Of a stretch of 64,000 nucleotides of DNA, positions 1 through 64,000 are shown one piece after another; the first letter of the stretch is position 1, and every line of letters starts with the position of its first letter. Both the position numbers and the translations under genes were made by a program. Origin of the DNA: Anaeropeptidivorans aminofermentans (GTDB taxonomy: Bacteria > Bacillota > Clostridia > Lachnospirales > UBA5962); the NCBI RefSeq assembly GCF_940670685.1, contig NZ_OW711693.1, forward strand, positions 2,604,001 through 2,668,000, given 5' to 3'. The notes below the pieces were generated by a model. It was not told the DNA's origin and made no database searches. It worked only from the letters and a program-made list of their open reading frames with translations.

Positions 1-824
1 TAATTTGTGCTTAGTATTATTTTTTCGGCGTTTTCATAATCCTTTGAAAAATTAAGCATAAATTCAGGCCTTGCGCCTCTGAATCTGTAGATGCTCTGGT
101 CATCGTCGCCTACTGCAAAAATATTTTTGTGATTTGCCGAAATAAGCTTTATAAGGTTATATTGGGCTTTATTAATATCCTGAAATTCGTCTATAAGCAC
201 ATATTGATATCGCTTTGACCATAAATCAAGTACAGAAGGATTGTCCCTTAAAAGAACATAGGCCTTTTCCAGCATATCGTCAAAGTCCAGCTTCCCTGCC
301 ACTTTTTTATATTCCTCATAGGCTGAAAATATGCTTTTAAAATAGTCGTTTGAGATAATCATGGAATTATAATAATCCAAATCAAGCAAATCATTTTTTA
401 TAAGGGAAATTTCTTCTTCAAGGCTTTCCATAAAGTCATCGCCTGCATAGGCATTTAGTTTAAGCTTATTTAAAATAGAAGAAAGAATATGCCGCTTTTC
501 ATTCTCTGTAAGAACGTCTTCAACTTTTACGAAGCTGTGGGCCCGTAAAATTTTAAAGAAAAAGGAATGGAAAGTAGAAATTTCAGCCTTTTCATAAGAG
601 CCTATAAGCTCGTTAATCCGCTCCTTCATTTCAATGGCAGAGGCCTTTGAGAAGGTGATTACAAGAATATCGCTTCCGCTTACATTAAGCTCCTCTATTA
701 AATATTTTACCCTGTGAGAAATGACTGTGGTTTTTCCGCTTCCCGGACCGGAAATAACCATTGCCGGACCGGTCACATGTTTCACAGCTTCCGATTGACT
801 TTCATTAAGCTTAAGCCTCAGCAT
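1..824 (-). CDS. UvrD/PcrA-type superfamily 1 DNA helicase (N-terminal part, runs off window)
   Basis: Reading leftward from an ATG at 824, preceded by GGGAGG, the frame is open to the window edge, so the gene is cut off at its C-terminal side. About 274 residues are visible. They hold a Walker A motif GPGSGKTT near residue 30, the Walker B/motif II DEFQDIN, and motif III GDDDQSIYRFRGA, in the order typical of superfamily 1A 3'-5' helicases. The family unwinds DNA in repair and replication restart using ATP. I infer a UvrD/Rep-like helicase; the first residues lack the long PcrA-type N-terminus, so it may be one of the shorter clostridial paralogues rather than PcrA itself. It is divergent from the gene at 1004. 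Confidence 0.93.
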   Translation of the reverse strand, partial: MLRLKLNESQSEAVKHVTGPAMVISGPGSGKTTVISHRVKYLIEELNVSGSDILVITFSKASAIEMKERINELIGSYEKAEISTFHSFFFKILRAHSFVKVEDVLTENEKRHILSSILNKLKLNAYAGDDFMESLEEEISLIKNDLLDLDYYNSMIISNDYFKSIFSAYEEYKKVAGKLDFDDMLEKAYVLLRDNPSVLDLWSKRYQYVLIDEFQDINKAQYNLIKLISANHKNIFAVGDDDQSIYRFRGARPEFMLNFSKDYENAEKIILSTN

Positions 825-1003
825 AATAACCTCCCTTAAAACGCAATAATTATAACATATATAGGCCTATAATTGAATGAACTTAATGAAAATTTAAGGG
901 CTTAACAAAAGATGCCTTTAAAAAGGCCATAAAGGAGCTATACTTTTTCGATAGACTATTCAAATTAATTACTATATAATTATGATAGAAAGGGTGGTTT
1001 AAT

Positions 1004-1663
1004 ATGAGTGAAATAATAGATATAATACGGCCGTTTGCTATGTTTTGTGCCGTACTTCTTATAATACATTCCATACTGAAATTTAGAGGGCGAAAATACG
1101 GCAAGAGCTTTGAAGATTTTTTTGAAGAAGAGCGAAGAGCAAATTCCGTGAGAAAAAAGGAGATTCCTGAAAATATCTTTTACCTTCCTGAAAATTCCTT
1201 TCTTCAGGAACTTATGAATGAACCCTCTCTAAACGAACGTATTCTAAAGGCATTAAATGATTCCTATAAAAAATCCCAGAGAAAGATGCTCCAATTTGAT
1301 CAGCCGCTTACCAATAATGAAATTAAATATGCCTACGGCACAGCCAATCTGGAAAAAATCATTTCTTACGAGCAAAACTATGAAAATTATTTAAGGGCCC
1401 TGAATGTTCTTGCAAGGGAATTAAAAGAATCTGGCAATTTAGATGCGGCTGAAAAAGTTTTATTAAATGTTCTCCATATGAAGCCTATGTTTTTTGAGCC
1501 TTACGGGCTTATAATAAGTATTTATTCAGAAAAAAATGAAAAAAGCAAACTTATTGAGCTTCAAAGACGTACTAATGACATGGAATCTATTTCTCGAGAG
1601 GACTTCCTTAAAAATAAAATTGAAAAATCTATTGAAAATGCCTTGGCAGATATGTATAGTTAA
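1004..1663 (+). CDS. Hypothetical membrane-anchored protein with TPR-like C-terminal half
   Basis: A 219-residue protein starting after AAAGGGTGG. One hydrophobic segment lies at residues 9-27, followed by a basic RGRKYG stretch, which suggests an N-terminal anchor with the bulk in the cytoplasm. Residues about 125-190 form paired amphipathic helices that resemble tetratricopeptide repeats (for example LARELKESGNLDAAEKVLL). No catalytic motif is visible. It is divergent from the helicase gene and 86 bases ahead of the glycosyltransferase. I do not recognise a named family; a scaffold role is only a guess from the TPR-like part. Confidence 0.75.
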   Translation: MSEIIDIIRPFAMFCAVLLIIHSILKFRGRKYGKSFEDFFEEERRANSVRKKEIPENIFYLPENSFLQELMNEPSLNERILKALNDSYKKSQRKMLQFDQPLTNNEIKYAYGTANLEKIISYEQNYENYLRALNVLARELKESGNLDAAEKVLLNVLHMKPMFFEPYGLIISIYSEKNEKSKLIELQRRTNDMESISREDFLKNKIEKSIENALADMYS

Positions 1664-1749
1664 TAAGCCCTGATTAGATTTCGGAGTTTTCTAACTGGCT
1701 TTCCGCATAGTTTTTCAAAACATGCTTAAAACCCATGGAGGAGAATAAT

Positions 1750-2940
1750 ATGAATATAGGTTTATTTACAGATACTTATTATCCGCAAATAAACGGCGTG
1801 GCAACATCTACCCGCATACTTGCAAAGGAGCTTAACGGCCTCGGTCACAAGGTTTATATCTTTACCACAACAGACCCTAAGGCAGAAGAAGCGGTCCCTT
1901 ATGTTTTCAGGCTTCCCAGTATGCCCTTTGTGTTTTTAACAACTCACAGAGTAACCATGCTCTACCCCCCTAAGCTTCTGATAAATATGAAAAAATTCAA
2001 ACTGGATGTCATACATACGCAGACGGAGTTTCCCATAGGAATTTTTGGAAAAGTGGCTTCAACATTTCTTAAAATTCCTTCGGTACACACTTACCACACG
2101 ATGTATGAAGATTATGTCCATTACGTTGCAAACGGGCATCTGATAACGCCGAAAATGGCCCAGCGCTACAGCAGAATATTCTGCAACAGAGCAGATGCCG
2201 TTATAACCCCCGTACAAAAATCAAAGGATTCCCTTATTTCCTATGGGGTAAAAAGGCCCATATCCGTTATACCTACCGGCCTTGATTTTGAGCCTTTTTC
2301 AAGAGAAAAGTATACAAAAGAAGATATTGAAAAAACAAAGGCTGAAATCGGGGTAAGTATTGATGACCCTATCATCGTTTCCGTAGGCAGAATAGCACAG
2401 GAAAAAAGCATAGATGTGTTAATAAAGGCCATGCCTGAAGTGCTTAAAAATATGCCCAATGTAAAATTTGTAATCGTAGGAAACGGCCCCAAAAGAGAGG
2501 ATTTGGAAAACCTTTCAAAATCCCTTGGGGTTTCAGAGTCCGTGATATTTACAGGTCCGAGGCCATGGGACGAAATAGGAAAATATTATCAGCTGGGAGA
2601 TATTTTTGCTTGTGCCTCTACATCTGAAACTCAAGGGCTTACTTATATTGAAGCCATCGCAGCAAAGGTTCCCGTAGTAGCCAAAAAAGACAGAAGCATT
2701 GAAAATATCATCATCGATGGAGAAACCGGCTTCTATTTTGAAAGCAATGAAGACGCTGCAGGAATCATATGCAAGGCCCTTAAGGCTCCCGATAACAATA
2801 AAGCCTTAATCGACAGGGCATATGGCCATATACAGCATCTTTCGAGCAAGAATTTCGGGAAATCTGTAGAGCAACTTTATAAGGACGTTATAAATAAAAA
2901 TAAAGACAAAGACCATTATTCATCTTATATCAGTGAATAA
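1750..2940 (+). CDS. Family 4 glycosyltransferase (glycolipid-synthase-like)
   Basis: The start is taken as ATG 1750, because an upstream ATG at 1735 overlaps the GGAGGAG ribosome site. The 396-residue product begins NIGLFTDTYYPQINGV, the hallmark N-terminus of GT4 enzymes that use UDP-sugars to glycosylate diacylglycerol or phosphatidylinositol. The C-terminal domain has the donor-site signature VSVGRIAQEKSID and the E-x7-E type region ASTSETQGLTYIEA. By family knowledge it is a retaining GT-B enzyme at the inner face of the membrane. The exact sugar and acceptor cannot be read from sequence; 1,2-diacylglycerol glucosyl/galactosyltransferase is the likeliest role. Confidence 0.88.
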   Translation: MNIGLFTDTYYPQINGVATSTRILAKELNGLGHKVYIFTTTDPKAEEAVPYVFRLPSMPFVFLTTHRVTMLYPPKLLINMKKFKLDVIHTQTEFPIGIFGKVASTFLKIPSVHTYHTMYEDYVHYVANGHLITPKMAQRYSRIFCNRADAVITPVQKSKDSLISYGVKRPISVIPTGLDFEPFSREKYTKEDIEKTKAEIGVSIDDPIIVSVGRIAQEKSIDVLIKAMPEVLKNMPNVKFVIVGNGPKREDLENLSKSLGVSESVIFTGPRPWDEIGKYYQLGDIFACASTSETQGLTYIEAIAAKVPVVAKKDRSIENIIIDGETGFYFESNEDAAGIICKALKAPDNNKALIDRAYGHIQHLSSKNFGKSVEQLYKDVINKNKDKDHYSSYISE

Positions 2941-2945
2941 TCCGA

Positions 2946-2981
2946 AAAGGCATTAGAGTATTTAGGCTTTAATGTCTTTTT
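2946..2981 (+). terminator. Rho-independent terminator after glycosyltransferase
   Basis: An imperfect stem AAAGGCATTA/TAATGTCTTT with a G-U pair, directly followed by a T-rich stretch, lies six bases past the stop of the glycosyltransferase gene. Confidence 0.55.
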
Positions 2982-3032
2982 GTATGTCCAGTTTGTTTTT
3001 TATGCCCCTGCAAGTATTTGCTTTAGAGAATA

Positions 3033-3145
3033 TATAGTAAATTCAAAGTTAACCAGCAGCAAAGCCGTACATCGCTTGAATTCATATAAAATATTAGATT
3101 CATGTTGGTATTATCTGGTTTATTTAGTATAATCATAGTAGTTAA
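3033..3145. repeat. Partial copy of the TATAGTAAATTT palindromic element
   Basis: The left end TATAGTAAATTC and the internal CAGCAGCAAAGCCGTA match the left half of the complete element at 16721-16858. The right half has diverged, so the right boundary is approximate. Confidence 0.45.
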
Positions 3146-3173
3146 TTAATTAAAAAATTCGGGAGTGCTTATA

Positions 3174-4007
3174 TTGAAAATACTTTCCATAGGCGATAAC
3201 GCCGCAGACTGCTATAAAGATAAAAATATATTTTTCCCCGGGGGAAGCGCTGTCAATACTATTATAAGCTGTAAAAGAAACGGCATAGAGGACTGCGGAT
3301 ATTTAGGCGTATTTGGAAACGATTTTGCAGCAGAACATATTGAATATGTACTGAAAAAAGAAGGTATTCATATTGAAAGATGCCGGAAAATATACGCAAA
3401 ATCAGCCCATCCCCAAATCGTTCTAAAGGAAGAAGGCGCCTTTAGCTTCATATGCAGCCCACGGCAGACAAGTCAGCATCTTGTTAAATTAAAGCTCATT
3501 GATGAAGATATTGAGTATATAAAAAACTTCGACATAATTCATTGCGGCTTTTTTTCAAATATAGAAGAAGCGCTCGTAAACTTAAAGCCCCTCGGAAAAA
3601 TATCCTTTGATTTTGCCTTTATGACGGATTTTAATTATGTTGAAAGCGTATGCCCTTTTATAGACTATGCTTTTTTTTCAGCTTCTCATCTCAATGAAAA
3701 AGAGCAGCTTTTACTCATAGAAAAATGCCATGCACTGGGCGTTGAAATCGTAGGGCTTACATTAGGCAGAGAAGGCTCTTTATTCTCTCATGAAGGAAAA
3801 CTTTATACCCAGAGTATAAAGCCTTCAAAAGCTATAGATACTATGGGTGCAGGAGACGGATTTATAGGCTGTTTTTTAAGTACCTACCCTAAAACCCGCG
3901 ATATGGAAGCTGCTCTTGAAAAAGCTTCCGAATACGCCGCTAAAATTTGTGAAAATCACGGGGCTTTCGGCTATCCCAAAGAAATTTATGAAGGGCTTCT
4001 TGATTAA
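3174..4007 (+). CDS. PfkB-family sugar kinase, fructoselysine 6-kinase (FrlD)-like
   Basis: TTG 3174 is chosen as start because GGGAG lies 8 bases upstream; the in-frame GTG at 3165 overlaps that ribosome site. The 277-residue product has the ribokinase-fold features: an N-terminal IGDNAADCY and PGGSAVN substrate motif, and near the C-terminus DTMGAGDGFIGCF with the catalytic Asp and anion hole (PfkB signature 2). The N-terminus is closest to FrlD, which phosphorylates fructoselysine taken up as an Amadori product. No FrlB deglycase or transporter sits beside it, so the substrate is inferred from sequence style only. It appears to be a single-gene unit. Confidence 0.82.
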   Translation: MKILSIGDNAADCYKDKNIFFPGGSAVNTIISCKRNGIEDCGYLGVFGNDFAAEHIEYVLKKEGIHIERCRKIYAKSAHPQIVLKEEGAFSFICSPRQTSQHLVKLKLIDEDIEYIKNFDIIHCGFFSNIEEALVNLKPLGKISFDFAFMTDFNYVESVCPFIDYAFFSASHLNEKEQLLLIEKCHALGVEIVGLTLGREGSLFSHEGKLYTQSIKPSKAIDTMGAGDGFIGCFLSTYPKTRDMEAALEKASEYAAKICENHGAFGYPKEIYEGLLD

Positions 4008-4026
4008 AACTATCTTAGTATAAAAC

Positions 4027-4165
4027 TATATTAAATTTAGATTCAACCCGCAGCAAAACCGTATATGCATTTTGACTCAAAACGTACTGTTTCCGAAAGA
4101 AATCCATGCTTTCAAGTCTAGCGGATAGGTTATGCTGCTTCTTTACAAGAAATTTATGATAAATA
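4027..4165. repeat. Diverged copy of the TATAGTAAATTT palindromic element
   Basis: Contains a left end ACTATATTAAATTT, the internal CAGCAAAACCGTATAT and CTTTACAAGAAATTTAT in the same order and spacing as the complete elements. It fills the gap between the kinase and pepF. Confidence 0.5.
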
Positions 4166-4185
4166 TTATGTGAAAGGGTGAATAT

Positions 4186-5943
4186 ATGGATACAAATATG
4201 AGATGGTCTCTTGATGATTTATACGAAGGCTTTAACGAAAAATTTAAATCTGATATGGCGTCCTATAAAAAGGATATAGATGAAATAAAAGCTTATGCCA
4301 AATCCTCTTTAAACCAGCGCGATTTTGCAGAGGGCTTTGTAAAAAGGCTTACGGCTTTAGCAAAATACCGTATTCTTACAGATTATTGCCAGCTTACCTT
4401 AAGCACCGATACGAAAAATACGGAAGCCTTAGGATATCTTGATGTCTTAAACGATATTTCATCGGAGCTTGCAGGCCCTGAAGCAATATTTGCAGAGTAT
4501 ATCAAAAATACTGAAAACATCAATGCCTTAATTGAAGAATCCGCTTTTTTAAAAGACCATGAATTTTATATCAATGAGATAAAATCCGCATCAAAACATA
4601 TGCTTTCTGAAAATGAAGAGCTTATTATAGCAAAAATGCGAAATACCGGCTCATCTTATTGGCTTAAGCTTTATGACCAGCTGATGGGGGGCTTATCCTG
4701 CGAAATCAATATAGACGGAGAAGAAAAATCCCTTTCCCTTTCGGAAATAAGGAATATGGCTTATGATGAAAATAGAGAAAAGAGAAAATCAGCCTATAAT
4801 TCAGAAATTAAGGCCTGTGAAAAAATTGCCCTTCCCGTTTCCGCCTGTCTCAATGCCATAAAAGGAGAATCGATTACCGTATCAAAGCTTAAAGGCTATG
4901 AGAATGTCCTTCATATGACTTTGGAAGACAGCAGAATGGAAAAGGATACTCTTTCCGCTATGCTTTCCGCCATGGAAGAAAGTATGGAAGGCTTCCAAAA
5001 ATATTTTGCTAAAAAAGCAGCACTTTTAGGCCTGAAGGATTCTCTCCAATACTATGATTTATTTGCTCCTGTGGGAAAATCAAGCCTTTCTCTAAGCTAT
5101 CCTGCGGCCATGGAATTTATAATAGAAAAATTCAGTGCTTTTAGCAAGGATTTAGGCGAATTTGCAAGAAAAGCCTACGAAAGCAAATGGATAGATGCCA
5201 AGCCGAGAAAAGGCAAGGTGGGCGGAGCTTTTTGTGCGGACCTTCATCCCATAAAGCAGTGCCGTATTATGACAAATTTTCAGGAGGATTCCTTCGATGC
5301 TGTGCTTACATTGGCTCATGAGCTCGGTCACGGCTATCACGGAAGCTGCCTTAACGAGGAGCTTCCTCTTAACACGGAATATTCAATGCCCATCGCTGAA
5401 ACCGCTTCCACCTTCTGCGAAACGCTTATATGCTTTGAAGCTTTAAAAACTGCCGAGCCTGCTGATAAGCTTATCATTCTTGAAAATTATATATCCGGCT
5501 GCGCTCAGGTTATCGTGGATATCTACAGCAGGTTTACTTTTGAAGATGCTCTTATGAAAAGACGTGAAGAGGGCTCTCTTTCCGTTAAAGAGCTTAATAA
5601 TCTTATGAAAAACTCCATTAAAAAAGCCTATGGCAAGGCTTTAAACGAAGACAGCATTCACTCCTATATGTGGCTTATAAAGCCTCATTATTATGACAGC
5701 GGATATAATTATTACAATTTCCCCTATGCCTATGGTCATCTCTTTTCCTTAGGCCTTTACAATAAATATCTTGAAGAAGGCCCGAAATTTGCAGATACTT
5801 ATAAAAAGCTCCTTGCCGCAACAGGCAAAAATTCTTTAAGAGACGTAGGCCTTTTATGCGGAATCGACGTAAATAAAAAGGAATTCTGGCAAAACTCATT
5901 AAACACCCTTTTAGGATATATAGAGGATTTTTCAAAACTCTAA
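4186..5943 (+). CDS. pepF: Oligoendopeptidase F (M3 family metallopeptidase)
   Basis: A 585-residue protein starting after GAAAGGGTG. The zinc motif HELGH begins at residue 378 (H378, E379, H382), and the third ligand is in IAETASTFCE with E405, as in M3 peptidases. The length matches PepF (about 600 residues). No signal peptide is present, so it acts in the cytoplasm, cutting oligopeptides of roughly 7-17 residues that arrive by peptide transporters. The C-terminal HYYDSGYNYYNFPYAYG stretch with conserved His and Tyr residues is the usual substrate-binding end of this clade. A strong terminator follows 21 bases downstream, so it is a single transcription unit. Confidence 0.95.
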   Translation: MDTNMRWSLDDLYEGFNEKFKSDMASYKKDIDEIKAYAKSSLNQRDFAEGFVKRLTALAKYRILTDYCQLTLSTDTKNTEALGYLDVLNDISSELAGPEAIFAEYIKNTENINALIEESAFLKDHEFYINEIKSASKHMLSENEELIIAKMRNTGSSYWLKLYDQLMGGLSCEINIDGEEKSLSLSEIRNMAYDENREKRKSAYNSEIKACEKIALPVSACLNAIKGESITVSKLKGYENVLHMTLEDSRMEKDTLSAMLSAMEESMEGFQKYFAKKAALLGLKDSLQYYDLFAPVGKSSLSLSYPAAMEFIIEKFSAFSKDLGEFARKAYESKWIDAKPRKGKVGGAFCADLHPIKQCRIMTNFQEDSFDAVLTLAHELGHGYHGSCLNEELPLNTEYSMPIAETASTFCETLICFEALKTAEPADKLIILENYISGCAQVIVDIYSRFTFEDALMKRREEGSLSVKELNNLMKNSIKKAYGKALNEDSIHSYMWLIKPHYYDSGYNYYNFPYAYGHLFSLGLYNKYLEEGPKFADTYKKLLAATGKNSLRDVGLLCGIDVNKKEFWQNSLNTLLGYIEDFSKL

Positions 5944-5964
5944 ATCCAATATCTTTATTCATAC

Positions 5965-5996
5965 AAAAGCCTTTGATTTTTATCAAAGGCTTTTTT
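5965..5996 (+). terminator. Rho-independent terminator after pepF
   Basis: A 13-bp perfect stem AAAAGCCTTTGAT/ATCAAAGGCTTTT with a TTTT loop, followed by a T-rich run. The A-rich left flank would also let it work on the opposite strand. Confidence 0.85.
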
Positions 5997-6165
5997 CTTT
6001 AAAAAGCACTTAAAAATTTTACTTATGGTTTACCAAACCTCTCTATATTCCTTAACCTGTACCTCTTATAATTTAGGCATAAAGCGGCTTGCTTCTCTTT
6101 GATTCAAGCTTGGTTTAATTAATAGGCAAAGCTGCCTCATTATTTATTTTACAGGGGGAATTACA

Positions 6166-7677
6166 TTGAAAAGTTTTATTAAGAAAGCGGGAGCTGCTGC
6201 TGCAGTTATTGCGCTGACAGCAACAACCCTAGTAAGTGCGTCACTTAGTTTTCCTGCTGAAGCTATTGCCGCAAAAGAACAGGTTTACTCCGGAAAAGCA
6301 CCGAAGTATATTTTTATGTTCATCGGCGACGGAATGAGCTATCCTCAGGTAACTTCAGCAATGGATTATCTTGGCGTTATGTCCGGCACAGGAAAAGTAG
6401 AGAGCAAGGATTTGACATTTACGGCTTTCCCTGTTGTCGGAAGCGCCCAAACATTTGATTCAAGCTCATTTGCTCCCGACTCTGCATCTACTGCAACTTC
6501 TCTTGCTACAGGGAAGAAAACCTTAAGCGGCGTAATCAACATGGACGAAACCAAAACAGTAAAGTATGAGACAATTGCAGAAAAGCTTAAAAACCAGCTT
6601 GGATACAAAGTAGGCGTAGTATCCTCCGTTAATATCAACCATGCCACTCCCGCAGCTTATTATGCGCATCAGGCTTCAAGGGGAAATTACTATGAAATAG
6701 GTCTTGAGTTAACAGAAAGCAAATTTGACTATTTTGCCGGCGGCGATTTTCTTTCAAGAACCGGAAAGAATAAAGACCTGAAAGATATTTATGAAGTGGC
6801 AAAAGAAAAAGGATATACCGTAATAAATACTGCAGAAGAATTTAAAAGCTTTAATGATAAAAGCAAAAAGCTTATAGCCATAACGCCTACACCAGCGGAC
6901 GCTGATTCAATGAGCTATGCTATAGACAGAAAGGCAGGAGAAATTTCTCTTGCAGATTATACAAAAAAGGGCATAGAGCTTCTTGATAATTCTAAAGGCT
7001 TTTTCCTGATGGTAGAAAGCGGAAAAATTGACTGGACCTGCCATGCAAATGATGCCGCAACCTCAGTAAAGGAAACTATCGACTTTGATGAATCCATAGA
7101 AGCAGCAGTTGATTTTTACAATAAGCATCCTGAAGAAACTTTGATTCTCGTAACAGGCGACCATGAGACAGGCGGTATGACAATCGGATATTCCGGCACA
7201 GGCTATTCTACATACTTAGACCTTCTTGCAAGACAGAAGATTTCCTTTAAGGAATATGATAAGAAAATCGCTGAGTTCAGAGAAAACAAAGCATCCTTTG
7301 AAAATGTAATGGAAGATATAAGAATAAACTTCGGTCTTACTTTAAATACTTCACCCGAGTCTGCAAACACCAAGAAGGAACTTATTTTAACCGACTATGA
7401 AGTTGAAAGACTTAAAACTGCTTACAATCAGTCAATGCTTGACGTATCTGAAAGAGAAGTAAATCCTTATGACAGTCTTTACAGCGAATATGAACCCTTA
7501 AGCGTAACAATCACCCACATATTAAACAACAAAGCCGGTATCGGCTGGACCTCCTGGTGGCATACAGGACTTCCTGTTCCCGTATATGCAATGGGTGCCG
7601 GTCAGAATTTGTTCTCAGGCTTCTACGACAATACGGACGTTTTCGTAAATCTTAAAGCCCTCACTAAAGTAAATTAA
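6166..7677 (+). CDS. Secreted alkaline phosphatase
   Basis: Starts at TTG 6166 behind GGGGGAA. The first 36 residues form a Sec signal peptide (KSFIKK, then a long Ala/Val/Leu core, then a likely cut after SFPAEAIA). The mature part has FIGDGMSYPQ (metal site), PDSAST with the phosphorylated Ser106 in the D105-S106-A107 motif, ESGKIDWTCHAND, TGDHETGGMTI and WWHTGLPVPVYAMG, all matching the metal and phosphate ligands of the PhoA/PhoB superfamily. It would hydrolyse phosphate monoesters outside the cell. The length of 503 residues is typical of Gram-positive members. No Pho-box was identified with confidence. Confidence 0.95.
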   Translation: MKSFIKKAGAAAAVIALTATTLVSASLSFPAEAIAAKEQVYSGKAPKYIFMFIGDGMSYPQVTSAMDYLGVMSGTGKVESKDLTFTAFPVVGSAQTFDSSSFAPDSASTATSLATGKKTLSGVINMDETKTVKYETIAEKLKNQLGYKVGVVSSVNINHATPAAYYAHQASRGNYYEIGLELTESKFDYFAGGDFLSRTGKNKDLKDIYEVAKEKGYTVINTAEEFKSFNDKSKKLIAITPTPADADSMSYAIDRKAGEISLADYTKKGIELLDNSKGFFLMVESGKIDWTCHANDAATSVKETIDFDESIEAAVDFYNKHPEETLILVTGDHETGGMTIGYSGTGYSTYLDLLARQKISFKEYDKKIAEFRENKASFENVMEDIRINFGLTLNTSPESANTKKELILTDYEVERLKTAYNQSMLDVSEREVNPYDSLYSEYEPLSVTITHILNNKAGIGWTSWWHTGLPVPVYAMGAGQNLFSGFYDNTDVFVNLKALTKVN

Positions 7678-7693
7678 TATATAAGCTCAGCTC

Positions 7694-7742
7694 CGAAGCA
7701 GCCCGCCTTTAAAGCTCATACAGGCTTTTCAGGCGGACTGCT
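7694..7742 (+). terminator. Possible terminator hairpin after alkaline phosphatase
   Basis: GCAGCCCGCCT pairs with AGGCGGACTGC with one mismatch, and an inner AAAGC/GCTTT extends the stem. It lies 20 bases past the stop codon. There is no clear T-run, so termination is uncertain. Confidence 0.45.
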
Positions 7743-7830
7743 CGTTGCGATAAGACAATAAGAAAATAAACTTCATTACGGCATGTTTTAAAAATCAAAC
7801 CTTAATTTGTTTTCATATTTAATCAAATAT

Positions 7831-7906
7831 ATAGTCAAATTGCTTTTATTCCATAGTAAGCATTTGGCTCTAAGTAGGTATAAAACAAGAGAAAAGCAAT
7901 TTGACA
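7831..7906. repeat. Dispersed inverted repeat, family with AAATTGCTTTTATT ends
   Basis: GTCAAATTGCTTTT at the left and AAAAGCAATTTGAC at the right are a perfect 14-bp inverted pair around a 45-base centre. The same end sequence recurs near 13061-13125, 13990-14020 and 35520-35590, all between genes. Confidence 0.6.
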
Positions 7907-7948
7907 ATGCTGCGATTTTATTTAAATTCAAGTATATAGGAGTTAATA

Positions 7949-9136
7949 ATGAAAATATCCGAAAAGTTCAAGAAAGACTGGCTTCCCGTTCTGGGAATAA
8001 TTTTTTTAATGGCTGTAGTATTAATTATGCCTACGAAGTATGACCAAATTATATATGAAAATACGACTCAGGCGGCTGCCCGGGTTATGGCAGTTGACGA
8101 ATCAAATATTACCACCTCCGGGCTCATTAAATTCGGTGAACAAATCTGTGAGATAAAAATACTGGACGGAAAATTCAAAGGTCAGGTAACAACCGGCATA
8201 AACCATTTATCAGGCTCCATGCGCACAGATAAAATGTTTAATGTGGGCGATAAGATATTTGTGGTTATTGATTATACAGAAGGTAATATACGCTTTGTAA
8301 ATTTAATAGACCATTACAGACTGGACTTGGAGGTTATTTTGGCAGCCGCCTTTATGATAATAATTATTGCTTTTGCCGGTCCTGTAGGCGCAAGATCCCT
8401 TCTGGCATTTGCCTGCAGTATCGTATTAATCTGGAAAATCCTTGTTCCTGCCTTTCTTTCAGGATATAATCCCATAGCCGTAGGCATTTTCATCACAATT
8501 CTCCTTACTGTGGTTATCATCGGCCTTATATACGGTTTTGATAAAAGGTCCCTTGCCGCAATTTCCGGCTCCGTCACAGGAATACTCCTGACATGCCTGA
8601 TGGCATTAATATTTACAAGGCTTTTCAAAATACACGGCGCCGTGATGGAATCCTCCGAATCCCTTCTTTATTCAGGATACGCTCATCTGGATCTGACGGA
8701 AATATTTATTGCCAGCATATTTATAGCCTCCTCCGGCGCAATAATGGACGTTGCCGTAGATATAACCGCCGCCATAGGAGAGCTCGTGGAAAAAAGGCCT
8801 GACCTTTCAAAATTTGAAACTATAAAATCCGGTATGTCCATAGGCCGCTCTGTGATAGGAACCATGACCACAACATTGCTTCTGGCCTATTCTGGGGGGT
8901 ACATAGCGCTTTTAATGGTATTTATGGCTCAGGGCACCCCGATTTTAAATATACTAAATCTTAAATATGTATCAACGGAAATTCTTCAGACCCTTATAGG
9001 AAGCTTCGGACTTGTAGCCGTAGCACCTCTTACGGCAATAACAAGCGGTTTGCTTCTCGGCGCTTCTCACTCTCATGGTTCTTTAAAAAATGAAGAATTT
9101 AAAGAGAGCGTTGCAGAAAGCCGGAGCACAGTATAA
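7949..9136 (+). CDS. YibE/F family multipass membrane protein
   Basis: A 395-residue protein. One N-terminal membrane segment (residues 14-31) is followed by an extracytoplasmic beta-rich region of about 90 residues, then seven or so membrane segments from residue 128 to 380. The stretch SGAIMDVAVDITAAIGE and the following KFETIKSGMSIGRSVIGTMTTTLLLAY is the conserved core of YibE/F proteins, which are common in Firmicutes and of unknown transport or assembly function. The start ATG 7949 follows TATAGGAG. It stands alone between the phosphatase and the convergent pucR-type gene. Confidence 0.85.
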   Translation: MKISEKFKKDWLPVLGIIFLMAVVLIMPTKYDQIIYENTTQAAARVMAVDESNITTSGLIKFGEQICEIKILDGKFKGQVTTGINHLSGSMRTDKMFNVGDKIFVVIDYTEGNIRFVNLIDHYRLDLEVILAAAFMIIIIAFAGPVGARSLLAFACSIVLIWKILVPAFLSGYNPIAVGIFITILLTVVIIGLIYGFDKRSLAAISGSVTGILLTCLMALIFTRLFKIHGAVMESSESLLYSGYAHLDLTEIFIASIFIASSGAIMDVAVDITAAIGELVEKRPDLSKFETIKSGMSIGRSVIGTMTTTLLLAYSGGYIALLMVFMAQGTPILNILNLKYVSTEILQTLIGSFGLVAVAPLTAITSGLLLGASHSHGSLKNEEFKESVAESRSTV

Positions 9137-9171
9137 TCATTTTTAATAAATCTATCAATCCGCCCTAAAAT

Positions 9172-9290
9172 TATAGTAAATTTCTTATAAAGAAGTAAGA
9201 TAAATTCATTCACTACGAATCCAAAAACACAGCTTTCCTTCGGAAACATAGTGAAATTGCCTTTATAACTTAATAGATATAAGCCTTTCA
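9172..9290. repeat. Copy of the TATAGTAAATTT palindromic element, right end decayed
   Basis: Left end TATAGTAAATTT at 9172-9183 is intact, and the internal CTTATAAAGAAGTAA and CTTTCCTTCGGAAA match the complete element at 34237. The right end is not preserved. With the terminator at 9432 it accounts for the 317-base gap between 9137 and 9453. Confidence 0.6.
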
Positions 9291-9431
9291 ACATATAAAA
9301 TCAAATAAAGGCCATTTTACAAAGGCGCTTTATTATATTTCTTCTAAAACACATTTTTGAACTCTCTTAAATATACGGTTTTACTACTGTTTCACTGTAA
9401 ATGTGCTATAAACCGCCCATATCCAATCAAT

Positions 9432-9455
9432 AAAAAATCCCCTTAGGGGATTTTT
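9432..9455 (-). terminator. Rho-independent terminator after the PucR-type gene
   Basis: On the minus strand an AAAAATCCCC/GGGGATTTTTT stem with a three-base loop begins at the stop codon of the regulator gene and ends in a T-run. Confidence 0.8.
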
Positions 9456-10632
9456 ATATTTCTTCTTTTATATTGGCCGAGGAATTAAACATAAAAAACC
9501 CTTCCAAAAGCAGCCTATATCTGTAAATTTCATCGGGGTCCTGCAAATCTGAATTTAAAATAACCGAAAGCTTCTCCATACGGTAATTAAAGGTATTCCT
9601 ATGCATATAGCTTTCCTTAGCTGCCTGAGTCTTATTTCCGTTATACTTTGTATAATAATAAAGGGTTTCAAGCATAATCTCCGATTCTTGGCTTTCAAGC
9701 TTCAGAAGCGGTCTTAGCGCTTTTTTTATTATTTTCTGGGTAATTTTTCTTTCGGATATTTGTTTTATAAGAATAGCGGCATAGTATTCCTCTATGAATA
9801 TTAAATTCTTCTCTCTGATAATCCTTTTTATGATTTCTCCGCATTCATCATGAAAGGCAAGCTCTTTTTTAAAATCGCATATGCTGTTAAATTCTTCTCC
9901 TACAAGACAAAGCAGATTTTCATTTTCATAAAAGCTTTCTTTCAATATTTCTTCTGAAATCACTTTCTTTATATGCTTTTGACTTCCGGAAATAAGTAGT
10001 ATTAAGCTGCCCTTGCAGGTAAAGTTTATACAACTTCCTAAGGCGTGTATTTTTTCAAAATTAATAGTTCTTTTAGTATCCTGCTGAAATCTGAAATATA
10101 TTTTAACTATGGTAAAGGGAGGCTTTAGGCATAGCCCGGGTTTTAACTCCCTAAGCTTGGAAATGGTATGTTTTTCCTCTGCAGCGTCGCTTTTATCCAT
10201 AATTGATTTTATGCGCTCTTCTGTAAGCTGCTCTTTTTCTCTAAGCTTTATTATATAACCTGTAAGGGGAAATGTCACATCTACATAAGGAATATGGCTC
10301 GGCAAAGAAATAACGGGAAGGCCCAACTCATCTGCTCTTTTTATTACTTCGTCTGGAACTTTACTGATAAACCGATTTATTTTTATAATAATTCCCGCTG
10401 CCCCTTTTTCGGCTAAAGTTTCTATTATCTCTACTTGCATATTAATATCGTCCTTCATGGCATAGCCCATGGTAAGGAGCAGCATTCCTTCCTTAAACCA
10501 TTTTCCGTCTGGGTCGGGAACTTCCATTACATCAATGCAAGTTACTATATTATCAAGGCCCTTTTCGCCTGCCACAAGGGTCCCTTCTTTAAGCTTACCT
10601 ATTTTAAGAGCCTCTCTCATAACCAGTTCCAT
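9454..10632 (-). CDS. PucR family transcriptional regulator
   Basis: The start is ATG 10632, which has AGGGTG at good spacing; an in-frame ATG at 10650 lies upstream of that ribosome site. The 392-residue product has an N-terminal PucR-type ligand domain (about residues 10-125, with GKWFKEGMLLLTMGYAM and GAAGIIIK), a middle region without GGDEF-like signatures, and a C-terminal helix-turn-helix (TKYNGNKTQAAKESYMHRNT) typical of the PucR/CdaR class. PucR members control purine or amino-acid-derived nitrogen catabolism. It is last in the minus-strand series with the racemase, M20 hydrolase and ECF genes, which makes it the likely local regulator. Confidence 0.88.
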   Translation of the reverse strand: MELVMREALKIGKLKEGTLVAGEKGLDNIVTCIDVMEVPDPDGKWFKEGMLLLTMGYAMKDDINMQVEIIETLAEKGAAGIIIKINRFISKVPDEVIKRADELGLPVISLPSHIPYVDVTFPLTGYIIKLREKEQLTEERIKSIMDKSDAAEEKHTISKLRELKPGLCLKPPFTIVKIYFRFQQDTKRTINFEKIHALGSCINFTCKGSLILLISGSQKHIKKVISEEILKESFYENENLLCLVGEEFNSICDFKKELAFHDECGEIIKRIIREKNLIFIEEYYAAILIKQISERKITQKIIKKALRPLLKLESQESEIMLETLYYYTKYNGNKTQAAKESYMHRNTFNYRMEKLSVILNSDLQDPDEIYRYRLLLEGFFMFNSSANIKEEI

Positions 10633-10668
10633 AATATCACCCTGTTTCATTATAGCAAATTACAGGGC

Positions 10669-10708
10669 AATAATATAGTGTCTGCAAAATAGCAGACACT
10701 ATATTATT
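10669..10708. promoter_or_regulatory. Perfect 17-bp inverted repeat upstream of the PucR-type gene
   Basis: AATAATATAGTGTCTGC and its exact complement are separated by six bases, 37 bases upstream of the regulator start. It could be an intrinsic terminator of the racemase gene (the outer A/T-rich ends give a T-rich flank on both strands) or an operator or attenuator for the regulator. The perfection of the stem suggests selection. Confidence 0.6.
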
Positions 10709-10897
10709 TATACTAAGCGAACTTAAAAAGGATATAAGCATAAACTTATAAGTCATTTTAAAAAGAATGCTTTCTTATCGCTAAAGGTCTTGTTTTCAAG
10801 CCTGTTCGCGATAGTATTTAATTATAGTTTTAAAGTATCAAAATATATAAAGGCCTTTACTTATTAAAGGAGACCATAGGTTTCATATCTTTCTAAA

Positions 10898-10975
10898 TAA
10901 AGTAAATTTATTATGAAGAAGCAGCAAAAGCCTCTTCCCAGCAGGCTTTGCTACTGGTTAACTAAACTTACTATA
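10898..10975. repeat. Internally deleted TATAGTAAATTT element
   Basis: TAAAGTAAATTT and AAACTTACTATA bound a 78-base unit with inner GCAAAAGCC/GGCTTTGC arms. It has the same ends as the 130-140 base copies but lacks the centre. Together with the palindrome at 10669 it is what the 370-base gap 10633-11002 holds. Confidence 0.65.
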
Positions 10976-11002
10976 AAGTACAAAATCCTGCATTCGATAC
11001 TT

Positions 11003-11650
11003 TTACATACGCCTTATATTTTCAAGCATTATTCCCGAAGCAATAATTGGGTCAATAACGGGAAGCCCCGTAATTTTCCTAATATCTTCGGCTATTTCTA
11101 TCGTAGCCATTCCTGTACAGGCCAAAGCAATGGCGTTTGAACCTTTTTCTTTCAGCAAAAGTGCAGATTTTAATATGCTTTCCTTATTTTCAGGCTTTAA
11201 AAGATCCATTGTTGTTTTCACATTCTCCGGTCTGATATAGTCCACAAGGCTTTCATTTAATATTGCTTTCATGGCATAGGGTATGGATTCCTCTATGCCC
11301 ATTGCACCAATGCTATCACCATAGGCTCTCGCCAAGCCTGCACAGCAGCTTCCTGCAGCTAAAACAGGAATGTTTACGGCCGCTCTTGCTTCTTTAATAG
11401 CAGGGTCCGCCGCACAGCTAATGAAAATAACGTCTTTTCCTTCTCTTTCATATGCTTTAGCCAAAGCAACAATTTTAGGAACCGCTATTGCATCTGTTTC
11501 AGGGCTGTAAATACCATAGTCTTGATCTTCAATGCATCTGGATTCAATTTGAAGCCCTGAAAAATTCCGCATTAATATATCTCCATGCTTATTTAAGAGA
11601 ATCTTATCTTTAAGGGTGACTACCCTTATAAGTCCTACATTTAATGTCAT
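11003..11650 (-). CDS. Asp/Glu/hydantoin racemase family protein
   Basis: A 215-residue protein of the aspartate/glutamate racemase superfamily. The two catalytic cysteines are visible as ISCAADP (C79) and ALACTGM (C178), in the spacing of cofactor-independent two-base racemases. The N-terminus VGLIRVVTL and the closing PVIDPIIASGIML are closest to hydantoin racemase-like proteins rather than MurI. By family knowledge it would invert a stereocentre next to a carbonyl group. It lies 14 bases downstream of the M20 hydrolase gene and is probably co-transcribed, which suggests that the pair processes both enantiomers of an N-acyl or N-carbamoyl amino acid. The substrate is inferred. Confidence 0.85.
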   Translation of the reverse strand: MTLNVGLIRVVTLKDKILLNKHGDILMRNFSGLQIESRCIEDQDYGIYSPETDAIAVPKIVALAKAYEREGKDVIFISCAADPAIKEARAAVNIPVLAAGSCCAGLARAYGDSIGAMGIEESIPYAMKAILNESLVDYIRPENVKTTMDLLKPENKESILKSALLLKEKGSNAIALACTGMATIEIAEDIRKITGLPVIDPIIASGIMLENIRRM

Positions 11651-11664
11651 AATACCAAGCCTTT

Positions 11665-12930
11665 CTATGCTTCTACTCCGAGGAAATCAAGGATAGCGCC
11701 TATATAAACCTTTGTGCAGTCAATAACTTCCTGGGTCTGAACCGTTTCATTGTAAGCATGTATTCCTTCAAGGTTTGCGGGGCCGTATTGGAGCGTAGGA
11801 ATACCTGCATATCGAAAGAACCTTGCATCGCTTGACGCCCACTGATATGTTCTTTGAAGTTCTATCCCCATTACGTCTTTTACATTTTCAGCAACCTTTT
11901 CAACAATTTCAGCTTTTGCGTCTGTGTGGTTGGGGTTTGAAAACCAGCTAAATGAAAAATCAATGCCCGGAACCCCGGATTCCTCTATTAAAAATGCTAC
12001 CTTCTCCGCTACCATATCCGTAGTTACACCGAGAGGAATACGCATATCTATTTCTGCTTCTGCATAATCAGGAACCATATTTACTTTTGTTCCGCCGCTG
12101 ATTCTTCCAAGGTTAAAGGATATATGGTCAAGAACATATTCCGCGCCCTTTTGCTTCAGCATTTTTTCTTTGGCAAGCTCTTTTGACTGAACCATTACCG
12201 CTTTTACATCTTCTGGAAGGTTTACCTGAATATCCTTTATCTTCTTTATGTTTTCTATAACCTTCAAAAGTCTTTCAATGGCATTTTCTCCTGCGAAAGG
12301 TGAAAGGCTTCCGTGGGCCGGTATTCCTTTTGCCCAGATTTTAAGCCATGTACTTCCCTTTTGGCCTATTTCGCAATTATAATGGCATGTAGGCTCTGCT
12401 ATAATACAGGCATCTCCTGCTGCAATTTTATTTTCAACAAGCCACTTGGTTCCGTTTAAGCCGCTTACCTCTTCATCTGGAACGATTGTAAGAATAACCT
12501 CTCCCTGAAGCTTTATATTTTCTCTTGCTATAACCATAAGGGAATAAAGAAGACCGCCAAGGCCGGCTTTCATATCGGAAGCGCCTCTTCCGTAAAGAAT
12601 TCCGTCTTTGATTTCACCGCTGAAAGGATCAAAATCCCATCCTTCTATTTTTCCTACAGGAACCACATCGGAATGGCCGTTTAAGACAAGCTTCTTTCCG
12701 TCCTTAGAGCCTATTCTTGCAACAATATTGGGTATATTAGGCTCAGGCCTTATGATTTCATATTCAATATTATATTTTTCAAGAAACGTACATATAAAAT
12801 CTGTTATAATCTCCATTTCTCCCGGCGGGTTTTCGCTGTTTATTTTAATAAGATCGGAGCAAAGGCCTAAAACCTCATTGGGGTTTTCATCAATCATGGC
12901 CCATAGCTTGTTTTTTAAGTCTGTGTTCAT
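11665..12930 (-). CDS. M20 family amidohydrolase (ArgE/DapE/carboxypeptidase G2 type)
   Basis: A 421-residue protein beginning after CAGGAGG. It has the complete di-zinc set: H86-x-D88 in NGHSDVVP, D119 in RGASDMKAGLGG, the general base in PDEEVSG (E153/E154), E179 in AEPT, and a C-terminal His in EGIHAYNE. An inserted dimerisation domain (about 190-310) contains the usual GGTKVNMVPDYAEAEIDMR. The family cleaves an amide bond of N-acyl amino acids or peptides in the cytoplasm. Being adjacent to a racemase and an ECF transporter, it more likely serves scavenging of an imported amide than arginine or lysine biosynthesis. That role is inference. Confidence 0.9.
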   Translation of the reverse strand: MNTDLKNKLWAMIDENPNEVLGLCSDLIKINSENPPGEMEIITDFICTFLEKYNIEYEIIRPEPNIPNIVARIGSKDGKKLVLNGHSDVVPVGKIEGWDFDPFSGEIKDGILYGRGASDMKAGLGGLLYSLMVIARENIKLQGEVILTIVPDEEVSGLNGTKWLVENKIAAGDACIIAEPTCHYNCEIGQKGSTWLKIWAKGIPAHGSLSPFAGENAIERLLKVIENIKKIKDIQVNLPEDVKAVMVQSKELAKEKMLKQKGAEYVLDHISFNLGRISGGTKVNMVPDYAEAEIDMRIPLGVTTDMVAEKVAFLIEESGVPGIDFSFSWFSNPNHTDAKAEIVEKVAENVKDVMGIELQRTYQWASSDARFFRYAGIPTLQYGPANLEGIHAYNETVQTQEVIDCTKVYIGAILDFLGVEA

Positions 12931-12960
12931 TCTGTTTCCTCCTGAAATTTATTAATAAGC

Positions 12961-12992
12961 ACACTCCGGCATAAAGAAACTGCCGGAGTATG
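12961..12992. terminator. GC-rich hairpin between S-component and M20 genes
   Basis: ACTCCGGCA and TGCCGGAGT form a perfect 9-bp stem with a nine-base loop, 30 bases ahead of the M20 gene start. No long T-run is present on the minus strand, so it may moderate rather than end read-through. Confidence 0.5.
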
Positions 12993-13060
12993 CAGTATGT
13001 ATTGATTGGTTTTTAAAATAAGCAGTATCCTTCAATAAATATGAAATCCCAGTGCTGTGC

Positions 13061-13125
13061 ATTTGCTTTTCTCTTATTTTAAGTGTCTCAATCCAAATAT
13101 TCACTTCGGAATAAAAGCAAATTCG
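13061..13125. repeat. Dispersed inverted repeat, AAATTGCTTTTATT-end family
   Basis: ATTTGCTTTTCTCTTATTTT on the left and GAATAAAAGCAAAT on the right match the element at 7831-7906 and the one at 35510-35590. Confidence 0.5.
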
Positions 13126-13692
13126 CTATATGTTCTGATTGCTTTTCTTTTTGCCTGTTTCCCAATTGAACATACCGGGGAAGGCCTTTATGATAGCGGC
13201 AAATATAACAAATTGGAATATTGAATATAATACTGCGTACCATGCCATAGTAAAAGGCCATGTGGGATAGAAAGGATACAAATCAAGCAAGAAGGAATTT
13301 CCTGCAGTAAACATCGGCTGTTCCACAAAGAACTGAAGCAGGAAGGTAAGTACGCCAAATACAATCCATCTTTTCTTAGGGTCTTTTATCCTTAATATAA
13401 CATATTTCCACACAAGGGCCCAGTAAATGCCTTTAATAGGCTGTGCCCAAAGGTCTACTACGGGGGTTCCCGAAGGGATTCCTCTGGCTACGCCTACGAT
13501 AGCGCCTACTAAAGGGCCTCCTGCCATGCCTGCAAGGCAGGGCATAAGTGCACCTGGGTCCATTACCAAAGGAGGCACAAGGGGTATTGCGATACCCAAC
13601 GCCCTAAAGGCAAAGGCGGCGCCTCCAAATGCGGCGGTAAGGCCTATTTGATTGGAATTCAAATATTGTTTTCTTTTCTTTGCAGCTTCCAT
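13126..13692 (-). CDS. ECF transporter S component (substrate-binding membrane protein)
   Basis: ATG 13692 is chosen because the ATG at 13698 abuts the AAAGGAGG ribosome site. The 188-residue product has about six hydrophobic segments, an N-terminal TAAFGGAAFAFRALG helix, and a glycine-rich AGMAGGPLVGAIVGVARG turn, as in S components of energy-coupling factor transporters. It sits after ecfA and ecfT on the same strand, which supports this call strongly. The vitamin or amino-acid ligand cannot be told from sequence; it does not look like the thiamin, riboflavin or biotin S proteins I know. It is followed by the M20 hydrolase, hinting that the ligand may be that enzyme's substrate. Confidence 0.8.
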   Translation of the reverse strand: MEAAKKRKQYLNSNQIGLTAAFGGAAFAFRALGIAIPLVPPLVMDPGALMPCLAGMAGGPLVGAIVGVARGIPSGTPVVDLWAQPIKGIYWALVWKYVILRIKDPKKRWIVFGVLTFLLQFFVEQPMFTAGNSFLLDLYPFYPTWPFTMAWYAVLYSIFQFVIFAAIIKAFPGMFNWETGKKKSNQNI

Positions 13693-13734
13693 TTCCATCC
13701 TCCTTTTATATATTTTTAGCCTGTATTTGATTAA

Positions 13735-14030
13735 ATCTAAATGGTATCATTGTCAAACGGAACAGGAAAAAATCCTGAATGGATTAAAATACCATTACGG
13801 CATTTTAATCTTACCATATGACTGCAGCAACAAAAACCATATATTTTATACTTATTGAAGCTGAAAACACTTACGGTGAATCTAGATAAACATTTTCTTT
13901 ATATTCAACAAAGAGCTTTTCACCTTTGTTGAATATAAATGGCTTAAATATAAGTTTTCATTACTGCCTTAATCTTCTTTTTCTTTATTACTTTAGAATA
14001 AAAGCAAATTAACTATATATCAAAATCAAA
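13735..14030. repeat. Repeat-rich gap between ecfT and the S-component gene
   Basis: The 349-base gap 13693-14041 has no gene. It starts with ATGGTATCATTGTCAAAC and ends with GAATAAAAGCAAATTAACTATAT, the same left and right signatures as the repeat near 35510-35590. An inverted pair ATTCAACAAAG/CTTTGTTGAAT lies at 13906-13937. Confidence 0.45.
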
Positions 14031-14041
14031 GTATCTCTAAA

Positions 14042-14860
14042 TTAACTGAATAGTAAATTAAATACAAACTTTCTTTCAAGGAAGGGGTAATTCTTTGACA
14101 TATAAATAAATCCTGCAAGAAGCCCAATAATAATAAATATTATAACAACATCTTTCATCTTTAGGGAAATTTCATTTCTATAGGTTCTGTTTTCAGGAGC
14201 ATAGGTAAATCCCCTTGCTTCAATTGCTCTTGATATTTCCTTCCCTTTTAAAAGAGAAATAAATAAACCTGGAACGATTACAGGAACATAGGCCTTTATC
14301 TTTTTAAAGACATTTTTACTCTCAAAGCTTGCCCCTCTTGATTTTTGAGCTTCTATGATGGTTCCTATTTCGTTTTTTAATACCGGTATGTAAGAAAATG
14401 CGATTCCTATTGCTATGGATATTTCCGGGGGAACGCCCCCCTTATTTAAAGCAAGGATAATATCTCCCGTAGGTGTCATCGTAGTTATAAGGTCTGCTAT
14501 CCATATAAATAATATGAATTTAAGGCCGTTTCCAAGGCCTGTAAGTATGCCTGTGGCGGTTACTGCAATGCCCCCTTTAGAGAAAATATAAAAATAAACC
14601 GGCTCCCCTACCTCTGGTTCTGCAAAGGGGAAGTTCAGCAGGAAAAATAACACAAATGCCAGAAGCAGCGGCTTTGTATTTTTTGCTATTGTTTTTGCAG
14701 GTACACCGGAAACCCTGTACAGCGCATAAATAAGCACCATAAATCCAGTGGTTATGAAAGGGTCCTTTATCATTACGCCTATGAAGATAAGGCCGATCAT
14801 CATAACCATTTTTGTTCTCGGGTCTAATTGATACAGGAAGGATTTTTCTATATCAGTCAT
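14042..14860 (-). CDS. ecfT: ECF transporter transmembrane component EcfT
   Basis: The start is ATG 14860, eight bases after GGGGGTG; the ATG at 14866 is too close to it. The 272-residue product has five to six membrane segments and begins LYQLDPRTKMVMMIG, a standard EcfT start. The two coupling helices are marked by the Ala-Arg-Gly-type motifs AQKSRGASF and RAIEARGFTY, which contact the two ATPases. It overlaps the end of ecfA by eight bases, so the two are translationally coupled. EcfT links ATP hydrolysis to movement of the S component in the cytoplasmic membrane. Confidence 0.93.
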   Translation of the reverse strand: MTDIEKSFLYQLDPRTKMVMMIGLIFIGVMIKDPFITTGFMVLIYALYRVSGVPAKTIAKNTKPLLLAFVLFFLLNFPFAEPEVGEPVYFYIFSKGGIAVTATGILTGLGNGLKFILFIWIADLITTMTPTGDIILALNKGGVPPEISIAIGIAFSYIPVLKNEIGTIIEAQKSRGASFESKNVFKKIKAYVPVIVPGLFISLLKGKEISRAIEARGFTYAPENRTYRNEISLKMKDVVIIFIIIGLLAGFIYMSKNYPFLERKFVFNLLFS

Positions 14861-16598
14861 TTTCATTCACCCCCAAAACATCATCAAATACTATGCCTGC
14901 CTCCGCCAAATCAATTGGCAAAGGCTCTTTCATTCCTAATTTAAGCATAGCCTTTGTAATCTGAGGCGGCTCAAGATTAGACTGTTTTAAAAGCTCCTCC
15001 TGGGCAAATACCTCCCTTGGCGTCCCTTCCGCCAGGACATTTCCGCTGTGCATAACCACAAGTCTGTCGGAATATTCTGCGGCAATATTCATATCATGGG
15101 TTATTACAACAATTGTTTTATCATATTCCTCATTGAGGGATTTCATAAGGTCCATCATTTCACGGCTCTGCCTTGGGTCCTGGCCTGTAGTAGGCTCGTC
15201 AACTACAATAACATCAGGGCTCATGGCGAGGATAGAGGCTACCGCAACCTGCTGCCTTTGCCCCTTACTAAGATTATAAGGGTTTTCTTCAAGAAGGTCC
15301 TCTATTCCTAAAATTTTAGAAACTTTTTCAACTACTTCTTTTATTTCCGAATCTCTTACGCCTAAATTTTTAGGTCCGTAGGCTATTTCGTCCCATGTTC
15401 TTGATGAAAATATCTGATGGTCCGGGTTCTGAAAGCAATAGCCTACTTTGGTTGAAAGATAAGAAATCGTATGGTCTGAAGTTTTTTCGCCGAAAATCAG
15501 CACATGGCCCGAAGTCGGCTTTAAAAGACCGTTAAAATGTTTTACTATAGTAGTTTTCCCCGAACCATTCTGGCCTACGATGGATAAAAACTCTCCTTCG
15601 TATACCGTCATATTGATTCCGTGGAGTATTTCCGTTTCCGGCACGTAAGAGAAATGAACATCTTGAACCTCAATGGCTTTTTTATGAAAGGTTCTGAATT
15701 TTTTAAAGCTTTTTTCCTCTGTTTCCTTGTTTATATTAAACTCTTTTCCATTTAAAGCCTTACGAAGCTCATGAAGACCTTCGTCAAAATTAGTCCGAAT
15801 TTCTATAGAAGGCAGATTTCTATTTTTAATAATTGAAAGCATTTGGGTAAGCTGCGGCGCCATAACGCCTATTTTATTAAGCCTTTCATAATTAAGCATA
15901 ACTGCTTTCGGAGAACCGTCATAAACAATTTTACCGTCGTTAAGGACTATAATACGGTCTACAAAGTCTATTACCTTTTCTATTTTATGCTCTACCAGAA
16001 CAACCGTCTTATGGGCCTCATTTGCGATTTTATCCATAAGTTTCAAGGTAAGATCGCTTCCTAAAGGGTCAAGATTCGATGTAGGTTCGTCCAAAACATA
16101 TATTTCAGGCTCCATTGAAAGCACAGATGCAAATGCAACCGACTGCTGCTGCCCTCCTGAAAGAGCCTGAGGCGACCTTTTTCTAAAATTCCCCATGTTC
16201 ACATAGTTAATGTATTTGTCTATGGAAGCATTGATTTTTTCTACAGGCAGTCCCTTATTCTCCGGTCCAAAAGCAATTTCATCTTCAACCGTCGGATTAA
16301 TCAGCTGACCGTTGGGGTCCTGAAAAAGCATGCCGGATATAAATGCAAGCTCTCCTATGGTTCTCTCCTTTGTATTTACCCCGTTAACAATAATATCTCC
16401 CTGAAGCTCCCCTTCAAAAGAATGGGGAACAATGCCGTTAAGCATATAGCATAAGGTAGATTTTCCGGCGCCGGAAGGGCCTGTAAGAAGGACGGTCTCT
16501 CCTATTTTTATCTCAAGGCTGACGTTTTCTATTGCCGGCTTCTCTGCCCCCGGGTATCTGTAAGTTACATTTTCAAATTTAATAGCAGGCTTGTCCAA
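14853..16598 (-). CDS. ecfA: Fused double ATPase of an ECF transporter (EcfA-EcfA' fusion)
   Basis: TTG 16598 is preferred because AAAGGTG lies seven bases upstream. The product of 581 residues carries two complete ABC ATPase domains. The first has GPSGAGKST and LSGGQQQSVAF followed by DEPTSNLD. The second has GQNGSGKTT, LSKGQRQQVAV and DEPTTGQD. Most Firmicutes encode EcfA1 and EcfA2 separately; here they are one chain, as in the YkoD-type ATPase. The linker (about residues 265-315) has no recognisable domain. It energises uptake through EcfT, the next gene. A dedicated (group I) transporter is suggested because the S component is encoded nearby. Confidence 0.93.
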   Translation of the reverse strand: MDKPAIKFENVTYRYPGAEKPAIENVSLEIKIGETVLLTGPSGAGKSTLCYMLNGIVPHSFEGELQGDIIVNGVNTKERTIGELAFISGMLFQDPNGQLINPTVEDEIAFGPENKGLPVEKINASIDKYINYVNMGNFRKRSPQALSGGQQQSVAFASVLSMEPEIYVLDEPTSNLDPLGSDLTLKLMDKIANEAHKTVVLVEHKIEKVIDFVDRIIVLNDGKIVYDGSPKAVMLNYERLNKIGVMAPQLTQMLSIIKNRNLPSIEIRTNFDEGLHELRKALNGKEFNINKETEEKSFKKFRTFHKKAIEVQDVHFSYVPETEILHGINMTVYEGEFLSIVGQNGSGKTTIVKHFNGLLKPTSGHVLIFGEKTSDHTISYLSTKVGYCFQNPDHQIFSSRTWDEIAYGPKNLGVRDSEIKEVVEKVSKILGIEDLLEENPYNLSKGQRQQVAVASILAMSPDVIVVDEPTTGQDPRQSREMMDLMKSLNEEYDKTIVVITHDMNIAAEYSDRLVVMHSGNVLAEGTPREVFAQEELLKQSNLEPPQITKAMLKLGMKEPLPIDLAEAGIVFDDVLGVNEND

Positions 16599-16720
16599 TT
16601 GTAAATCACCTTTCTTGTGAAACCGTATTAAGTAAATTTTACAGTCAAACAAAGATGAATTCCTTTGATGCTTTTATAATTTGGCTGTATTTGCGGCTTT
16701 TAAAATAATTTTCATTGAAT

Positions 16721-16858
16721 TATAGTAAATTTAAAGTTAAACAGCGGCAAAGCCGTATATTCACGAAGGCTCAAAATGTATCATTTCCGAAGGAAATCCG
16801 TATTTTTAAGCCTGATGGGAATAGGCTTTCGTTATTTCTTTATAATAAATTTACTATA
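16721..16858. repeat. Complete TATAGTAAATTT palindromic element (MITE-like)
   Basis: The 138-base unit has perfect 12-bp terminal inverted repeats TATAGTAAATTT/AAATTTACTATA and an inner pair TTTCCGAAGGAAA. No open reading frame of note lies inside. It occupies the 340-base gap 16599-16938 between ecfA and the small membrane protein gene. Confidence 0.8.
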
Positions 16859-16938
16859 TTTACCTTCCTAAGCTTATTCCGCACAGTAAATAATTCATAA
16901 AGCATACTGCTTTGTTTTCTAAGATTATCCAAACTTGG

Positions 16939-17136
16939 CTATTTCTTTTTTGTCGTTCTTACAAGATAAATCCCCAGCAAAGCGACTATTACAACCAAGG
17001 CAATATAGTCCCATGGGTGTATGCCGTTAAGAAGCTTTGCGCCCTGCTGATAAAATACTCTGAAAAGTATAAAAAATACAAACATCACAACTAAAAGCAC
17101 GATTCCGATTACATTTTTCTTGTTATTATCGTCCAT
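16939..17136 (-). CDS. Small two-helix membrane protein
   Basis: A 65-residue protein starting at ATG 17136 after GGGGAGG, with hydrophobic segments at residues 8-27 and 41-59, a charged N-terminus (DDNNKK) and a basic C-terminus (RTTKKK). No family is recognised. It is on the same strand as and just upstream of the ECF genes, but a 138-base repeat element and no obvious ribosome-coupling separate them, so membership in that operon is uncertain. The strong ribosome site and clean membrane topology argue that it is a real gene. Confidence 0.7.
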   Translation of the reverse strand: MDDNNKKNVIGIVLLVVMFVFFILFRVFYQQGAKLLNGIHPWDYIALVVIVALLGIYLVRTTKKK

Positions 17137-17265
17137 TTAATTTCCTCCCCTTCTAAAATAATTAACAGCAGTATGCTTCTTTATAAAATGCCGGCTGGCT
17201 TAAGGTTGATTTATGCTAAGTGAGCGTCTTTTTGTAGTTAATAAACAGCTTTCACCTTTGTTAAC

Positions 17266-17395
17266 CATAGTAAATTTCAAATGAAACAGTAATAAAAATC
17301 GTATATTTTGAATGGCTTAAACATAGAGCTTTTATATGTTTAAGCCGTTTATAAAAAATAGATTTTTATTACATCCTTCTGTGAAATTTATTATA
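17266..17395. repeat. Complete TATAGTAAATTT palindromic element, second sequence subtype
   Basis: CATAGTAAATTT and AAATTTATTATA bound a 130-base unit whose centre is GGCTTAAACATA...TATGTTTAAGCC, different from the centre of the 16721 copy but the same as that of the 39454 copy. A short extra palindrome TATAGTAAAATAG/CTATTTCACTATA adjoins it at 17393-17441. The remainder of the 628-base gap 17137-17764 is AT-rich and holds a hairpin at 17510-17546 and the terminator at 17646. Confidence 0.75.
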
Positions 17396-17645
17396 TAGTA
17401 AAATAGATTTTTGCTGCTGGCTTAAGGCTATTTCACTATATAATAAAAACTGATTTTATTTACAGTATATCTTATTAACAGCTTATATAATATGTACATC
17501 TCTAAACAAAAAAACATACGCTTTATGTGCAGTATGTGTTTTAAAAAGATTTTCTTTCTATTTACAGTATGCAGATTTATAGTATATCTTCCTTTTTACC
17601 TTTTCCAAGGCAATCTTTTATCCAATCCTTTGTTATGAACACTTA

Positions 17646-17674
17646 AAAAGCAGATGCCTAAGGCATCTGCTTTT
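17646..17674 (-). terminator. Rho-independent terminator after the oppF-type gene
   Basis: AAAAGCAGATGCC pairs with GGCATCTGCTTTT, giving a 13-bp stem with T-runs in both directions. It lies 91 bases past the end of the transporter operon. Confidence 0.85.
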
Positions 17675-17764
17675 ATTGATACGACTATACTCGAATTAAA
17701 GTAAAATAGTATTGTAAAACAAATTAATTATGGTTTTTCTTACTTGCCTTAACCTTGTTTTGCT

Positions 17765-18727
17765 TTAATCTAAATCATTGATTTCCTTTACCCTGTGGCA
17801 TGCGACAAAATGCTCCGGGGTAGCCTCTATAGGCTCGGGAAGCTTTTTAAAGCATATTTCCTTAGCATAGGGGCACCTTTTTGCAAAACGGCATTCGTCT
17901 TTAGGGTTTATGGGAGAGCTTATTTCTCCCTTCAAAACGTTTCTTTCTTTTTTGGCTCCTACAATAGGAACGGGAACGGCCGCAAGAAGAGCCTTTGTAT
18001 AAGGGTGAAGCCTTCTGTGGAACATTTCCTCGGAATCTGCAAATTCAACCATCATGCCCAGATACATAACCATGATATTATCGGAAATGTGGCGTACAAC
18101 AGACATATCATGGGTAATAAACATATAAGTAAGGCCGAATTCCTCCTGAAGGTCCTGCATAAGATTCAGAATCTGCGCCTGTATGGAAACATCAAGGGCC
18201 GAAACCGGCTCGTCGCACACGATAAATTTAGGGTTCAAAGCCAAAGCTCTTGCAACACCGATTCTTTGGCGGCGGCCTCCGTCAAGCTCATGAGGATATG
18301 AAGTGGAAAGCCTTCTTGCAAGGCCTACAGTATCCATAAGCTTCGCAACGCTTTGGTTAAGCTCTTTTCCGCTGTGTTTATTGTAAATAATAAGCGGCTC
18401 CGCTATCAGCTGGCCTACGGACATTCTGGGATTCAAAGAAGAAAAAGGGTCTTGAAATATCATCTGCATATCTTCTCTTAATTTTTTAAGCTCACTCTTA
18501 TTGACATCGCTGATGTCCTTGCCTTCAAATATGATTTTGCCTTCCGTCTTCTCATGAAGATGTATAACGGTTCTTCCAAGGGTAGATTTTCCACAGCCTG
18601 ATTCACCTACAACCCCTAAGGTCTTTCCCCTGTCTATACTGAATGAAACGCCGTCAACGGCATGAAGATTGCCTCTGGGGGTATTAAAATATTTTTTTAA
18701 GTCTTTTACTTCAAGTATAGGGGCCAT
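17765..18727 (-). CDS. Oligopeptide/dipeptide ABC transporter ATPase (OppF/DppF type)
   Basis: The start is ATG 18727 behind AAGGGTGGTG, one base past the stop of the preceding ATPase gene. The 320-residue product has Walker A GESGCGKST, Walker B FIVCDEPVSALD and the C-terminal extension CRFAKRCPYA of Opp-type ATPases, whose cysteines form the iron-sulfur-like or zinc motif of the family. The ABC signature reads LDGGRRQRI in place of the usual LSGGQ, a variant I know from several clostridial OppF proteins, so it may be the ATPase partner with a degenerate site. It is the last gene of the five-gene transporter set. Confidence 0.93.
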   Translation of the reverse strand: MAPILEVKDLKKYFNTPRGNLHAVDGVSFSIDRGKTLGVVGESGCGKSTLGRTVIHLHEKTEGKIIFEGKDISDVNKSELKKLREDMQMIFQDPFSSLNPRMSVGQLIAEPLIIYNKHSGKELNQSVAKLMDTVGLARRLSTSYPHELDGGRRQRIGVARALALNPKFIVCDEPVSALDVSIQAQILNLMQDLQEEFGLTYMFITHDMSVVRHISDNIMVMYLGMMVEFADSEEMFHRRLHPYTKALLAAVPVPIVGAKKERNVLKGEISSPINPKDECRFAKRCPYAKEICFKKLPEPIEATPEHFVACHRVKEINDLD

Positions 18728-18728
18728 T

Positions 18729-19703
18729 CTACACACCACCCTTCTTCATAAGAACACATTTAACGAAATGACCCGGCTCTGTCTCAACCGCATCTATATT
18801 TCCCTTGCGGCATTGATTCATAGCATGAGGGCATCTCGGCGCAAATGCACAGCCGTCGGGAAGCTTTGAAGAGTCCGGCATAAGGCCTGCTATAGGCTGA
18901 AGCCTGTGAACCTTTTTATAGAAATTGGGGATGGAGCCAAAAAGCCCCTGAGTATAAGGGTGCTGGGTATTATTATAAATATGCTCCAATGTTCCGTATT
19001 CAACAATATCCCCTGCATAAATAACCGCAACATTATTGCAGACCTCCGCCACAACCCCAAGGTCATGGGTAATAAGCACAAGGGAGGTATTAAACTTTCT
19101 TTTCAGGTTTTCAATAAGTTCAAGAACCTGCTCCTGAATTGTAACGTCAAGAGCCGTCGTCGGCTCATCTGCAAGAAGAAGGGCAGGATTACATGCAAGG
19201 GCTATGGCTATGACGATTCTCTGCTTCATTCCGCCGGAAAACTGGTGGGGATATTCTACATGCCTTCCCCCTTCTATGCCTACAAGCTCCATCATTTCCG
19301 CAGCTTTAATAAGGGCCTCTGCCTTTGATACCTTTTCGTGAAGGCGTATAACCTCAGATATTTGATGGCCTACTGTAAGCACAGGGTTTAAGGCTGTCAT
19401 AGGGTCCTGAAATATCATGGATATTTCGCGGCCCCGGATTTTTCTCATGGCGGCTTCCGACTTTTTGCAAAGGTCTTCGCCTTTATAAAGTATTTCACCG
19501 GAAACAATCCTTCCCGGAGGATTTGGCACAAGATTCATAACCCCTAAAGCAGTTGTGGTTTTTCCGGCTCCTGTTTCACCAACAAGGCCCAGGGATTCGC
19601 CTCTTTTTACGGAAAAGGAGATGCCGTTAACCGCCTTTACTACGGTTTTATCAACAAAGTAATGTATCGTAAGGTTTTTTACTTCCAATAAATTATCGCT
19701 CAT
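18729..19703 (-). CDS. Oligopeptide/dipeptide ABC transporter ATPase (OppD/DppD type)
   Basis: A 324-residue ATPase starting after AGGAGG. Walker A is GETGAGKTT, the signature [15 protein letters not shown] is canonical, and Walker B is [12 protein letters not shown]. The C-terminal oligopeptide-type extension has [14 protein letters not shown]. It pairs with the downstream OppF-type protein as a heterodimeric motor on the cytoplasmic face, driving import through the two permeases. The operon order is binding protein, B, C, D, F, the standard arrangement. Confidence 0.95.
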
Positions 19704-19712
19704 ACTTCCTCC

Positions 19713-20594
19713 TTATTGTTTTAACCTTGGGTCAAGAGCATCGCGAAGCCCGTCGCCAAAGAGATTAAAAGCAAATACCGTAAGCATTATAGCAAGGCCC
19801 GGAAATGTGATAACATGCCAGTAATCCCTTATAAAGCTTCGGCCTGTGGAAAGCATAGAGCCCCACTCAGGAGTAGGCGCAGGAACGCCGAGGCCTATGA
19901 AGCTTAAGCCGGAAACACTTAAAATAGCCGTAGCAATACCCATGGAAATCTGAACTATGATAGGAGCCATGGCATTGGGCAGAATATATTTATACATAAG
20001 CCTGAAATCGCTCGCTCCCGTGGCTCTTGCCGCCTCTATATACTCCTGGTCCCTTATGGTAATAACGGAAGAACGGGTAACGCGGGCAAAAGCAGGCATA
20101 GAGCCTAAGCCAATGGCAAAAACAAGGTTCATGATGGAATTTCCCAAAGCCGCAACGATAGATATGCCTAAAAGAAGGTTAGGAACAGCCATTAAAATAT
20201 CCATCAGCCTCATAAGTACATTATCCGTAACACCGCTATAGAAGCCGGCAATACAGCCTATGGAAACGCCTATAACAGTAGATAAACCGATTGCTAAAAG
20301 TCCTATGGCAAGAGAAATACGGCAGCCCCATATGATTCTTGTAAACATATCCCTTCCAAGCTCGTCTGTACCCAGAATATGCTCAGGAGAAGGAGAGAGA
20401 AATTTCTGAGATAAATTTATTGTAGTATAATCAGGCCCGGATATTTGGGCAGGAAATATAGCGCAAATGGCAAGAAGCATTATGATAACAAGGCCGAAAA
20501 CAGCCGCCTTGTTCTTTGCAAATCTTGCGATAATTTCTTTCATCTGCCCTCTGCTGGATATGGAAAATTCTTCGTCATAGTGATTATCTCCCAT
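19713..20594 (-). CDS. Oligopeptide/dipeptide ABC transporter permease (OppC/DppC type)
   Basis: ATG 20594 follows GGGTG at six bases and lies one base after the stop of the oppB-type gene. The product of 293 residues has an N-terminal cytoplasmic stretch, one membrane segment (about 35-55), an extracytoplasmic loop with LGTDELGRDMFTR and five further segments. The EAA loop that docks on the ATPases reads EAARATGASDFRLMYKYILPN. These are the standard features of the C subunit in Opp/Dpp importers. Confidence 0.95.
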   Translation of the reverse strand: MGDNHYDEEFSISSRGQMKEIIARFAKNKAAVFGLVIIMLLAICAIFPAQISGPDYTTINLSQKFLSPSPEHILGTDELGRDMFTRIIWGCRISLAIGLLAIGLSTVIGVSIGCIAGFYSGVTDNVLMRLMDILMAVPNLLLGISIVAALGNSIMNLVFAIGLGSMPAFARVTRSSVITIRDQEYIEAARATGASDFRLMYKYILPNAMAPIIVQISMGIATAILSVSGLSFIGLGVPAPTPEWGSMLSTGRSFIRDYWHVITFPGLAIMLTVFAFNLFGDGLRDALDPRLKQ

Positions 20595-20595
20595 A

Positions 20596-21573
20596 TTATT
20601 CACCCGCCTTCTTCGTATGGTTTTTAACGATGGTTGAAACTTTCGGCCTTACGTACTGAGACCTTATTCTGGGGTCAACATAGGCATAAAGCACATCAAC
20701 AACCAAATTACATAAAGCCATAACAAGGGCTATAAAAAGAATTCCTCCTTGAACAAGGGGCGCATTTTTTACGTTTATAGCCTGAATAATAAGATTTCCA
20801 AGACCCGGTATGGCAAAAACAACCTCGCTGATGGCAGAGCCCCCAAGGGTTCTCCCGAAGTTAATTCCTATGATTGTCATAACGGGAATTATAGCGTTTC
20901 TAAAAGCGTGAACACCGATAATAACCATTTCCTTCTGGCCTTTTGCCCTTGCAGTTCTTACATAATCCTGGCGAATTGCTTCAAGCATACTTGACCTGGT
21001 CATTCTCATGATAGATGCCGCCGATGAGGTTCCTACGGTTATGGCGGGAAGCACCCAATGCTTCCAGGTTGTGAAGCCGGAGGACGGCAGCCAGTTGAGA
21101 ACAACGGAAAACAGTATAATAAGCAAAAGTCCCTGCCAGAAGTTCGGCATAGAAACACCGACCATGGCAAATACCCTGGCGAAATTATCCCAGAAAGAAT
21201 ACTGCCTTACGGCCGAAATTATGCCTAAAGCAACTCCCAGCACTACGGCCAGCAGTGTACTGAATAAAGCAAGCTTAAAGGTCGTGGGAAACCTTGTCAA
21301 AATTTCATCTATTACAGGCTGTTTCGTCGTATAAGAAATACCTAAATCTCCCTTGAGCGCATCTTTTATATAATTAAGGTATTGTATAAAAAACGGATCA
21401 TCCAAGCCATTTTGCTCGTTAAATATAGCTATATCCGCTTCCGTAGCCATATCCCCAAGTATATATTTGGCAGGCTCTCCGGGAGAAAAATACATCATGC
21501 TGAATACCAGCAAAACAACGCCAAGCATTATAGGTATCATCATAAGTATTCGTTTCCCGATAAACTTAAGCAT
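20596..21573 (-). CDS. Oligopeptide/dipeptide ABC transporter permease (OppB/DppB type)
   Basis: A 325-residue membrane protein starting after GAAAGGGG. It has the N-terminal GKRILMMIPIMLGVVLLVF helix of OppB/DppB, six membrane segments and the EAA motif YVRTARAKGQKEMVIIGVHAFRN split as expected by the conserved Gly. The extracytoplasmic loop YFSPGEPAKYILG after the first helix is typical of the family. It precedes the oppC-type gene with a one-base gap and follows the binding protein gene, from which a terminator-like hairpin separates it. Confidence 0.95.
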   Translation of the reverse strand: MLKFIGKRILMMIPIMLGVVLLVFSMMYFSPGEPAKYILGDMATEADIAIFNEQNGLDDPFFIQYLNYIKDALKGDLGISYTTKQPVIDEILTRFPTTFKLALFSTLLAVVLGVALGIISAVRQYSFWDNFARVFAMVGVSMPNFWQGLLLIILFSVVLNWLPSSGFTTWKHWVLPAITVGTSSAASIMRMTRSSMLEAIRQDYVRTARAKGQKEMVIIGVHAFRNAIIPVMTIIGINFGRTLGGSAISEVVFAIPGLGNLIIQAINVKNAPLVQGGILFIALVMALCNLVVDVLYAYVDPRIRSQYVRPKVSTIVKNHTKKAGE

Positions 21574-21783
21574 GTTATGTAACCCCTTTCATCGTTGGCA
21601 GTAAGCCGCAGAATTTACGGCACTGCTCCAGATTGCTGAAAATGCGATACTTCTTTTATAGATATGTATAGTAGCTTTTGCACTGCTTTCGGCATATTTT
21701 TAAATATGCCTTATACAGCCTAATAAATTTATTTTAATTTCTATAAACAGGCCGGATAAAAACAAATAATATCATCTGTTTAT

Positions 21784-21830
21784 TTTAAAAAAGCCCGTTT
21801 GCCGTATTTTGAGACAACCGGGCTTTGGCC
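21784..21830 (-). terminator. Partial terminator between binding-protein and permease genes
   Basis: On the minus strand AAAGCCCGG and CGGGCTTTTTT form a stem with a T-run. It lies in the 379-base gap 21574-21952. Read-through past such a hairpin commonly gives more binding protein than permease. The rest of the gap shows nothing else I can name. Confidence 0.75.
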
Positions 21831-21952
21831 CGGCTGCTCATAATTACGGTAATTGAACTTCAAAAAACATATTTATTTTAAAGCTTATGCATGTATTTAA
21901 GTAAACCTGTAAAACCCCATTTTAGATTTATCAGTTTCTTTACCGCTATTTC

Positions 21953-23542
21953 CTATTCGTAAACAACCCATTCAGGTATATTCTGGTAAGCTATTCTTGA
22001 GGTAAATTTGAAGTTCTCAATTTTATCGCTTACGCCGTAAATCGTGTCAACCTCTGCAAAGGGGATTGCATAACGTTTTTCATAGAGGTAATCTTGAATG
22101 TCCGAAAGGGCTATCTTACGTTCATCAAAATCGTAAATTGTCTTAAGATTCTGAAGCATTTCTTCAAGCTGGTCATCATTAGATGAAATTCTTGAAGCAA
22201 AAGCCTTTTCATAAATTATAAGTATATTTGAAATTTCGTTGGCTGTGGCTGTACGGATAGAAGCTTCCCATGGTCCCTGTGCTTCTCTTGTAGCCAGAGC
22301 GCTTTGCTCAATACGCGCATTTACGCCGATTGCCTGCCAATAGGCCTGCACTATCTGAGCCATTCTCTGATAATCCGTTCCCGGAAGAATATGAAGTTCT
22401 ATATCGAATCCGTTAGGGTATCCTGCTTCTGCAAGAAGCTGTTTTGCCTTTTCCGGATTATATTCCCAGCCGCCCATATCTTTCCAATGCTCAACGATTG
22501 AAGGATAAACCCCTGTCATGGCATGAGCCGTTCCGTCAAAGGCGCCGTCTGCCAAAGCAGGTATATCTATGGCGTAGGATAATGCATAACGAACCTTCTG
22601 GTCAGAAAGAATTTCATCAGGCATATACATGGTTATCAGGTAATATTTTTCGGAAGGGCCGGATTCGATATGGTATCCGTCAATTGCATTCACTCTATCT
22701 TTATCGCTTCCTGCTATGTAAAGAGAGATATCTGCCGCCCCTGTTTCAAGCTCTATAACTCTGTTTGTAGGCTCTGCAACTACCTTGAATACAAAATTAG
22801 GTGTTTTTGCAGGTTCGCCCCAGTAATTATCGTTTCTTTCAAGGGTAATTGAAGAGCCGCTTACCCATTCTTTCATTTTATAAGGGCCTGTGCCTACAGG
22901 ATTACGTGCATGAGCTTCTTCTCCCATTTCCGTCATGGTTTCTTCGTCGCCAATCCATGTACGTCCGTTTGCAAGAACACTGAATATAGGCGCATAGGGG
23001 AAATGCATAGCCAATACTACCGTATAATCTCCCTCTGCAACTGAATTGACCTCATCATACCAGCTCATGGTAGACTGAGACGTTGAATCCACTTTTGTTC
23101 TTGCAAAAGAGAAAAGTACGTCTGATGCCGTAAATTTTGAACCGTTGGAAAATACAACGTCATCACGAAGCTGGAATTTGATATGGGTATCGTCAATCCA
23201 CTCCCAGCTTGTGGCAAGCCTTGGAACAGGCTCAAACTGGTCATTTTGTCCAACAAGGGAATCATAAATTAAGTTCATGATAATATTATTTGTTACGCCG
23301 TTTCCTCTTCTTGGGTCCAATGTATCAGGCTCAAGCTCATTAACGAGAACTATCGTGTCTTTAACCTTTCTGTCAGCGTTAGAAGCAGCTTCTGAGGGCT
23401 TTGCTTCGCCTGAAGGAGCCGCCGATTCCGTAGATTGTTCTTCCGAAGGCTTGTCTGTTGTTTCTCCGCCTTTTCCGCCACAGCCTGCAAGCATACCTAA
23501 AACCATGAAAAAGCTTAGAGCAAGTGCTAATCTTTTTTTCAT
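21953..23542 (-). CDS. Extracellular solute-binding lipoprotein, family 5 (Opp/Dpp type)
   Basis: ATG 23542 is preferred; the in-frame ATG at 23551 is one base from AAAGGA. The 529-residue product opens with a lipoprotein signal ending LGMLAGC, so Cys is the lipidated first residue, followed by a Gly/Ser/Glu-rich linker. The mature domain holds PRRGNGVTNNIIMNLIYDSL, the conserved NPVGTGPYKMKEW and ERNDNYWGEP of the SBP_bac_5 family. It would capture a peptide or another amide-type ligand outside the membrane. Family 5 proteins also bind nickel, sugars or opines, so a peptide ligand is not proven. It is divergent from the LysR regulator. Confidence 0.95.
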   Translation of the reverse strand: MKKRLALALSFFMVLGMLAGCGGKGGETTDKPSEEQSTESAAPSGEAKPSEAASNADRKVKDTIVLVNELEPDTLDPRRGNGVTNNIIMNLIYDSLVGQNDQFEPVPRLATSWEWIDDTHIKFQLRDDVVFSNGSKFTASDVLFSFARTKVDSTSQSTMSWYDEVNSVAEGDYTVVLAMHFPYAPIFSVLANGRTWIGDEETMTEMGEEAHARNPVGTGPYKMKEWVSGSSITLERNDNYWGEPAKTPNFVFKVVAEPTNRVIELETGAADISLYIAGSDKDRVNAIDGYHIESGPSEKYYLITMYMPDEILSDQKVRYALSYAIDIPALADGAFDGTAHAMTGVYPSIVEHWKDMGGWEYNPEKAKQLLAEAGYPNGFDIELHILPGTDYQRMAQIVQAYWQAIGVNARIEQSALATREAQGPWEASIRTATANEISNILIIYEKAFASRISSNDDQLEEMLQNLKTIYDFDERKIALSDIQDYLYEKRYAIPFAEVDTIYGVSDKIENFKFTSRIAYQNIPEWVVYE

Positions 23543-23782
23543 ATTTTTCATTTCCTTTCTCTCATGTTTTATTAAATCAGTTTGTTTTATGTATAATTCC
23601 TATACATAGGACATACATTATTTGACTTTACGGCCAAATAAGTATAAACTGCATTTAACCTGCGGTAATTGACTGTAAAACACTGGGGGACAGGCCTTTT
23701 ATATTCTCAGGCCCTTTTACTGATTTAAATTTATGTTTTGAGCAAGCTAAGCTGTAATAAGTCTTTACGGAAATTTGTTCAA

Positions 23783-23812
23783 TTGACATGTTATATAAAA
23801 ATTTTATATAAT
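23783..23812 (+). promoter_or_regulatory. Promoter with overlapping 21-bp palindrome, LysR/binding-protein intergenic region
   Basis: TTGACA (23783-23788) and TATAAT (23807-23812) are 18 bases apart and point toward the LysR gene. TTATATAAAAATTTTATATAA (one base longer than quoted limits allows to be split: arms TTATATAAAA/TTTTATATAA around a central A, 23791-23811) is a perfect palindrome covering the spacer and the -10. It is a candidate autoregulatory operator. The remainder of the gap 23543-23910 should hold the divergent promoter of the transporter operon. Confidence 0.6.
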
Positions 23813-23910
23813 GATATACTGGTCATATAAGTAATTATTGGTTTTATATGTATTTATTCCGGTTTCAATAAGATTATTTATTATGTACATATATAGGGGG
23901 GTCTGGTACT

Positions 23911-24780
23911 GTGGAAATACAGAAACTCATTTATTTTATAAGTTTGGCCAACACACTTAACTTTACAAAATCCGCTGAGGACAACCATATAACCCAAGCA
24001 GGAATGAGCAGACAAATCTCCTCAATAGAATCTGAACTGGGCGTCACCCTTTTTCAAAGAAACAGCCGAAAGGTTAAGCTTACCCCTGAAGGGGAGGAAT
24101 TTTACCTTTATGCCCAGAGCATAATAAATAACTATAATGAGGCCATAGAAAGAATAAGCAATATGGATTCTAAGAAAGTTACCCTTCGCATAGGCCTTGG
24201 GCCATATGAGCACGCCCTTGCCCAGCCTGTTATTGAAAAATATACCAAAGAGAATCCTGATATAAGAATTTACTGCCTTCAATACGATTATACGAATCTT
24301 GTCAGTCAGTTTAGAAAAGGAATGCTTGATATTATGTTTTGTATGAATACCTGTGCTGAAAAAATTCGCTATGCAAAAACGATTAAGCTCTTCGGCGGAG
24401 ATTGGCTTACCCTTTGCAGCAAAACTTCACCTCTTCTAAAAATACAAAAACCTACTCTTGCTGAATTTAGCAATCAAATCTTTATAAACCTTGAAGCAAG
24501 CTCCGAAGATTTTCAGGCTGTTGAAACCGTCACCTTAGGCTTTAAGCCGGTCTATACTGTACGAACAAATACTTTAAATGCTAAAATTGCTTTGACTGCT
24601 GCCGGGGTTGGCATTTCAAGAGTTCCTAAATTTTTAGAAGACCTTATTCCGGATACCGTGGCGGTTTTGGACTGTACCTATCCTTCCGTGCGCTGGTTCG
24701 TCTGCTCATATCTGGAGCCTAAAAAGCAGGATAGCCCTGTTAATTCGTTTATTGAAATTATTAAGGAGCTCTATCCTTAA
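23911..24780 (+). CDS. LysR family transcriptional regulator
   Basis: Starts at GTG 23911 after AGGGGGG. The 289-residue product has a winged helix-turn-helix at residues 1-60 (LANTLNFTKSAEDNHITQAG, then ISSIESELGVTLFQR) and a substrate-binding fold from about residue 90. It is divergent from the binding protein operon and convergent with the RraA, nitrilase and creatininase genes. LysR genes most often control the divergent neighbour and respond to a pathway substrate, so I infer control of the transporter and perhaps the enzymes. The inducer is unknown. Confidence 0.93.
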   Translation: MEIQKLIYFISLANTLNFTKSAEDNHITQAGMSRQISSIESELGVTLFQRNSRKVKLTPEGEEFYLYAQSIINNYNEAIERISNMDSKKVTLRIGLGPYEHALAQPVIEKYTKENPDIRIYCLQYDYTNLVSQFRKGMLDIMFCMNTCAEKIRYAKTIKLFGGDWLTLCSKTSPLLKIQKPTLAEFSNQIFINLEASSEDFQAVETVTLGFKPVYTVRTNTLNAKIALTAAGVGISRVPKFLEDLIPDTVAVLDCTYPSVRWFVCSYLEPKKQDSPVNSFIEIIKELYP

Positions 24781-24791
24781 ATTTATTTATG

Positions 24792-24829
24792 ATTGCCTGT
24801 GGATTCTATCGTCCCACAGGCAATGCTTT
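24792..24829. terminator. Bidirectional terminator between convergent LysR and RraA-like genes
   Basis: ATTGCCTGTGG pairs with CCACAGGCAAT around a ten-base loop, followed by a T-run on the plus strand and by an A/T-rich flank on the other. Confidence 0.8.
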
Positions 24830-24838
24830 TTTAAAATA

Positions 24839-25492
24839 CTATCTTTTCTCGGCGATGATGCCTGGGATATTGGCTTCTATCAAGCCGTCTACGCTCTTAA
24901 GGGCTGCTTCTCCCCTTGCGAACTTCTCTCTCATTTCAACTTCTCTTTTAACCGCTGCCTCTGCCTTCTCAAGATGCTCCTCATAATTTTCAGGATTCAT
25001 TACTACAACCCCGTCTGCATCTCCGAAAATAATATCTCCAGGATTTACTGTAGCGCCCCCGCAGGACACCGGGATATTATATTCCCCTGAAACCCCCCAT
25101 ACATTTGTTGTAACAACAGATGTACCTGTGCAGAATACGGGGAAATCCATTTCTGAAAGCCAAAGAGAGTCTGTAGCCATACCGCTTGTAACAATGCCTG
25201 CCATTCCTAATGCTTTTGCATTTCTGGCAACCATTTCTCCGGTACTTGCATATACTTCGTCTCCTGAATGATCTATTACGATTACAGAGCCCTTCGGTGC
25301 TTCCTGAAGCGCTTTATAAAGGGCGCAGGAGTCTTTTCCTAAAAGCTTTACGGTATAAGCAGGGCCTATCATTTTAAGGCTTTTATTTAAAGGCTTAACT
25401 TTTGGGCTCATAAATCTTACGCCAAGATAGTGGCCATAAGTTGCAGGGTCTGTAGTCATAAACCGATCTGTGAGTTCTTTCGTCCATTCCAT
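24839..25492 (-). CDS. RraA-family (HMG/CHA aldolase-like) protein with atypical active site
   Basis: A 217-residue protein starting after AAGGTG inside the end of the nitrilase-type gene. It has the RraA fold signatures STGEMVARNAKALGMAGIV and PVSCGGATVNPGDIIFGDADGVVV. The family includes 4-hydroxy-4-methyl-2-oxoglutarate aldolases and oxaloacetate decarboxylases as well as the RNase E regulator RraA, which does not apply here. The usual G-x-x-R-D motif reads GMATDS, so the arginine expected before D108 is Thr107. Known members use that Arg for the pyruvyl carboxylate, so the reaction may differ. It is the last gene of a three-enzyme minus-strand unit. Confidence 0.85.
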   Translation of the reverse strand: MEWTKELTDRFMTTDPATYGHYLGVRFMSPKVKPLNKSLKMIGPAYTVKLLGKDSCALYKALQEAPKGSVIVIDHSGDEVYASTGEMVARNAKALGMAGIVTSGMATDSLWLSEMDFPVFCTGTSVVTTNVWGVSGEYNIPVSCGGATVNPGDIIFGDADGVVVMNPENYEEHLEKAEAAVKREVEMREKFARGEAALKSVDGLIEANIPGIIAEKR

Positions 25493-25494
25493 AA

Positions 25495-26325
25495 CTATTT
25501 CACCTTCCTTATGGTGTCATAAACATCGCCTCTCCGATTTACAAGCATCGGAAGCATTCCTCTTACTTTATCAAGATAATCAAGGTCTATTTCCGCCATT
25601 GTAACGCAGGCTTCTTCTCTTGCTTTGCTTATGATTGTTCCCCATGGATCAACTACTAAAGTAGCACCGAAGGAATCTGATTTTCCTCTCTTCTTGCCAA
25701 TCTGGGCAGAGGCAACGATATAGCATCCGTTTTCAACAGCTCTTGCTTTTAAAATGGTCTCCCAATGGTCTTTTCCGGTAGGGGTTGCGAAGTTTGCAGG
25801 GGTAAAGATAATATTTGCCCCTTGGAGAGCCAAATATCTGTAAAGCTCTGGGAAACGTATATCGTAGCAAATAGTAAAACCGAAGTGACCAAGTTCCGTA
25901 TCGAGGGTTACCATTTCATCGCCGGGCTTTATTTTTGCAGATTCCTGAGTTAAAGTGCCGTCGGGAAGGGTTATATCAAAGGTATGGAGCTTTCTGTATT
26001 TTGCAACCATCTGCCCGTTAGGGTCTAAAAGAGCTGTGGTATTGTATTTTCTGTCTCCGTCGGGATTGACTTCCGCTATGGAACCGCAATGTATCCATAC
26101 TTTATGCTCTCTTGCTTTTTCTGCCATAAGGCTTATCGTAGGGCCATTAGGAATTTCCTCAGGAGCTTCCTGTCCGTCATCTATAACGTTAAATACCTCA
26201 GGGAAAGAAACTAACTTAGCGCCTTTTGAGACTGCTTCATCAATGAAGCCGCAGGCCGCCTTTAAATTGGCCTCCTTATCGTCTCTTGTATCCATCTGTA
26301 CTACACCGATTAAATATTTTCTCAT
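25495..26325 (-). CDS. Carbon-nitrogen hydrolase (nitrilase superfamily, Nit/omega-amidase-like)
   Basis: A 276-residue protein with the full catalytic triad: E43 in SFPEVF, K112 in KYRKLHTFD and C153 in FTICYDIRFPE. These contexts resemble the Nit1/Nit2 branch, which contains omega-amidase and deaminated glutathione amidase, but N-carbamoyl amidohydrolases share the triad. It would hydrolyse a linear amide, releasing ammonia. It is followed two bases later by the RraA-like gene and preceded by the creatininase-family gene, so the three are probably one operon. The amide substrate may be the ring-opened product of the upstream enzyme; this is inference. Confidence 0.92.
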   Translation of the reverse strand: MRKYLIGVVQMDTRDDKEANLKAACGFIDEAVSKGAKLVSFPEVFNVIDDGQEAPEEIPNGPTISLMAEKAREHKVWIHCGSIAEVNPDGDRKYNTTALLDPNGQMVAKYRKLHTFDITLPDGTLTQESAKIKPGDEMVTLDTELGHFGFTICYDIRFPELYRYLALQGANIIFTPANFATPTGKDHWETILKARAVENGCYIVASAQIGKKRGKSDSFGATLVVDPWGTIISKAREEACVTMAEIDLDYLDKVRGMLPMLVNRRGDVYDTIRKVK

Positions 26326-26408
26326 ATATTTTCCACATCAGCGGCTTTTGCTTTAAAAGCAGCTTTTGTGTTTACACCTCCCATGTTATTTTAATAAATA
26401 TTTTTAAA

Positions 26409-27149
26409 TTATATCTCCCATTTAGCTTCCATAAACTCAATAATTCTGTTTACGCATTTTTCTACTATTTTTTCGCCCTTTTCTCTTGTGCCCAAGGTTG
26501 CGTCTCCAACGGTTGCATTCGGTGTTTTTTCAGAAATAGGTACATAATGGTTTATATCTGTAAAATCTCCGGTTTCAGGCGGAGGGGTAATGCAAGTTGC
26601 CTTATCCATATCTACAAGATCCGGTCTTAAATAAAGCATAACAGAAGTTCCGCATTCGCTTGCATGACCGTGGGCCATTCTGCCTTTCATGTCAAATATA
26701 TCGTCACCATGAAGCGCTGTAAATCTCCACCAGTCAATCTGAGCAAATTTAATTCCTTTTTCAATCTGGTATTCCATGGCAACAGATGAAATCGGCGCTA
26801 CACTTGCGGCATGCCCTGTAATAAAAAGAAGGTTCTTAAAGCCGTAATTAACTAAATTATCAATAAGTTCCTTCATCCACATACGATAAAGGGCGGGAGA
26901 AACTGTGATGGTTCCGGGATAATCCAAAAGAGCGCCTGAATCCGCAATCTCTGTCATAGGGGCAATTAATGCGCCTGTTCTTTCGGCGATAAGCTGTGCT
27001 ACTCCCTCTGCCGCAAAACCGTCTGAGCCCATGGGCAGATGAGGGCCGTATATTTCACATGCGCCTGTAGGAATAATAACCGTGTTGGTTTCTTTCCTGC
27101 GCTTGTCAAATTCTACCCAGCTCATTTCTCGTATTTTGTATGTAGCCAT
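26409..27149 (-). CDS. Creatininase-family amidohydrolase, divergent metal site
   Basis: A 246-residue protein starting after AGGAGG. The fold is recognised from PTGACEIYGPHLPMGSD, LLFITGHAAS and AHGHASECGTSVMLYLRPD. In creatininase the first motif is E-x-H-G, with the His as a metal ligand; here it is E32-I-Y34-G. The third motif is usually H-A-G-x-x-E-T-S; here Gly167 stands in the Glu place while a Glu is at 165. H113 and D43 are kept. The family includes creatinine amidohydrolase, the mycofactocin protein MftE and a formamide hydrolase, so a cyclic-amide or small-amide substrate is plausible. It is first in the enzyme operon, with no other gene between it and the chemoreceptor. Confidence 0.85.
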   Translation of the reverse strand: MATYKIREMSWVEFDKRRKETNTVIIPTGACEIYGPHLPMGSDGFAAEGVAQLIAERTGALIAPMTEIADSGALLDYPGTITVSPALYRMWMKELIDNLVNYGFKNLLFITGHAASVAPISSVAMEYQIEKGIKFAQIDWWRFTALHGDDIFDMKGRMAHGHASECGTSVMLYLRPDLVDMDKATCITPPPETGDFTDINHYVPISEKTPNATVGDATLGTREKGEKIVEKCVNRIIEFMEAKWEI

Positions 27150-27206
27150 TTAATACCTCCTAAGTTTTATTTACTAAATAATCTTACATAAGCTTCGTAT
27201 GTCATA

Positions 27207-27235
27207 AAAATATCATAACCGAGATTTATAGTCAA
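27207..27235 (-). promoter_or_regulatory. Candidate promoter of the creatininase-nitrilase-RraA operon
   Basis: On the minus strand TTGACT (27235-27230) and TATTTT (27212-27207) are 17 bases apart and lie 58 bases before the creatininase start. The -10 matches only four of six consensus positions. Upstream, to 27660, the 570-base gap is very AT-rich with no gene. Confidence 0.4.
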
Positions 27236-27666
27236 TTATATTCACATATGTATGCAAATATGGAATACATGTATTACTTCATTGTATAAATCAACAAAAT
27301 TATTCTAAATAATTAATTTGATTAGTGAAAGTTGTTGCATTTATGAGTTGTAGTTTTTTAAAACCTGTTTTTTTGAATTTAATAAGAAGTAAGAAATATA
27401 CAATATTTTGTATAAATAAGAGATTATTGTTACTATTTTATCAATGATTGTTAATTTTAATCATTATATGTTAAATGGGCAAATATTGCAATAAATTCTT
27501 TCATACTCCTGCAAACATAATAATGCAATTTTTAACTTCCATAGAATTATTTCATGTAATTCATCAACACTTCAGATACTTTTCAAATAATCGGTCTTTG
27601 TAAATATAAATCAGAAATGAATAATTTCATCCTTTAAGCTTCTATATTCTGTATTTTTACATAAAA

Positions 27667-27692
27667 TAGCCGGCCTAATATTAGGCCGGCTA
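27667..27692. terminator. Perfect 26-bp palindrome terminator after the chemoreceptor gene
   Basis: TAGCCGGCCTAAT and its exact complement meet with no spacer; in RNA the arms GCCGGCCT/AGGCCGGC form a strong hairpin. It lies 28 bases past the stop of the chemoreceptor gene, with an A/T-rich flank. Confidence 0.75.
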
Positions 27693-27719
27693 TAATTAAT
27701 TATAAATGTCTCTATGTAC

Positions 27720-29936
27720 TTATTCTTCGCTTTCCTTAAGAACAAATTCCTTAAGAAGACCGTTAAGCATTTCTGACTGGCTGAAAAGCTCCTCAGAAGC
27801 GGCAGCGCTTTCTTCAGAGGTGGCGGAGTTGGCCTGAACAACAGCTGTCATCTGATTTATACCGTCATTCAGCTTGTTGATGCCTTCTTCCTGATCTTCA
27901 CTGGAAGCATATATATTGGAAATCAGCTTAGAAACATTATTTACATTGCTTACGATTGTACCGAGAGCATTTGATGTGGATTCAGCTATCTTAGTACCGT
28001 CGTTAATTTTATTAATTGTATCGTCAATGAGCATCTGGGTTTCCTTGGCGGCGTTCTGGCTTCTGCCGGCAAGGTTTCCTACTTCTTCCGCTACAACGGC
28101 AAAACCTCTGCCGTGCTGCCCTGCTCTTGCGGCTTCTACAGAGGCGTTAAGAGCAAGTATATTGGTCTGGAAGGCAATATCGTCTATAACCTTTATTATT
28201 TTTGCAATGTTATTTGACGATTCTTTAATCTGGTTCATAGCTGTGAGCATTCTGCTCATTTCCTGCTTACCTGCTTCTGCATTTTCCATAGAGGCTTCCG
28301 CAAGATTATTAGCGTCTTTAGCGCTGTCTGCGTTAACCTTTGCCATTTTATTGATTACTTCTATGGAAAGATTAATATCCTGTATGGTTGTAGCCTGTTC
28401 TGTAGCACCTTCAGCAAGTCTTGTGCTTGATTCTGAAATGTGCTTTGCTCCGGAATTTACTTCGCTTGCCGCAAGTAAAACATTTCTTACTACGCCGTTT
28501 AAGCTTTCATTTATCATGGTGATAGAATCTTTTATTTCAGCAAAGTCGCCCTTGAAATCCATATCAACGGAAACATTGAAATCACTTCTGGCCATAGTTG
28601 ATAAAACTCTTGATATTTCCGTAATATAGCTTGAAAGGGATTCTATAGTTAAATTAATGGCTTCTTTCATCATGTAGAAATCGCCCTTGTAATCGCCTTC
28701 AACGCTTACGCTGAGATCTCCTGTGCTTACGTTTTTAAATACGCCTATGGCTTCTCTTATAGGCTCTCCTACGGCATCTACAAATCTGTTAAGGTTCTCA
28801 ACCATTATAAGCCAGTCGCCTTCAAAACCTTCTGTCTTGGCATTGGCAGATAAATCTCCTTCCAATGCAGCAGCTGAAAGAGCGTTTATTTCAGAGTTAA
28901 TTTCAATAAGCTTTTCTCTAAAGTTATCTATTGTTCTGTTTGCTGTGGCAAGTTTTCCAGGGAACTGTTTCATCTCCGCATGGAAATTACCGCTTTCGAA
29001 TTCTCCCATGATTTTAATTGCCTCTGTAAGATATCCTACATAGGAATCTGCCATGGAGTTCACCTTTGTAACCATATCCTGATAAGAGCCTGCGTACTTT
29101 TCAACTTCCATAGCATAAAAATAATTACCTTCGGCATGCTCTCTTGTCATATCATTAAGATCATCTATAATCATTTTGAGGGTATTGGTTATTTTTATAA
29201 ACGCCTGATAAACAGAGCCTATTTCGTCGTTGCTTGTGTTCATGAAATTAACGTTGAGATTACCCTCTGCAATTTCGTTGGAAGCAGTAATCAGGTGGTT
29301 TATAGGTTTAATCTTTTTAAGTATTTTCAAAAGGGAAACTACCGTAACCAGAAACATAATGCCCATTGCGCCAAGGCAGGCATAAAGAATCAGCATGGCG
29401 TTCTGCCATTGAGTGTCAACGTCATTTTGCACTCTGCTTAAAAGCGTTGACTGAAAGGTATTCAAAGCATTTTCAAATTCAGTCTCAAGATTGCTGTAAT
29501 TATCACTGAATAAATTATTCCTTGCTTTTACGATTGCATGTTCATTTTTGTAAAGGTTCAAGGATTCAAGCTCAACTTCTACCATGGTATTTGAAATTTC
29601 CATGACTTTATTGATCTGAGCCTCTTCGTCTTTTGAAAGCCCTAATGTTTTAAGATTTGACAGTGTTACATCGCGAGTTTTTGTATTGTTAACTTCGCTT
29701 AAATAATTTTCGTAATACTTATTTTCTCCGTAAAGTACATATGCTCTTGCCTGGGTTGAAAGAAAGTTCTTTACTTCGGTAAGTTTCTGGCTCTGCTGAA
29801 CATATCTTACCTGCCCTGCCAAAACTGCCTTTGATTCATTAAGCTGGTTGATAAGAATGTATCCAAGGCTGATAATACCTGCGGAAAGAATAATAAATAA
29901 AGTAATTATACTTTTTACAAAACTTGAAATCTTCAT
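27720..29936 (-). CDS. Methyl-accepting chemotaxis protein
   Basis: A 738-residue receptor starting after GGAGGAG. A membrane segment at 10-30, an extracytoplasmic four-helix region to about 183, a second segment at 184-206 and a HAMP domain follow. Between HAMP and the signalling tip lie repeated HAMP-like units with the recurring EGDLSANAKTEGFEGDW, TGDLSVSVEGDYKGDF and RSDFNVSVDMDFKGDF pattern. The hairpin tip is IAFQTNILALNASVEAARAG, typical of the MA domain that engages CheA and CheW. It faces the same way as the creatininase operon but is separated by 570 bases upstream of it. Its ligand is unknown. No CheR tail pentapeptide is evident. Confidence 0.95.
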   Translation of the reverse strand: MKISSFVKSIITLFIILSAGIISLGYILINQLNESKAVLAGQVRYVQQSQKLTEVKNFLSTQARAYVLYGENKYYENYLSEVNNTKTRDVTLSNLKTLGLSKDEEAQINKVMEISNTMVEVELESLNLYKNEHAIVKARNNLFSDNYSNLETEFENALNTFQSTLLSRVQNDVDTQWQNAMLILYACLGAMGIMFLVTVVSLLKILKKIKPINHLITASNEIAEGNLNVNFMNTSNDEIGSVYQAFIKITNTLKMIIDDLNDMTREHAEGNYFYAMEVEKYAGSYQDMVTKVNSMADSYVGYLTEAIKIMGEFESGNFHAEMKQFPGKLATANRTIDNFREKLIEINSEINALSAAALEGDLSANAKTEGFEGDWLIMVENLNRFVDAVGEPIREAIGVFKNVSTGDLSVSVEGDYKGDFYMMKEAINLTIESLSSYITEISRVLSTMARSDFNVSVDMDFKGDFAEIKDSITMINESLNGVVRNVLLAASEVNSGAKHISESSTRLAEGATEQATTIQDINLSIEVINKMAKVNADSAKDANNLAEASMENAEAGKQEMSRMLTAMNQIKESSNNIAKIIKVIDDIAFQTNILALNASVEAARAGQHGRGFAVVAEEVGNLAGRSQNAAKETQMLIDDTINKINDGTKIAESTSNALGTIVSNVNNVSKLISNIYASSEDQEEGINKLNDGINQMTAVVQANSATSEESAAASEELFSQSEMLNGLLKEFVLKESEE

Positions 29937-30146
29937 ATACTCCTCCTCAACTATGTGATCTTATATTAAGTCATTTAATCACATTCTTTATCGACAAAAA
30001 TTGCTCAAAAAATTATCAATAATCACAAAACAAAAAATAATAGTTAACTTATACATAAACTTTCAGTTAACTTTCACGCCCTTTCTTTAACTTTCATATA
30101 ATTTACCCTGTATTGGTTGAATTTTCATATACTTTGTACTAAATTT

Positions 30147-30173
30147 AAAGGAGCGGAATAAATCCGCTCCTTT
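30147..30173 (-). terminator. Terminator after pheT
   Basis: AAAGGAGCGGA pairs perfectly with TCCGCTCCTTT around a five-base loop, 36 bases past the pheT stop. The flanks are A/T-rich; the T-run is short. Confidence 0.7.
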
Positions 30174-30208
30174 AAACAATATTAATAATTATATAATATA
30201 CTTTATTA

Positions 30209-32608
30209 TTATTTGTCTCTTAGCTGTATATTAATCTTCATTTCAAGATTTTTAAGAATCTTCTTCATCTGCTGAGAAACTTCTTCGTCTGTGAGGGTCT
30301 TTTCATCATCTCTAAATTCAAGAGAATAGGATACGGATTTAAACCCTTCTACAATCTGGTTGCCTTTATAAACGTCAAAGAGGCTTAATTTTTCAAGTAT
30401 TTTACCGCCTTTTTCCTTAATTGCTTTTTCTATCTCCCTTACAGAAACGCCGTCCTCTACAAGCATAGAGATATCTCTTGTAACAGAAGGGTATTTGGGA
30501 AGGCTCTTATATTCCTTTTTAGCACTTGAAAGCTTGATAAGGTATTCCATTTCTATTATGCATATATATGCCTTTTGAGAAATATTATAATTTTTACATA
30601 CTTCCGGGTGAATTTCTCCTATATATCCTATTTCATCTTCTCCTGAGAAAATTCTTGCTGTTCTATAGGGATGCATATAGGCAATATTTTCTTCCGGTAC
30701 ATATTCTCTTTCTTCATGAATATTTAAATATGCAAAAAGCTCTTCAATTACGGCTTTCATGTAGAAAAAATCCTTTTTAGCCTTCATATCGTAAAAGCCT
30801 ATGGATAAAATTTCTTTCTCTGAGGGAAGCTCCGTCATCGGCACAGATTTCGGCAGATATACCTTGCCAAGCTCAAATAAAAGGGCTTCTTCGTTTCTTT
30901 TGCTGAAATTATTAGAAAGAGAAGTAAGCAAGCCGTTTAATGTGGTGGTTCTCATGATACTGAAATCTTCCCCTAAGGGGTTTGAAATCTTTGCAGCAGT
31001 TCTTAAAGGAGAATCGGCCGGAATATTAAGCTTCTCAAAGGCTTTAGGGCTCTCGAAGGAATAGGTCATAATTTCTGAAAATCCAAGGGCCGCCATAGCT
31101 GAAGCCGTCTTATCCTCTACAATTTGCTTATGATTTCTCTTTCCTACGGTTTTTCTTCCCTTTTCGATGGTTGTATCTATTTTATTATAGCCGTATAATC
31201 TTGCAATTTCTTCGGCAATATCTGCTTCTCTTTCTAAATCAGGGCGGAAGGTAGGGATTACAGCTTTATTTCCTTCAACTTTGATATCAAGTCTTTGAAG
31301 CATTTCTGCCATAGCTTCTTTTGATATGTCCGTTCCTAAAAGCTTGTTGATGCCTTCAGGGGAAAATTCCACATAAGAAACTTCTCTCTTATTGGGATAG
31401 CAGTCTACAACGTCCTTTACAACCTCTCCGTAACCAAGCTCCTCAACAAGCTGAACGCATCTGTTAATGGATTCTATGGATTGGTTGGGGTCAAGGCCTT
31501 TTTCATATTTTGCAGAGGCGTCTGTTCTTAAGCCCAGCTTCTTTGCCGTCACACGGATATTAGTACCGTTAAAATTGGCAGACTCGAATAAGATGGCTCC
31601 GGATTCTCCCGTTACCTTGGAGTTCTGCCCTCCCATAACCCCTGCAATGGCAACAGCCTTATTGGGGTCTGAAATCACAAGCATGGAAGAATCGAGATTT
31701 CTTTCTATGCCGTCAAGGGTTGTTATTTTCTCGCCTTCATAAGCGTTTCTTACGATTATTTTGCCTTCATCTATGTTTTCTATATCGAAGGCATGCATGG
31801 GCTGACCCATTTCAAGCATAACGTAATTTGTAATATCCACAATATTATTAATAGGGCGTATGCCCGAAGCCGTAAGCTTATGGCGCATCCATTGAGGTGA
31901 GGGGCATATCTTCACGTTTTTAACGACTCTGGCAATATACCTTGGGCAAAGCTCAGGGTTTTTGATTTCAACGGAAACCATTTCGCTGATATTGCCTTCG
32001 CCCTCTTCCTTAAGGCTTATTTCAGGATATTTAAGTGCTTTATTATAAGTTGCGGCGGCTTCTCTTGCAAGGCCTAATACTGAAAAGCAATCGGGCCTGT
32101 TGGAGGTTATCTCAAACTCAACCACATCTTCTTTTATCTGAAGTATTTCGCAGGCATCTTTCCCAAGCTCTTGAGGCTCAGGGAAGATATAGATGCCGTT
32201 TTCAGGGGCTTCGGGATAATCATGGGTATCGTATCCAAGCTCTTCAATAGAGCAAAGCATTCCGCAGGATTCAACCCCTCTGAGCTTTGATTTTTTAATC
32301 ACTTTTCCGCCGGAAACCACAGCGCCGTCAAGGGCAACGGGAATATAATCCCCTTCTTTTATATTATTTGCTCCCGTCACAATCTGAATGGTGCTGTTTC
32401 CGATATCAATCTGAGTTATTACAAGCTTATCGGCATCGGGGTGCTTTTCTATCTTTAGTATTTTTCCAACAACGATATTTTTTATTTCAGCCCCAAGACT
32501 TTCAACAGTTTCAACCTTTGAGCCGCTCATGGTCATATCTTCAACAAAATCTTTCATTGAAGCATCTATATCTACATATTCTTTAAGCCAAGAAATAGGT
32601 ATATTCAT
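30209..32608 (-). CDS. pheT: Phenylalanine--tRNA ligase beta subunit
   Basis: A 799-residue protein, the normal length of bacterial PheT, starting after AGGAGG. It opens MNIPISWLKEYVDI, then has the EMAP-like tRNA-binding domain with GKILKIEKHPDADKLVIT at about 48-65, the B3/4 editing domain with ITSNRPDCFSVLGLAREA, the B5 region, and the C-terminal anticodon-binding ferredoxin-fold with KYPSVTRDISMLVE and SYSLEFRDDEKTLTDEEV. It forms the alpha2-beta2 enzyme with PheS, attaching phenylalanine to its tRNA. It lies 12 bases after pheS in the same operon and shares the T-box control. Confidence 0.97.
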   Translation of the reverse strand: MNIPISWLKEYVDIDASMKDFVEDMTMSGSKVETVESLGAEIKNIVVGKILKIEKHPDADKLVITQIDIGNSTIQIVTGANNIKEGDYIPVALDGAVVSGGKVIKKSKLRGVESCGMLCSIEELGYDTHDYPEAPENGIYIFPEPQELGKDACEILQIKEDVVEFEITSNRPDCFSVLGLAREAAATYNKALKYPEISLKEEGEGNISEMVSVEIKNPELCPRYIARVVKNVKICPSPQWMRHKLTASGIRPINNIVDITNYVMLEMGQPMHAFDIENIDEGKIIVRNAYEGEKITTLDGIERNLDSSMLVISDPNKAVAIAGVMGGQNSKVTGESGAILFESANFNGTNIRVTAKKLGLRTDASAKYEKGLDPNQSIESINRCVQLVEELGYGEVVKDVVDCYPNKREVSYVEFSPEGINKLLGTDISKEAMAEMLQRLDIKVEGNKAVIPTFRPDLEREADIAEEIARLYGYNKIDTTIEKGRKTVGKRNHKQIVEDKTASAMAALGFSEIMTYSFESPKAFEKLNIPADSPLRTAAKISNPLGEDFSIMRTTTLNGLLTSLSNNFSKRNEEALLFELGKVYLPKSVPMTELPSEKEILSIGFYDMKAKKDFFYMKAVIEELFAYLNIHEEREYVPEENIAYMHPYRTARIFSGEDEIGYIGEIHPEVCKNYNISQKAYICIIEMEYLIKLSSAKKEYKSLPKYPSVTRDISMLVEDGVSVREIEKAIKEKGGKILEKLSLFDVYKGNQIVEGFKSVSYSLEFRDDEKTLTDEEVSQQMKKILKNLEMKINIQLRDK

Positions 32609-32620
32609 GTAATTCTCCTC

Positions 32621-33643
32621 CTAAAACTGCTTTAAAAATCTAACATCGTTTTCATACATAAGCCTTAAATCAGGAATATTAAATCTTTGCATGGCAATTC
32701 TTTCAAGGCCCATACCAAAAGCAAAACCGCTGTATTTTTTAGGGTCTATGCCGCTCATTTCAAGAACTCTCGGATGAACCATACCGCAGCCCAGAAGCTC
32801 TATCCAGCCGGTTTGCTTACAGGTACGGCAGCCCTTTCCGCCGCATACAAAACAGGATACGTCCATTTCGGCGCTTGGCTCCGTAAACTGGAAATGGTGG
32901 GGTCTAAAGCGAACCTCTGTATTTTCTCCTAAAAGAGCCTTGGCAAATACATTCAATACGCCTTTTAAATCGCTCATAGTGATATTTTCATCAATCACAA
33001 GACCTTCAAGCTGATGGAAAACCGGAGAATGGGTAGCATCTACCTCATCGGAACGGAAAACCCTTCCCGGAGCTATGATTCTTATGGGAAGCTCGTGGGT
33101 TTCCATCGTCCTTACCTGAACAGAGGAGGTCTGGCTTCTTAAAACAAAACCGCCGTCAACGTAAAAGGTGTCCTGCTCATCTTTAGCAGGGTGATTTTCC
33201 GGGATATTCAGAGCCTCAAAATTATAATAATCAAGCTCTATATCCGGCCCTTCCGCTATTTCATAGCCCATGCCCATGAATATATCTTTTATTGCATCAA
33301 TGACAAGAGTAATAGGGTGCTTATGGCCTAAAGGCCTTATTTTTTCTCCGGGCATTGTAACATCAATTTTTTCAAGAAGGATTCTTTCGTTTAATGCGGC
33401 TTCTTTAAGCCTTTCAGTATGCACAGATACTGCATTTTCAAGATGCTCACGAAGCTCGTTTACAAGCTTGCCCATTTTCGGCCTTTCTTCTGCCGACAAA
33501 GCACCCATGGATTTTAAAAGCTCAGTAAGTTCACCCTTTTTTCCTAAATATTTAATTCTAAGTTCTTCTATGTCTTTTAGGCTCTTAGCGTCATTAAGAA
33601 GCTTCTCCGAGCCAAGCTTAATTTCTTCAAGACGTTTAATCAT
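32621..33643 (-). CDS. pheS: Phenylalanine--tRNA ligase alpha subunit
   Basis: ATG 33643 follows AAAGGAG; the longer frame upstream would run into the T-box leader and is not coding. The 340-residue product is the usual PheS length. It has an N-terminal coiled coil, then the class II catalytic core with motif 2 GRVFRSDEVDATHSPVFHQ and motif 3 GFAFGMGLERIAMQRF. Four cysteines in CFVCGGKGCRTCKQTGW mark the zinc-binding insert seen in many Firmicutes. Control is by the leader at 33665-34010. Confidence 0.97.
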   Translation of the reverse strand: MIKRLEEIKLGSEKLLNDAKSLKDIEELRIKYLGKKGELTELLKSMGALSAEERPKMGKLVNELREHLENAVSVHTERLKEAALNERILLEKIDVTMPGEKIRPLGHKHPITLVIDAIKDIFMGMGYEIAEGPDIELDYYNFEALNIPENHPAKDEQDTFYVDGGFVLRSQTSSVQVRTMETHELPIRIIAPGRVFRSDEVDATHSPVFHQLEGLVIDENITMSDLKGVLNVFAKALLGENTEVRFRPHHFQFTEPSAEMDVSCFVCGGKGCRTCKQTGWIELLGCGMVHPRVLEMSGIDPKKYSGFAFGMGLERIAMQRFNIPDLRLMYENDVRFLKQF

Positions 33644-33664
33644 ACTACAGCTCCTTTTCATAAT

Positions 33665-34010
33665 AATAAAAAAAGCCTCCGTCCCAAAAGGGACGAAGAC
33701 TATTCGCGGTACCACCCTAATTCCGGCAGAAGCCGGCACTTAGCAAACGTAACGTGTTTAGACGCAAAGGCTTACTGAATAGTTCAGCCTTTGTGCTCCA
33801 GCGGGAAAGTTCAGTATACTTTTCCAAAAGACGCTTGCAGCCGGTGACGTCTTCTCTCTTATGGAAAAATGGATATACCTAAAGGGCAATGCCCCCTCGC
33901 CATCTTAGCATTTATCCAGCAAGCTTTAAAAACGGTATTTTTAAGCCTGCATGCTCCATAGTTAAGGACTTTATTCTCAAATCCTCAAACTACAGCAATT
34001 TTAATTTGTA
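33665..34010 (-). promoter_or_regulatory. T-box leader (tRNA-Phe sensing) of pheST
   Basis: On the minus strand the universal T-box sequence AGGGTGGTACCGCG lies at 33718-33705, directly before a terminator stem GTCTTCGTCCC/GGGACGGAGGC with a T-run (33700-33668). Upstream are a Stem I with AGAGAGAAG, a distal loop region GGCTGCAAG, and a specifier stretch GAACTTTCCCGC that holds a TTC (phenylalanine) codon. Uncharged tRNA-Phe would stabilise the antiterminator, letting RNA polymerase into pheST. The exact specifier register is inferred. Confidence 0.93.
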
Positions 34011-34236
34011 GTATACCAGTTTTATCGAATATGTCAAGGGTATTGAGGTAAAAAGTCACGGCAAACACATGAAAAATATATTAATTTTTAACTTTTAGCG
34101 CCGCAGATTTTATTCATTTTGTCCGAATTTATTTCAGATAAAATGCAAAGGCATTCAAAGTTTTAAAGGAACTTTGGGGACTTTCCCACAGGAACCTCAT
34201 CAAAAAATTATTTTTATAAAAATTTTGGCCCCTGTT

Positions 34237-34375
34237 AATAGTAAATTTATTATAAAGAAGTGGCAAAAGCCTATTCCCTGCAAGCCCAAAAACACGGATT
34301 TCCTTCGGAAACGGTACATTTTTAAGCCTTCGTGAATATATGGTTTTGCTACTATTTAACTTTAAATTTACTATA
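34237..34375. repeat. Complete TATAGTAAATTT palindromic element
   Basis: AATAGTAAATTT and AAATTTACTATA bound a 139-base unit that is the inverted form of the 16721 copy: CACGGATTTCCTTCGGAAA appears in the centre and GGTTTTGCTACT near the right end. It ends four bases before the stop codon of the second TauE-type gene. Confidence 0.8.
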
Positions 34376-34378
34376 AAT

Positions 34379-34918
34379 TTAAGCAAGGGCCTTTTCAAGC
34401 TCTCCTATTTCACTATAGGGATAAAGTCTTAAAAGCTCCTTATACTGCTCGTTGGTAAGCCCTTGGGTATTTACATAAATATTAATTTTACCCTTTGTAT
34501 CGGCTTCCTCAAATTTCTTTTTAATTTCATTAAATTCTTTATCTTCCATTGTTTTTTTATCCTCCTTCTCATGTTTTTTAAATATTTCATAAAGGCCCAT
34601 GGCCAGCAGAAAAAAGCCGAAAGCTTTCCTTAAAAGCTCCCCTTCCATTTTAACTGCTATAAAGGCCCCTGCAAAAGCACCAATAAGCCCCCATATCACT
34701 AATTTCGGCACAAGCTTTTTCTCAATATTGCCATTTTTCCAATGGGAGATAATCGCTATTATAGCCGTAGGTATAAAATATATGAGATTAATATTCTGGG
34801 CTTCATGCTGCTCCATGCTATAAAAAATTGCAAGGGCAGGGATTAATATGGTTCCGCCGCCTATGCCCATTCCGCTTATAATTCCAGATGCAAGCCCTAT
34901 GGCTATATACATAATCAT
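34379..34918 (-). CDS. TauE/SafE-type half transporter, second subunit with cytoplasmic tail
   Basis: A 179-residue protein with four hydrophobic segments in residues 1-115 and the half-domain motif GMGIGGGTILIPA. From about 118 a charged helical tail (KKHEKEDKKTMEDKEF) and a small folded end follow. Classic TauE/SafE sulfite/organosulfur exporters are a single chain of about 250 residues with two such halves. Here the halves are separate genes overlapping by four bases (ATGA), so they are translationally coupled and likely form a heterodimer. The substrate, by family analogy, is an organic or inorganic anion. Confidence 0.85.
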   Translation of the reverse strand: MIMYIAIGLASGIISGMGIGGGTILIPALAIFYSMEQHEAQNINLIYFIPTAIIAIISHWKNGNIEKKLVPKLVIWGLIGAFAGAFIAVKMEGELLRKAFGFFLLAMGLYEIFKKHEKEDKKTMEDKEFNEIKKKFEEADTKGKINIYVNTQGLTNEQYKELLRLYPYSEIGELEKALA

Positions 34919-35265
34919 AAAATCATCCTTATGGCTGCTGCTATCATAAAGGCACCAAATATTTTGTGCAGGGCTTTTCCTGAAAGCTTATTTAAAAACT
35001 TAGCCCCTATATAGCCTCCCACAATGCCTCCTGCGGAAATATAAAGAACAGCCTTGTAATCAATTTCGGTTTTTCCCATGTAAACAAACAGGCTTAATAC
35101 AGTCAAGGGAAGTATGACGGCAATGGCCGTAGCATGGGCTTTGTGGGCGTCTACGCCGAGAAACCTTTCCATGCCCGGAACCACAATAGTACCGCCGCCG
35201 GAGCCAAAAAGCCCATTGGCAAGGCCTGCTATAATTCCTAAAGCCGCCGTTTTAATTTTATCCAC
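34915..35265 (-). CDS. TauE/SafE-type half transporter, first subunit
   Basis: A 116-residue membrane protein with four hydrophobic segments and GLFGSGGGTIVVPGMER, the first-half motif of TauE/SafE proteins. It ends at the start of the second half gene, with ATGA overlap. The sum of the two membrane parts equals one classic transporter. It starts after GGAG (in AAGGAG, 35275 region). It is the first gene of this two-gene unit. Confidence 0.85.
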   Translation of the reverse strand: MDKIKTAALGIIAGLANGLFGSGGGTIVVPGMERFLGVDAHKAHATAIAVILPLTVLSLFVYMGKTEIDYKAVLYISAGGIVGGYIGAKFLNKLSGKALHKIFGAFMIAAAIRMIL

Positions 35266-35507
35266 AAAAAAACTCCTTCCGCGGTTATTGTTTACACTCC
35301 GTTAAGTTTAAAACTATCCAAGTCTTGAAGTTTTGAGCTTAACATTCCACTATATAGCCGGCAAGCTTTTATCTGATTGCTTATATCAAGCTGCTTTTAA
35401 GTTTGCTGACTATATACAATTTAACAAGCTTTTTTGAAATTTGTTAAATATATTATAGTATCCCACGAAAGAAGTTTTTTATTTAGATATTCTTGATTAA
35501 ATATGAA

Positions 35508-35596
35508 ATCGTATCATTGTCAATTTGCTTTTCTCTTATTTTATGTTCTCTATAGCTAAAAACTTACAGGGTCATAAAAGCAGATGAATTATTATA
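35508..35596. repeat. Dispersed inverted repeat, AAATTGCTTTTATT-end family
   Basis: GAAATCGTATCATTGTCAAT and TTTGCTTTTCTCTTATTTTA at the left are shared with 13041-13080, and GTCATAAAAGCA at the right is a degenerate match. It adjoins the next palindromic element. Confidence 0.45.
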
Positions 35597-35730
35597 TATA
35601 GTAAATTTCCTATAAAAAAGTAACAAAACCTATTCATAAAAAGCTCAAAAACACGGATTTCCTTTGGAAATACATTTTGAGCCTGCATGAATATACGGTT
35701 TTGTTACTTTAAAACTTTAAATTTATTATA
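35597..35730. repeat. Complete TATAGTAAATTT palindromic element
   Basis: TATAGTAAATTT and AAATTTATTATA bound a 134-base unit related to the 34237 copy (CACGGATTTCCTTTGGAAA centre). With the repeat at 35508 it fills most of the 480-base gap between the TauE-type genes and nth. Confidence 0.8.
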
Positions 35731-35745
35731 ATTAATTAAAATAGC

Positions 35746-36384
35746 TTATTTTTTTGAATTAAAAAATTTACAGTACTCCGTCATAAAGCAGATTTCACAT
35801 TTTGCCGTAGGCGCCTTGCAGATTTTCCTGCCGTGGGCAATCACTTGAGGATTATACTTAAGCCAATGGTCTTTTGGAATAATCTTCATTAAATCAAATT
35901 CTATTTTATCCGGGTCGGTATTTTTAGTAAAGCCAAGTTTAAATGAGATTCTTTTCACATGGGTATCCACAACGATACTTGGTATTTTAAAAATATTTCC
36001 CCTGATAACATTGGCGGTCTTTCTTCCTACCCCGGGAAAGGTGGTTAAGACATCAATATCCGAAGGCATTTCGCCATCAAATTCATTTAAAAGTTTTGAC
36101 GAAGAAAGAATGATATTTTTGGCTTTGTTCCTGAAAAAGCCCGTTGTTTTTACGTCTTTTTCCATTTCATATAAATCTGCCCTTGCAAAGGACTCCAAGT
36201 CGGGATATTTTTTAAATAAGTCCTTTGTCACTATGTTTACCCGATCATCTGTGCACTGGGCGCTAAGAATCGTCGCTATCATAAGCTCATAGGGCTTTTC
36301 AAAATCAAGATAGCATTTTCCCTCCATGGGATAATATGTATCAAGGAGTTCTAAAACTCCCTCTACTCTTTCCTTTATAGTCAT
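35746..36384 (-). CDS. nth: Endonuclease III
   Basis: A 212-residue DNA glycosylase/AP lyase, the standard length. The helix-hairpin-helix is TTFPGVGRKTANVI with the catalytic Lys, followed by VDTHVKRI with the catalytic Asp. The C-terminal 4Fe-4S loop has the C-x6-C-x2-C-x5-C spacing (CKAPTAKCEICFMTEYC). It removes oxidised pyrimidines in base excision repair. It starts after AAGGGGG, 11 bases past the radical SAM gene's stop, and the two are probably co-transcribed. Confidence 0.97.
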   Translation of the reverse strand: MTIKERVEGVLELLDTYYPMEGKCYLDFEKPYELMIATILSAQCTDDRVNIVTKDLFKKYPDLESFARADLYEMEKDVKTTGFFRNKAKNIILSSSKLLNEFDGEMPSDIDVLTTFPGVGRKTANVIRGNIFKIPSIVVDTHVKRISFKLGFTKNTDPDKIEFDLMKIIPKDHWLKYNPQVIAHGRKICKAPTAKCEICFMTEYCKFFNSKK

Positions 36385-36395
36385 TATTTACCCCC

Positions 36396-38135
36396 TTAAA
36401 GCGTTACGGAATCATATTTTGCATTATTTGAAAGAGCGTCTCTTTCATAATAATTAAATAAAATATAGGTTTTGTTATTTTTTATATTTCCTGTTTTAGA
36501 AAACGTGTAAACATCGTATTCAAATTCCTCTATATGGCACATTCTGGCAAGCTGCTTTGCATTAAACGCCGAAAGATTTTTAAAATACTTCTCTTTATTT
36601 TCATCGGCGTCGTAGAAGCTGTCCAGGTTTTCTTTAAGTTTTGCATAATTCGTTCTTTTGGCCCATTGCGGGAGATTTTTAATATTTTCATTTAAAAATA
36701 GATCAAATTTAAGCAAATCACAGGCAATCCTCATATCCATTTCACTAATATCCGAAAGAAAATCAAAGAGTATATTAAAAAGCTCAATTTTACTGTGGGA
36801 AACTTTATGATGCTCCTTATCCTCCCAATATTCCATAAAGCTCTCATAAAAAGAAAATGGGTCACTGTAGGTATTAACGGCATATTCAAGAGTGTTTTTA
36901 AATTTTCCGCTGTTATAATATGTTTCAAATACCTCTTCAAGCATTTTGAGCCTTAAAAATTCATCATAGGTCAATTCATTGGTATATAATACTTCATAAG
37001 GAGCCGTTTCTTTATAGACGATTTTATTTTTCTTTGCATCTCTTCTTAGTCCTGAGCCTCGAAGAAGCTTTAAAAACCCTATTTGAAGCATGTCCGCCTT
37101 TACAGCATAAACATCATTAAAAGATTTTTTAAAGCTTTCATATCCCTCTTTGGGAAGGCCTACAATAAGGTCAAGATGCTGATGAATGTTATGGAAGCTT
37201 TTAACTTTCTTAACCTTTTCAAAAAGCTTGTCTAAATTTGTCCTTCGTTTAATATCGCCTAAGGTATCCCAATTCGTCGACTGAACCCCTATTTCCAGCT
37301 GAAAAAGCCCGGGCCTCGCCTTTTCCAGGGTACTGATCATTTCATCATCAAGCAAGTCGGCGGATATTTCAAAATGATAATTAGTAAAACCGTTATCCTT
37401 TTCTATGAGGTACTGCCATATAAAAAGAGCATGCTTTTTATTGCAGTTAAATGTTCTGTCAACAAATTTTACCTGTTTCGGCCTGTTTTCATAAAAGAAG
37501 GTTAAATCCTCTTTTACCCGCTCAACAGATAAAAACCTTACTCCATGTTCAACAGAGGAAAGGCAGTATTGACAGCTAAAGGGGCAACCTCTGGAACTTT
37601 CATAATAAAGAATTTTATTATCAAGACCTTCAAGGCCTTGATATACGAAGGGTATGGTGTTTAAATCCAAAAATTCTCTGTCTTTATTTTTAATCAACCG
37701 GCCGTCTTTTTGATATGCGATTCCGTCTATATCATAAAAGTCTTCTTCATTTATAAGCCTTTCCGCAAGCTCCTTAAAAGTCGCTTCCCCTTCCCCCGTA
37801 ATAATAATATCGGCGTTCAGGTTTTCAAATTCTATTTCATAAGAAACCTCAGGCCCGCCAAGGACGATGATGGTTTCCTTTAAAATCTTTCTTAAATTTC
37901 CGCATATGTTTTTTATCATTTCTATATTCCATATATAGCAGGAAAAGCAAATCACTTGAGGCTTTATTTTATTAAGCTCCCTTAAAATAAAGTCCTCACT
38001 GTTATTTATAGTAAATTCCCTTAAAATTAAATGTTCCTCATACGCTCCGCAGTAAGCCATGATGCTTCTTAAGGCAAGAGAAGAATGTATGAATTTAGAA
38101 TTAAGGGCAGACAAAACAATTTTAATTTTAATCAC
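36396..38135 (-). CDS. B12-binding domain radical SAM protein (DUF4080 type)
   Basis: About 579 residues. The N-terminal cobalamin-binding-type domain (residues 5-135) has VLGGPEVSYE and IITGEGEATF. The radical SAM domain follows, with the cluster motif CPFSCQYC at about residue 184. The C-terminal third matches the helical region of DUF4080 proteins. The reaction is not known. The start is open: GTG 38135 overlaps GGAG, while family members begin with M-K-I-V-L, which here would correspond to an ATT codon at 38126, eight bases after GGAG. I keep the GTG as the coordinate and flag the ATT alternative. Confidence 0.87.
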   Translation of the reverse strand: MIKIKIVLSALNSKFIHSSLALRSIMAYCGAYEEHLILREFTINNSEDFILRELNKIKPQVICFSCYIWNIEMIKNICGNLRKILKETIIVLGGPEVSYEIEFENLNADIIITGEGEATFKELAERLINEEDFYDIDGIAYQKDGRLIKNKDREFLDLNTIPFVYQGLEGLDNKILYYESSRGCPFSCQYCLSSVEHGVRFLSVERVKEDLTFFYENRPKQVKFVDRTFNCNKKHALFIWQYLIEKDNGFTNYHFEISADLLDDEMISTLEKARPGLFQLEIGVQSTNWDTLGDIKRRTNLDKLFEKVKKVKSFHNIHQHLDLIVGLPKEGYESFKKSFNDVYAVKADMLQIGFLKLLRGSGLRRDAKKNKIVYKETAPYEVLYTNELTYDEFLRLKMLEEVFETYYNSGKFKNTLEYAVNTYSDPFSFYESFMEYWEDKEHHKVSHSKIELFNILFDFLSDISEMDMRIACDLLKFDLFLNENIKNLPQWAKRTNYAKLKENLDSFYDADENKEKYFKNLSAFNAKQLARMCHIEEFEYDVYTFSKTGNIKNNKTYILFNYYERDALSNNAKYDSVTL

Positions 38136-38159
38136 TCCAATATAGTTACCCTTTTATTG

Positions 38160-38340
38160 AATCCGCCTTATATGATTATATCATAAGCGTAGTTTTTGCT
38201 CATACATTTCACTTCGTAAAATGTATTCGTGAATAAAATCAAACAACGTATGATTTTATTCATATTATATCATAAGCGTAGTTTCTGCTCTTATATTATA
38301 TCGCCTTAAGATATAAGAGTAAATACTACGTAAACCTCCA
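38160..38340. repeat. Composite inverted and direct repeats upstream of yunB
   Basis: The unit ATATCATAAGCGTAGTTT occurs at about 38174 and 38270. GAATAAAATCA/TGATTTTATTC (38233-38263) and TGCTCTTATATT/GATATAAGAG (38293-38327) form hairpins. Related sequence with GAATAAAATTAAG and ACGAATACATTTT recurs at 41147-41205. The whole gap 38136-38546 (411 bases) contains no gene. Confidence 0.5.
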
Positions 38341-38546
38341 TTTTTAACCATGGAAAGAAAATATTAATATATTTTTGAGTTGTACTTACTCCAAAACCTA
38401 TATTATTTCATATGAATATAGAAGACCTATTCCAGATTTTATTTCCTCCAATATAATTATAGTAACTTTAAATTTATTATAATTATAATATTATATAAAG
38501 CTTTGTACATATATTTAGTATAGCACATATGGAAGGGTCGGTTTAT

Positions 38547-39206
38547 ATGGGCAAAGCTTTAAGGCGTAAAAAAACAAGGCCGCGTAAAAAACGCTTAGGT
38601 ATTTTCTTAATGTCTTTAGTGTTTGTGTTTGTTCTGCTTTTTACAGCCTTTATCATAATAGACAGTAAAATATTTCCTCTGGTTCTTGAGGTCTTGGAAA
38701 ACGAGCTTGTTTCAACGGTAAATATGTCCATAAACGAAAGCGCCGCCAAGACGATTTCCCAGTTGGAGCTTACAAGCAGCGATTTTTATGAAAAAAGTGA
38801 ATCGGAGGATGGAAAGATAAATTCCATCGCCGTAAATACCGTATTAATAAACACCATCTGCAATCAGATAGCCGTAGATATTTCCGAAAACTTAAATAAC
38901 ATAGGACCTCAGAAGGTAAGCCTTCCCATAGGAAGCATTGCCGGTATAAAGACCCTTGCGAATATCGGCCCCAGTTATACGGTTACAGCCCTTCCCATGG
39001 GAAACGCCGTAGTAGATTATAATTCCTCTTTTGAATCCGTAGGCATAAATCAGGTAAATTTTCAAATATGGATAAAGGTTGATACAAAAATAAAAGTAGT
39101 AAATCCGCTCCAAACCGCAGAAATAAACATAACTAGAAAGCTTCCTCTTGTAAATACCATAATCAATAATGAGATACCAGCCGTATACTTTAACAATCCA
39201 AAATAA
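38547..39206 (+). CDS. yunB: Sporulation protein YunB family
   Basis: ATG 38547 follows GGAAGGGT; the upstream ATG at 38529 precedes that ribosome site. The 219-residue product has a very basic N-terminus (KALRRKKTRPRKK), one membrane segment (about 18-38) and an extracytoplasmic domain with INESAAKTIS, ISVNTVLINTI-like and LPIGSIAGI motifs found in YunB. In Bacillus, YunB is made in the mother cell under SigE and is needed for full spore formation; in clostridia it is a sporulation marker. A hairpin follows the gene. Confidence 0.88.
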   Translation: MGKALRRKKTRPRKKRLGIFLMSLVFVFVLLFTAFIIIDSKIFPLVLEVLENELVSTVNMSINESAAKTISQLELTSSDFYEKSESEDGKINSIAVNTVLINTICNQIAVDISENLNNIGPQKVSLPIGSIAGIKTLANIGPSYTVTALPMGNAVVDYNSSFESVGINQVNFQIWIKVDTKIKVVNPLQTAEINITRKLPLVNTIINNEIPAVYFNNPK

Positions 39207-39211
39207 ATTTT

Positions 39212-39242
39212 AAGGGAGTGCGCATTATGAAGCCGCTCCCTT
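39212..39242 (+). terminator. Hairpin after yunB
   Basis: AAGGGAGTGCG pairs with CGCTCCCTT around an eleven-base loop, five bases after the stop. No T-run, so possibly a weak terminator. Confidence 0.45.
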
Positions 39243-39285
39243 TATCGCGGGCAGAGATTATCTTCCCCTGGATTTAAGTTGTTCC

Positions 39286-39440
39286 TATAGTAAAATAGCT
39301 TTCGAGGCAGTAATAAAAACCTATTTTCATAAACGGCTTAAATATAATAGAAGCGCTTATATTAAGCCATTCATAGCCAACAAAAATAAAAAGAGCTTTG
39401 CTGACTATAAAAGAACGTTCACCTAGCTTCCCTGTAAGTG
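39286..39440. repeat. Degenerate copy of the palindromic element
   Basis: Begins TATAGTAAAATAG and has GGCTTAAATATA...TATATTAAGCC-like inner arms, the same centre type as the copy at 17266, but the right end is not preserved. Confidence 0.45.
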
Positions 39441-39453
39441 TTTTCAGGTTCAC

Positions 39454-39583
39454 TATAGTAAATTTCACAGAAGGAAGCAATAAAAATCTATTTTTCATAA
39501 ACGGCTTAAACATATAAAATCCCTATGTTTAAGCCGTTCAAAATATGCGATTTTTATTACTGTTTCATTTGAAATTGACTATA
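39454..39583. repeat. Complete TATAGTAAATTT palindromic element, second subtype
   Basis: TATAGTAAATTT and AAATTGACTATA bound a 130-base unit closely matching 17266-17395 in reversed orientation, with the central GGCTTAAACATA/TATGTTTAAGCC arms. It lies in the 564-base gap between yunB and yhaM, which otherwise is AT-rich. Confidence 0.8.
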
Positions 39584-39770
39584 AGTATAAAATACACGGT
39601 TTTGTTACTGTACTCAAATTATTTTACTATATATGGTTTTTATGATAGAATTAAATTGGTTTAAAAATTAAGACAGCATTATTGCCTGTCGGTTTATAAT
39701 AGATTGCTATAAAAGCAGAATATTTTACTGCTTTAAGGCTATAGCCGTATTATTAGAATAGGTGAATTTA

Positions 39771-40721
39771 ATGAGATATATTGAAGATTTTAAAGAAGAT
39801 GACAGAATAATAGACCATTTCCTGTGTAAACAGAAGCACAGCTTAAAGTCCCGCTCCGGAAAAACCTATCTTTCTCTGAAGCTGCAGGATAAAACGGGAA
39901 CCATAGACGCAAAGGTTTGGGAGCTTAATAACGATATTCAAAGCTTTGAAGAAAATGACTATATTAAAGTCGACGGCGTTGTGGTTACCTATCAAAATGA
40001 TGTTCAGCTTAAAGTAAGTAAAATCAGAAAAAGCAAAGATGGAGAATACGATCCCTCCGATTATATCCCCGTTACGGATAAGGATATAACCTCTTTGTAT
40101 AATCAGCTAAAGGAATATATAGCCTCCGTAAGAAATGTTCATATCAGAACCTTGCTTGAAAACATATTTTATAAAAACAGCATCATATCCGAAAACATCA
40201 AAACCCATTCTGCGGCAAAGCAGATGCATCACAGTTTCATGGGAGGGCTTCTTGAGCATACTGTGTCGGTGGTTTCCATATGCCAGTATTTAAGCGATAA
40301 ATATAAATACGTAAACCGGGACCTTCTTATCGCAGGCGCCCTTTTACATGATGTGGGAAAGATTTACGAGCTTTCGTCCTTTCCTGAAAATGAATATACA
40401 GATGACGGCCAGTTAATCGGTCATTTAGTTATGTGCTCGGAGCTTATAGGAAAGGAAGCTTCCAAAATAGATAATTTTCCTCATCAGCTTGAAAGCCTTT
40501 TAAAGCATCTGGTTCTTTCCCATCACGGGCTTTTGGAATACGGCTCTCCAAAAATTCCTCAGACTATTGAAGCCTTTATCCTTCACTGTGTAGACGACAT
40601 GGATGCAAAGGTAAAAATGTTCGAGGAAATGATACAAAGCGACAATACGCAGGGCAATTGGGTTGGATACCATAAAATGCTAGCCAGAAATATAAGAAAA
40701 TCTGATTTCGATGAAAAATAA
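39771..40721 (+). CDS. yhaM: 3'-5' exoribonuclease YhaM
   Basis: ATG 39771 follows AGGTGA; the product of 316 residues begins RYIEDFKEDDRI as in YhaM. An N-terminal OB fold (residues 10-90; LSLKLQDKTGTIDAKVWELN) is followed by an HD domain with HSFMGGLLEHTVSV and GALLHDVGKI, giving the metal-binding His-Asp set, and a later LKHLVLSHHG. YhaM trims RNA and single-stranded DNA ends in Firmicutes. Length and order match the family. Its last 11 bases overlap the next gene. Confidence 0.95.
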   Translation: MRYIEDFKEDDRIIDHFLCKQKHSLKSRSGKTYLSLKLQDKTGTIDAKVWELNNDIQSFEENDYIKVDGVVVTYQNDVQLKVSKIRKSKDGEYDPSDYIPVTDKDITSLYNQLKEYIASVRNVHIRTLLENIFYKNSIISENIKTHSAAKQMHHSFMGGLLEHTVSVVSICQYLSDKYKYVNRDLLIAGALLHDVGKIYELSSFPENEYTDDGQLIGHLVMCSELIGKEASKIDNFPHQLESLLKHLVLSHHGLLEYGSPKIPQTIEAFILHCVDDMDAKVKMFEEMIQSDNTQGNWVGYHKMLARNIRKSDFDEK

Positions 40722-41013
40722 AAATGATTTTATATCTGCCAACGAAATAAATAAATTCGCATACTGCAATTATCAGTGGTATTACGAGAGGCTTTACGGA
40801 GCGTCGGAAATACGCAGGCTCTATAAAGAAAGAAATGAGGCCCTTGGCATAGAAGGCTCCGCCAAGGGCAATTTTTCAAAGGGCCTTGAATTTCATGACA
40901 AATTTTATAAAAAACAAAAGCTCCTGAAATCTTTAAAATTAGCTCTTTTTGTAATAAGTGCAATAGTCGGCCTCATGGCAGGCTTTTTATATTACTATAT
41001 TTACTTACAGTAA
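40711..41013 (+). CDS. N-terminal half of a Cas4-like PD-(D/E)xK nuclease, with membrane anchor
   Basis: A 100-residue protein overlapping yhaM by 11 bases. Residues 8-30 read ISANEINKFAYCNYQWYYER, the pattern of the N-terminal cysteine and aromatic-rich helix of Cas4/Dna2-type nucleases, and KGLEFHDKF at 59-67 corresponds to their G-x-x-x-H catalytic-site motif. Residues 75-97 form one membrane segment. The chain then stops: the TAA is the third base set of a repeat element (41006-41142). The remaining catalytic motifs are in the next gene. I infer that the two encode parts of one enzyme or were once one gene. Confidence 0.65.
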   Translation: MKNKNDFISANEINKFAYCNYQWYYERLYGASEIRRLYKERNEALGIEGSAKGNFSKGLEFHDKFYKKQKLLKSLKLALFVISAIVGLMAGFLYYYIYLQ

Positions 41014-41142
41014 TTTTCTTATAAAGAAACAATAAAACCTTATTCACTTTAACTCAAAAATACGAATTCCTTTCTCAAACGTATATTCTTAAGTTAAAGT
41101 GAATACAGGGTTTTATTACTGTTTAACTTTAAATTTATCATA
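41006..41142. repeat. Complete TATAGTAAATTT element between the two nuclease halves
   Basis: TACAGTAATTTT and AAATTTATCATA bound a 137-base unit, with CTTTAACTCAAAAATACG and its partner in the centre and CTTATAAAGAAACAAT near the left, as in the 34237 and 35597 copies. Its left end supplies the stop codon of the preceding gene. Confidence 0.8.
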
Positions 41143-41251
41143 CAATATGAATAAAATTAAGCTTTGCTTAATCTTATTCACGAATACATTTTTCTTTAGA
41201 AAATGTATAATCAAAACCTATGGTTTATAATACAATAATCCGGCAGACTTT

Positions 41252-41284
41252 AAATATCCCCAGAAGATTATGGGGATATTTTGT
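41252..41284 (+). terminator. Hairpin upstream of the second nuclease half
   Basis: AAATATCCCC pairs with GGGGATATTT around an 10-base loop, followed by T/G-rich sequence. It could end transcription from the upstream gene or sit in the leader of the next. Confidence 0.5.
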
Positions 41285-41315
41285 GGATAATTTCCTTAGA
41301 ATTTTGGTGAAATAT

Positions 41316-41891
41316 ATGAAGGATTATCTTTTAATACTTATACTGGTTTTTTCGGTTCTTTTTGCTGCAAGGCTGATTTATTTTATAATTTCCCATGTAA
41401 AATACCAGGTTAAAAAGAAGAAAATTAAATTTCCCGGTTCAGGATACCGGCTTTTTTACTCTGATGAGAAAAACACCCCCAGAAAAGAAAATGTTATCTA
41501 TTCTAAGCTTTTAAAAAGCGAAAAATACGGCTTACAGGGAAAGCCTGATTATATATTTTCAAAAAGGGGCAAGCTTTTACCTGTAGAGCTTAAAAGCGGA
41601 ACCATAGGAGAAGAACCGCTTCCCCGCTTTGGTGACCTTTTACAGCTTGCGGCGTATTTTATTATTATAGAAGAATGTTTCGACACCCATCCTCCATACG
41701 GTGAGATTATTTACAGCGACTATATGTTTAAAATAAAAAACACGAAAAAAATAAGAAAAGAGCTTTTAGATACAGTAGAAAGTATGCGGCTTATGCTTAC
41801 GGAAGGCCCTATGGACGAGCCTTCCTGCGAGTATGTAAAATGCAGGCATTGCCTTTGCCGAGGAACTGTATGTGAATACTGCGAATTTTAA
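41316..41891 (+). CDS. C-terminal half of a Cas4-like PD-(D/E)xK nuclease, membrane-anchored
   Basis: ATG 41316 has GGTGA upstream; a longer frame from 41220 lacks a ribosome site. The 191-residue product has a membrane segment (about 5-27), then the nuclease core: GKPDYIF (acidic residue), LPVELKSG (the D/E-x-K motif) and LLQLAAYFIIIEE (the Gln-Tyr helix). Near the end, KCRHCLCRGTVCEYC carries the cysteines that in Cas4 complete a 4Fe-4S cluster together with one N-terminal Cys. That Cys is in the previous gene. There are no cas genes or CRISPR array nearby. The role is probably nucleic-acid processing at the membrane, but this is inference. Confidence 0.72.
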   Translation: MKDYLLILILVFSVLFAARLIYFIISHVKYQVKKKKIKFPGSGYRLFYSDEKNTPRKENVIYSKLLKSEKYGLQGKPDYIFSKRGKLLPVELKSGTIGEEPLPRFGDLLQLAAYFIIIEECFDTHPPYGEIIYSDYMFKIKNTKKIRKELLDTVESMRLMLTEGPMDEPSCEYVKCRHCLCRGTVCEYCEF

Positions 41892-41977
41892 TAAGCTGAC
41901 AAAAATGAAAGTTTTTTTTGTTAATTATAAGGGGATACCTACTTAATATAAAATAGAACTGCCATAAGGGGACAGAT

Positions 41978-43363
41978 ATGTTTAAGAAAAACGATGAAAC
42001 TGAAATACTGATTTCCGATATAGGAACAAAGGGCGAAGGTATAGGAAAGATTAATGATTTTGTATTTTTTGTAGACGGGGCTTTGCCCGGGGATATATGC
42101 CTTATAAAAATACTTAAAGTCAATAAAAGCTACGGTTACGGTAAAATTATAGAAATAAGAAAGCCCTCTCCCGACAGGGTTTTATCCCCCTGCCCTGTTT
42201 CAGATAAATGCGGGGGCTGCTCTCTTATGCATCTAAACTATGAGGCCCAGCTTAAACTAAAGCAGAAAAAGGTAAAAGACAGCCTGGAGCGGATAGGCGG
42301 ATTTAAAAATATAGAAGTATCCCCTGTTGTTCCCATGGAAAATTTAAGGGGTTACAGAAACAAAGCTCAGGTTCCCGTAAGAAATGTAAAGGGAAATCTT
42401 GAAGTAGGCTTCTTCGCCAAAAACAGCCATAATTTAATTCCTGTTACCGACTGCTATATACAGACGGAGACTTCCTCTTCTATCCTTGAAAAAATTAAAG
42501 AATACGCTGTCTTAAACGCCATACCTGCCTATGACGAAGAAAACCATTCAGGAATACTTCGCCACGTATTAATAAAAACAGGTTTTAAAACCGGAGAAAT
42601 CATGGTTGTCCTCGCAGTAAATTTAAAAGAAGGAAAGCCTCTCAAAAATCAGGATAGTTTAATTGATTCCCTTAAAGTCGTAGAAGGAATGAAAAGCATT
42701 GTTCTTAACTACAATTCAAAAAAGAACAATACCATACTTGGCATCTCTTCAAAAACCCTTTGGGGTTCCGATTATATAAGCGATTATCTGGGTGAAATGA
42801 AATTTAAAATCTCCCCCCTATCCTTCTATCAGGTAAATCCTGTTCAAACAGAAAAAATGTACAAAAAAGCTCTGGAATTTGCCGATATAAAAGAAACCGA
42901 TACCGTAATAGATGCTTACTGCGGCATCGGAAGCATCTCCCTTTTTCTCGCCCAAAAGGCAAAAAAGGTCATCGGCATAGAAATCGTAGAAGATGCCGTA
43001 AAAGATGCCGAATTTAACGCTCAAGTAAATAATATAAAAAACGCAGAGTTTATAGCCGGCAAATCGGAAGAAGTAATCTACGACCTTATAAATAAAGAAA
43101 TAAAGGCCGATGTCCTCGTTGTCGACCCGCCAAGGAAGGGCTGCGACGAAAGATTCCTTTCCGCTGTAGCAGATTTTATGCCTGAAAAAATAGTCTATGT
43201 CTCCTGCAATCCCGATACCTTAGCAAGAGATCTTAAATTCCTAGGGGAAAAGGGATATAATATAAAGGAAGTTCAGCCCTTTGATATGTTCGGGTTTAGT
43301 TATCATGTGGAGACTGTAATAATGATGACGTCTTGCGGTTTTAAGAGCAAAAGTAGACTTTGA
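41978..43363 (+). CDS. rlmD: 23S rRNA (uracil-C5)-methyltransferase, RlmD/RumA family
   Basis: A 461-residue protein starting after AAGGGGA. An N-terminal TRAM domain (residues 5-62) is followed by the Fe-S cysteines in CPVSDKCGGC with a fourth Cys in VTDCYIQ, and a class I SAM-methyltransferase domain with DAYCGIGSISLFLA. The catalytic nucleophile is in YVSCNPDTLARDL, preceded by VDPPRKGCD. The family methylates U1939 (RlmD) or both U747 and U1939 (RlmCD in Bacillus) of 23S rRNA, or tRNA U54. Which base is modified here is not decided by sequence. Confidence 0.92.
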   Translation: MFKKNDETEILISDIGTKGEGIGKINDFVFFVDGALPGDICLIKILKVNKSYGYGKIIEIRKPSPDRVLSPCPVSDKCGGCSLMHLNYEAQLKLKQKKVKDSLERIGGFKNIEVSPVVPMENLRGYRNKAQVPVRNVKGNLEVGFFAKNSHNLIPVTDCYIQTETSSSILEKIKEYAVLNAIPAYDEENHSGILRHVLIKTGFKTGEIMVVLAVNLKEGKPLKNQDSLIDSLKVVEGMKSIVLNYNSKKNNTILGISSKTLWGSDYISDYLGEMKFKISPLSFYQVNPVQTEKMYKKALEFADIKETDTVIDAYCGIGSISLFLAQKAKKVIGIEIVEDAVKDAEFNAQVNNIKNAEFIAGKSEEVIYDLINKEIKADVLVVDPPRKGCDERFLSAVADFMPEKIVYVSCNPDTLARDLKFLGEKGYNIKEVQPFDMFGFSYHVETVIMMTSCGFKSKSRL

Positions 43364-43390
43364 CCACAAGATGCCGTCGCTTAAAGGAAG

Positions 43391-43438
43391 AAAAGAGGCT
43401 AAAATCCGAGTTAAAATACTCGATTTTAGCCTCTTTTA
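43391..43438 (+). terminator. Long-stem terminator after rlmD
   Basis: AAAAGAGGCTAAAATCCGAG pairs with CTCGATTTTAGCCTCTTTT with a one-base bulge. It resembles in its centre (GGCTAAAAT/ATTTTAGCC) the hairpins at 47468, 53150 and 58311. Confidence 0.85.
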
Positions 43439-43581
43439 GTTTAAAAAGAACAGGGCCGCTTCTGTTATAAACTAGTTATAATTTTATTGGGTATTCATAG
43501 TTAGCAAAACGGGAACAGCTTTTTTTACAAGTTGTTGTTATAATAAAGCTATCTATGTAAGAAAGGGGCAGATGGCGGGTA

Positions 43582-44469
43582 TTGAATTATAGGAAAGAAA
43601 TTGAAAAATGTATTAAATTCATTGAAGACCATATCAAAGAAGATATTACTGTTAAAGAAATTGCCAATCAATCTGGATATTCCCTGTACCATTTTTGCAG
43701 AGTTTTTAATCTATGTAAGGGTGTATCTGTCATGGAATACATACGAGGACGCAGGTTGTCTTTAGCAGCACTAGAATTATTCAATGGCAGAAAAATTATT
43801 GATATTGCTTTTGATTATGGATTTGAAACCCCCAGTGGATTTGCTAAGGCTTTTCGTAAAGCTTATGGTTATAGTCCCACACAGTATATCATACGGATGG
43901 CTCGATATGCTGATACAAAAACAACATTTGAAATTGGAGGTTATATTATGAATCCTGTTATTGTAAAAAGACCTGCATTTAAAGTTGCCGGTTATGGAAT
44001 TAAAACCAATATTACCGGAATTACATATACAAAAGATATTGCATCCTACTGGAGCAATTATAAAGGTGAAAATTTAGAAAGCAAAATGTACAGAATTTTA
44101 AATCCGGCTAAACATGGTGAGGTTGGATTGTGTGTTCCATTATCTGAAGATGGAAATGTAATATATCTTTTAGGTGTAATTGTTGATGACTTCTCAAAGG
44201 CAGAGGAAGATATGCTGACAGCAGAGGTTCCAGAGGCCGAGTATGCAGTTTTTACTACGACTCCTGTAGATACTTCAAATGATGAAGAACAGACGGCATT
44301 TGCAAAGATTATTGCAAGTACATGGAGATATATTTTTGAAGATTGGTTTAAAGACAGTGGGTATATTTACGATGAAAGTAAAATTGATTTTGAATTCTAT
44401 GATGAACGCTGTCATCATAGAAAGGATACTGTTATGGATATTTATATTCCTGTTAGAAAAGTAAAATAA
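43582..44469 (+). CDS. AraC family regulator with GyrI-like effector domain
   Basis: Starts at TTG 43582. The 295-residue product has two AraC helix-turn-helix units at residues 5-105 (VKEIANQSGYSLYHFCRVF and IDIAFDYGFETPSGFAKAF) with the closing YSPTQYI signature. A GyrI-like domain of the kind that binds drugs or other small molecules follows from about 112 to 295. It resembles Rob/SoxS-type activators such as BmrR-like regulators. It is the first gene past the housekeeping block and has base composition like the neighbouring accessory cassettes. The target is unknown; the methyltransferase gene 88 bases downstream is a candidate. Confidence 0.9.
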   Translation: MNYRKEIEKCIKFIEDHIKEDITVKEIANQSGYSLYHFCRVFNLCKGVSVMEYIRGRRLSLAALELFNGRKIIDIAFDYGFETPSGFAKAFRKAYGYSPTQYIIRMARYADTKTTFEIGGYIMNPVIVKRPAFKVAGYGIKTNITGITYTKDIASYWSNYKGENLESKMYRILNPAKHGEVGLCVPLSEDGNVIYLLGVIVDDFSKAEEDMLTAEVPEAEYAVFTTTPVDTSNDEEQTAFAKIIASTWRYIFEDWFKDSGYIYDESKIDFEFYDERCHHRKDTVMDIYIPVRKVK

Positions 44470-44557
44470 ATTGATATTCATGTGCAATCTTATTTTGTAA
44501 TTATAAGCAGATTTTAATATATTGGGAATAAATCAAAGAATGAAGGGAAGATAAACT

Positions 44558-45316
44558 ATGTTAAATTATTATGGCAGATTGTCTTCAGAGGTATATGATA
44601 TAGATAAACCCATAGGGCATTCTTATGGAGATGTAGAATTTTACATTGATAGACTAAGCTCATGCAGGGGGCATATTCTTGAGCCTGCAACGGGAACAGG
44701 CCGTGTGCTGGTTCCGCTTTTAGAAAGTGGGCTTACAGTAGATGGATTTGACAGTTCAAAAGACATGCTGAATATATGCCATGACAATTGCAGAAAAAGG
44801 GGGCTGAATCCTAAGCTTTTTGAAGCAAAGATGGAGTCTTTTATACAGAATACAGAATATGAGGCAATTATAGTTCCAACGGGAACGTTTCTTCTGCTGC
44901 ACCAAAGAGCGGATTCAATAAGGGCATTGCAGAATTTTCATAAACATTTATGTACCGGAGGACGATTAATTGTTGATATATTCATACAGACAGATTTTTC
45001 TGTAGATACGGTTTCCACAAGAACATGGAGCTGTTCTAATGGTGACATCATTACTTTAGAAAGCAAAATCGTGGAAGTTGACTATATAAATCAATATACT
45101 GTTTCTCATAACAGGTATGAAAAATGGCGCGAGGGAGTGCTTATTCAAACCGAATTAGAGCGCTTTCCGTTACGATGGTATGGACTGGAAGAGTTTAAAT
45201 TGATACTTGAAAGCACGGGGTTTAAAGATATCGTAATTTCTTCAGATTATAAATTTGGGCAGTATCCATCAAATGTTAAAGATGTCATTACTTTTGAGGC
45301 TGTGCCTATTAAATAA
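44558..45316 (+). CDS. Class I SAM-dependent methyltransferase
   Basis: A 252-residue protein beginning after GAAGGGA. It has the nucleotide-binding GHILEPATGTGRVLVPLLE (motif I), GFDSSKDML (motif II) and a later GGRLIVDIF. The N-terminus (YYGRLSSEVYDIDKPIGHSY) is common in small-molecule methyltransferases of Firmicutes. The substrate is unknown. A decayed copy of its last third, with the adjoining downstream DNA, recurs at 59504. This places the gene at one edge of a duplicated segment. Confidence 0.88.
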   Translation: MLNYYGRLSSEVYDIDKPIGHSYGDVEFYIDRLSSCRGHILEPATGTGRVLVPLLESGLTVDGFDSSKDMLNICHDNCRKRGLNPKLFEAKMESFIQNTEYEAIIVPTGTFLLLHQRADSIRALQNFHKHLCTGGRLIVDIFIQTDFSVDTVSTRTWSCSNGDIITLESKIVEVDYINQYTVSHNRYEKWREGVLIQTELERFPLRWYGLEEFKLILESTGFKDIVISSDYKFGQYPSNVKDVITFEAVPIK

Positions 45317-45565
45317 AAATAAGATTCTCAGAATCCTGAAAAACCCTGAACAAAAATAGCTTTCTATGGTAAAATAAAAAATATAGAAAGTTATTTTTAT
45401 AGTAAAGATAAAAGAGTGGAACAGTTTATAAAATATATTCTGACACCAAGGGGGTACTATACCTGACGGCCATCGGAATTGTGCACATACAAGGCACGTT
45501 GAGAGTATAGTAATGATGACTATTGTGGTCAAAGGAATAAAAAATAGTATTTTATACAATATGTT
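45120..45565 (+). repeat. Direct-repeat copy A (methyltransferase 3' end and downstream DNA)
   Basis: Shares with 59504-59995 the coding end, AAAATAGCTTTCTATGGTAA, a CACCAAGG stretch, and a GGAATAAAAAATA/GGGATAAAAAATG end. The gap 45317-45792 (476 bases) contains this and nothing else that I recognise. Confidence 0.65.
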
Positions 45566-45792
45566 GTGGTTCTGGGACAATTCTGAGGCAAAAAATGGGC
45601 TAAATAAAGTCGCTTTTTTGCCTTTTAAAATAGAAAAAATACAGATAATATAGTAAATTTTAGAGATAGGAAAAAGTTTCGGATAGTTAAGAAGACAGAA
45701 AAATAATGTTTGCAGACCTACCTAATGTAAAAATATTAATATGTGGGCCTGATATATAAACAAGTAAGTCTAAACTTGAAAAGGAGAAGCAA

Positions 45793-46068
45793 ATGTCAAG
45801 GATTAAAATAACGGTTGTTGAAAGCAAATGCCGGAGCGGTTATCATAAAAAAGGTGATTGTTTTATTATAGAGGATTTATGCCCACCTTTGTGTCATGAA
45901 TTGTGGAATTGTGCTTATCCTTCGGTCTATGCTTTACAGAACGGGGCAATTTTAGATTATGGTAATGGTAAGGCTTCGATATTTGATGTAAAATGTCCAG
46001 ACGGAGGGCGGGTAATCATTCACGGTGAATTGATAGATGATCAAAATTCAATTTATAAAAACAAATAA
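45793..46068 (+). CDS. TIGR04076-type small protein
   Basis: A 91-residue protein after AAAAGGAGAAG. It has the conserved IEDLCPPLCHELWNCAYP and VYALQNGAIL stretches, with four cysteines, of the TIGR04076 family found in anaerobes. The function is unknown; the cysteines suggest metal or thiol chemistry. It stands alone between two repeat-rich gaps. Confidence 0.8.
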   Translation: MSRIKITVVESKCRSGYHKKGDCFIIEDLCPPLCHELWNCAYPSVYALQNGAILDYGNGKASIFDVKCPDGGRVIIHGELIDDQNSIYKNK

Positions 46069-46110
46069 TAAATAGCTTATATTAGTATATCTATTTTATA
46101 AAAATGAAGT

Positions 46111-46155
46111 CTATGGTCATCAGAATTACAGCAATAATGCATGTGGAAGTTTGTG
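46111..46155. repeat. Degenerate CATCAGAATT repeat copy
   Basis: GGTCATCAGAATTACAGCAA with a following GCATGTGGAAG aligns to the copies at 45442, 47331, 58475 and 59848. Only this sub-segment is kept. Confidence 0.4.
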
Positions 46156-46278
46156 TACTTTTGTCAAAAAATTAAGAAAAGTTAATAGGACAGATAAAGG
46201 CCATCAGACAATTTTAAAATCAGTAAAAATTGTTTTAGATAATAAATTTATATTTTTATAGGATAGGTGGCAAAAAAA

Positions 46279-47157
46279 ATGATAGAGGAAATAATTCAGA
46301 TAGACGATATAGGGCTTAATGTACGATATACATTAAATGATAAATCAGTTGTTTTATTTCTCCACTTTAGCGGCGGAAATTTAAATATGTGGGAAGGTAT
46401 TTTACCGCAATTTGAAAATAAATACAGTATTATTGCTCCTGATTTTAGAGGGCATGGCAAATCCGATAAACCCTTAACGGGATATCATATAGACAATATG
46501 GCAAATGATATATATTTATTATTAAAGAAACTAAATGTAGCGCGCTGCCATATTGTAGGTAGCTCCATGGGAGCAGAGATTGGACTTAGTTTAGCGGCAT
46601 CACACCCAGAGCTTGTCCTATCTTTCATATGTGAAGGCGCCTTATATAATGAGTTTGGAGAATACGGGTTATTTAATGGAACGGAAAATGAAATTCAGCA
46701 TAAAAAAGAAATCATGCGGACTGAACTAGCTGAAAGGGAAGACCCTGTATTTAAAACAAAAGAAGAGTATATCGAGGAAAAACGAAAGAGTTTATCACAA
46801 CAAGGATTATGGAATGAATATTTCTCAGCCTTCTTTGAACACAATCTGCAACAGATACAAAACGGTAATTTTACATATTGCTATTTAAACTATGTTAGAA
46901 CGGAATATGTTGAGAATTATTGGGATGTGAAGTTTGAGCAGTATTATAAAAAGGTAAAGTGCCCTATTCTATTTCTTCCAAGCGAAGAAGAATGGAAAGA
47001 TGAGAAAATCAGAAGTATCCTATCTGCATTCGCCAGTCTCTTGGATACATATGAAATTGAGCATATAGAAAATTCCATCCATGCGTATGTGTGGATGCAG
47101 CTTCCGCTTACAGCAGGCAAAGTAGCAAAGGAATTCATCAGCAAACATGATAAATAA
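46279..47157 (+). CDS. Alpha/beta hydrolase
   Basis: ATG 46279 is chosen with AGGTGG eight bases ahead; GTG 46267 overlaps that site. The 292-residue product has the oxyanion HFSGGN, the GSSMGAEIG nucleophile elbow with Ser, and a C-terminal HAYVW His. These form the usual Ser-His-acid set; the acid is probably in the FLPSEEEW loop, which is less typical. The substrate is not evident. It is a single gene in the accessory region. Confidence 0.88.
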   Translation: MIEEIIQIDDIGLNVRYTLNDKSVVLFLHFSGGNLNMWEGILPQFENKYSIIAPDFRGHGKSDKPLTGYHIDNMANDIYLLLKKLNVARCHIVGSSMGAEIGLSLAASHPELVLSFICEGALYNEFGEYGLFNGTENEIQHKKEIMRTELAEREDPVFKTKEEYIEEKRKSLSQQGLWNEYFSAFFEHNLQQIQNGNFTYCYLNYVRTEYVENYWDVKFEQYYKKVKCPILFLPSEEEWKDEKIRSILSAFASLLDTYEIEHIENSIHAYVWMQLPLTAGKVAKEFISKHDK

Positions 47158-47330
47158 ATGAACCTGCCATAATCTGGCTGTCATTCTTTATCAGTATACA
47201 ATTCAAAAGGAGCGGTAATTTTAGCAGTTAATGATTGTATGAAATCATTGGTAATATTTTCGATGTTATTTATATTTTTTATTCTACTTAGAGGAGCTAC
47301 TACAGAAATCGGAAACCTGAAATAATTCAA

Positions 47331-47411
47331 TAACACCAAAGGAGGACCCAGTCCAATGGTCATCAAAATTATACCCATAAGGCATGTGAGAGCGTAATTC
47401 TGATGCTGTGT
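47331..47411. repeat. Degenerate CATCAGAATT repeat copy forming an inverted pair
   Basis: TAACACCAAAGGAGGACC, GGTCATCAAAATTA and a downstream TAATTCTGATG give the repeat order seen at 45442 plus an inverted end, so the copy can fold into a hairpin. It is followed by the terminator-like stem at 47468. Confidence 0.45.
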
Positions 47412-47467
47412 TATATTTTCGAAAGCAAAAAGCAGGCTTTGACTATAATATGTCATGATTTGGATAT

Positions 47468-47518
47468 AAAAAAGGGGCTGAAATCGGAGCGTAAAATGCA
47501 CGATTTTAGCCCCTTTTT
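47468..47518 (+). terminator. Long-stem hairpin of the GGCTAAAAT family
   Basis: AAAAAGGGGCTGAAATCG pairs with CGATTTTAGCCCCTTTTT with one G-U pair, loop of about 15 bases. It lies in the 629-base gap 47158-47786, in which I see no gene. It resembles the rlmD terminator and probably comes from the same repeat family. Confidence 0.65.
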
Positions 47519-47786
47519 CAGTGAAAAAACTGATGCAGAAGCTGAGTTTTTAAATACAGCCCAAAATGTTGCCGAAATCATTTTTTTGTAAAAAGATTTG
47601 AAATAAAATCATAATAGAAAAAGAGGGCCTGACGACGTATCAGAATATATGGACTGTTTTTTTAAGCAGAAGAAAAAAGTTCGTCTCGTTTTGCTTTCTC
47701 AATGTTGTATTCTTTCTTTTTTAAAGGTATTATATGTTTAATAGTTTATCAGTGCGAACTAAAGAACGAGGAATAAGGAGTTAATT

Positions 47787-48125
47787 ATGGATAAAAAAGA
47801 ACAAATAGAAATGATACAAGAAGATTTTAAAAATGCACAATCAATTTTAACAGCCATCGGTGATGAAACACGTCAGGTAATACTTCTGGTTTTAATGGAA
47901 TCCGATTGCAAAAGCGGAATGCGTGTTGGTGAAATCACAGCAAAAACACACCTCTCCCGCCCCGCCATATCACATCAATTGAAAATATTGAAGGATGTCG
48001 GAATTGTAAAAATGAGAGAGGAAGGGACTAAAAACTTTTATTATATCAATGTTTCCGAAAAATTAAATATACTGAAAAAGTTAGTTATGGATATTGAACA
48101 TTTGATGAAAGAATTTTATCAGTAA
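47787..48125 (+). CDS. ArsR family transcriptional regulator
   Basis: A 112-residue protein after AATAAGGAG. The winged helix is seen in VGEITAKTHLSRPAISHQLKILKD with a following wing VKMREEGTKNFYYINV. No CxC metal-binding motif of ArsR/SmtB sensors is present in the recognition helix, so it may sense another signal. It precedes the two nitroreductase-type genes and is likely their regulator. Confidence 0.9.
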   Translation: MDKKEQIEMIQEDFKNAQSILTAIGDETRQVILLVLMESDCKSGMRVGEITAKTHLSRPAISHQLKILKDVGIVKMREEGTKNFYYINVSEKLNILKKLVMDIEHLMKEFYQ

Positions 48126-48249
48126 AATCAAAATATATTTATCAGCGGATAACATTAACTGCAAATTTCCATATCCGTCTATAGAAAAAGAAAAAAATTC
48201 ACATAGTGGTGAAATCAATCATGTGAATAAGAATATTGAGGTGTGCGTA

Positions 48250-49044
48250 ATGAATAGTACTGTAAAAATTGATATAGAAAAATGCATTGGCTGTGGGCTA
48301 TGTTGTAAAGACTGTCCTCATCATGTGCTTGTGCTGCAAAACGGGAAAGCCGCAATGCTGGCTGAAAAATGCCTTGAATGCGGCCACTGCGTTGCTATCT
48401 GTCCAAAAGATGCTTTTATTATGAGCGGACATGACATGAATGAAGTAAAAACATATGATAAAAACACCTTCGGTATTGATGAAGATATTCTTCTCAACAC
48501 AATACAGTTCAGACGGTCGGTAAGGCACTATAAAGATACGCAAATAGAAAAGGAAGTAATCAAAAAAATCATAGAAGCAGGGCGCTTTACCCCTACTGGG
48601 AGCAATAAGCAAAGGATAAGATATATTGTTGCACAAAAAAGCATTCCTATATTTGAAGATGAGGCACTGAAAACATTCAAGAAGTTGAAACGCCTGTTGG
48701 AAATTGTAAGCAAATTTATTAAGCTCCCTTATGATGTAAGCGGATATAAATTAGAACCGGGCTTCTTTTTCCATGGCGCGCCAACAGCTCTCTTTATTAT
48801 TTCGGATGATGATGTGGACGCCTCACTTGCATCCATGAGTATGGAATTAATGGCTGAGTCGATGGGGCTTGGTACGCTATATGTGGGCTTTTTTGCAGTG
48901 GCCGCAAAGCGAAGCAAAAGGATTAGAAAAGAACTTGGCCTTACCAAAAAAGAAAACGTGGTAACCTGTCTTGCAATGGGATATCCCGATGTTAAATATA
49001 TGCGGACGGTTCCCAGAAAAAAAGCTGAAATTGAGTGGAGATAA
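48250..49044 (+). CDS. Nitroreductase with two-cluster ferredoxin domain
   Basis: ATG 48250 follows GAGGTGTG. Residues 1-65 hold two C-x2-C-x2-C-x3-C sets (CIGCGLCCKDCP and CLECGHCVAICP) for two 4Fe-4S clusters. From about 75 a flavin-binding nitroreductase fold begins with QFRRSVRHYKD and has GRFTPTGSNKQ and a closing GLGTLYVGF. Such fusions pass electrons from ferredoxin to nitro, quinone or other substrates in anaerobes. It is preceded by the ArsR gene and followed 46 bases later by a second nitroreductase-like gene. Confidence 0.92.
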   Translation: MNSTVKIDIEKCIGCGLCCKDCPHHVLVLQNGKAAMLAEKCLECGHCVAICPKDAFIMSGHDMNEVKTYDKNTFGIDEDILLNTIQFRRSVRHYKDTQIEKEVIKKIIEAGRFTPTGSNKQRIRYIVAQKSIPIFEDEALKTFKKLKRLLEIVSKFIKLPYDVSGYKLEPGFFFHGAPTALFIISDDDVDASLASMSMELMAESMGLGTLYVGFFAVAAKRSKRIRKELGLTKKENVVTCLAMGYPDVKYMRTVPRKKAEIEWR

Positions 49045-49090
49045 AAGCAACTATAAAGGCAGCTATATAAGAATAATTGGAGGTAATTTT

Positions 49091-49798
49091 ATGCGCAGTG
49101 CAATAGAAAATAGAGTTTCACGGAGAAAGTTTGAAAAGGAACCGATTGCAGATTGGGAAAAAGAAAATATTATTTCGCTTATTAACCGATTAAATGATAC
49201 ATCTGGTTTAACAATGGCATTCATAGAGGACGGAAGCGGTGCCTTTCAGAAATTAAGAAAAAGCTATGGGTTATTTACCAATGTACGTTCTCTTATATTG
49301 ATGAAAGGCAAGAAAGACGATAAAGATTTGAAAGAAAAGATTGGATATTACGGAGAAGATTTAGTTCTTGCTATAACTGATTTAGGTCTTGGAACATGTT
49401 GGGTTGGAGGCACCTTTGACAAGGATGAATTAACTATTGATAGCAGCGAGGAATTGGCTTGTGTTGTAGTCGTAGGTAAAGTGGCGGCTCCTTCCCTAAC
49501 AGAAAAAATGGTACGCTCAGCTATACATAGAAAAATAAAGGGTATGGAAGAACGAATCATAAGCGATCAGCCTTTGCCTCAATGGGTGCAAAACGGAATG
49601 AAAGCTGTACTGTTTGCTCCAAGTGCTAAAAACACACAAAAAGTAATGTTTAAGTATGAGAACAATATCTTAAGCGCTCAAATCGCGGATGACTACTCAA
49701 TGGATCTGATTGATTTAGGTATTGCAAAGAAGCATTTCGAGATAGAAGCAAAAGGAAAGTTTGAATTTGGAAATGGCGGTATTTTTCATTTAAAATAA
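49091..49798 (+). CDS. Nitroreductase-like protein (TM1586 type)
   Basis: ATG 49091 follows ATTGGAGG; a longer frame from 48971 overlaps the previous gene and lacks a ribosome site. The 235-residue product has SRRKFEKEPIADWE and GYYGEDLVLAITDLGLGTCWVG, the signatures of a nitroreductase branch known from TM1586, with a C-terminal APSAKNTQKVMF. It lacks iron-sulfur motifs. Being adjacent to the ferredoxin-type nitroreductase, it may act in the same small-molecule reduction. Confidence 0.85.
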   Translation: MRSAIENRVSRRKFEKEPIADWEKENIISLINRLNDTSGLTMAFIEDGSGAFQKLRKSYGLFTNVRSLILMKGKKDDKDLKEKIGYYGEDLVLAITDLGLGTCWVGGTFDKDELTIDSSEELACVVVVGKVAAPSLTEKMVRSAIHRKIKGMEERIISDQPLPQWVQNGMKAVLFAPSAKNTQKVMFKYENNILSAQIADDYSMDLIDLGIAKKHFEIEAKGKFEFGNGGIFHLK

Positions 49799-49920
49799 AT
49801 AAGAACGGCCTCTAAGAAAAATGCCCCTGAGATTTTGATATTCAGCTCCTAAACTCGAAGAACAAATTTCTATTAAAAAGAAAAATAATAAAAAGGAACG
49901 AAAATATCGGTTTCTGTTGA

Positions 49921-50015
49921 AAGGCTGCGAAGATTAAAATACCCAGTACGCTGGGGATTTTAATCTTCGCAGCCTTTATCTTTACTAAATTAGATATCAA
50001 AAAAGGAAGAAAATA
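49921..50015. repeat. Long-hairpin repeat with conserved tail, copy 1
   Basis: A 20-bp perfect stem (AAGGCTGCGAAGATTAAAAT and its complement, 49921-49977) is followed by TTTACTAAATTAGATATCAA. The same order recurs at 53140-53248 and 58311-58425. The gap 49799-50170 has this and a possible decayed coding piece (50060-50160). Confidence 0.7.
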
Positions 50016-50170
50016 AAAGCGTAAGGGAGACAGATATACTTAATCGAAAGTATATCTGTAAATATCGCTCATAATTTCACGATTCCAAGTTTTATGCTGT
50101 GGATGAATTCGGTTTTAGTGACGTTTCAGATGCTGTGTATATGTATATCTTTAAGGCTTTGGAAACTAAG

Positions 50171-52041
50171 CTATTGATACTTCCTATCATACAAACGCGC
50201 CGCGTTTAATACAACAAGTACCGATCCGGCGTTATGGACTAAAGCGCCGCTGACCGGGGTGAGTACACCGGCTACTGATAGCAGAATAGCTATAAAGTTA
50301 ATTACCATGGATAGAACAATATTGAACTTTATGGTACGGACCGTAGAATCGGACAGCTTCTTCAAGTATGGAATTTTTGCAATATCGTCACCTATCAAAG
50401 CAATATCTGCCGCTTCAACAGCAATATCGCTTCCCATGCTGCCCATTGCCACACCTACATTGGCTATTTTAAGCGAGGGTGCATCATTTACTCCGTCACC
50501 AATCATACAGACCTTACGCCCCTGGTCTTTAAGCTCTTTAATTCTACTCACCTTGTCTGCCGGAAGCAGTTCTGCTTTCACTAAGTTAATGCCAACCTTG
50601 TCCGCAAAGTATTTGGTCATCTGTGCATTGTCACCTGTCAATAAGACAATATCGGTGTTCATATCATGCAGTTTTTTCACCATGTCTTTTGCGGTATCAC
50701 GCAGAGTGTCTGAAAGGGTGATTGCTCCCACTAAAGACTGAGCTCTGGCAACAAGGATTATCGCCTTTCCCTGTGACTGAAAGTGAGCTAAAGTATCAGC
50801 AACCCGTTCATTTATATGTATGCCATTCTCTTTCATGTGCTCTGGGTTTCCGCACAGCAGCACTTGCCTGTTTATAGTTACTCGGATTCCCTTTCCCGGT
50901 ATCATTTGAAAATCCTTTGCTGATTGAATTAAGATCCCCTGCTCTTTGGCATAATCTACAACCGCCTTTGCCAAAGGATGCTCCGAATAGGCTTCCCCAG
51001 ACGCCGCCAAAGCCAGAAGCTGCTCCCTATCAACGCTTTCAGCCAAAGGCAGAACATCTGCAACCACAAGCTTCCCATATGTCAGCGTTCCGGTTTTGTC
51101 AAAGGCGATGCAATCGACTTTTCCCATGTTCTCCAAGGCTTCACCAGATTTGATAATAACCCCATGCTTGGTAGCCTGGCCGATTGCAGCCATGACAGAA
51201 GTGGGAGTAGCTAAGGCCAACGCACAGGGGCAGAACACAACCAATATGGTTACGGCCCTAATCAATTCTCCTGTGATAATAAAAGTAATCACAGCAATAG
51301 CCAAAGCGATAGGAACAGCCATGTAGCCCATTTGTCCGCAATCCGCTGCATGGGAGCCTTACTGTTTTCTGCTTCCTCCACCAGGCGAATCAGCTTTTGC
51401 AGAGAGGAGTCTTCGCCAACCTTGGTGGCAATGATGTCAATCGAGCCAAAGTGGTTCATTGTCCCGCTAAACACGCTGTCTCCCTCACCTTTATCTATCG
51501 GCAGCGATTCACCAGTCATGATAGATTGATCGACAGAGGTATTCCCTGCAATTATTTCGCCATCCACCGGGATAGTTTCTCCGGGCAGTACCCGCAGAAT
51601 ATCATCCCTCTGGACCTGCTCTACGGATACCATTTCTTCATTGATTCCTGTTATATCCGGTCTGAGCCTTCTGCCCTGCACAGGAACGAGATTAATCAAT
51701 TGTTTTAACCCTTTTTTAGCTGTTTCCACCGTTTTATCTTCCAATATGGCACCCACCGCCATAATAAAGGCAACCTCACCGGCAGCAAAAAACTCTCCGA
51801 TGGCGATAGAGGCAATCATTGCAATGGATATCAACAAAGCAGAGGATATCCATTTCTCATAGATTAATCGGGTGATTGCAAGGTAAAGCAGCGGGTATCC
51901 GGACAGTATAACCGTAACCCATGCCGGGTCAATCAAAAGCTCTTTTCCAGTCAGCAGCAAAACCAGGCTGAATACCAAAAACACGCCGGAAACAATGGTC
52001 CATTTCAATCCTGCGAACAAGTCGCTTATTTTTTTGAGCAT
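50171..52041 (-). pseudogene. Heavy-metal P1B-type ATPase gene with a frameshift
   Basis: Reading from ATG 52041, residues 1-245 hold the N-terminal membrane segments and the actuator MTGESLPIDKGEGD. Near 51318 the frame breaks: the next frame, open from about 51330 to 50171, starts with MAVPIALAIAVITFI and holds CPCALALATPTSV (metal site), DKTGTLTYGK (phosphorylated Asp), the SEHPLAKAV nucleotide-domain motif, TGDNAQMTK and MIGDGVNDAPSL. A single missing base in GGG/GG sequence would join them into one chain of about 622 residues. There is no N-terminal CxxC domain. Family members export Zn, Cd, Co or Cu; the metal is not decided. Divergent from the TetR gene. Confidence 0.82.
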
Positions 52042-52103
52042 ATTCTATCCCTCCAATACTGCTACTTGATTATTTGGCTAACTTTCGGTATAGTAAATTC
52101 ATA

Positions 52104-52134
52104 ACCGAATATATTATTCGGTATTTAATATACC
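52104..52134. promoter_or_regulatory. TetR operator candidate between ATPase and TetR genes
   Basis: ACCGAATA and TATTCGGT are a perfect 8-bp pair around TAT (52104-52122). An overlapping pair GGTAT/ATACC (52120-52134) follows. They lie between the divergent ATPase and TetR genes. Confidence 0.6.
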
Positions 52135-52221
52135 AAGAGCGCACGACTGGCACAAGAAGCGGTTTTTGCGGAATGTGCGCTACCGAACAAATCTATAAAA
52201 ATGTTCCGAAAGGATACGCAT

Positions 52222-52785
52222 ATGGACAGAAGACAGCGAAAAACGAGAGAGGCAATTTTTGATGCATTCAGTGAACTACTGATGCATAGCAGCTATTCAC
52301 AAATCACGGTGCAAAGAATCATCGACGGGGCCGATGTGGGGAGGACGACCTTTTACTCCCATTTCCCAACAAAAGACGACCTTTTGCGGGAAATGTGCAC
52401 CGAGATGTTTGAACATGTTTTCTCTGAAGCACCGGAAGCAGAACTGACCCATGATTTCTCTAGGGCATCCGATGACCCAAAGGCAATTGTTACTCATATT
52501 CTTTACCATCTGCGTGAACATGGAAGGACTATGCTCGTCCTTTTGACCTGCGAAAGCGGTGAGCTGTTCCAGCGCTATTTTCATCAATACTTTAATGAAC
52601 TGGTAACACTGCACATCCTTGGCGGGTGCCTTCGAAAAAATGCCCTTGTACCGGAGGAATTCCTCATCGACCATATTTCGGGCAGCTTCGTCAATATTGT
52701 GCGTTGGTGGCTGAAAAACGATATGAAACAATCTCCGGAGGAAGTTGCTGAATACTTTACGTCAGTGATACTACCGATTATATAA
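52222..52785 (+). CDS. TetR family transcriptional regulator
   Basis: ATG 52222 follows GAAAGGA; an upstream ATG at 52201 precedes that site. The 187-residue product has the N-terminal helix-turn-helix (residues 5-55; ITVQRIIDGADVGRTTFYSH) and a C-terminal dimer domain. It lies divergent from the metal ATPase and downstream of a palindrome, so it is the likely repressor of that gene. The ligand may be a metal or other stress signal. Confidence 0.9.
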   Translation: MDRRQRKTREAIFDAFSELLMHSSYSQITVQRIIDGADVGRTTFYSHFPTKDDLLREMCTEMFEHVFSEAPEAELTHDFSRASDDPKAIVTHILYHLREHGRTMLVLLTCESGELFQRYFHQYFNELVTLHILGGCLRKNALVPEEFLIDHISGSFVNIVRWWLKNDMKQSPEEVAEYFTSVILPII

Positions 52786-52993
52786 GCTGTTGATAATTAG
52801 GGAAATATCAGTATCTTACCCCATTTATTAAGGAGTAACAGAAGCTGATTTTTATCCTTTTTGTCAAATTAAAAGCGAGCTTAACTGGCAGCGGAAACCG
52901 GTCTCCCCGCATAGCAATCCATACACGATACAAAAAACGGATACTGGTTCGATTGAAAAAACTTATGTAAAATTGAAAATAATTTAGTCCAAT

Positions 52994-53030
52994 CCCCTCA
53001 CGAAACCGGATTAGTAGTGAGGGGGTTTTT
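52994..53030 (+). terminator. Rho-independent terminator
   Basis: CCCCTCAC pairs with GTGAGGGG around a loop of about 15 bases, followed by TTTTT. It lies 210 bases past the TetR gene, with no gene between, so a remnant transcript may end here. Confidence 0.75.
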
Positions 53031-53103
53031 CTATTTCCCCTTTTATTATACTGAAAGACCTCTGATAAGAAATACAATACCAAAGAGTGATACAGTATGA
53101 AGA

Positions 53104-53248
53104 ATTAAGCGGGAGCGGGGATTTCTGCTCCTGCTTAAAAATCGCTAAGGCTAACCTCAGCATACTGAGAATTTTAGCCTTAACCCCTTTTAACTTTCCA
53201 AAATTAGACATCAAAAAATAAGAGTTATCATGGTATAATTAGTACATC
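53104..53248. repeat. Long-hairpin repeat with conserved tail, copy 2
   Basis: Two stems, TTAAGCGGGAGC/GCTCCTGCTTAA (53105-53138) and TAAGGCTAACCTCAG/CTGAGAATTTTAGCCTTA (53145-53182), precede AAATTAGACATCAAAAAAT and a TTATCATGGTATAATTAGTA segment. The tail matches 58370-58425. It is upstream of the Y-family polymerase gene. Confidence 0.65.
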
Positions 53249-53361
53249 TTTTATAAATAAAACATACGAATGTGAAGATTTTGAAACTGTAGTTGGGCAT
53301 ATTATGATTGAGATATAATCTTAAACAGATAAATTATTAAGGAGGTGACCGGAGAATAAAT

Positions 53362-54885
53362 ATGAAAAATAGAATTTATTTCGCAATCGACTTAAAATCA
53401 TTTTATGCTTCGGTCGAATGCATAGAGCGAGGGCTTGATCCGATGAATACTAACCTTGTTGTCGCTGATGCAAGCCGTACCGAAAAGACCATTTGTCTCG
53501 CAGTCTCCCCTACCCTCAAAGCATATGGTATTCCCGGCAGAGCAAGGCTATTTGAGGTTGTGCAGAAGGTTAAGGAAGTAAATGCGGCACGGCTAAGAAA
53601 AGCACCAGGGCGAGCCTTTTCCGGATCTTCTTTCTGTGATACCGAGTTAAAATCATTACCGAGTCTCTCGCTGGACTATATTATCGCACCGCCGAGAATG
53701 GCACATTATATAGAGTTCAGCACCCAGATTTACAATATCTATTTAAAATATATCGCACCCGAAGATATCCATGTATATTCCATCGACGAAGTATTCATTG
53801 ATGCTACCGACTATCTGAGAACCTACAATCTTTCAGCCCGTGAACTTGCCACAAAAATGATTCTTGATGTCCTCAAAACAACCGGCATCACGGCATCAGC
53901 AGGAATCGGCACAAACCTGTACCTTTGTAAGGTTGCTATGGATATTCAGGCAAAGCGTATCCCGGTGGACGAAAACGGCGTGCAGATTGCTGAATTGGAT
54001 GAAATGAGCTACCGCCGCTTGATGTGGTCACACCGGCCTCTAACAGACTTTTGGCGCATTGGCAAAGGATATGCACGGAAGCTGGAGGAAAAGGGTCTCT
54101 TTACCATGGGAGATATTGCAAGGTGCTCCCTTGGTAAGCCCACAGATCACTACAACGAGGATTTGCTGTACAAGTTGTTCGGCGTCAATGCAGAGTTATT
54201 GATAGACCATGCGTGGGGATGGGAACCATGTACAATTGCCGATATTAAGGCATATAAGCCCAGCACAAATAGTATCGGATCGGGTCAGGTACTGCAATAT
54301 GCCTATCCCTTTGACAAAGCGAAACTGATTGTGCGGGAAATGACTGATCTGCTGGTGCTGGATTTGGTGGATAAAAGGCTTGTTACTGGCCAGCTTGTTT
54401 TGACCGTGGGATATGATATTGAAAATCTGACAAACCCGAAGATAAAAAAATTATACAGTGGACCAATTACAATCGACCGCTATGGACGTTCCGTTCCGAA
54501 ATCTGCCCATGGTACGGCAAACCTTGGCAGACAGACTTCCTCCACCAAGTTGATTATGGAGGCTGTCACAGAGCTGTTTGAACGCATCGTTGATAAAAAT
54601 CTTCTGGTCAGAAGAGTTAATATCACAGCGAATCATGTTGTTGATGAGAGAACCGTTCAAAAGAAGAGCGACTTTGAACAAATTGACCTCTTCACAAATT
54701 ATACGGATGCACAGGCTAAAAAAGAGGAAGAAGAAGCCGCGCTTGAACGAGAAAAAAAGGTGCAGAGAACAATACTTGCGATAAAGAAGAAATATGGCAA
54801 AAATGCCGTTCTAAAGGGTATGAATCTTGAAGAAGGTGCTACTACGTTAGCTCGAAACAAACAAATTGGAGGGCATAAAGAATGA
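53362..54885 (+). CDS. Y-family DNA polymerase (UmuC/UvrX-like)
   Basis: A 507-residue polymerase after GGAGGTGACC. Catalytic residues are D10 in FAIDLKSFYASVEC and D142-E143 in VYSIDEVFID. The little-finger domain (about 330-440) follows; the C-terminal coiled region (KKEEEEAALEREKK) is found in plasmid- and phage-borne UmuC-like proteins. Such enzymes bypass DNA lesions with low fidelity. The last bases overlap the YolD-like gene (ATGA), as in UvrX/YolD pairs of mobile elements. It is longer than DinB (about 350-420), so I do not call it DinB. Confidence 0.93.
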   Translation: MKNRIYFAIDLKSFYASVECIERGLDPMNTNLVVADASRTEKTICLAVSPTLKAYGIPGRARLFEVVQKVKEVNAARLRKAPGRAFSGSSFCDTELKSLPSLSLDYIIAPPRMAHYIEFSTQIYNIYLKYIAPEDIHVYSIDEVFIDATDYLRTYNLSARELATKMILDVLKTTGITASAGIGTNLYLCKVAMDIQAKRIPVDENGVQIAELDEMSYRRLMWSHRPLTDFWRIGKGYARKLEEKGLFTMGDIARCSLGKPTDHYNEDLLYKLFGVNAELLIDHAWGWEPCTIADIKAYKPSTNSIGSGQVLQYAYPFDKAKLIVREMTDLLVLDLVDKRLVTGQLVLTVGYDIENLTNPKIKKLYSGPITIDRYGRSVPKSAHGTANLGRQTSSTKLIMEAVTELFERIVDKNLLVRRVNITANHVVDERTVQKKSDFEQIDLFTNYTDAQAKKEEEEAALEREKKVQRTILAIKKKYGKNAVLKGMNLEEGATTLARNKQIGGHKE

Positions 54886-55301
54886 CGAAAGAATACGATG
54901 ATATCATCCATTTGCCGCGCCATGTCTCTAGGAAACACCCTCACATGGCAACCACTGATAGGGCAGCTCAGTTCTCTCCTTTTGCCGCATTAACCGGCCA
55001 TGCCGCCGCTATCAACGAAACCGCAAGACTGACTGATGAGAAAGTAGAACTGGACGAATATATGAAAGACGCTTTAAGGAATAAGCTACAGATTATAGCC
55101 AACCGGCTTAAAGAGCAGCCTGAAATCGTAATTACCTATTTTCAGCCGGACGAAAAAAAAGACGGCGGGGCCTATGTTGCTGCTGCCGGTACGGTTAAAA
55201 AGATAGATGAATATAACCGAGTTATTGTCATGACGGATAGAACAGCAATCCCTATCGATGATATAACTGGCATAGAGGGGCAGATATTCGAAAGCATGTA
55301 G
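54882..55301 (+). CDS. YolD-like protein
   Basis: A 139-residue protein overlapping the polymerase by four bases. It has DRAAQFSPFAALTGH and an IDDITGIEG end that are the markers of the YolD-like family, which in Bacillus phages accompanies the lesion-bypass polymerase UvrX. A partner or regulator role is likely but unproven. Confidence 0.88.
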   Translation: MTKEYDDIIHLPRHVSRKHPHMATTDRAAQFSPFAALTGHAAAINETARLTDEKVELDEYMKDALRNKLQIIANRLKEQPEIVITYFQPDEKKDGGAYVAAAGTVKKIDEYNRVIVMTDRTAIPIDDITGIEGQIFESM

Positions 55302-55419
55302 CTCCTTTCGTGCGATAGGAGTGAATAACGATAAATTTGAATTTGTCGGGAAGTTTTAACAGCCGATTGTATAATATGTTATTATCATAATAGACATTTA
55401 ATATAAGGAGGATTAGCCT

Positions 55420-55881
55420 ATGAAACAAGTGATGCCAATTTGTACACCTGATTTATCATTACGGCCATTTAGTCTTTCTGCAGATAGAGCAATGCCATTT
55501 CCCTCTAATGTATTGTATCGTGCTTGGACTGAACAGTTTGACCTATGGTTTGCAGAACCAGGTTCAGTTCTGATGAAGGGGGAAGTCAACGCCGTTTTTT
55601 ACTTTGAAACAGCCTTTGAAGGGAAGCGTCATCCTCACTATGGCCGTTTTCTTCGGCTTGTGCCTGACCAACTGGTTGAACTTACATGGCTGACGGATGC
55701 CGACGGAACCAAAGGGGCTGAAACGGTTGTAACTGTGGAATTTAAAAAAGTTGAAAGCGGAACAGTATTACGATTAGATCATGCGGGGTTTTTAGATAAA
55801 GAATCAAGGGACAAGCATGAGCAGACATGGCCGCTGGTTCTTGCTCAGCTGGAGGATAGGTTGAAAAGTATTACAAAATAG
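55420..55881 (+). CDS. SRPBCC (AHSA1/START-type) domain protein
   Basis: A 153-residue protein after AAGGAGG. It has the Aha1-C-like fold markers VLYRAWTEQFDLWFAEP and a closing TWPLVLAQLEDRLK. Members bind hydrophobic small ligands in a helix-grip cavity. It is first of three genes closely spaced to 56668. Confidence 0.85.
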   Translation: MKQVMPICTPDLSLRPFSLSADRAMPFPSNVLYRAWTEQFDLWFAEPGSVLMKGEVNAVFYFETAFEGKRHPHYGRFLRLVPDQLVELTWLTDADGTKGAETVVTVEFKKVESGTVLRLDHAGFLDKESRDKHEQTWPLVLAQLEDRLKSITK

Positions 55882-55908
55882 AAAACAAGAAAAGGAGATT
55901 TTATTTAT

Positions 55909-56166
55909 ATGGAAACTTATCAATTAACTCATAACCCAGTTGTAAAAGCTGAAATGCTTATCCGTAAACAGTTGCCGAAGTATATGAAGCATTTATCAAC
56001 CCTTCTATTACCTGGGTTTAAGAGGAATGGAGATGAGATTGTAGACCAAGTGATTGGCGGCACAGAAGGATTTGCGTTAGTCCTCTCTGGATTAAAGGCA
56101 TTTCTTGAGCATAATATTATTTTAAATCTTGTATCAGATCGTTTTCCCGATCAGAAAATACAATAA
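55909..56166 (+). CDS. Small protein of unknown function
   Basis: An 85-residue protein after AAAAGGAG, 27 bases past the SRPBCC gene. No motif recognised. It has no membrane segment; a helical N-terminus and one Gly-rich turn (VIGGTEGF) are the only features. It is probably in one operon with its two neighbours. Confidence 0.7.
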   Translation: METYQLTHNPVVKAEMLIRKQLPKYMKHLSTLLLPGFKRNGDEIVDQVIGGTEGFALVLSGLKAFLEHNIILNLVSDRFPDQKIQ

Positions 56167-56221
56167 AATACAAATCTAATTCATAATGTTTCTATGCTAT
56201 TACGAAAAGGAGCGCAAAAAC

Positions 56222-56668
56222 ATGGATAACAAATTAACATTGAACATTGTTGTAGCAAATGCGATGGAGGCAATGGAATTTTATGAGAACGTATTTGATG
56301 CCAAACGAGGCGATGTATTTCATTTCCCCGATAAAGAGGGTGTAAATGAGGTTAATATTACAGTTGGAAACGTTGAATTGCGGCTGATTGATGAGAATGC
56401 CTCTTATAACTGTTATCCTCCCAAAAAAGATGAGGTAGACTCCATCTGGCTTCAGATGATTGTGGATGATACGGAAGCGGTGCTGAAAAGAGCCATAGAA
56501 AATGGTGCTTCGATTGGGCAGGAGGTATCCGAGTTTATGGGTACAAAATATGCAGAAATTATCGACCCTTTTGGTTACACTTGGACGATTAACCAAATTA
56601 TTCGAGAAGTCTCTTATGAAGAGCGTTATCAATTTTATGTAGAGCAGCATGAGAGCGCAGACAAATAG
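56222..56668 (+). CDS. VOC family protein (PhnB/glyoxalase-like)
   Basis: ATG 56222 follows AAAAGGAGCG; an ATG at 56186 precedes that site. The 148-residue product has the vicinal oxygen chelate pattern NIVVANAMEAMEFYENVF and a DPFGYTWTI end, of the PhnB-like branch that includes many antibiotic-binding and dioxygenase-like proteins. No catalytic metal set is certain. Confidence 0.88.
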   Translation: MDNKLTLNIVVANAMEAMEFYENVFDAKRGDVFHFPDKEGVNEVNITVGNVELRLIDENASYNCYPPKKDEVDSIWLQMIVDDTEAVLKRAIENGASIGQEVSEFMGTKYAEIIDPFGYTWTINQIIREVSYEERYQFYVEQHESADK

Positions 56669-56806
56669 GGATTTTCTCATGGGCAGCTATTAGTTTTATA
56701 ACCAAAGGTTTTTAGGTTAATAAATTTTTAATTTAGCGTTGACTTTTAAAATATTAAGACAACCGGAATTAAAATAAAAATGGATAAATGAAACGGATAA
56801 ATAAAA

Positions 56807-57193
56807 ATGAAACCCAATATTTATATTATCATGCTGGCTGTCGATGATTTGGATAGATCACTTATTTTTTATCAAAATGGCCTGGGCTTGGGACAAGCAA
56901 TACATAGCGGCGACCATATTCTGTTCGAGTTACAAGGAGAATTGACACTGGTACTCTTTTTGCGTACTGAATTTAATAAGACAGCAGGGCAGACCGACTC
57001 GTCTTACAGATATTCAAGTATCAGTCTAAGCTACCGAGCTGACAGCAGACAGGAAGTTGATGAAATATTGCAAAAGGCTGTGACATCAGGCGGAAGTTTA
57101 CCGAGCGAGCCGCAAGAACATGACTGGGGGTATAACGGTTATTTCAAAGACCCAGACGGGCACCTGTGGGAGATTGCATATTTTTACGTATAG
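56807..57193 (+). CDS. VOC family protein (glyoxalase-like)
   Basis: A 128-residue protein with AVDDLDRSLIFYQNGLG and FKDPDGHLWEIAYF, the two ends of a VOC domain. The ribosome site is weak. It is separate from the previous VOC gene by 138 bases and has a different sequence, so it is not a recent duplicate. Confidence 0.85.
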   Translation: MKPNIYIIMLAVDDLDRSLIFYQNGLGLGQAIHSGDHILFELQGELTLVLFLRTEFNKTAGQTDSSYRYSSISLSYRADSRQEVDEILQKAVTSGGSLPSEPQEHDWGYNGYFKDPDGHLWEIAYFYV

Positions 57194-57294
57194 CAATCTA
57201 ATTGTAGTCATAACAGCACATCCAGCGAATCAGCATAAGTACCATTAGCCCATAAAATCCCAATTCAGCACATAATTTAAACGAGGTATCCCCA

Positions 57295-58258
57295 ATGAAA
57301 CAAATGCTTTATAACGAATATGGAATACAGGTACAATCTTTACAAGAGATTCCTTCAGGTTGGTCTGCATCCGCGTGGAAAATACATGCTGATTGCGGCA
57401 GCTATTTTCTGAAGGTATATGACAAGCATAAGCCCTCCACAAAAAGTTGGGTTGCACAAATCGACAGCTACATACCAGTTGTTCTTTGGTTACATGAAAA
57501 CACAGAGCTTCAAATGAAAATGACCGCACCGATTCTGACCAGAGGCGGAGATTACAAAAAGGAAGATACTGCTTTTCTATACATGGTATTTCCCTTTATC
57601 GAAGGAGCAACCCTATGCAGTGAAAAATTGAAACCATCGCAGGTGCTCGAAATTGCACAGATTATTTCCGAACTGCATTTTTATGGTGCTGGAATACCAG
57701 TATCGGTAAATAACTTAATTGAAACTTTTGACGTTTCATTTTGTATGACTTTGGCTGACGGCTTAAGAATATACATAATTCTGTTTACTTAAAAGAAATA
57801 CTCATGCCCTATATATCGGTCCTTAACCAAACGATAGAAGCGCTTCAAGATATGGCGGCCTTACTGCAAAATTCTAAAATACGGTATTCTCTGTGCCATA
57901 CAGACACTCACGGCTGGAATCTGATACAATCTAAAAACCTCATACTAATTGACTGGAGGGATTAAAACTTGCACCAGTAGAAACCGACCTCTTTTCGTTT
58001 ACCGAATCTTTTTTCTTTGATTACGCGTGGGAGGATTTCATGGCTATTTACCGTGCAGCACACAAGGACTATCAGGTCAATATTGATGCAATGCAATTTT
58101 ACAGATTGCGGCGCAGGCTGGAAGACATTCATGAATTTGTTGAAAGTATCTTGTTTGACGATTTTTCCCAGGATGATATAAATCGGCCGCTTCGTTATCT
58201 GAAACAGGAATGCGAATTGCTCAATATTATGCATCGACAGAAACCATTTGCCACATAA
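57295..58258 (+). pseudogene. Aminoglycoside-phosphotransferase-like gene with two frameshifts
   Basis: The first frame (57295-57792) gives the kinase N-lobe with SASAWKIHADCGSYFLKVY and YMVFPFIEG. The frame breaks near 57768; the next holds LKEILMPYISVLNQT and the Brenner motif CHTDTHGWNL with the metal-binding ILIDW. It breaks again near 57955, and the third frame continues KLAPVETDLFSF to the stop at 58258. Both breaks are fixed by adding one base to short runs (AGAAT to AGAAAT; TGGAGG to TGGGAGG), so the ancestor was one chain of about 320 residues, related to spectinomycin/aminoglycoside phosphotransferases. Confidence 0.85.
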
Positions 58259-58310
58259 ATTCCAATTTACAGAAACAAATCATAAGCAGGAATAGTATTG
58301 ATTTCTTCTG

Positions 58311-58425
58311 AAAACTGCCAAGGCTAAAAATCCTCAGTTCACTGAGAATTTTTAGCCTTGGCAGTTTTTATTTTTACTGAAATAGATACCGAAAAATGAG
58401 CATTGTCATGTTATAATCAATACAG
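58311..58425. repeat. Long-hairpin repeat with conserved tail, copy 3
   Basis: AAAACTGCCAAGGCTAAAAA and its complement form an almost perfect 28-bp stem (58311-58368); TACTGAAATAGATACCGAAA then leads to CATGTTATAATCAATAC. The gap 58259-58641 holds this and a degenerate CATCAGAATT copy at 58475-58545. Confidence 0.75.
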
Positions 58426-58474
58426 TTATTTTATAAAAAACAAGGGTTGAGCGTCAAAATCATCGAAAATATAC

Positions 58475-58545
58475 CTTGATGTCAAGGGGTTATCAGGCTC
58501 AATTGTCATTAGAATTGCAGTAGCAAGGTAACTTACAATAGGTAA
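58475..58545. repeat. Degenerate CATCAGAATT repeat copy
   Basis: CTTGATGTCAAGGGGTTATC, then TTGTCATTAGAATTGCAGTA, aligns to 45442, 46111, 47331 and 59848 in the same order. Confidence 0.4.
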
Positions 58546-58641
58546 ACAAATATAAATGTCCCTTAGAACTTTTGGCAACTTAGAATTTAACAGCCTTTCA
58601 TTAAGCGTATAGCTTTATTCTGATTGTATTTCTCATACGGG

Positions 58642-59124
58642 CTATTTCATTAATTCTTTTAAATGATTTATCTGCCATATTCTTTCATCTTCCATTAATT
58701 TTATGACATCTGCTCTACTTTTGTTTAAAAGCTTTATGGCAGAAACAACATACATTGCTGTTCCCTCAGAATGAGCAGGAACATGGCAGGTAGCTAAACA
58801 ATGTGAAGCTGCTCTTACTATTTGCGAATACGGTTTATCGGTTTTTTCCATAGTTTTTGCTAAAGCCAAAACTGTATATGTGTATTTCCTTGCGTCCCAC
58901 ATTTTTATTTCATCATTTATCCATTTTTGCAAAGTATCTACTGCTGTTTTCAAAATAGTTTCATTGGGATATTTTGTTTCAGATAGTGGTAAAACTCTAT
59001 TTAAACAATCAATAGCCCACAATGCTAAAACCTTATGTTCATTAGAATATTGTTTTACAGGCTTTATCATATCAAGTAATTCATCATCGTGTTTTGTTAG
59101 TGAAAATTTATTCATATCAATCAT
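58642..59124 (-). CDS. Imm5-like putative immunity protein
   Basis: A 160-residue, all-helical protein with HKVLALWAIDCLNRVLP and a later HCLATCHVPAHSEGTAMYV. These match the two conserved parts of the Imm-5-like immunity family that neutralises polymorphic toxins. No toxin gene is visible on either side within the window. Orphan immunity genes are common in arrays and protect against neighbours. It is a lone minus-strand gene amid plus-strand cassettes. Confidence 0.72.
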   Translation of the reverse strand: MIDMNKFSLTKHDDELLDMIKPVKQYSNEHKVLALWAIDCLNRVLPLSETKYPNETILKTAVDTLQKWINDEIKMWDARKYTYTVLALAKTMEKTDKPYSQIVRAASHCLATCHVPAHSEGTAMYVVSAIKLLNKSRADVIKLMEDERIWQINHLKELMK

Positions 59125-59242
59125 ATAATCCCTCCCCCTATTCTAAATATCCTTAGTTTAAAACTACTATTTAAATTCTAATCTATCGCTACCCTTCATG
59201 ATTTGATACACTATAATTTTCTCAGTCATTTTACCACAAAAT

Positions 59243-59406
59243 TAGGCCTTGTTTGTAAATAGAGAAACCGACGGTTATTTTGCAAAAAAGTGTGAATTCG
59301 AGGAGAAAACCGCAGAGATAGCAGCGCTATCTTGAGGATTTTCAACGAAGAAGTCATATCTTTTAGGCAAAATAAACTAGAGTTTTGATTTTACAAACAT
59401 GCCCTA
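59243..59406. mobile_element. 164-bp MITE-like element with 17-bp terminal inverted repeats
   Basis: TAGGCCTTGTTTGTAAA at the left and TTTACAAACATGCCCTA at the right match as inverted repeats with two mismatches. The centre has GATAGCAGCGCTATC and flanking GAGGATTTT arms. There is no open frame for a transposase. It lies in the 972-base gap 59125-60096 that also holds the decayed methyltransferase copy. Confidence 0.65.
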
Positions 59407-59503
59407 ATCCAAAAGAAAAATAGCTTTCTATACTATCCCAATTCTATCTCCTAATTGCAGCGTCCGCCTTGAATATTTTCCTTCATATCGTTTCTTACGG
59501 AAG

Positions 59504-59711
59504 GTATGGAAAATAGTATGATGAGGGTGCTTATCCAAACTGAATTGGAGCGATTTTCGTTACGACGGTGCGGACTGGAGAATTTAAATCAATACCTGAA
59601 AGCACAGGATTTAAAAATATTGTGATTTCTTCAGGTTATAAATTGAGTCAGTATTCATCAAATTCAAATACTGAACAAATGATTATTTTTGACACCGCGG
59701 CTATTAAATAG
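59504..59711 (+). pseudogene. Decayed 3' fragment of the methyltransferase gene (copy B)
   Basis: GGGTGCTTATCCAAACTGAA to the TATTAAATAG stop matches 45126-45316 (the last ~65 codons of the methyltransferase) with many substitutions and frameshifts. The preceding 5' part of the gene is missing. Confidence 0.7.
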
Positions 59712-59995
59712 AAATAAGGTCCTTGGAACCCTGTAAAAAATTTTAAACAAAAAATAGCTTTCTATGGTAAAATAAAAACCTAGAGGCTGTTTTTATAGCA
59801 AAGTGAAGAATAACAGCCGCCTAATAAAACGGTATATAGAAATATGACACCAAGGATATAAGGTGCGGCGGTCATCAGAATTCAGCAACAAAGCATATTG
59901 AGCCCTTGGTGAGGCCTGAAGATCTGAAATCCCGGCAGAAAACCAGCTGGCGGAATTATATATTGTCCCTTGGGATAAAAAATGTTTCATAAAAG
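59712..59995 (+). repeat. Direct-repeat copy B, non-coding part
   Basis: AAAATAGCTTTCTATGGTAA, TGACACCAAGG, GGTCATCAGAATTCAGCAA and GGGATAAAAAATG occur in the same order as 45317-45565. Small insertions separate them. Confidence 0.6.
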
Positions 59996-60096
59996 AATAC
60001 GGCAGAGACAAACTATAAACGATTCTTATACACTATCTGTAAAGGCAGAGATACTGATAAATATAAGAAACGTTTTTCTAAAGAAGGAGACTGAAA

Positions 60097-60678
60097 ATGA
60101 CTACTATCATAGAAAATATATTAACAAGAAGAAGCATACGCTCCTTCAAAAAAGATCAGATATCAGAGGAAGATTTAAACACCATTCTTATGGCAGGAAG
60201 CTATGCTCCCAACGGAATGGGAACCCAAAGCTGGAAATTTACTGCAATACAAAATGCACAAACAATGAAAAAGGTAAACGCGGCAATCCGCCAATCCCTT
60301 TTATCTGTCCCCATTGTTCCTGAAACCCACCCTTATATTGTGAGCCTGATTGAAAAAGCAAAAGATGAAAATGCGGACTTTCTTTATCATGCCCCTACTT
60401 TTATTATTGTTTCTAACTTAAAAGACAATGGTAATTCCATGCCGGATTCAGCATTAGCCATAGGAAATATGATGCTGGCGGCGCATGCTTTCGGTATCGG
60501 CTCCTGCTGGTTAAATCAATTGCCGGGCCTTACTCATATGCCTCTCATCCGTGAGCTTTTAAATGACTTGGATATTCCGGAAAACCATATTGTATATGGG
60601 TCCTTTGTTATGGGTTATGGGGCAGAAGAGCCTAAACCTGCTGCGCCGCGAAAAGATGTTATAAATATTATCCGTTAG
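60097..60678 (+). CDS. Nitroreductase family protein
   Basis: A 193-residue flavoprotein after AAGAAGGAG. It has ILTRRSIRSFKKDQ (phosphate-binding Arg/Ser), AGSYAPNGMGTQSWKF and a C-terminal GIGSCWLNQLPG, standard for FMN-dependent nitroreductases. It lacks a ferredoxin domain. It stands alone, after the decayed methyltransferase copy. Confidence 0.92.
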   Translation: MTTIIENILTRRSIRSFKKDQISEEDLNTILMAGSYAPNGMGTQSWKFTAIQNAQTMKKVNAAIRQSLLSVPIVPETHPYIVSLIEKAKDENADFLYHAPTFIIVSNLKDNGNSMPDSALAIGNMMLAAHAFGIGSCWLNQLPGLTHMPLIRELLNDLDIPENHIVYGSFVMGYGAEEPKPAAPRKDVINIIR

Positions 60679-60940
60679 ATATATAATTACCGATTGAAGC
60701 TTAAAATTATGCTTTTTTCAGGGTCGTACAAGGTTCAAGCGGTATCCCTTTTAATGATTCAAGGGCGAATATGCTGCCTGATGGGGCATATGCCGTAAAA
60801 AGAGCTTCCTTGGGAAAACCGGTTTCAAACAGATACCCTAATTAAGAATACAAAACAAAGTACAGTATCAAGACAGTAATGTTTGAAAAGGATAGCTTTA
60901 TCAACGATTATTAGAATAAGTAAAAGAAAAGAGGTTTTCT

Positions 60941-61834
60941 ATGCAGGCAGAAAAATTGCAGCTTAAGGATAAAGAGAGTTTTATGGCTTTTTGTTTAAAA
61001 CATAGAAATAAAATTGATGATTCATTTTTATGTGACGAAGATCTGGAGAACTTTTCTCCTGATGAGGAAAACCCCACATTTATCGTGAAAAAAGACGGTA
61101 ACATCATAGCTGCCGCCTCTCTTATCGTTGATGATTATCACAGAAGAGGGAAAAACGGGCGCTTTCGTATTTTTTATTCTGAAAATCATAATTTGGATAT
61201 TTATTCTGCTTTATTAGGGGAGATAATTAAGCATATAAAGGAAATTGACAAGGTATTTTTGTTTATTCCCCTCATAAACAGCGAGCTTTCGGATAATATA
61301 AAAAGCCTTAACTTTACAGCCGAAAGATATGTGTATCTTTTGACTAAAGAAATTACAGGTTCCCAGGCTGTGAGTTTCCCCGAAGGCTACTCCATCAAAG
61401 AATTTCAGCCTCATAAAGATGAGGAGGATTGGTGCTATATCAGAAACATTGCCTTTTCAAACCTTAAAGGGAACTCTACCCCTATTACGCCGGCAATGAT
61501 GCATAAACAAGTAGAAAGCTCAGAATATCTGGAGGGCGGCCTGCTTTTTCTAATGCATCATAAGGCTCCTGTAGGGATTATCAGAGGCTCAAAGGATAAT
61601 TATGAAGGTGAGCCTGCTATGAATATCGGGCCTTTAGCTATTTTACCTGCATATCAAGGGAAAGGCTTAGGAAGACAGTTACTAAGAGCGGCACTTAACT
61701 TTGCACAAGAAAAGAATTATAAAAAGGCAGTTCTATGTGTCAATGCAGATAATGAAAGGGCAAAGGAGCTTTATTTAAGAGAAGGCTTTATCGAGGTTGA
61801 AGGTGTAGTCGCTTATGAATACCCTGTTACTTAG
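60941..61834 (+). CDS. GNAT family acetyltransferase (two-domain)
   Basis: A 297-residue protein after AAAAGAGAGG. The C-terminal GNAT domain has the acetyl-CoA loop LPAYQGKGLGRQLL at about 232-246 and a downstream NERAKELYLREGF. The N-terminal half (to about 140) resembles a degenerate GNAT domain. The substrate is not known. It is separated by 262 bases from the nitroreductase, a stretch in which I see no gene. Confidence 0.9.
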   Translation: MQAEKLQLKDKESFMAFCLKHRNKIDDSFLCDEDLENFSPDEENPTFIVKKDGNIIAAASLIVDDYHRRGKNGRFRIFYSENHNLDIYSALLGEIIKHIKEIDKVFLFIPLINSELSDNIKSLNFTAERYVYLLTKEITGSQAVSFPEGYSIKEFQPHKDEEDWCYIRNIAFSNLKGNSTPITPAMMHKQVESSEYLEGGLLFLMHHKAPVGIIRGSKDNYEGEPAMNIGPLAILPAYQGKGLGRQLLRAALNFAQEKNYKKAVLCVNADNERAKELYLREGFIEVEGVVAYEYPVT

Positions 61835-61903
61835 AATAAGGCCCAAAGTAATAATTAGTTAAGCATAAATCAAAGATATTTTATATAGACAGGAGGATTT
61901 GAG

Positions 61904-62434
61904 ATGGTAACACCTGTATTGGAAAGTGAAAGAATACTCCTTCGCCCTCTTTCTCTTGATGATGCCAATCATATTTTTAAAAACTGGACATCGGACCCTG
62001 ATGTAGCAAAATTTATGATATGGGACACCCATAAATCTATTGACGATACCATTGAATGGCTGAAAATAGAAGTAGAAAATATTAACAGCAACTATCATTA
62101 CGGCTGGGGATTCGTACTAAAGGAAACCGGGGAATTATTTGGTTCCGGGGGCATAAACTTTAAAGATGAACTGGACTGCTATGAACTGGGATATAATATT
62201 ATGAAAAAATATTGGGGGCAGGGTCTGACAACAGAAGCAGGAAAAGCTATGTTAGACTTCGCTGTAAACACTTTAGGAGAGAAAAGGTTCTTTTGCAGGC
62301 ATGCAGTTGATAATATAGGGTCAAAAAAAGTTATGACCAAGCTTGGATTTGAATATTTTGGGGACAGCTCATATACGAGTTTTAGCGGTGAAAAGCATTT
62401 TTTAAGTAAGGATTACTTTCTAAATATTAAATAG
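61904..62434 (+). CDS. GNAT family acetyltransferase (RimJ/RimL type)
   Basis: A 176-residue protein after ACAGGAGG. It has ESERILLRPLSLDDANHIFK, typical of RimJ/RimL-like N-acetyltransferases, and the acetyl-CoA part KYWGQGLTTEAGKAM, then SKKVMTKLGFEY. It may acetylate a ribosomal protein N-terminus or a small amine. It follows the other GNAT gene on the same strand by 69 bases. Confidence 0.9.
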   Translation: MVTPVLESERILLRPLSLDDANHIFKNWTSDPDVAKFMIWDTHKSIDDTIEWLKIEVENINSNYHYGWGFVLKETGELFGSGGINFKDELDCYELGYNIMKKYWGQGLTTEAGKAMLDFAVNTLGEKRFFCRHAVDNIGSKKVMTKLGFEYFGDSSYTSFSGEKHFLSKDYFLNIK

Positions 62435-62623
62435 CCTTGACGCTGTAACTTATATATTGTGTATCTTGAAATAATATTAGTCAAGAAGAAGTTTTGGCCG
62501 GTATATTTTAATAACATAAATAAAAAGGCTAATAGCTATGATAGAAAAACAGAAGATTTTAACCCTTAAATTAATAAGGCATCCTTATCTTAAAACAATA
62601 CACCGCCTCAAAGGAGAAAACAC

Positions 62624-62989
62624 ATGGATATGCACGTAAAAGAAATTAACGGTTTAAAAATAGTCTCAATATGCAGTAATGAAAAGCTGATTGTTGATTC
62701 TCAATCTGCTCTTGATTTTATAGCAAGCATAAGCTATGAAACAAGCTGCAGCCGTATCGCCATAAATAAAGAGGCCCTATCAGATGATTTCTTTATTTTA
62801 AGCACAGGCCTTGCAGGAGAAGTATTGCAGAAGTTTATTAATTATCATATTAAGTTTGCTGTTACAGGGAATTTTTCAAAATATACAAGTAAACCCTTAA
62901 AGGATTTTATATATGAATGCAATAAGGGCAAGGATATTTTCTTTGTCTCAACAGAAGACGAGGCTTTAGAAAAATTAAGCAGGAGCTAA
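62624..62989 (+). CDS. DUF4180 family protein
   Basis: A 121-residue protein after AAAGGAG. It has SQSALDFIASISYETSC, RIAINKEALSDDFFILSTGL and a closing FVSTEDEALEKL, the marks of DUF4180. The function is unknown. The stop codon lies inside the loop of the terminator that follows. Confidence 0.82.
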   Translation: MDMHVKEINGLKIVSICSNEKLIVDSQSALDFIASISYETSCSRIAINKEALSDDFFILSTGLAGEVLQKFINYHIKFAVTGNFSKYTSKPLKDFIYECNKGKDIFFVSTEDEALEKLSRS

Positions 62990-63006
62990 CAGCTCCTGCT
63001 TTTTTA
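62978..63006 (+). terminator. Rho-independent terminator overlapping the DUF4180 stop codon
   Basis: AGCAGGAGCT pairs with AGCTCCTGCT around AAC, followed by TTTTTT. The TAA stop is in the loop. Confidence 0.88.
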
Positions 63007-63182
63007 ATGAAATCTTTATTATAAAAACTATAAAATACATTTATACTAAGATATTCATAGCCGTTAGGTAGTGTAGGCGTCCACCTAATGTATAATATTC
63101 CGATGATGGAAAAATCGCTTTTTCTTTGGATTTAACTATACCCGGTATATAAAGAATTCTAAAGAAAATGCGTATTTTAAAC

Positions 63183-64000
63183 TTAGCTTTCTGCAAATAA
63201 GTTAAGGTCCATCTTCCACTTAAGGACTCTTATGGCCGCCTGATTGATCATTTCTTCGTCTACTGTTCCGTCTTTTACGGCATTGATTACAGCGGGAATC
63301 TGAGTTTCATAGTCTGTTGCTATAATTAAATCGTTTCCTGCCAATATAGCTTTTACTGCGGCTTCTTCATTTCCTGTGTATTTTTTTATGGCTTCCATGG
63401 CAAGATCATCGGTCATGATTACGCCGTTAAAATTCAATTCATTTCTGAGTATTTCATGGGCCCTTTCAGAAAGTGAAGCCGGATAATCTTTATCTATGGC
63501 AGTAACAATATTATGAGAAACTAAAATGCTTCCTGCGCCGGCGGTAATTCCCGCCTTAAAGGGAAGAAAATCATTATTTTCAAATTGGGCATAGTCTCTT
63601 TCATCAACAGCAATTTCCGTATGGGTATCTATATTATTTCCGTAACCGGGAAAATGCTTAAGGGTTGCGCCTATTTTCTCTTGAGTCATGGCTGAAACTA
63701 CAGTTTTTACATATTCTGAGGTTTCCTCAGCCCCTTTTCCAAAGGAGCGCCTGTAAATAAAATTATTGGGGTCTGTAGATACATCGCATACAGGGGCAAG
63801 GTTTACATTAATTCCAAGATTTTTAAGAAACTGAGATTTTTCAACCGTATCCTTTTCTATAAGCTCATATCCCCCCTCATTATATAAGCTTTGAGATGAT
63901 TTAAAAGGAGTGGAGCGAAACGCAGGATATTTGCTTACTCTATTCACGTCTCCCCCCTCCTCGTCAACGCCTATAAGTAAAGGTATGGGGGAATTATTCT
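63183..64000 (-). CDS. Beta-N-acetylhexosaminidase-like GH3 glycosidase (5' end outside window)
   Basis: The frame is open to the window edge, so the N-terminus is missing. The visible 272 residues begin SPIPLLIGVDEEGGDVNR, the substrate-binding D-x-E-G-G-x-V-x-R motif of GH3. KHFPGYG then replaces the usual KHFPGHG, and DTHTEI follows. GVIMTDDLAMEAIKK holds the catalytic Asp. NagZ-like enzymes release N-acetylglucosamine from peptidoglycan fragments. The H to Y change is at the place of the proton-relay His in some NagZ enzymes; many clostridial paralogues share it. Localisation cannot be told. Confidence 0.9.
   Translation of the reverse strand, partial: NNSPIPLLIGVDEEGGDVNRVSKYPAFRSTPFKSSQSLYNEGGYELIEKDTVEKSQFLKNLGINVNLAPVCDVSTDPNNFIYRRSFGKGAEETSEYVKTVVSAMTQEKIGATLKHFPGYGNNIDTHTEIAVDERDYAQFENNDFLPFKAGITAGAGSILVSHNIVTAIDKDYPASLSERAHEILRNELNFNGVIMTDDLAMEAIKKYTGNEEAAVKAILAGNDLIIATDYETQIPAVINAVKDGTVDEEMINQAAIRVLKWKMDLNLFAES

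Follow-up and report, generated by a model that had tools for sequence, protein, structure and literature searches.

The window analyzed here, a stretch of 64,000 nucleotides of the Anaeropeptidivorans aminofermentans genome (contig NZ_OW711693.1, positions 2,604,001 to 2,668,000), encompasses two small genes, ORF1 and ORF2, that lie between a yhaM homologue and a gene for a 23S rRNA methyltransferase homologue and are separated by two dispersed repeats:

39771..40721, plus strand: yhaM homologue (OB-fold and HD exonuclease), the gene before ORF1
40711..41013, plus strand: ORF1, putative N-terminal half of a Cas4-like nuclease, 100 aa, C-terminal membrane helix, predicted N-in
41006..41137, no strand assigned: repeat A, dispersed, hairpin-forming, about 132 nt, with matches in the genome
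41140..41238, no strand assigned: repeat B, dispersed, about 100 nt, with matches in the genome
41316..41891, plus strand: ORF2, putative C-terminal half of a Cas4-like nuclease, N-terminal membrane helix, predicted N-out/C-in
41978..43363, plus strand: RlmD/RumA-type 23S rRNA (uracil-C5)-methyltransferase homologue

Script-derived ORF boundaries are those of the longest ORFs, and the N-termini and overlaps are to be read as upper bounds. The yhaM ORF, listed with its start at GTG 39762, matches the Pfam domains HD (6e-14) and tRNA_anti-codon (5.5e-11) and scores 208.6 bits against the NCBIfam model NF010007 YhaM, under the model cut-off of 460; its end is overlapped by the start of ORF1, as the first-pass annotation had it, the overlap being 11 nt. 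The open frame of ORF2 spans 41220-41891, with the likely start at ATG 41316 giving 191 aa. The methyltransferase homologue (466.8 bits against NCBIfam TIGR00479 rumA, cut-off 183.55) belongs to a type that is a frequent downstream neighbour of the pair across the order. Rfam searches of 39000-43500 at gathering scores gave zero matches, and no tandem repeats were found in 39000-44000.

The first-pass annotation had assigned to ORF1 the N-terminal Cys helix, the GxxxH motif and a terminal membrane segment, and to ORF2 a membrane segment, the Asp, the ELK, the Gln-Tyr helix and the C-terminal cysteines; both assignments hold in the sequence. ORF1 contains C19 in NKFAYCNYQWYYERLYG and G58-x-x-x-H62, followed by a hydrophobic C-terminal segment, and ORF2 combines a hydrophobic N-terminus with GKPD (D78), E91-L-K93, Q110...Y114 and C176-x-x-C179...C186. 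Among sequences chosen by profile score, with intact frames of at least 60 aa, the Cys and His of ORF1 are invariant in 105 of 105 distinct sequences, and the D, E, K, Q, Y and three Cys of ORF2 in 104 of 104, a conservation in both halves that is beyond chance. Only ORF1 and ORF2 combined provide all of the catalytic residues (His, Asp, E-x-K, Gln/Tyr), and the earlier claim that each half is incomplete and both together complete extends to all of these sequences, across which the catalytic residues and cysteines are divided in the same way. In Cas4, the four cysteines for the Fe-S cluster follow a pattern of one N-terminal and three C-terminal residues; the one invariant Cys of ORF1 and the three of ORF2 would together make up such a four-Cys pattern.

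The division into two genes is conserved. Across the order, 86 genomes out of 392 contain a full ORF2, and the same 86 carry ORF1; the carriers are thus a minority of the order. The two genes are separate and adjacent in 84 of these genomes, naturally fused in one (G067) and on different contigs in one (G600), and the other strong ORF1 matches (G061, G647) and ORF2 fragments (G061, G688) all lie at contig ends. All 39 loci from named records are split, several of these being on the same contigs as genomes of the order-wide set; carriers among the named records include Anaerotignum lactatifermentans DSM 14214, Defluviitalea phaphyphila, Cellulosilyticum ruminicola and Epulopiscium. Furthermore, ORF1 was found in 21 of 37 genomes of a second class, with ORF2 adjacent in all 21; ORF1 is intact in 19 of these and broken in two, in which ORF2 is intact. 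The neighbours of the second-class pairs differ from those in the order, and no yhaM was seen within the approximately 1.5 kb read on each side. Among ORF2 matches above 120 bits, none except the one fusion is long enough for an N-terminal motif of its own, so that homologues with a full motif, which would have contradicted the first-pass annotation, were not found, the fusion aside. These counts strongly support its reading of a naturally two-subunit membrane nuclease: the two-gene organization, the residues, the topology signals described below and the co-occurrence of the two genes are all conserved.

The alternative reading offered with it, that a repeat broke a single gene for a Cas4-like nuclease with a membrane hairpin, whose two pieces would now be decaying in this genome, draws on the repeats themselves. 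Repeat A, whose other copies align to approximately 41006-41137, contains the ORF1 stop codon TAA (41011-41013), and the two repeats occupy most of the intergenic space; an unsplit homologue (the fusion, L052) is known as well. The earlier description of one repeat at 41006-41142 that supplies the stop was therefore right about the stop, whereas two adjacent repeats are present, A with at least 42 matches in the genome (including the query and a reverse-strand self-match; 40 of 406 candidates scored) and B with at least 77 (including the query, with some tandem-like runs; 40 of 116 candidates scored). Against breakage, 84 of the 86 genomes, this one included, have the split, and so do all the loci of named records; moreover, the gap between the genes, 206 nt here, is at most 54 nt in the other 83 separate-pair genomes, where the division falls at the same point and no room is left for a repeat. 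Every invariant residue is retained in both halves here, and ORF1, at 100 aa, falls within the 90-105 aa range of 22 of 24 separate ORF1s (the window's included), and the repeat has therefore altered at most its final residues. Breakage by the repeat as the cause of the split is thus refuted, and the idea of decaying fragments retains next to no credibility. Rather, the two dispersed repeats were inserted here between existing genes, separating them by approximately 0.3 kb and destroying neither.

A second way to recover one protein from the two frames, programmed frameshifting or readthrough, could be entertained given that the frames, taken as longest ORFs, overlap in 74 of 84 genomes (an upper bound), that a single in-frame stop lies between the halves in G630, and that the two genes are truly fused in G067. 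However, the genes are found in each of the three possible relative frames (39, 38 and 7 of 84), spacings reach 206 nt, and the halves in G600 are located on separate contigs. These observations leave frameshifting and readthrough unsupported, and we regard them as very improbable.

As to whether the fused or the split form came first, the phylogenetic trees lean in opposite directions. In a free search of the ORF2 tree, L052 falls among the split rows on a long branch; the tree that holds all 53 split rows together is 16 log units higher, with a p-AU of 0.789. In the yhaM tree, L052 belongs to an 11-row clade of split lineages with support of 94/92, again on a long branch. The fusion could be either the ancestral form or a re-fusion.

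The two proteins have complementary topology signals. A mean hydropathy of at least 1.6 across 19 residues is reached in 102 of 104 ORF1 and 93 of 103 ORF2 sequences; the K+R count is higher before the helix than after it in 102 of 104 ORF1s and higher after it than before it in 100 of 103 ORF2s. Each half is accordingly predicted to have one membrane helix with the globular part inside. The single-chain form in G067 contains a long hydrophobic hairpin, so that the hairpin topology guessed at in the first pass does exist in an unsplit version. The ORF2 helix is clearly absent in seven of the 103 sequences, all of family f19, and borderline in three more (L079, L085 and L087, the last being the chain used for folding). 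Since these seven ORF2s and the ORF1 of G630 lack the helix, the membrane hairpin does not seem to be strictly required.

In profile comparisons, ORF2 scores 68.1 bits against TIGR00372 cas4 (cut-off 65), covering 42-179 of 180; all 23 ORF2 members match this model at E<=0.001, and 17 of the 23 match PF01930 at E<=0.1. The one Pfam match of the window ORF2 is to PDDEXK_1, with 20.7 bits and under the cut-off of 22, and the fusion L052 scores 63.5 bits against TIGR00372, slightly under the cut-off. No family gives a usable score with ORF1: it aligns with positions 2-31 of a Cas4d profile (E 0.0014), and a search against PDB sequences returned nothing at E<=1. When aligned by hhalign to two CRISPR Cas4 proteins, ORF1 maps to 17-44, weakly (E 0.0075, probability 5%), and ORF2 to 84-202.

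For structure prediction, the halves were linked through the read-through stop and five linker residues. The resulting model (pLDDT 80.8, pTM 0.74) matches Cas4 7mi5_A with Z 15.3 (171 aligned, rmsd 3.8), model residues 5-309 corresponding to Cas4 6-210, and the match spans both halves; the window ORF2 alone matches 7mi4_A over 64-190 only (Z 12.7, 116 aligned). The predicted fold thus brings the halves together, as the first-pass annotation had anticipated, although their nearness is forced by the joining of the chains. The alignment of the joint model consisted of three read-through rows together with 18 rows for ORF1 and 18 for ORF2, drawn from 29 rows for each gene because they were correctly aligned; in it, the ORF1 helices are placed on the ORF2 helix. 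The Fe-S cluster site is absent from the model because confidence is low in the C-terminal Cys segment (51, 53, 45 and 33 in the last four blocks of ten residues). On the strength of this model, ORF1 and ORF2 are predicted to fold jointly as one Cas4.

With respect to known systems, the pair shares with the Cas4 family (CRISPR Cas4 and solo-Cas4; TIGR00372, PF01930) the fold over the joined halves, the H-D-ExK-Q motifs, the arrangement of one N-terminal and three C-terminal cysteines and, in ORF2, a score over the TIGR00372 cut-off. Conventional Cas4 typically is a single soluble chain. The pair, in contrast, consists of two polypeptides in nearly all carriers; a membrane helix is predicted in most of these polypeptides, and the division comes after motif H and ahead of the beta core. 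Given the two genes, the membrane helices and a lone single-chain form that has a hairpin, we classify the pair as a Cas4 variant and not as a conventional Cas4. The words "split", "transmembrane" and "yhaM" are absent from the main text of a Cas4 phylogenomics paper (PMC5704561), and no split or membrane Cas4-like nuclease appears in the titles or abstract beginnings among the matches listed in the open-licence literature.

The TIGR00372 annotation names ORF2 a CRISPR-adaptation Cas4, and its score above the cut-off is compatible with such a protein merely being split. Neither cas1/cas2 linkage nor CRISPR co-occurrence was found, however: among the genomes tested, 20 of 40 carriers and 21 of 40 non-carriers have cas1, and these counts do not support a CRISPR role. 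As the first pass had noted, no CRISPR genes are seen nearby; the matches to cas4 (PF01930) and cas1 (PF01867) in this genome are confined to a region approximately 0.93 Mb from the pair, where an ordinary, separate cas4 lies with cas1 1.6 kb beyond it. Moreover, the neighbours in the stretches read look like yhaM, the methyltransferase or other genes that are not cas genes, as judged by reading and not by cas models. We therefore give a split CRISPR-adaptation Cas4 very little chance. CRISPR neighbours do occur beside weak matches: of six in one set, the four whose neighbourhoods were read (L059, L060, L063 and L064, with L061 and L062 left out) all have neighbours read as cas1/cas2/cas7, and the order-wide weak matches G609 and G088 likewise have CRISPR neighbours (G654 and G712, and the weak ORF1 matches G020, G705 and G658, were left out). 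A pattern-limited scan of viral contigs yielded no phage relatives among 57 pattern stretches, and a phage origin was rejected on this basis.

Several of the AddB, AdnA and Dna2 nuclease domains and human EXO5, which have the PD-(D/E)XK fold in common with the pair, carry a four-Cys Fe-S site; each of these is one chain, in most cases belonging to a helicase protein, whereas the pair comprises two small membrane subunits with no helicase seen alongside. The read-through model matches EXO5 with Z 11.7, AdnA with Z 11.5, Dna2 with Z 9.4 and AddB with Z 8.5.

We consider it probable that ORF1 and ORF2 are two subunits of a membrane-tethered Cas4/AddB/Dna2-like nuclease of the PD-(D/E)XK superfamily. 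ORF1 would enter the membrane from the cytosol by its C-terminal helix and ORF2 by its N-terminal helix, so that both globular parts would be cytosolic, and the two helices would pair non-covalently into a counterpart of the hairpin of the G067 fusion. The motif-I histidine and one Fe-S cysteine would come from ORF1, along with the first helices, and the beta core, the Asp, E-x-K, the Gln/Tyr helix and three Fe-S cysteines from ORF2; since the active site is incomplete in either half, the enzyme is expected to work only where the two come together. We infer physical assembly, Fe-S cluster binding and DNA cleavage by the pair, the cleavage presumably occurring at the inner membrane face on DNA ends or single-stranded DNA. 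The stronger proposal, to which we give roughly even odds, is that of an obligate two-subunit nuclease, conserved in two classes of one phylum, with divided active and Fe-S sites, in which DNA cleavage at the inner face would be turned on by the very act of assembling in the membrane. If so, it would be a natural split enzyme whose catalytic domain is divided between halves that are inactive apart and active where joined, and an end-processing nuclease located at the membrane, the site of DNA entry during transformation, conjugation or phage injection; at present, an NCBIfam cut-off labels one half "CRISPR-associated protein Cas4" and the other half matches no family usably.

As for the role of the proposed nuclease, end processing in DNA repair or the handling of incoming DNA at the membrane is the leading candidate, which can be put forward only tentatively. 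The co-location of yhaM and the rRNA methyltransferase gene in most of the order loci read could instead suggest a two-subunit membrane protein that acts with YhaM on RNA, in a membrane RNA-degradation unit. This is improbable in light of the nearest structures, which are the DNA nucleases Cas4, EXO5, AdnA, MGME1 and Dna2, and of the second-class pairs, which have no yhaM in the stretches read. Furthermore, yhaM of Bacillus pumilus belongs to the yhaONM cluster (YhaO exonuclease, YhaN/SbcE SMC-like ATPase, YhaM), which PMC3896406 terms a putative double-strand-break repair cluster and lists under LexA.

The Bacillus cluster resembles the present locus in that YhaM adjoins genes for DNA-end processing, and differs in that the partner proteins are unlike by name and that the window has no GAACN4GTTC (LexA box, at most one mismatch) close to yhaM; the nearest candidate is at 44883, and a LexA box at yhaM was rejected. 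The whole window contains five one-mismatch GAACN4GTTC sites versus 14.4 expected. Scans of 39400-42050 gave 14 promoter-like sites versus 9.3 expected and eight terminator-like sites versus 1.3 expected.

The window, positions 2604001-2668000 of a 3.76-Mb single-contig genome, contains two neighbouring genes, ORF1 and ORF2, resembling the N-terminal and C-terminal halves of a Cas4-like nuclease, in the following setting:

39771-40721, yhaM homologue, the gene before ORF1
40711-41013, ORF1, 100 aa
41140-41238, dispersed repeat B, directly abutting dispersed repeat A
41316 (ATG)-41891, ORF2, 191 aa; its frame can be extended to 41220, but the extension starts within repeat DNA
41978-43363, RlmD/RumA-type methyltransferase gene, after ORF2

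The complementary motifs and membrane segments described in the first-pass annotation are present: ORF1 carries the Cys helix (C19) and G58-x-x-x-H62 and has a hydrophobic segment at its C-terminus; ORF2 has a hydrophobic N-terminal segment, GKPD (D78), E91-L-K93, Q110..Y114 and C176, C179 and C186. We consider it quite probable that the two proteins constitute a two-subunit membrane nuclease.

The division is conserved among carriers in the order Lachnospirales. In a first search of 96 genomes, ORF2 was detected in 25, including the window genome, and 24 of these loci have a separate ORF1 directly upstream. The remaining locus (L052, genome G067) encodes the unsplit version whose existence had been raised earlier, a single 275-aa protein in which a long, two-peaked hydrophobic stretch joins the halves. 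When 392 genomes of the order were searched with profiles, 86 had a full ORF2 and these 86 also had ORF1; the halves are adjacent but separate in 84, fused in G067 and on different contigs in G600. The ORF2 profile matched 92 genomes altogether, the others being contig-end fragments in G061 and G688 plus four weak matches, of which the two opened read as ordinary CRISPR Cas4; the ORF1 profile matched 91, adding contig-end matches in G061 and G647 and three weak ones. When the longest ORFs are taken, ORF1 and ORF2 overlap in 74 of the 84 adjacent pairs, most commonly by 8 nt (13 genomes). A pattern-limited scan found all 39 loci with organism names to be split (Anaerotignum, Tyzzerella, Cellulosilyticum, Defluviitalea, Niameybacter, Epulopiscium, Chakrabartyella and others), several being the same contigs as genomes of the 392 set, so that the two sets are not additive. 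No methyltransferase gene adjoins the fused gene in the 4.5 kb read (L052/L184); a dnaX-like gene lies further downstream.

This conservation bears on the earlier suggestion that a repeat had split an ancestral gene with a membrane hairpin. The DNA between ORF1 and ORF2 in the window consists mostly of repeats A and B, and the ORF1 stop codon indeed lies in repeat A; this repeat is matched at least 42 times in the genome, counting the query and one self-match on the reverse strand, and folds to -30.7 kcal/mol (z -6.3). Repeat B is matched at least 77 times, the query included, and forms tandem-like runs elsewhere, for example at 2585416-2586308 and 436218-436648 of the contig. However, the ORF1 of relatives ends at a similar length, and the gap to ORF2 is too small for a repeat-like element, which rules out the repeat as the cause of the split. 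At 206 nt up to the ORF start, the gap in the window genome is the largest among the 84 (the next is 54), and, judging from these comparisons, the insertion affected no more than the end of ORF1 and displaced ORF2.

Every one of 105 distinct ORF1 sequences (uninterrupted frames no shorter than 60 aa, score above 50 bits) keeps the Cys and the His, and every one of 104 distinct ORF2 sequences (score above 120 bits) keeps D, E, K, Q and Y as well as the three Cys, the fusion being counted in both sets. Lysines and arginines are more numerous before than after the ORF1 helix in 102 of 104 sequences and after than before the ORF2 helix in 100 of 103, with three ties; hydropathy and charge thus predict that the globular parts of both proteins lie inside. 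Seven sequences, all of one family, f19 (L045, L056, L161, L165, L167, L175 and L176, where the ORF1 helix is kept), clearly lack the ORF2 helix, three more are borderline, and G630 lacks the ORF1 helix, suggesting that anchoring through one half may be enough. In G630 (L152), ORF1 stops ahead of the membrane helix, and one in-frame stop codon stands between it and the ORF2 frame. In G600, yhaM-ORF1 lies internally on one contig (L190), where the next gene is convergent, and ORF2 with the methyltransferase gene lies internally on another (L191); both halves retain motifs and hydrophobic segments, and their separation, if this draft assembly with ~5% contamination is right, would argue for action in trans.

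As for the joint structure, locus L087 was read through its in-frame stop to give an artificially joined 314-residue chain, for which AlphaFold2, given a 39-row alignment, returned pLDDT 80.8 and pTM 0.74, with low confidence in the C-terminal Cys stretch. Foldseek ranks type I-C Cas4 first (8d3l_I, E 4.1e-6), and VIA-align places model residues 5-309 on residues 6-210 of Cas4 7mi5_A (Z 15.3, 171 aligned, rmsd 3.8), ahead of EXO5 (Z 11.7) and AdnA (Z 11.5). The window ORF2 alone (pLDDT 87.6) aligns to 7mi4_A residues 64-190 (Z 12.7); on these models, ORF1 would supply the N-terminal part of Cas4 absent from ORF2. Profile matches agree with this division: TIGR00372 covers ORF2 from position 42, PADLOC Cas4d is hit by ORF1 over 2-31 (E 0.0014), and hhalign to CRISPR Cas4 aligns ORF2 at 84-202 (E 6.8e-13) and ORF1 at 17-44 (E 0.0075, probability 5%). 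The fold family, Cas4, is already known, and the apparently new element is the division of a catalytic domain between two membrane proteins. No such divided domain was found among the titles and abstract beginnings listed in searches of open-licence literature, nor by term search in the main text of a Cas4 phylogenomics paper (PMC5704561).

Across the class, the ORF2 profile gave eight matches in 391 genomes, two from this order and six weak, of which the four opened all read as CRISPR Cas4. ORF1 occurs in 6 of 299 genomes drawn phylum-wide, including the window genome. In a second class of the phylum, that of one of the other ORF1 carriers in this draw, with genomes whose make-up suggests what we take to be Thermoanaerobacter/Thermoanaerobacterium, ORF1 is present in 21 of 37 genomes (intact in 19, broken in G1009 and G1074), always with ORF2 beside it; the overlap is 4 nt in 15 of the 19 intact pairs. 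The neighbours there differ, with a polysaccharide-deacetylase-like gene downstream, as read from sequence, and no yhaM within ~1.5 kb of the pair in the stretches read; thus, ORF1 and ORF2 are each other's constant companions.

A role in CRISPR adaptation is unlikely, given that cas1 is equally common without the pair (21 of 40 non-carriers vs 20 of 40 carriers) and that a separate cas4-cas1 locus lies 0.93 Mb from the pair in the window genome. The predicted fold points to DNA ends or single strands, and the YhaM link, by analogy, would point likewise; the Bacillus pumilus yhaONM genes are called a putative double-strand-break repair cluster in a passage of PMC3896406. The surroundings of yhaM in the window contain no LexA-like box. 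We tentatively propose, as one possible role, that the putative membrane nuclease acts on DNA ends during repair or the uptake of DNA. A small gene of 56-92 aa, not seen in the window, follows ORF2 in a number of relatives (L041, 2033-2236; L055, 1878-2102; L101, 2905-3102), with an end like ...DDEVLAKAIKTLL...
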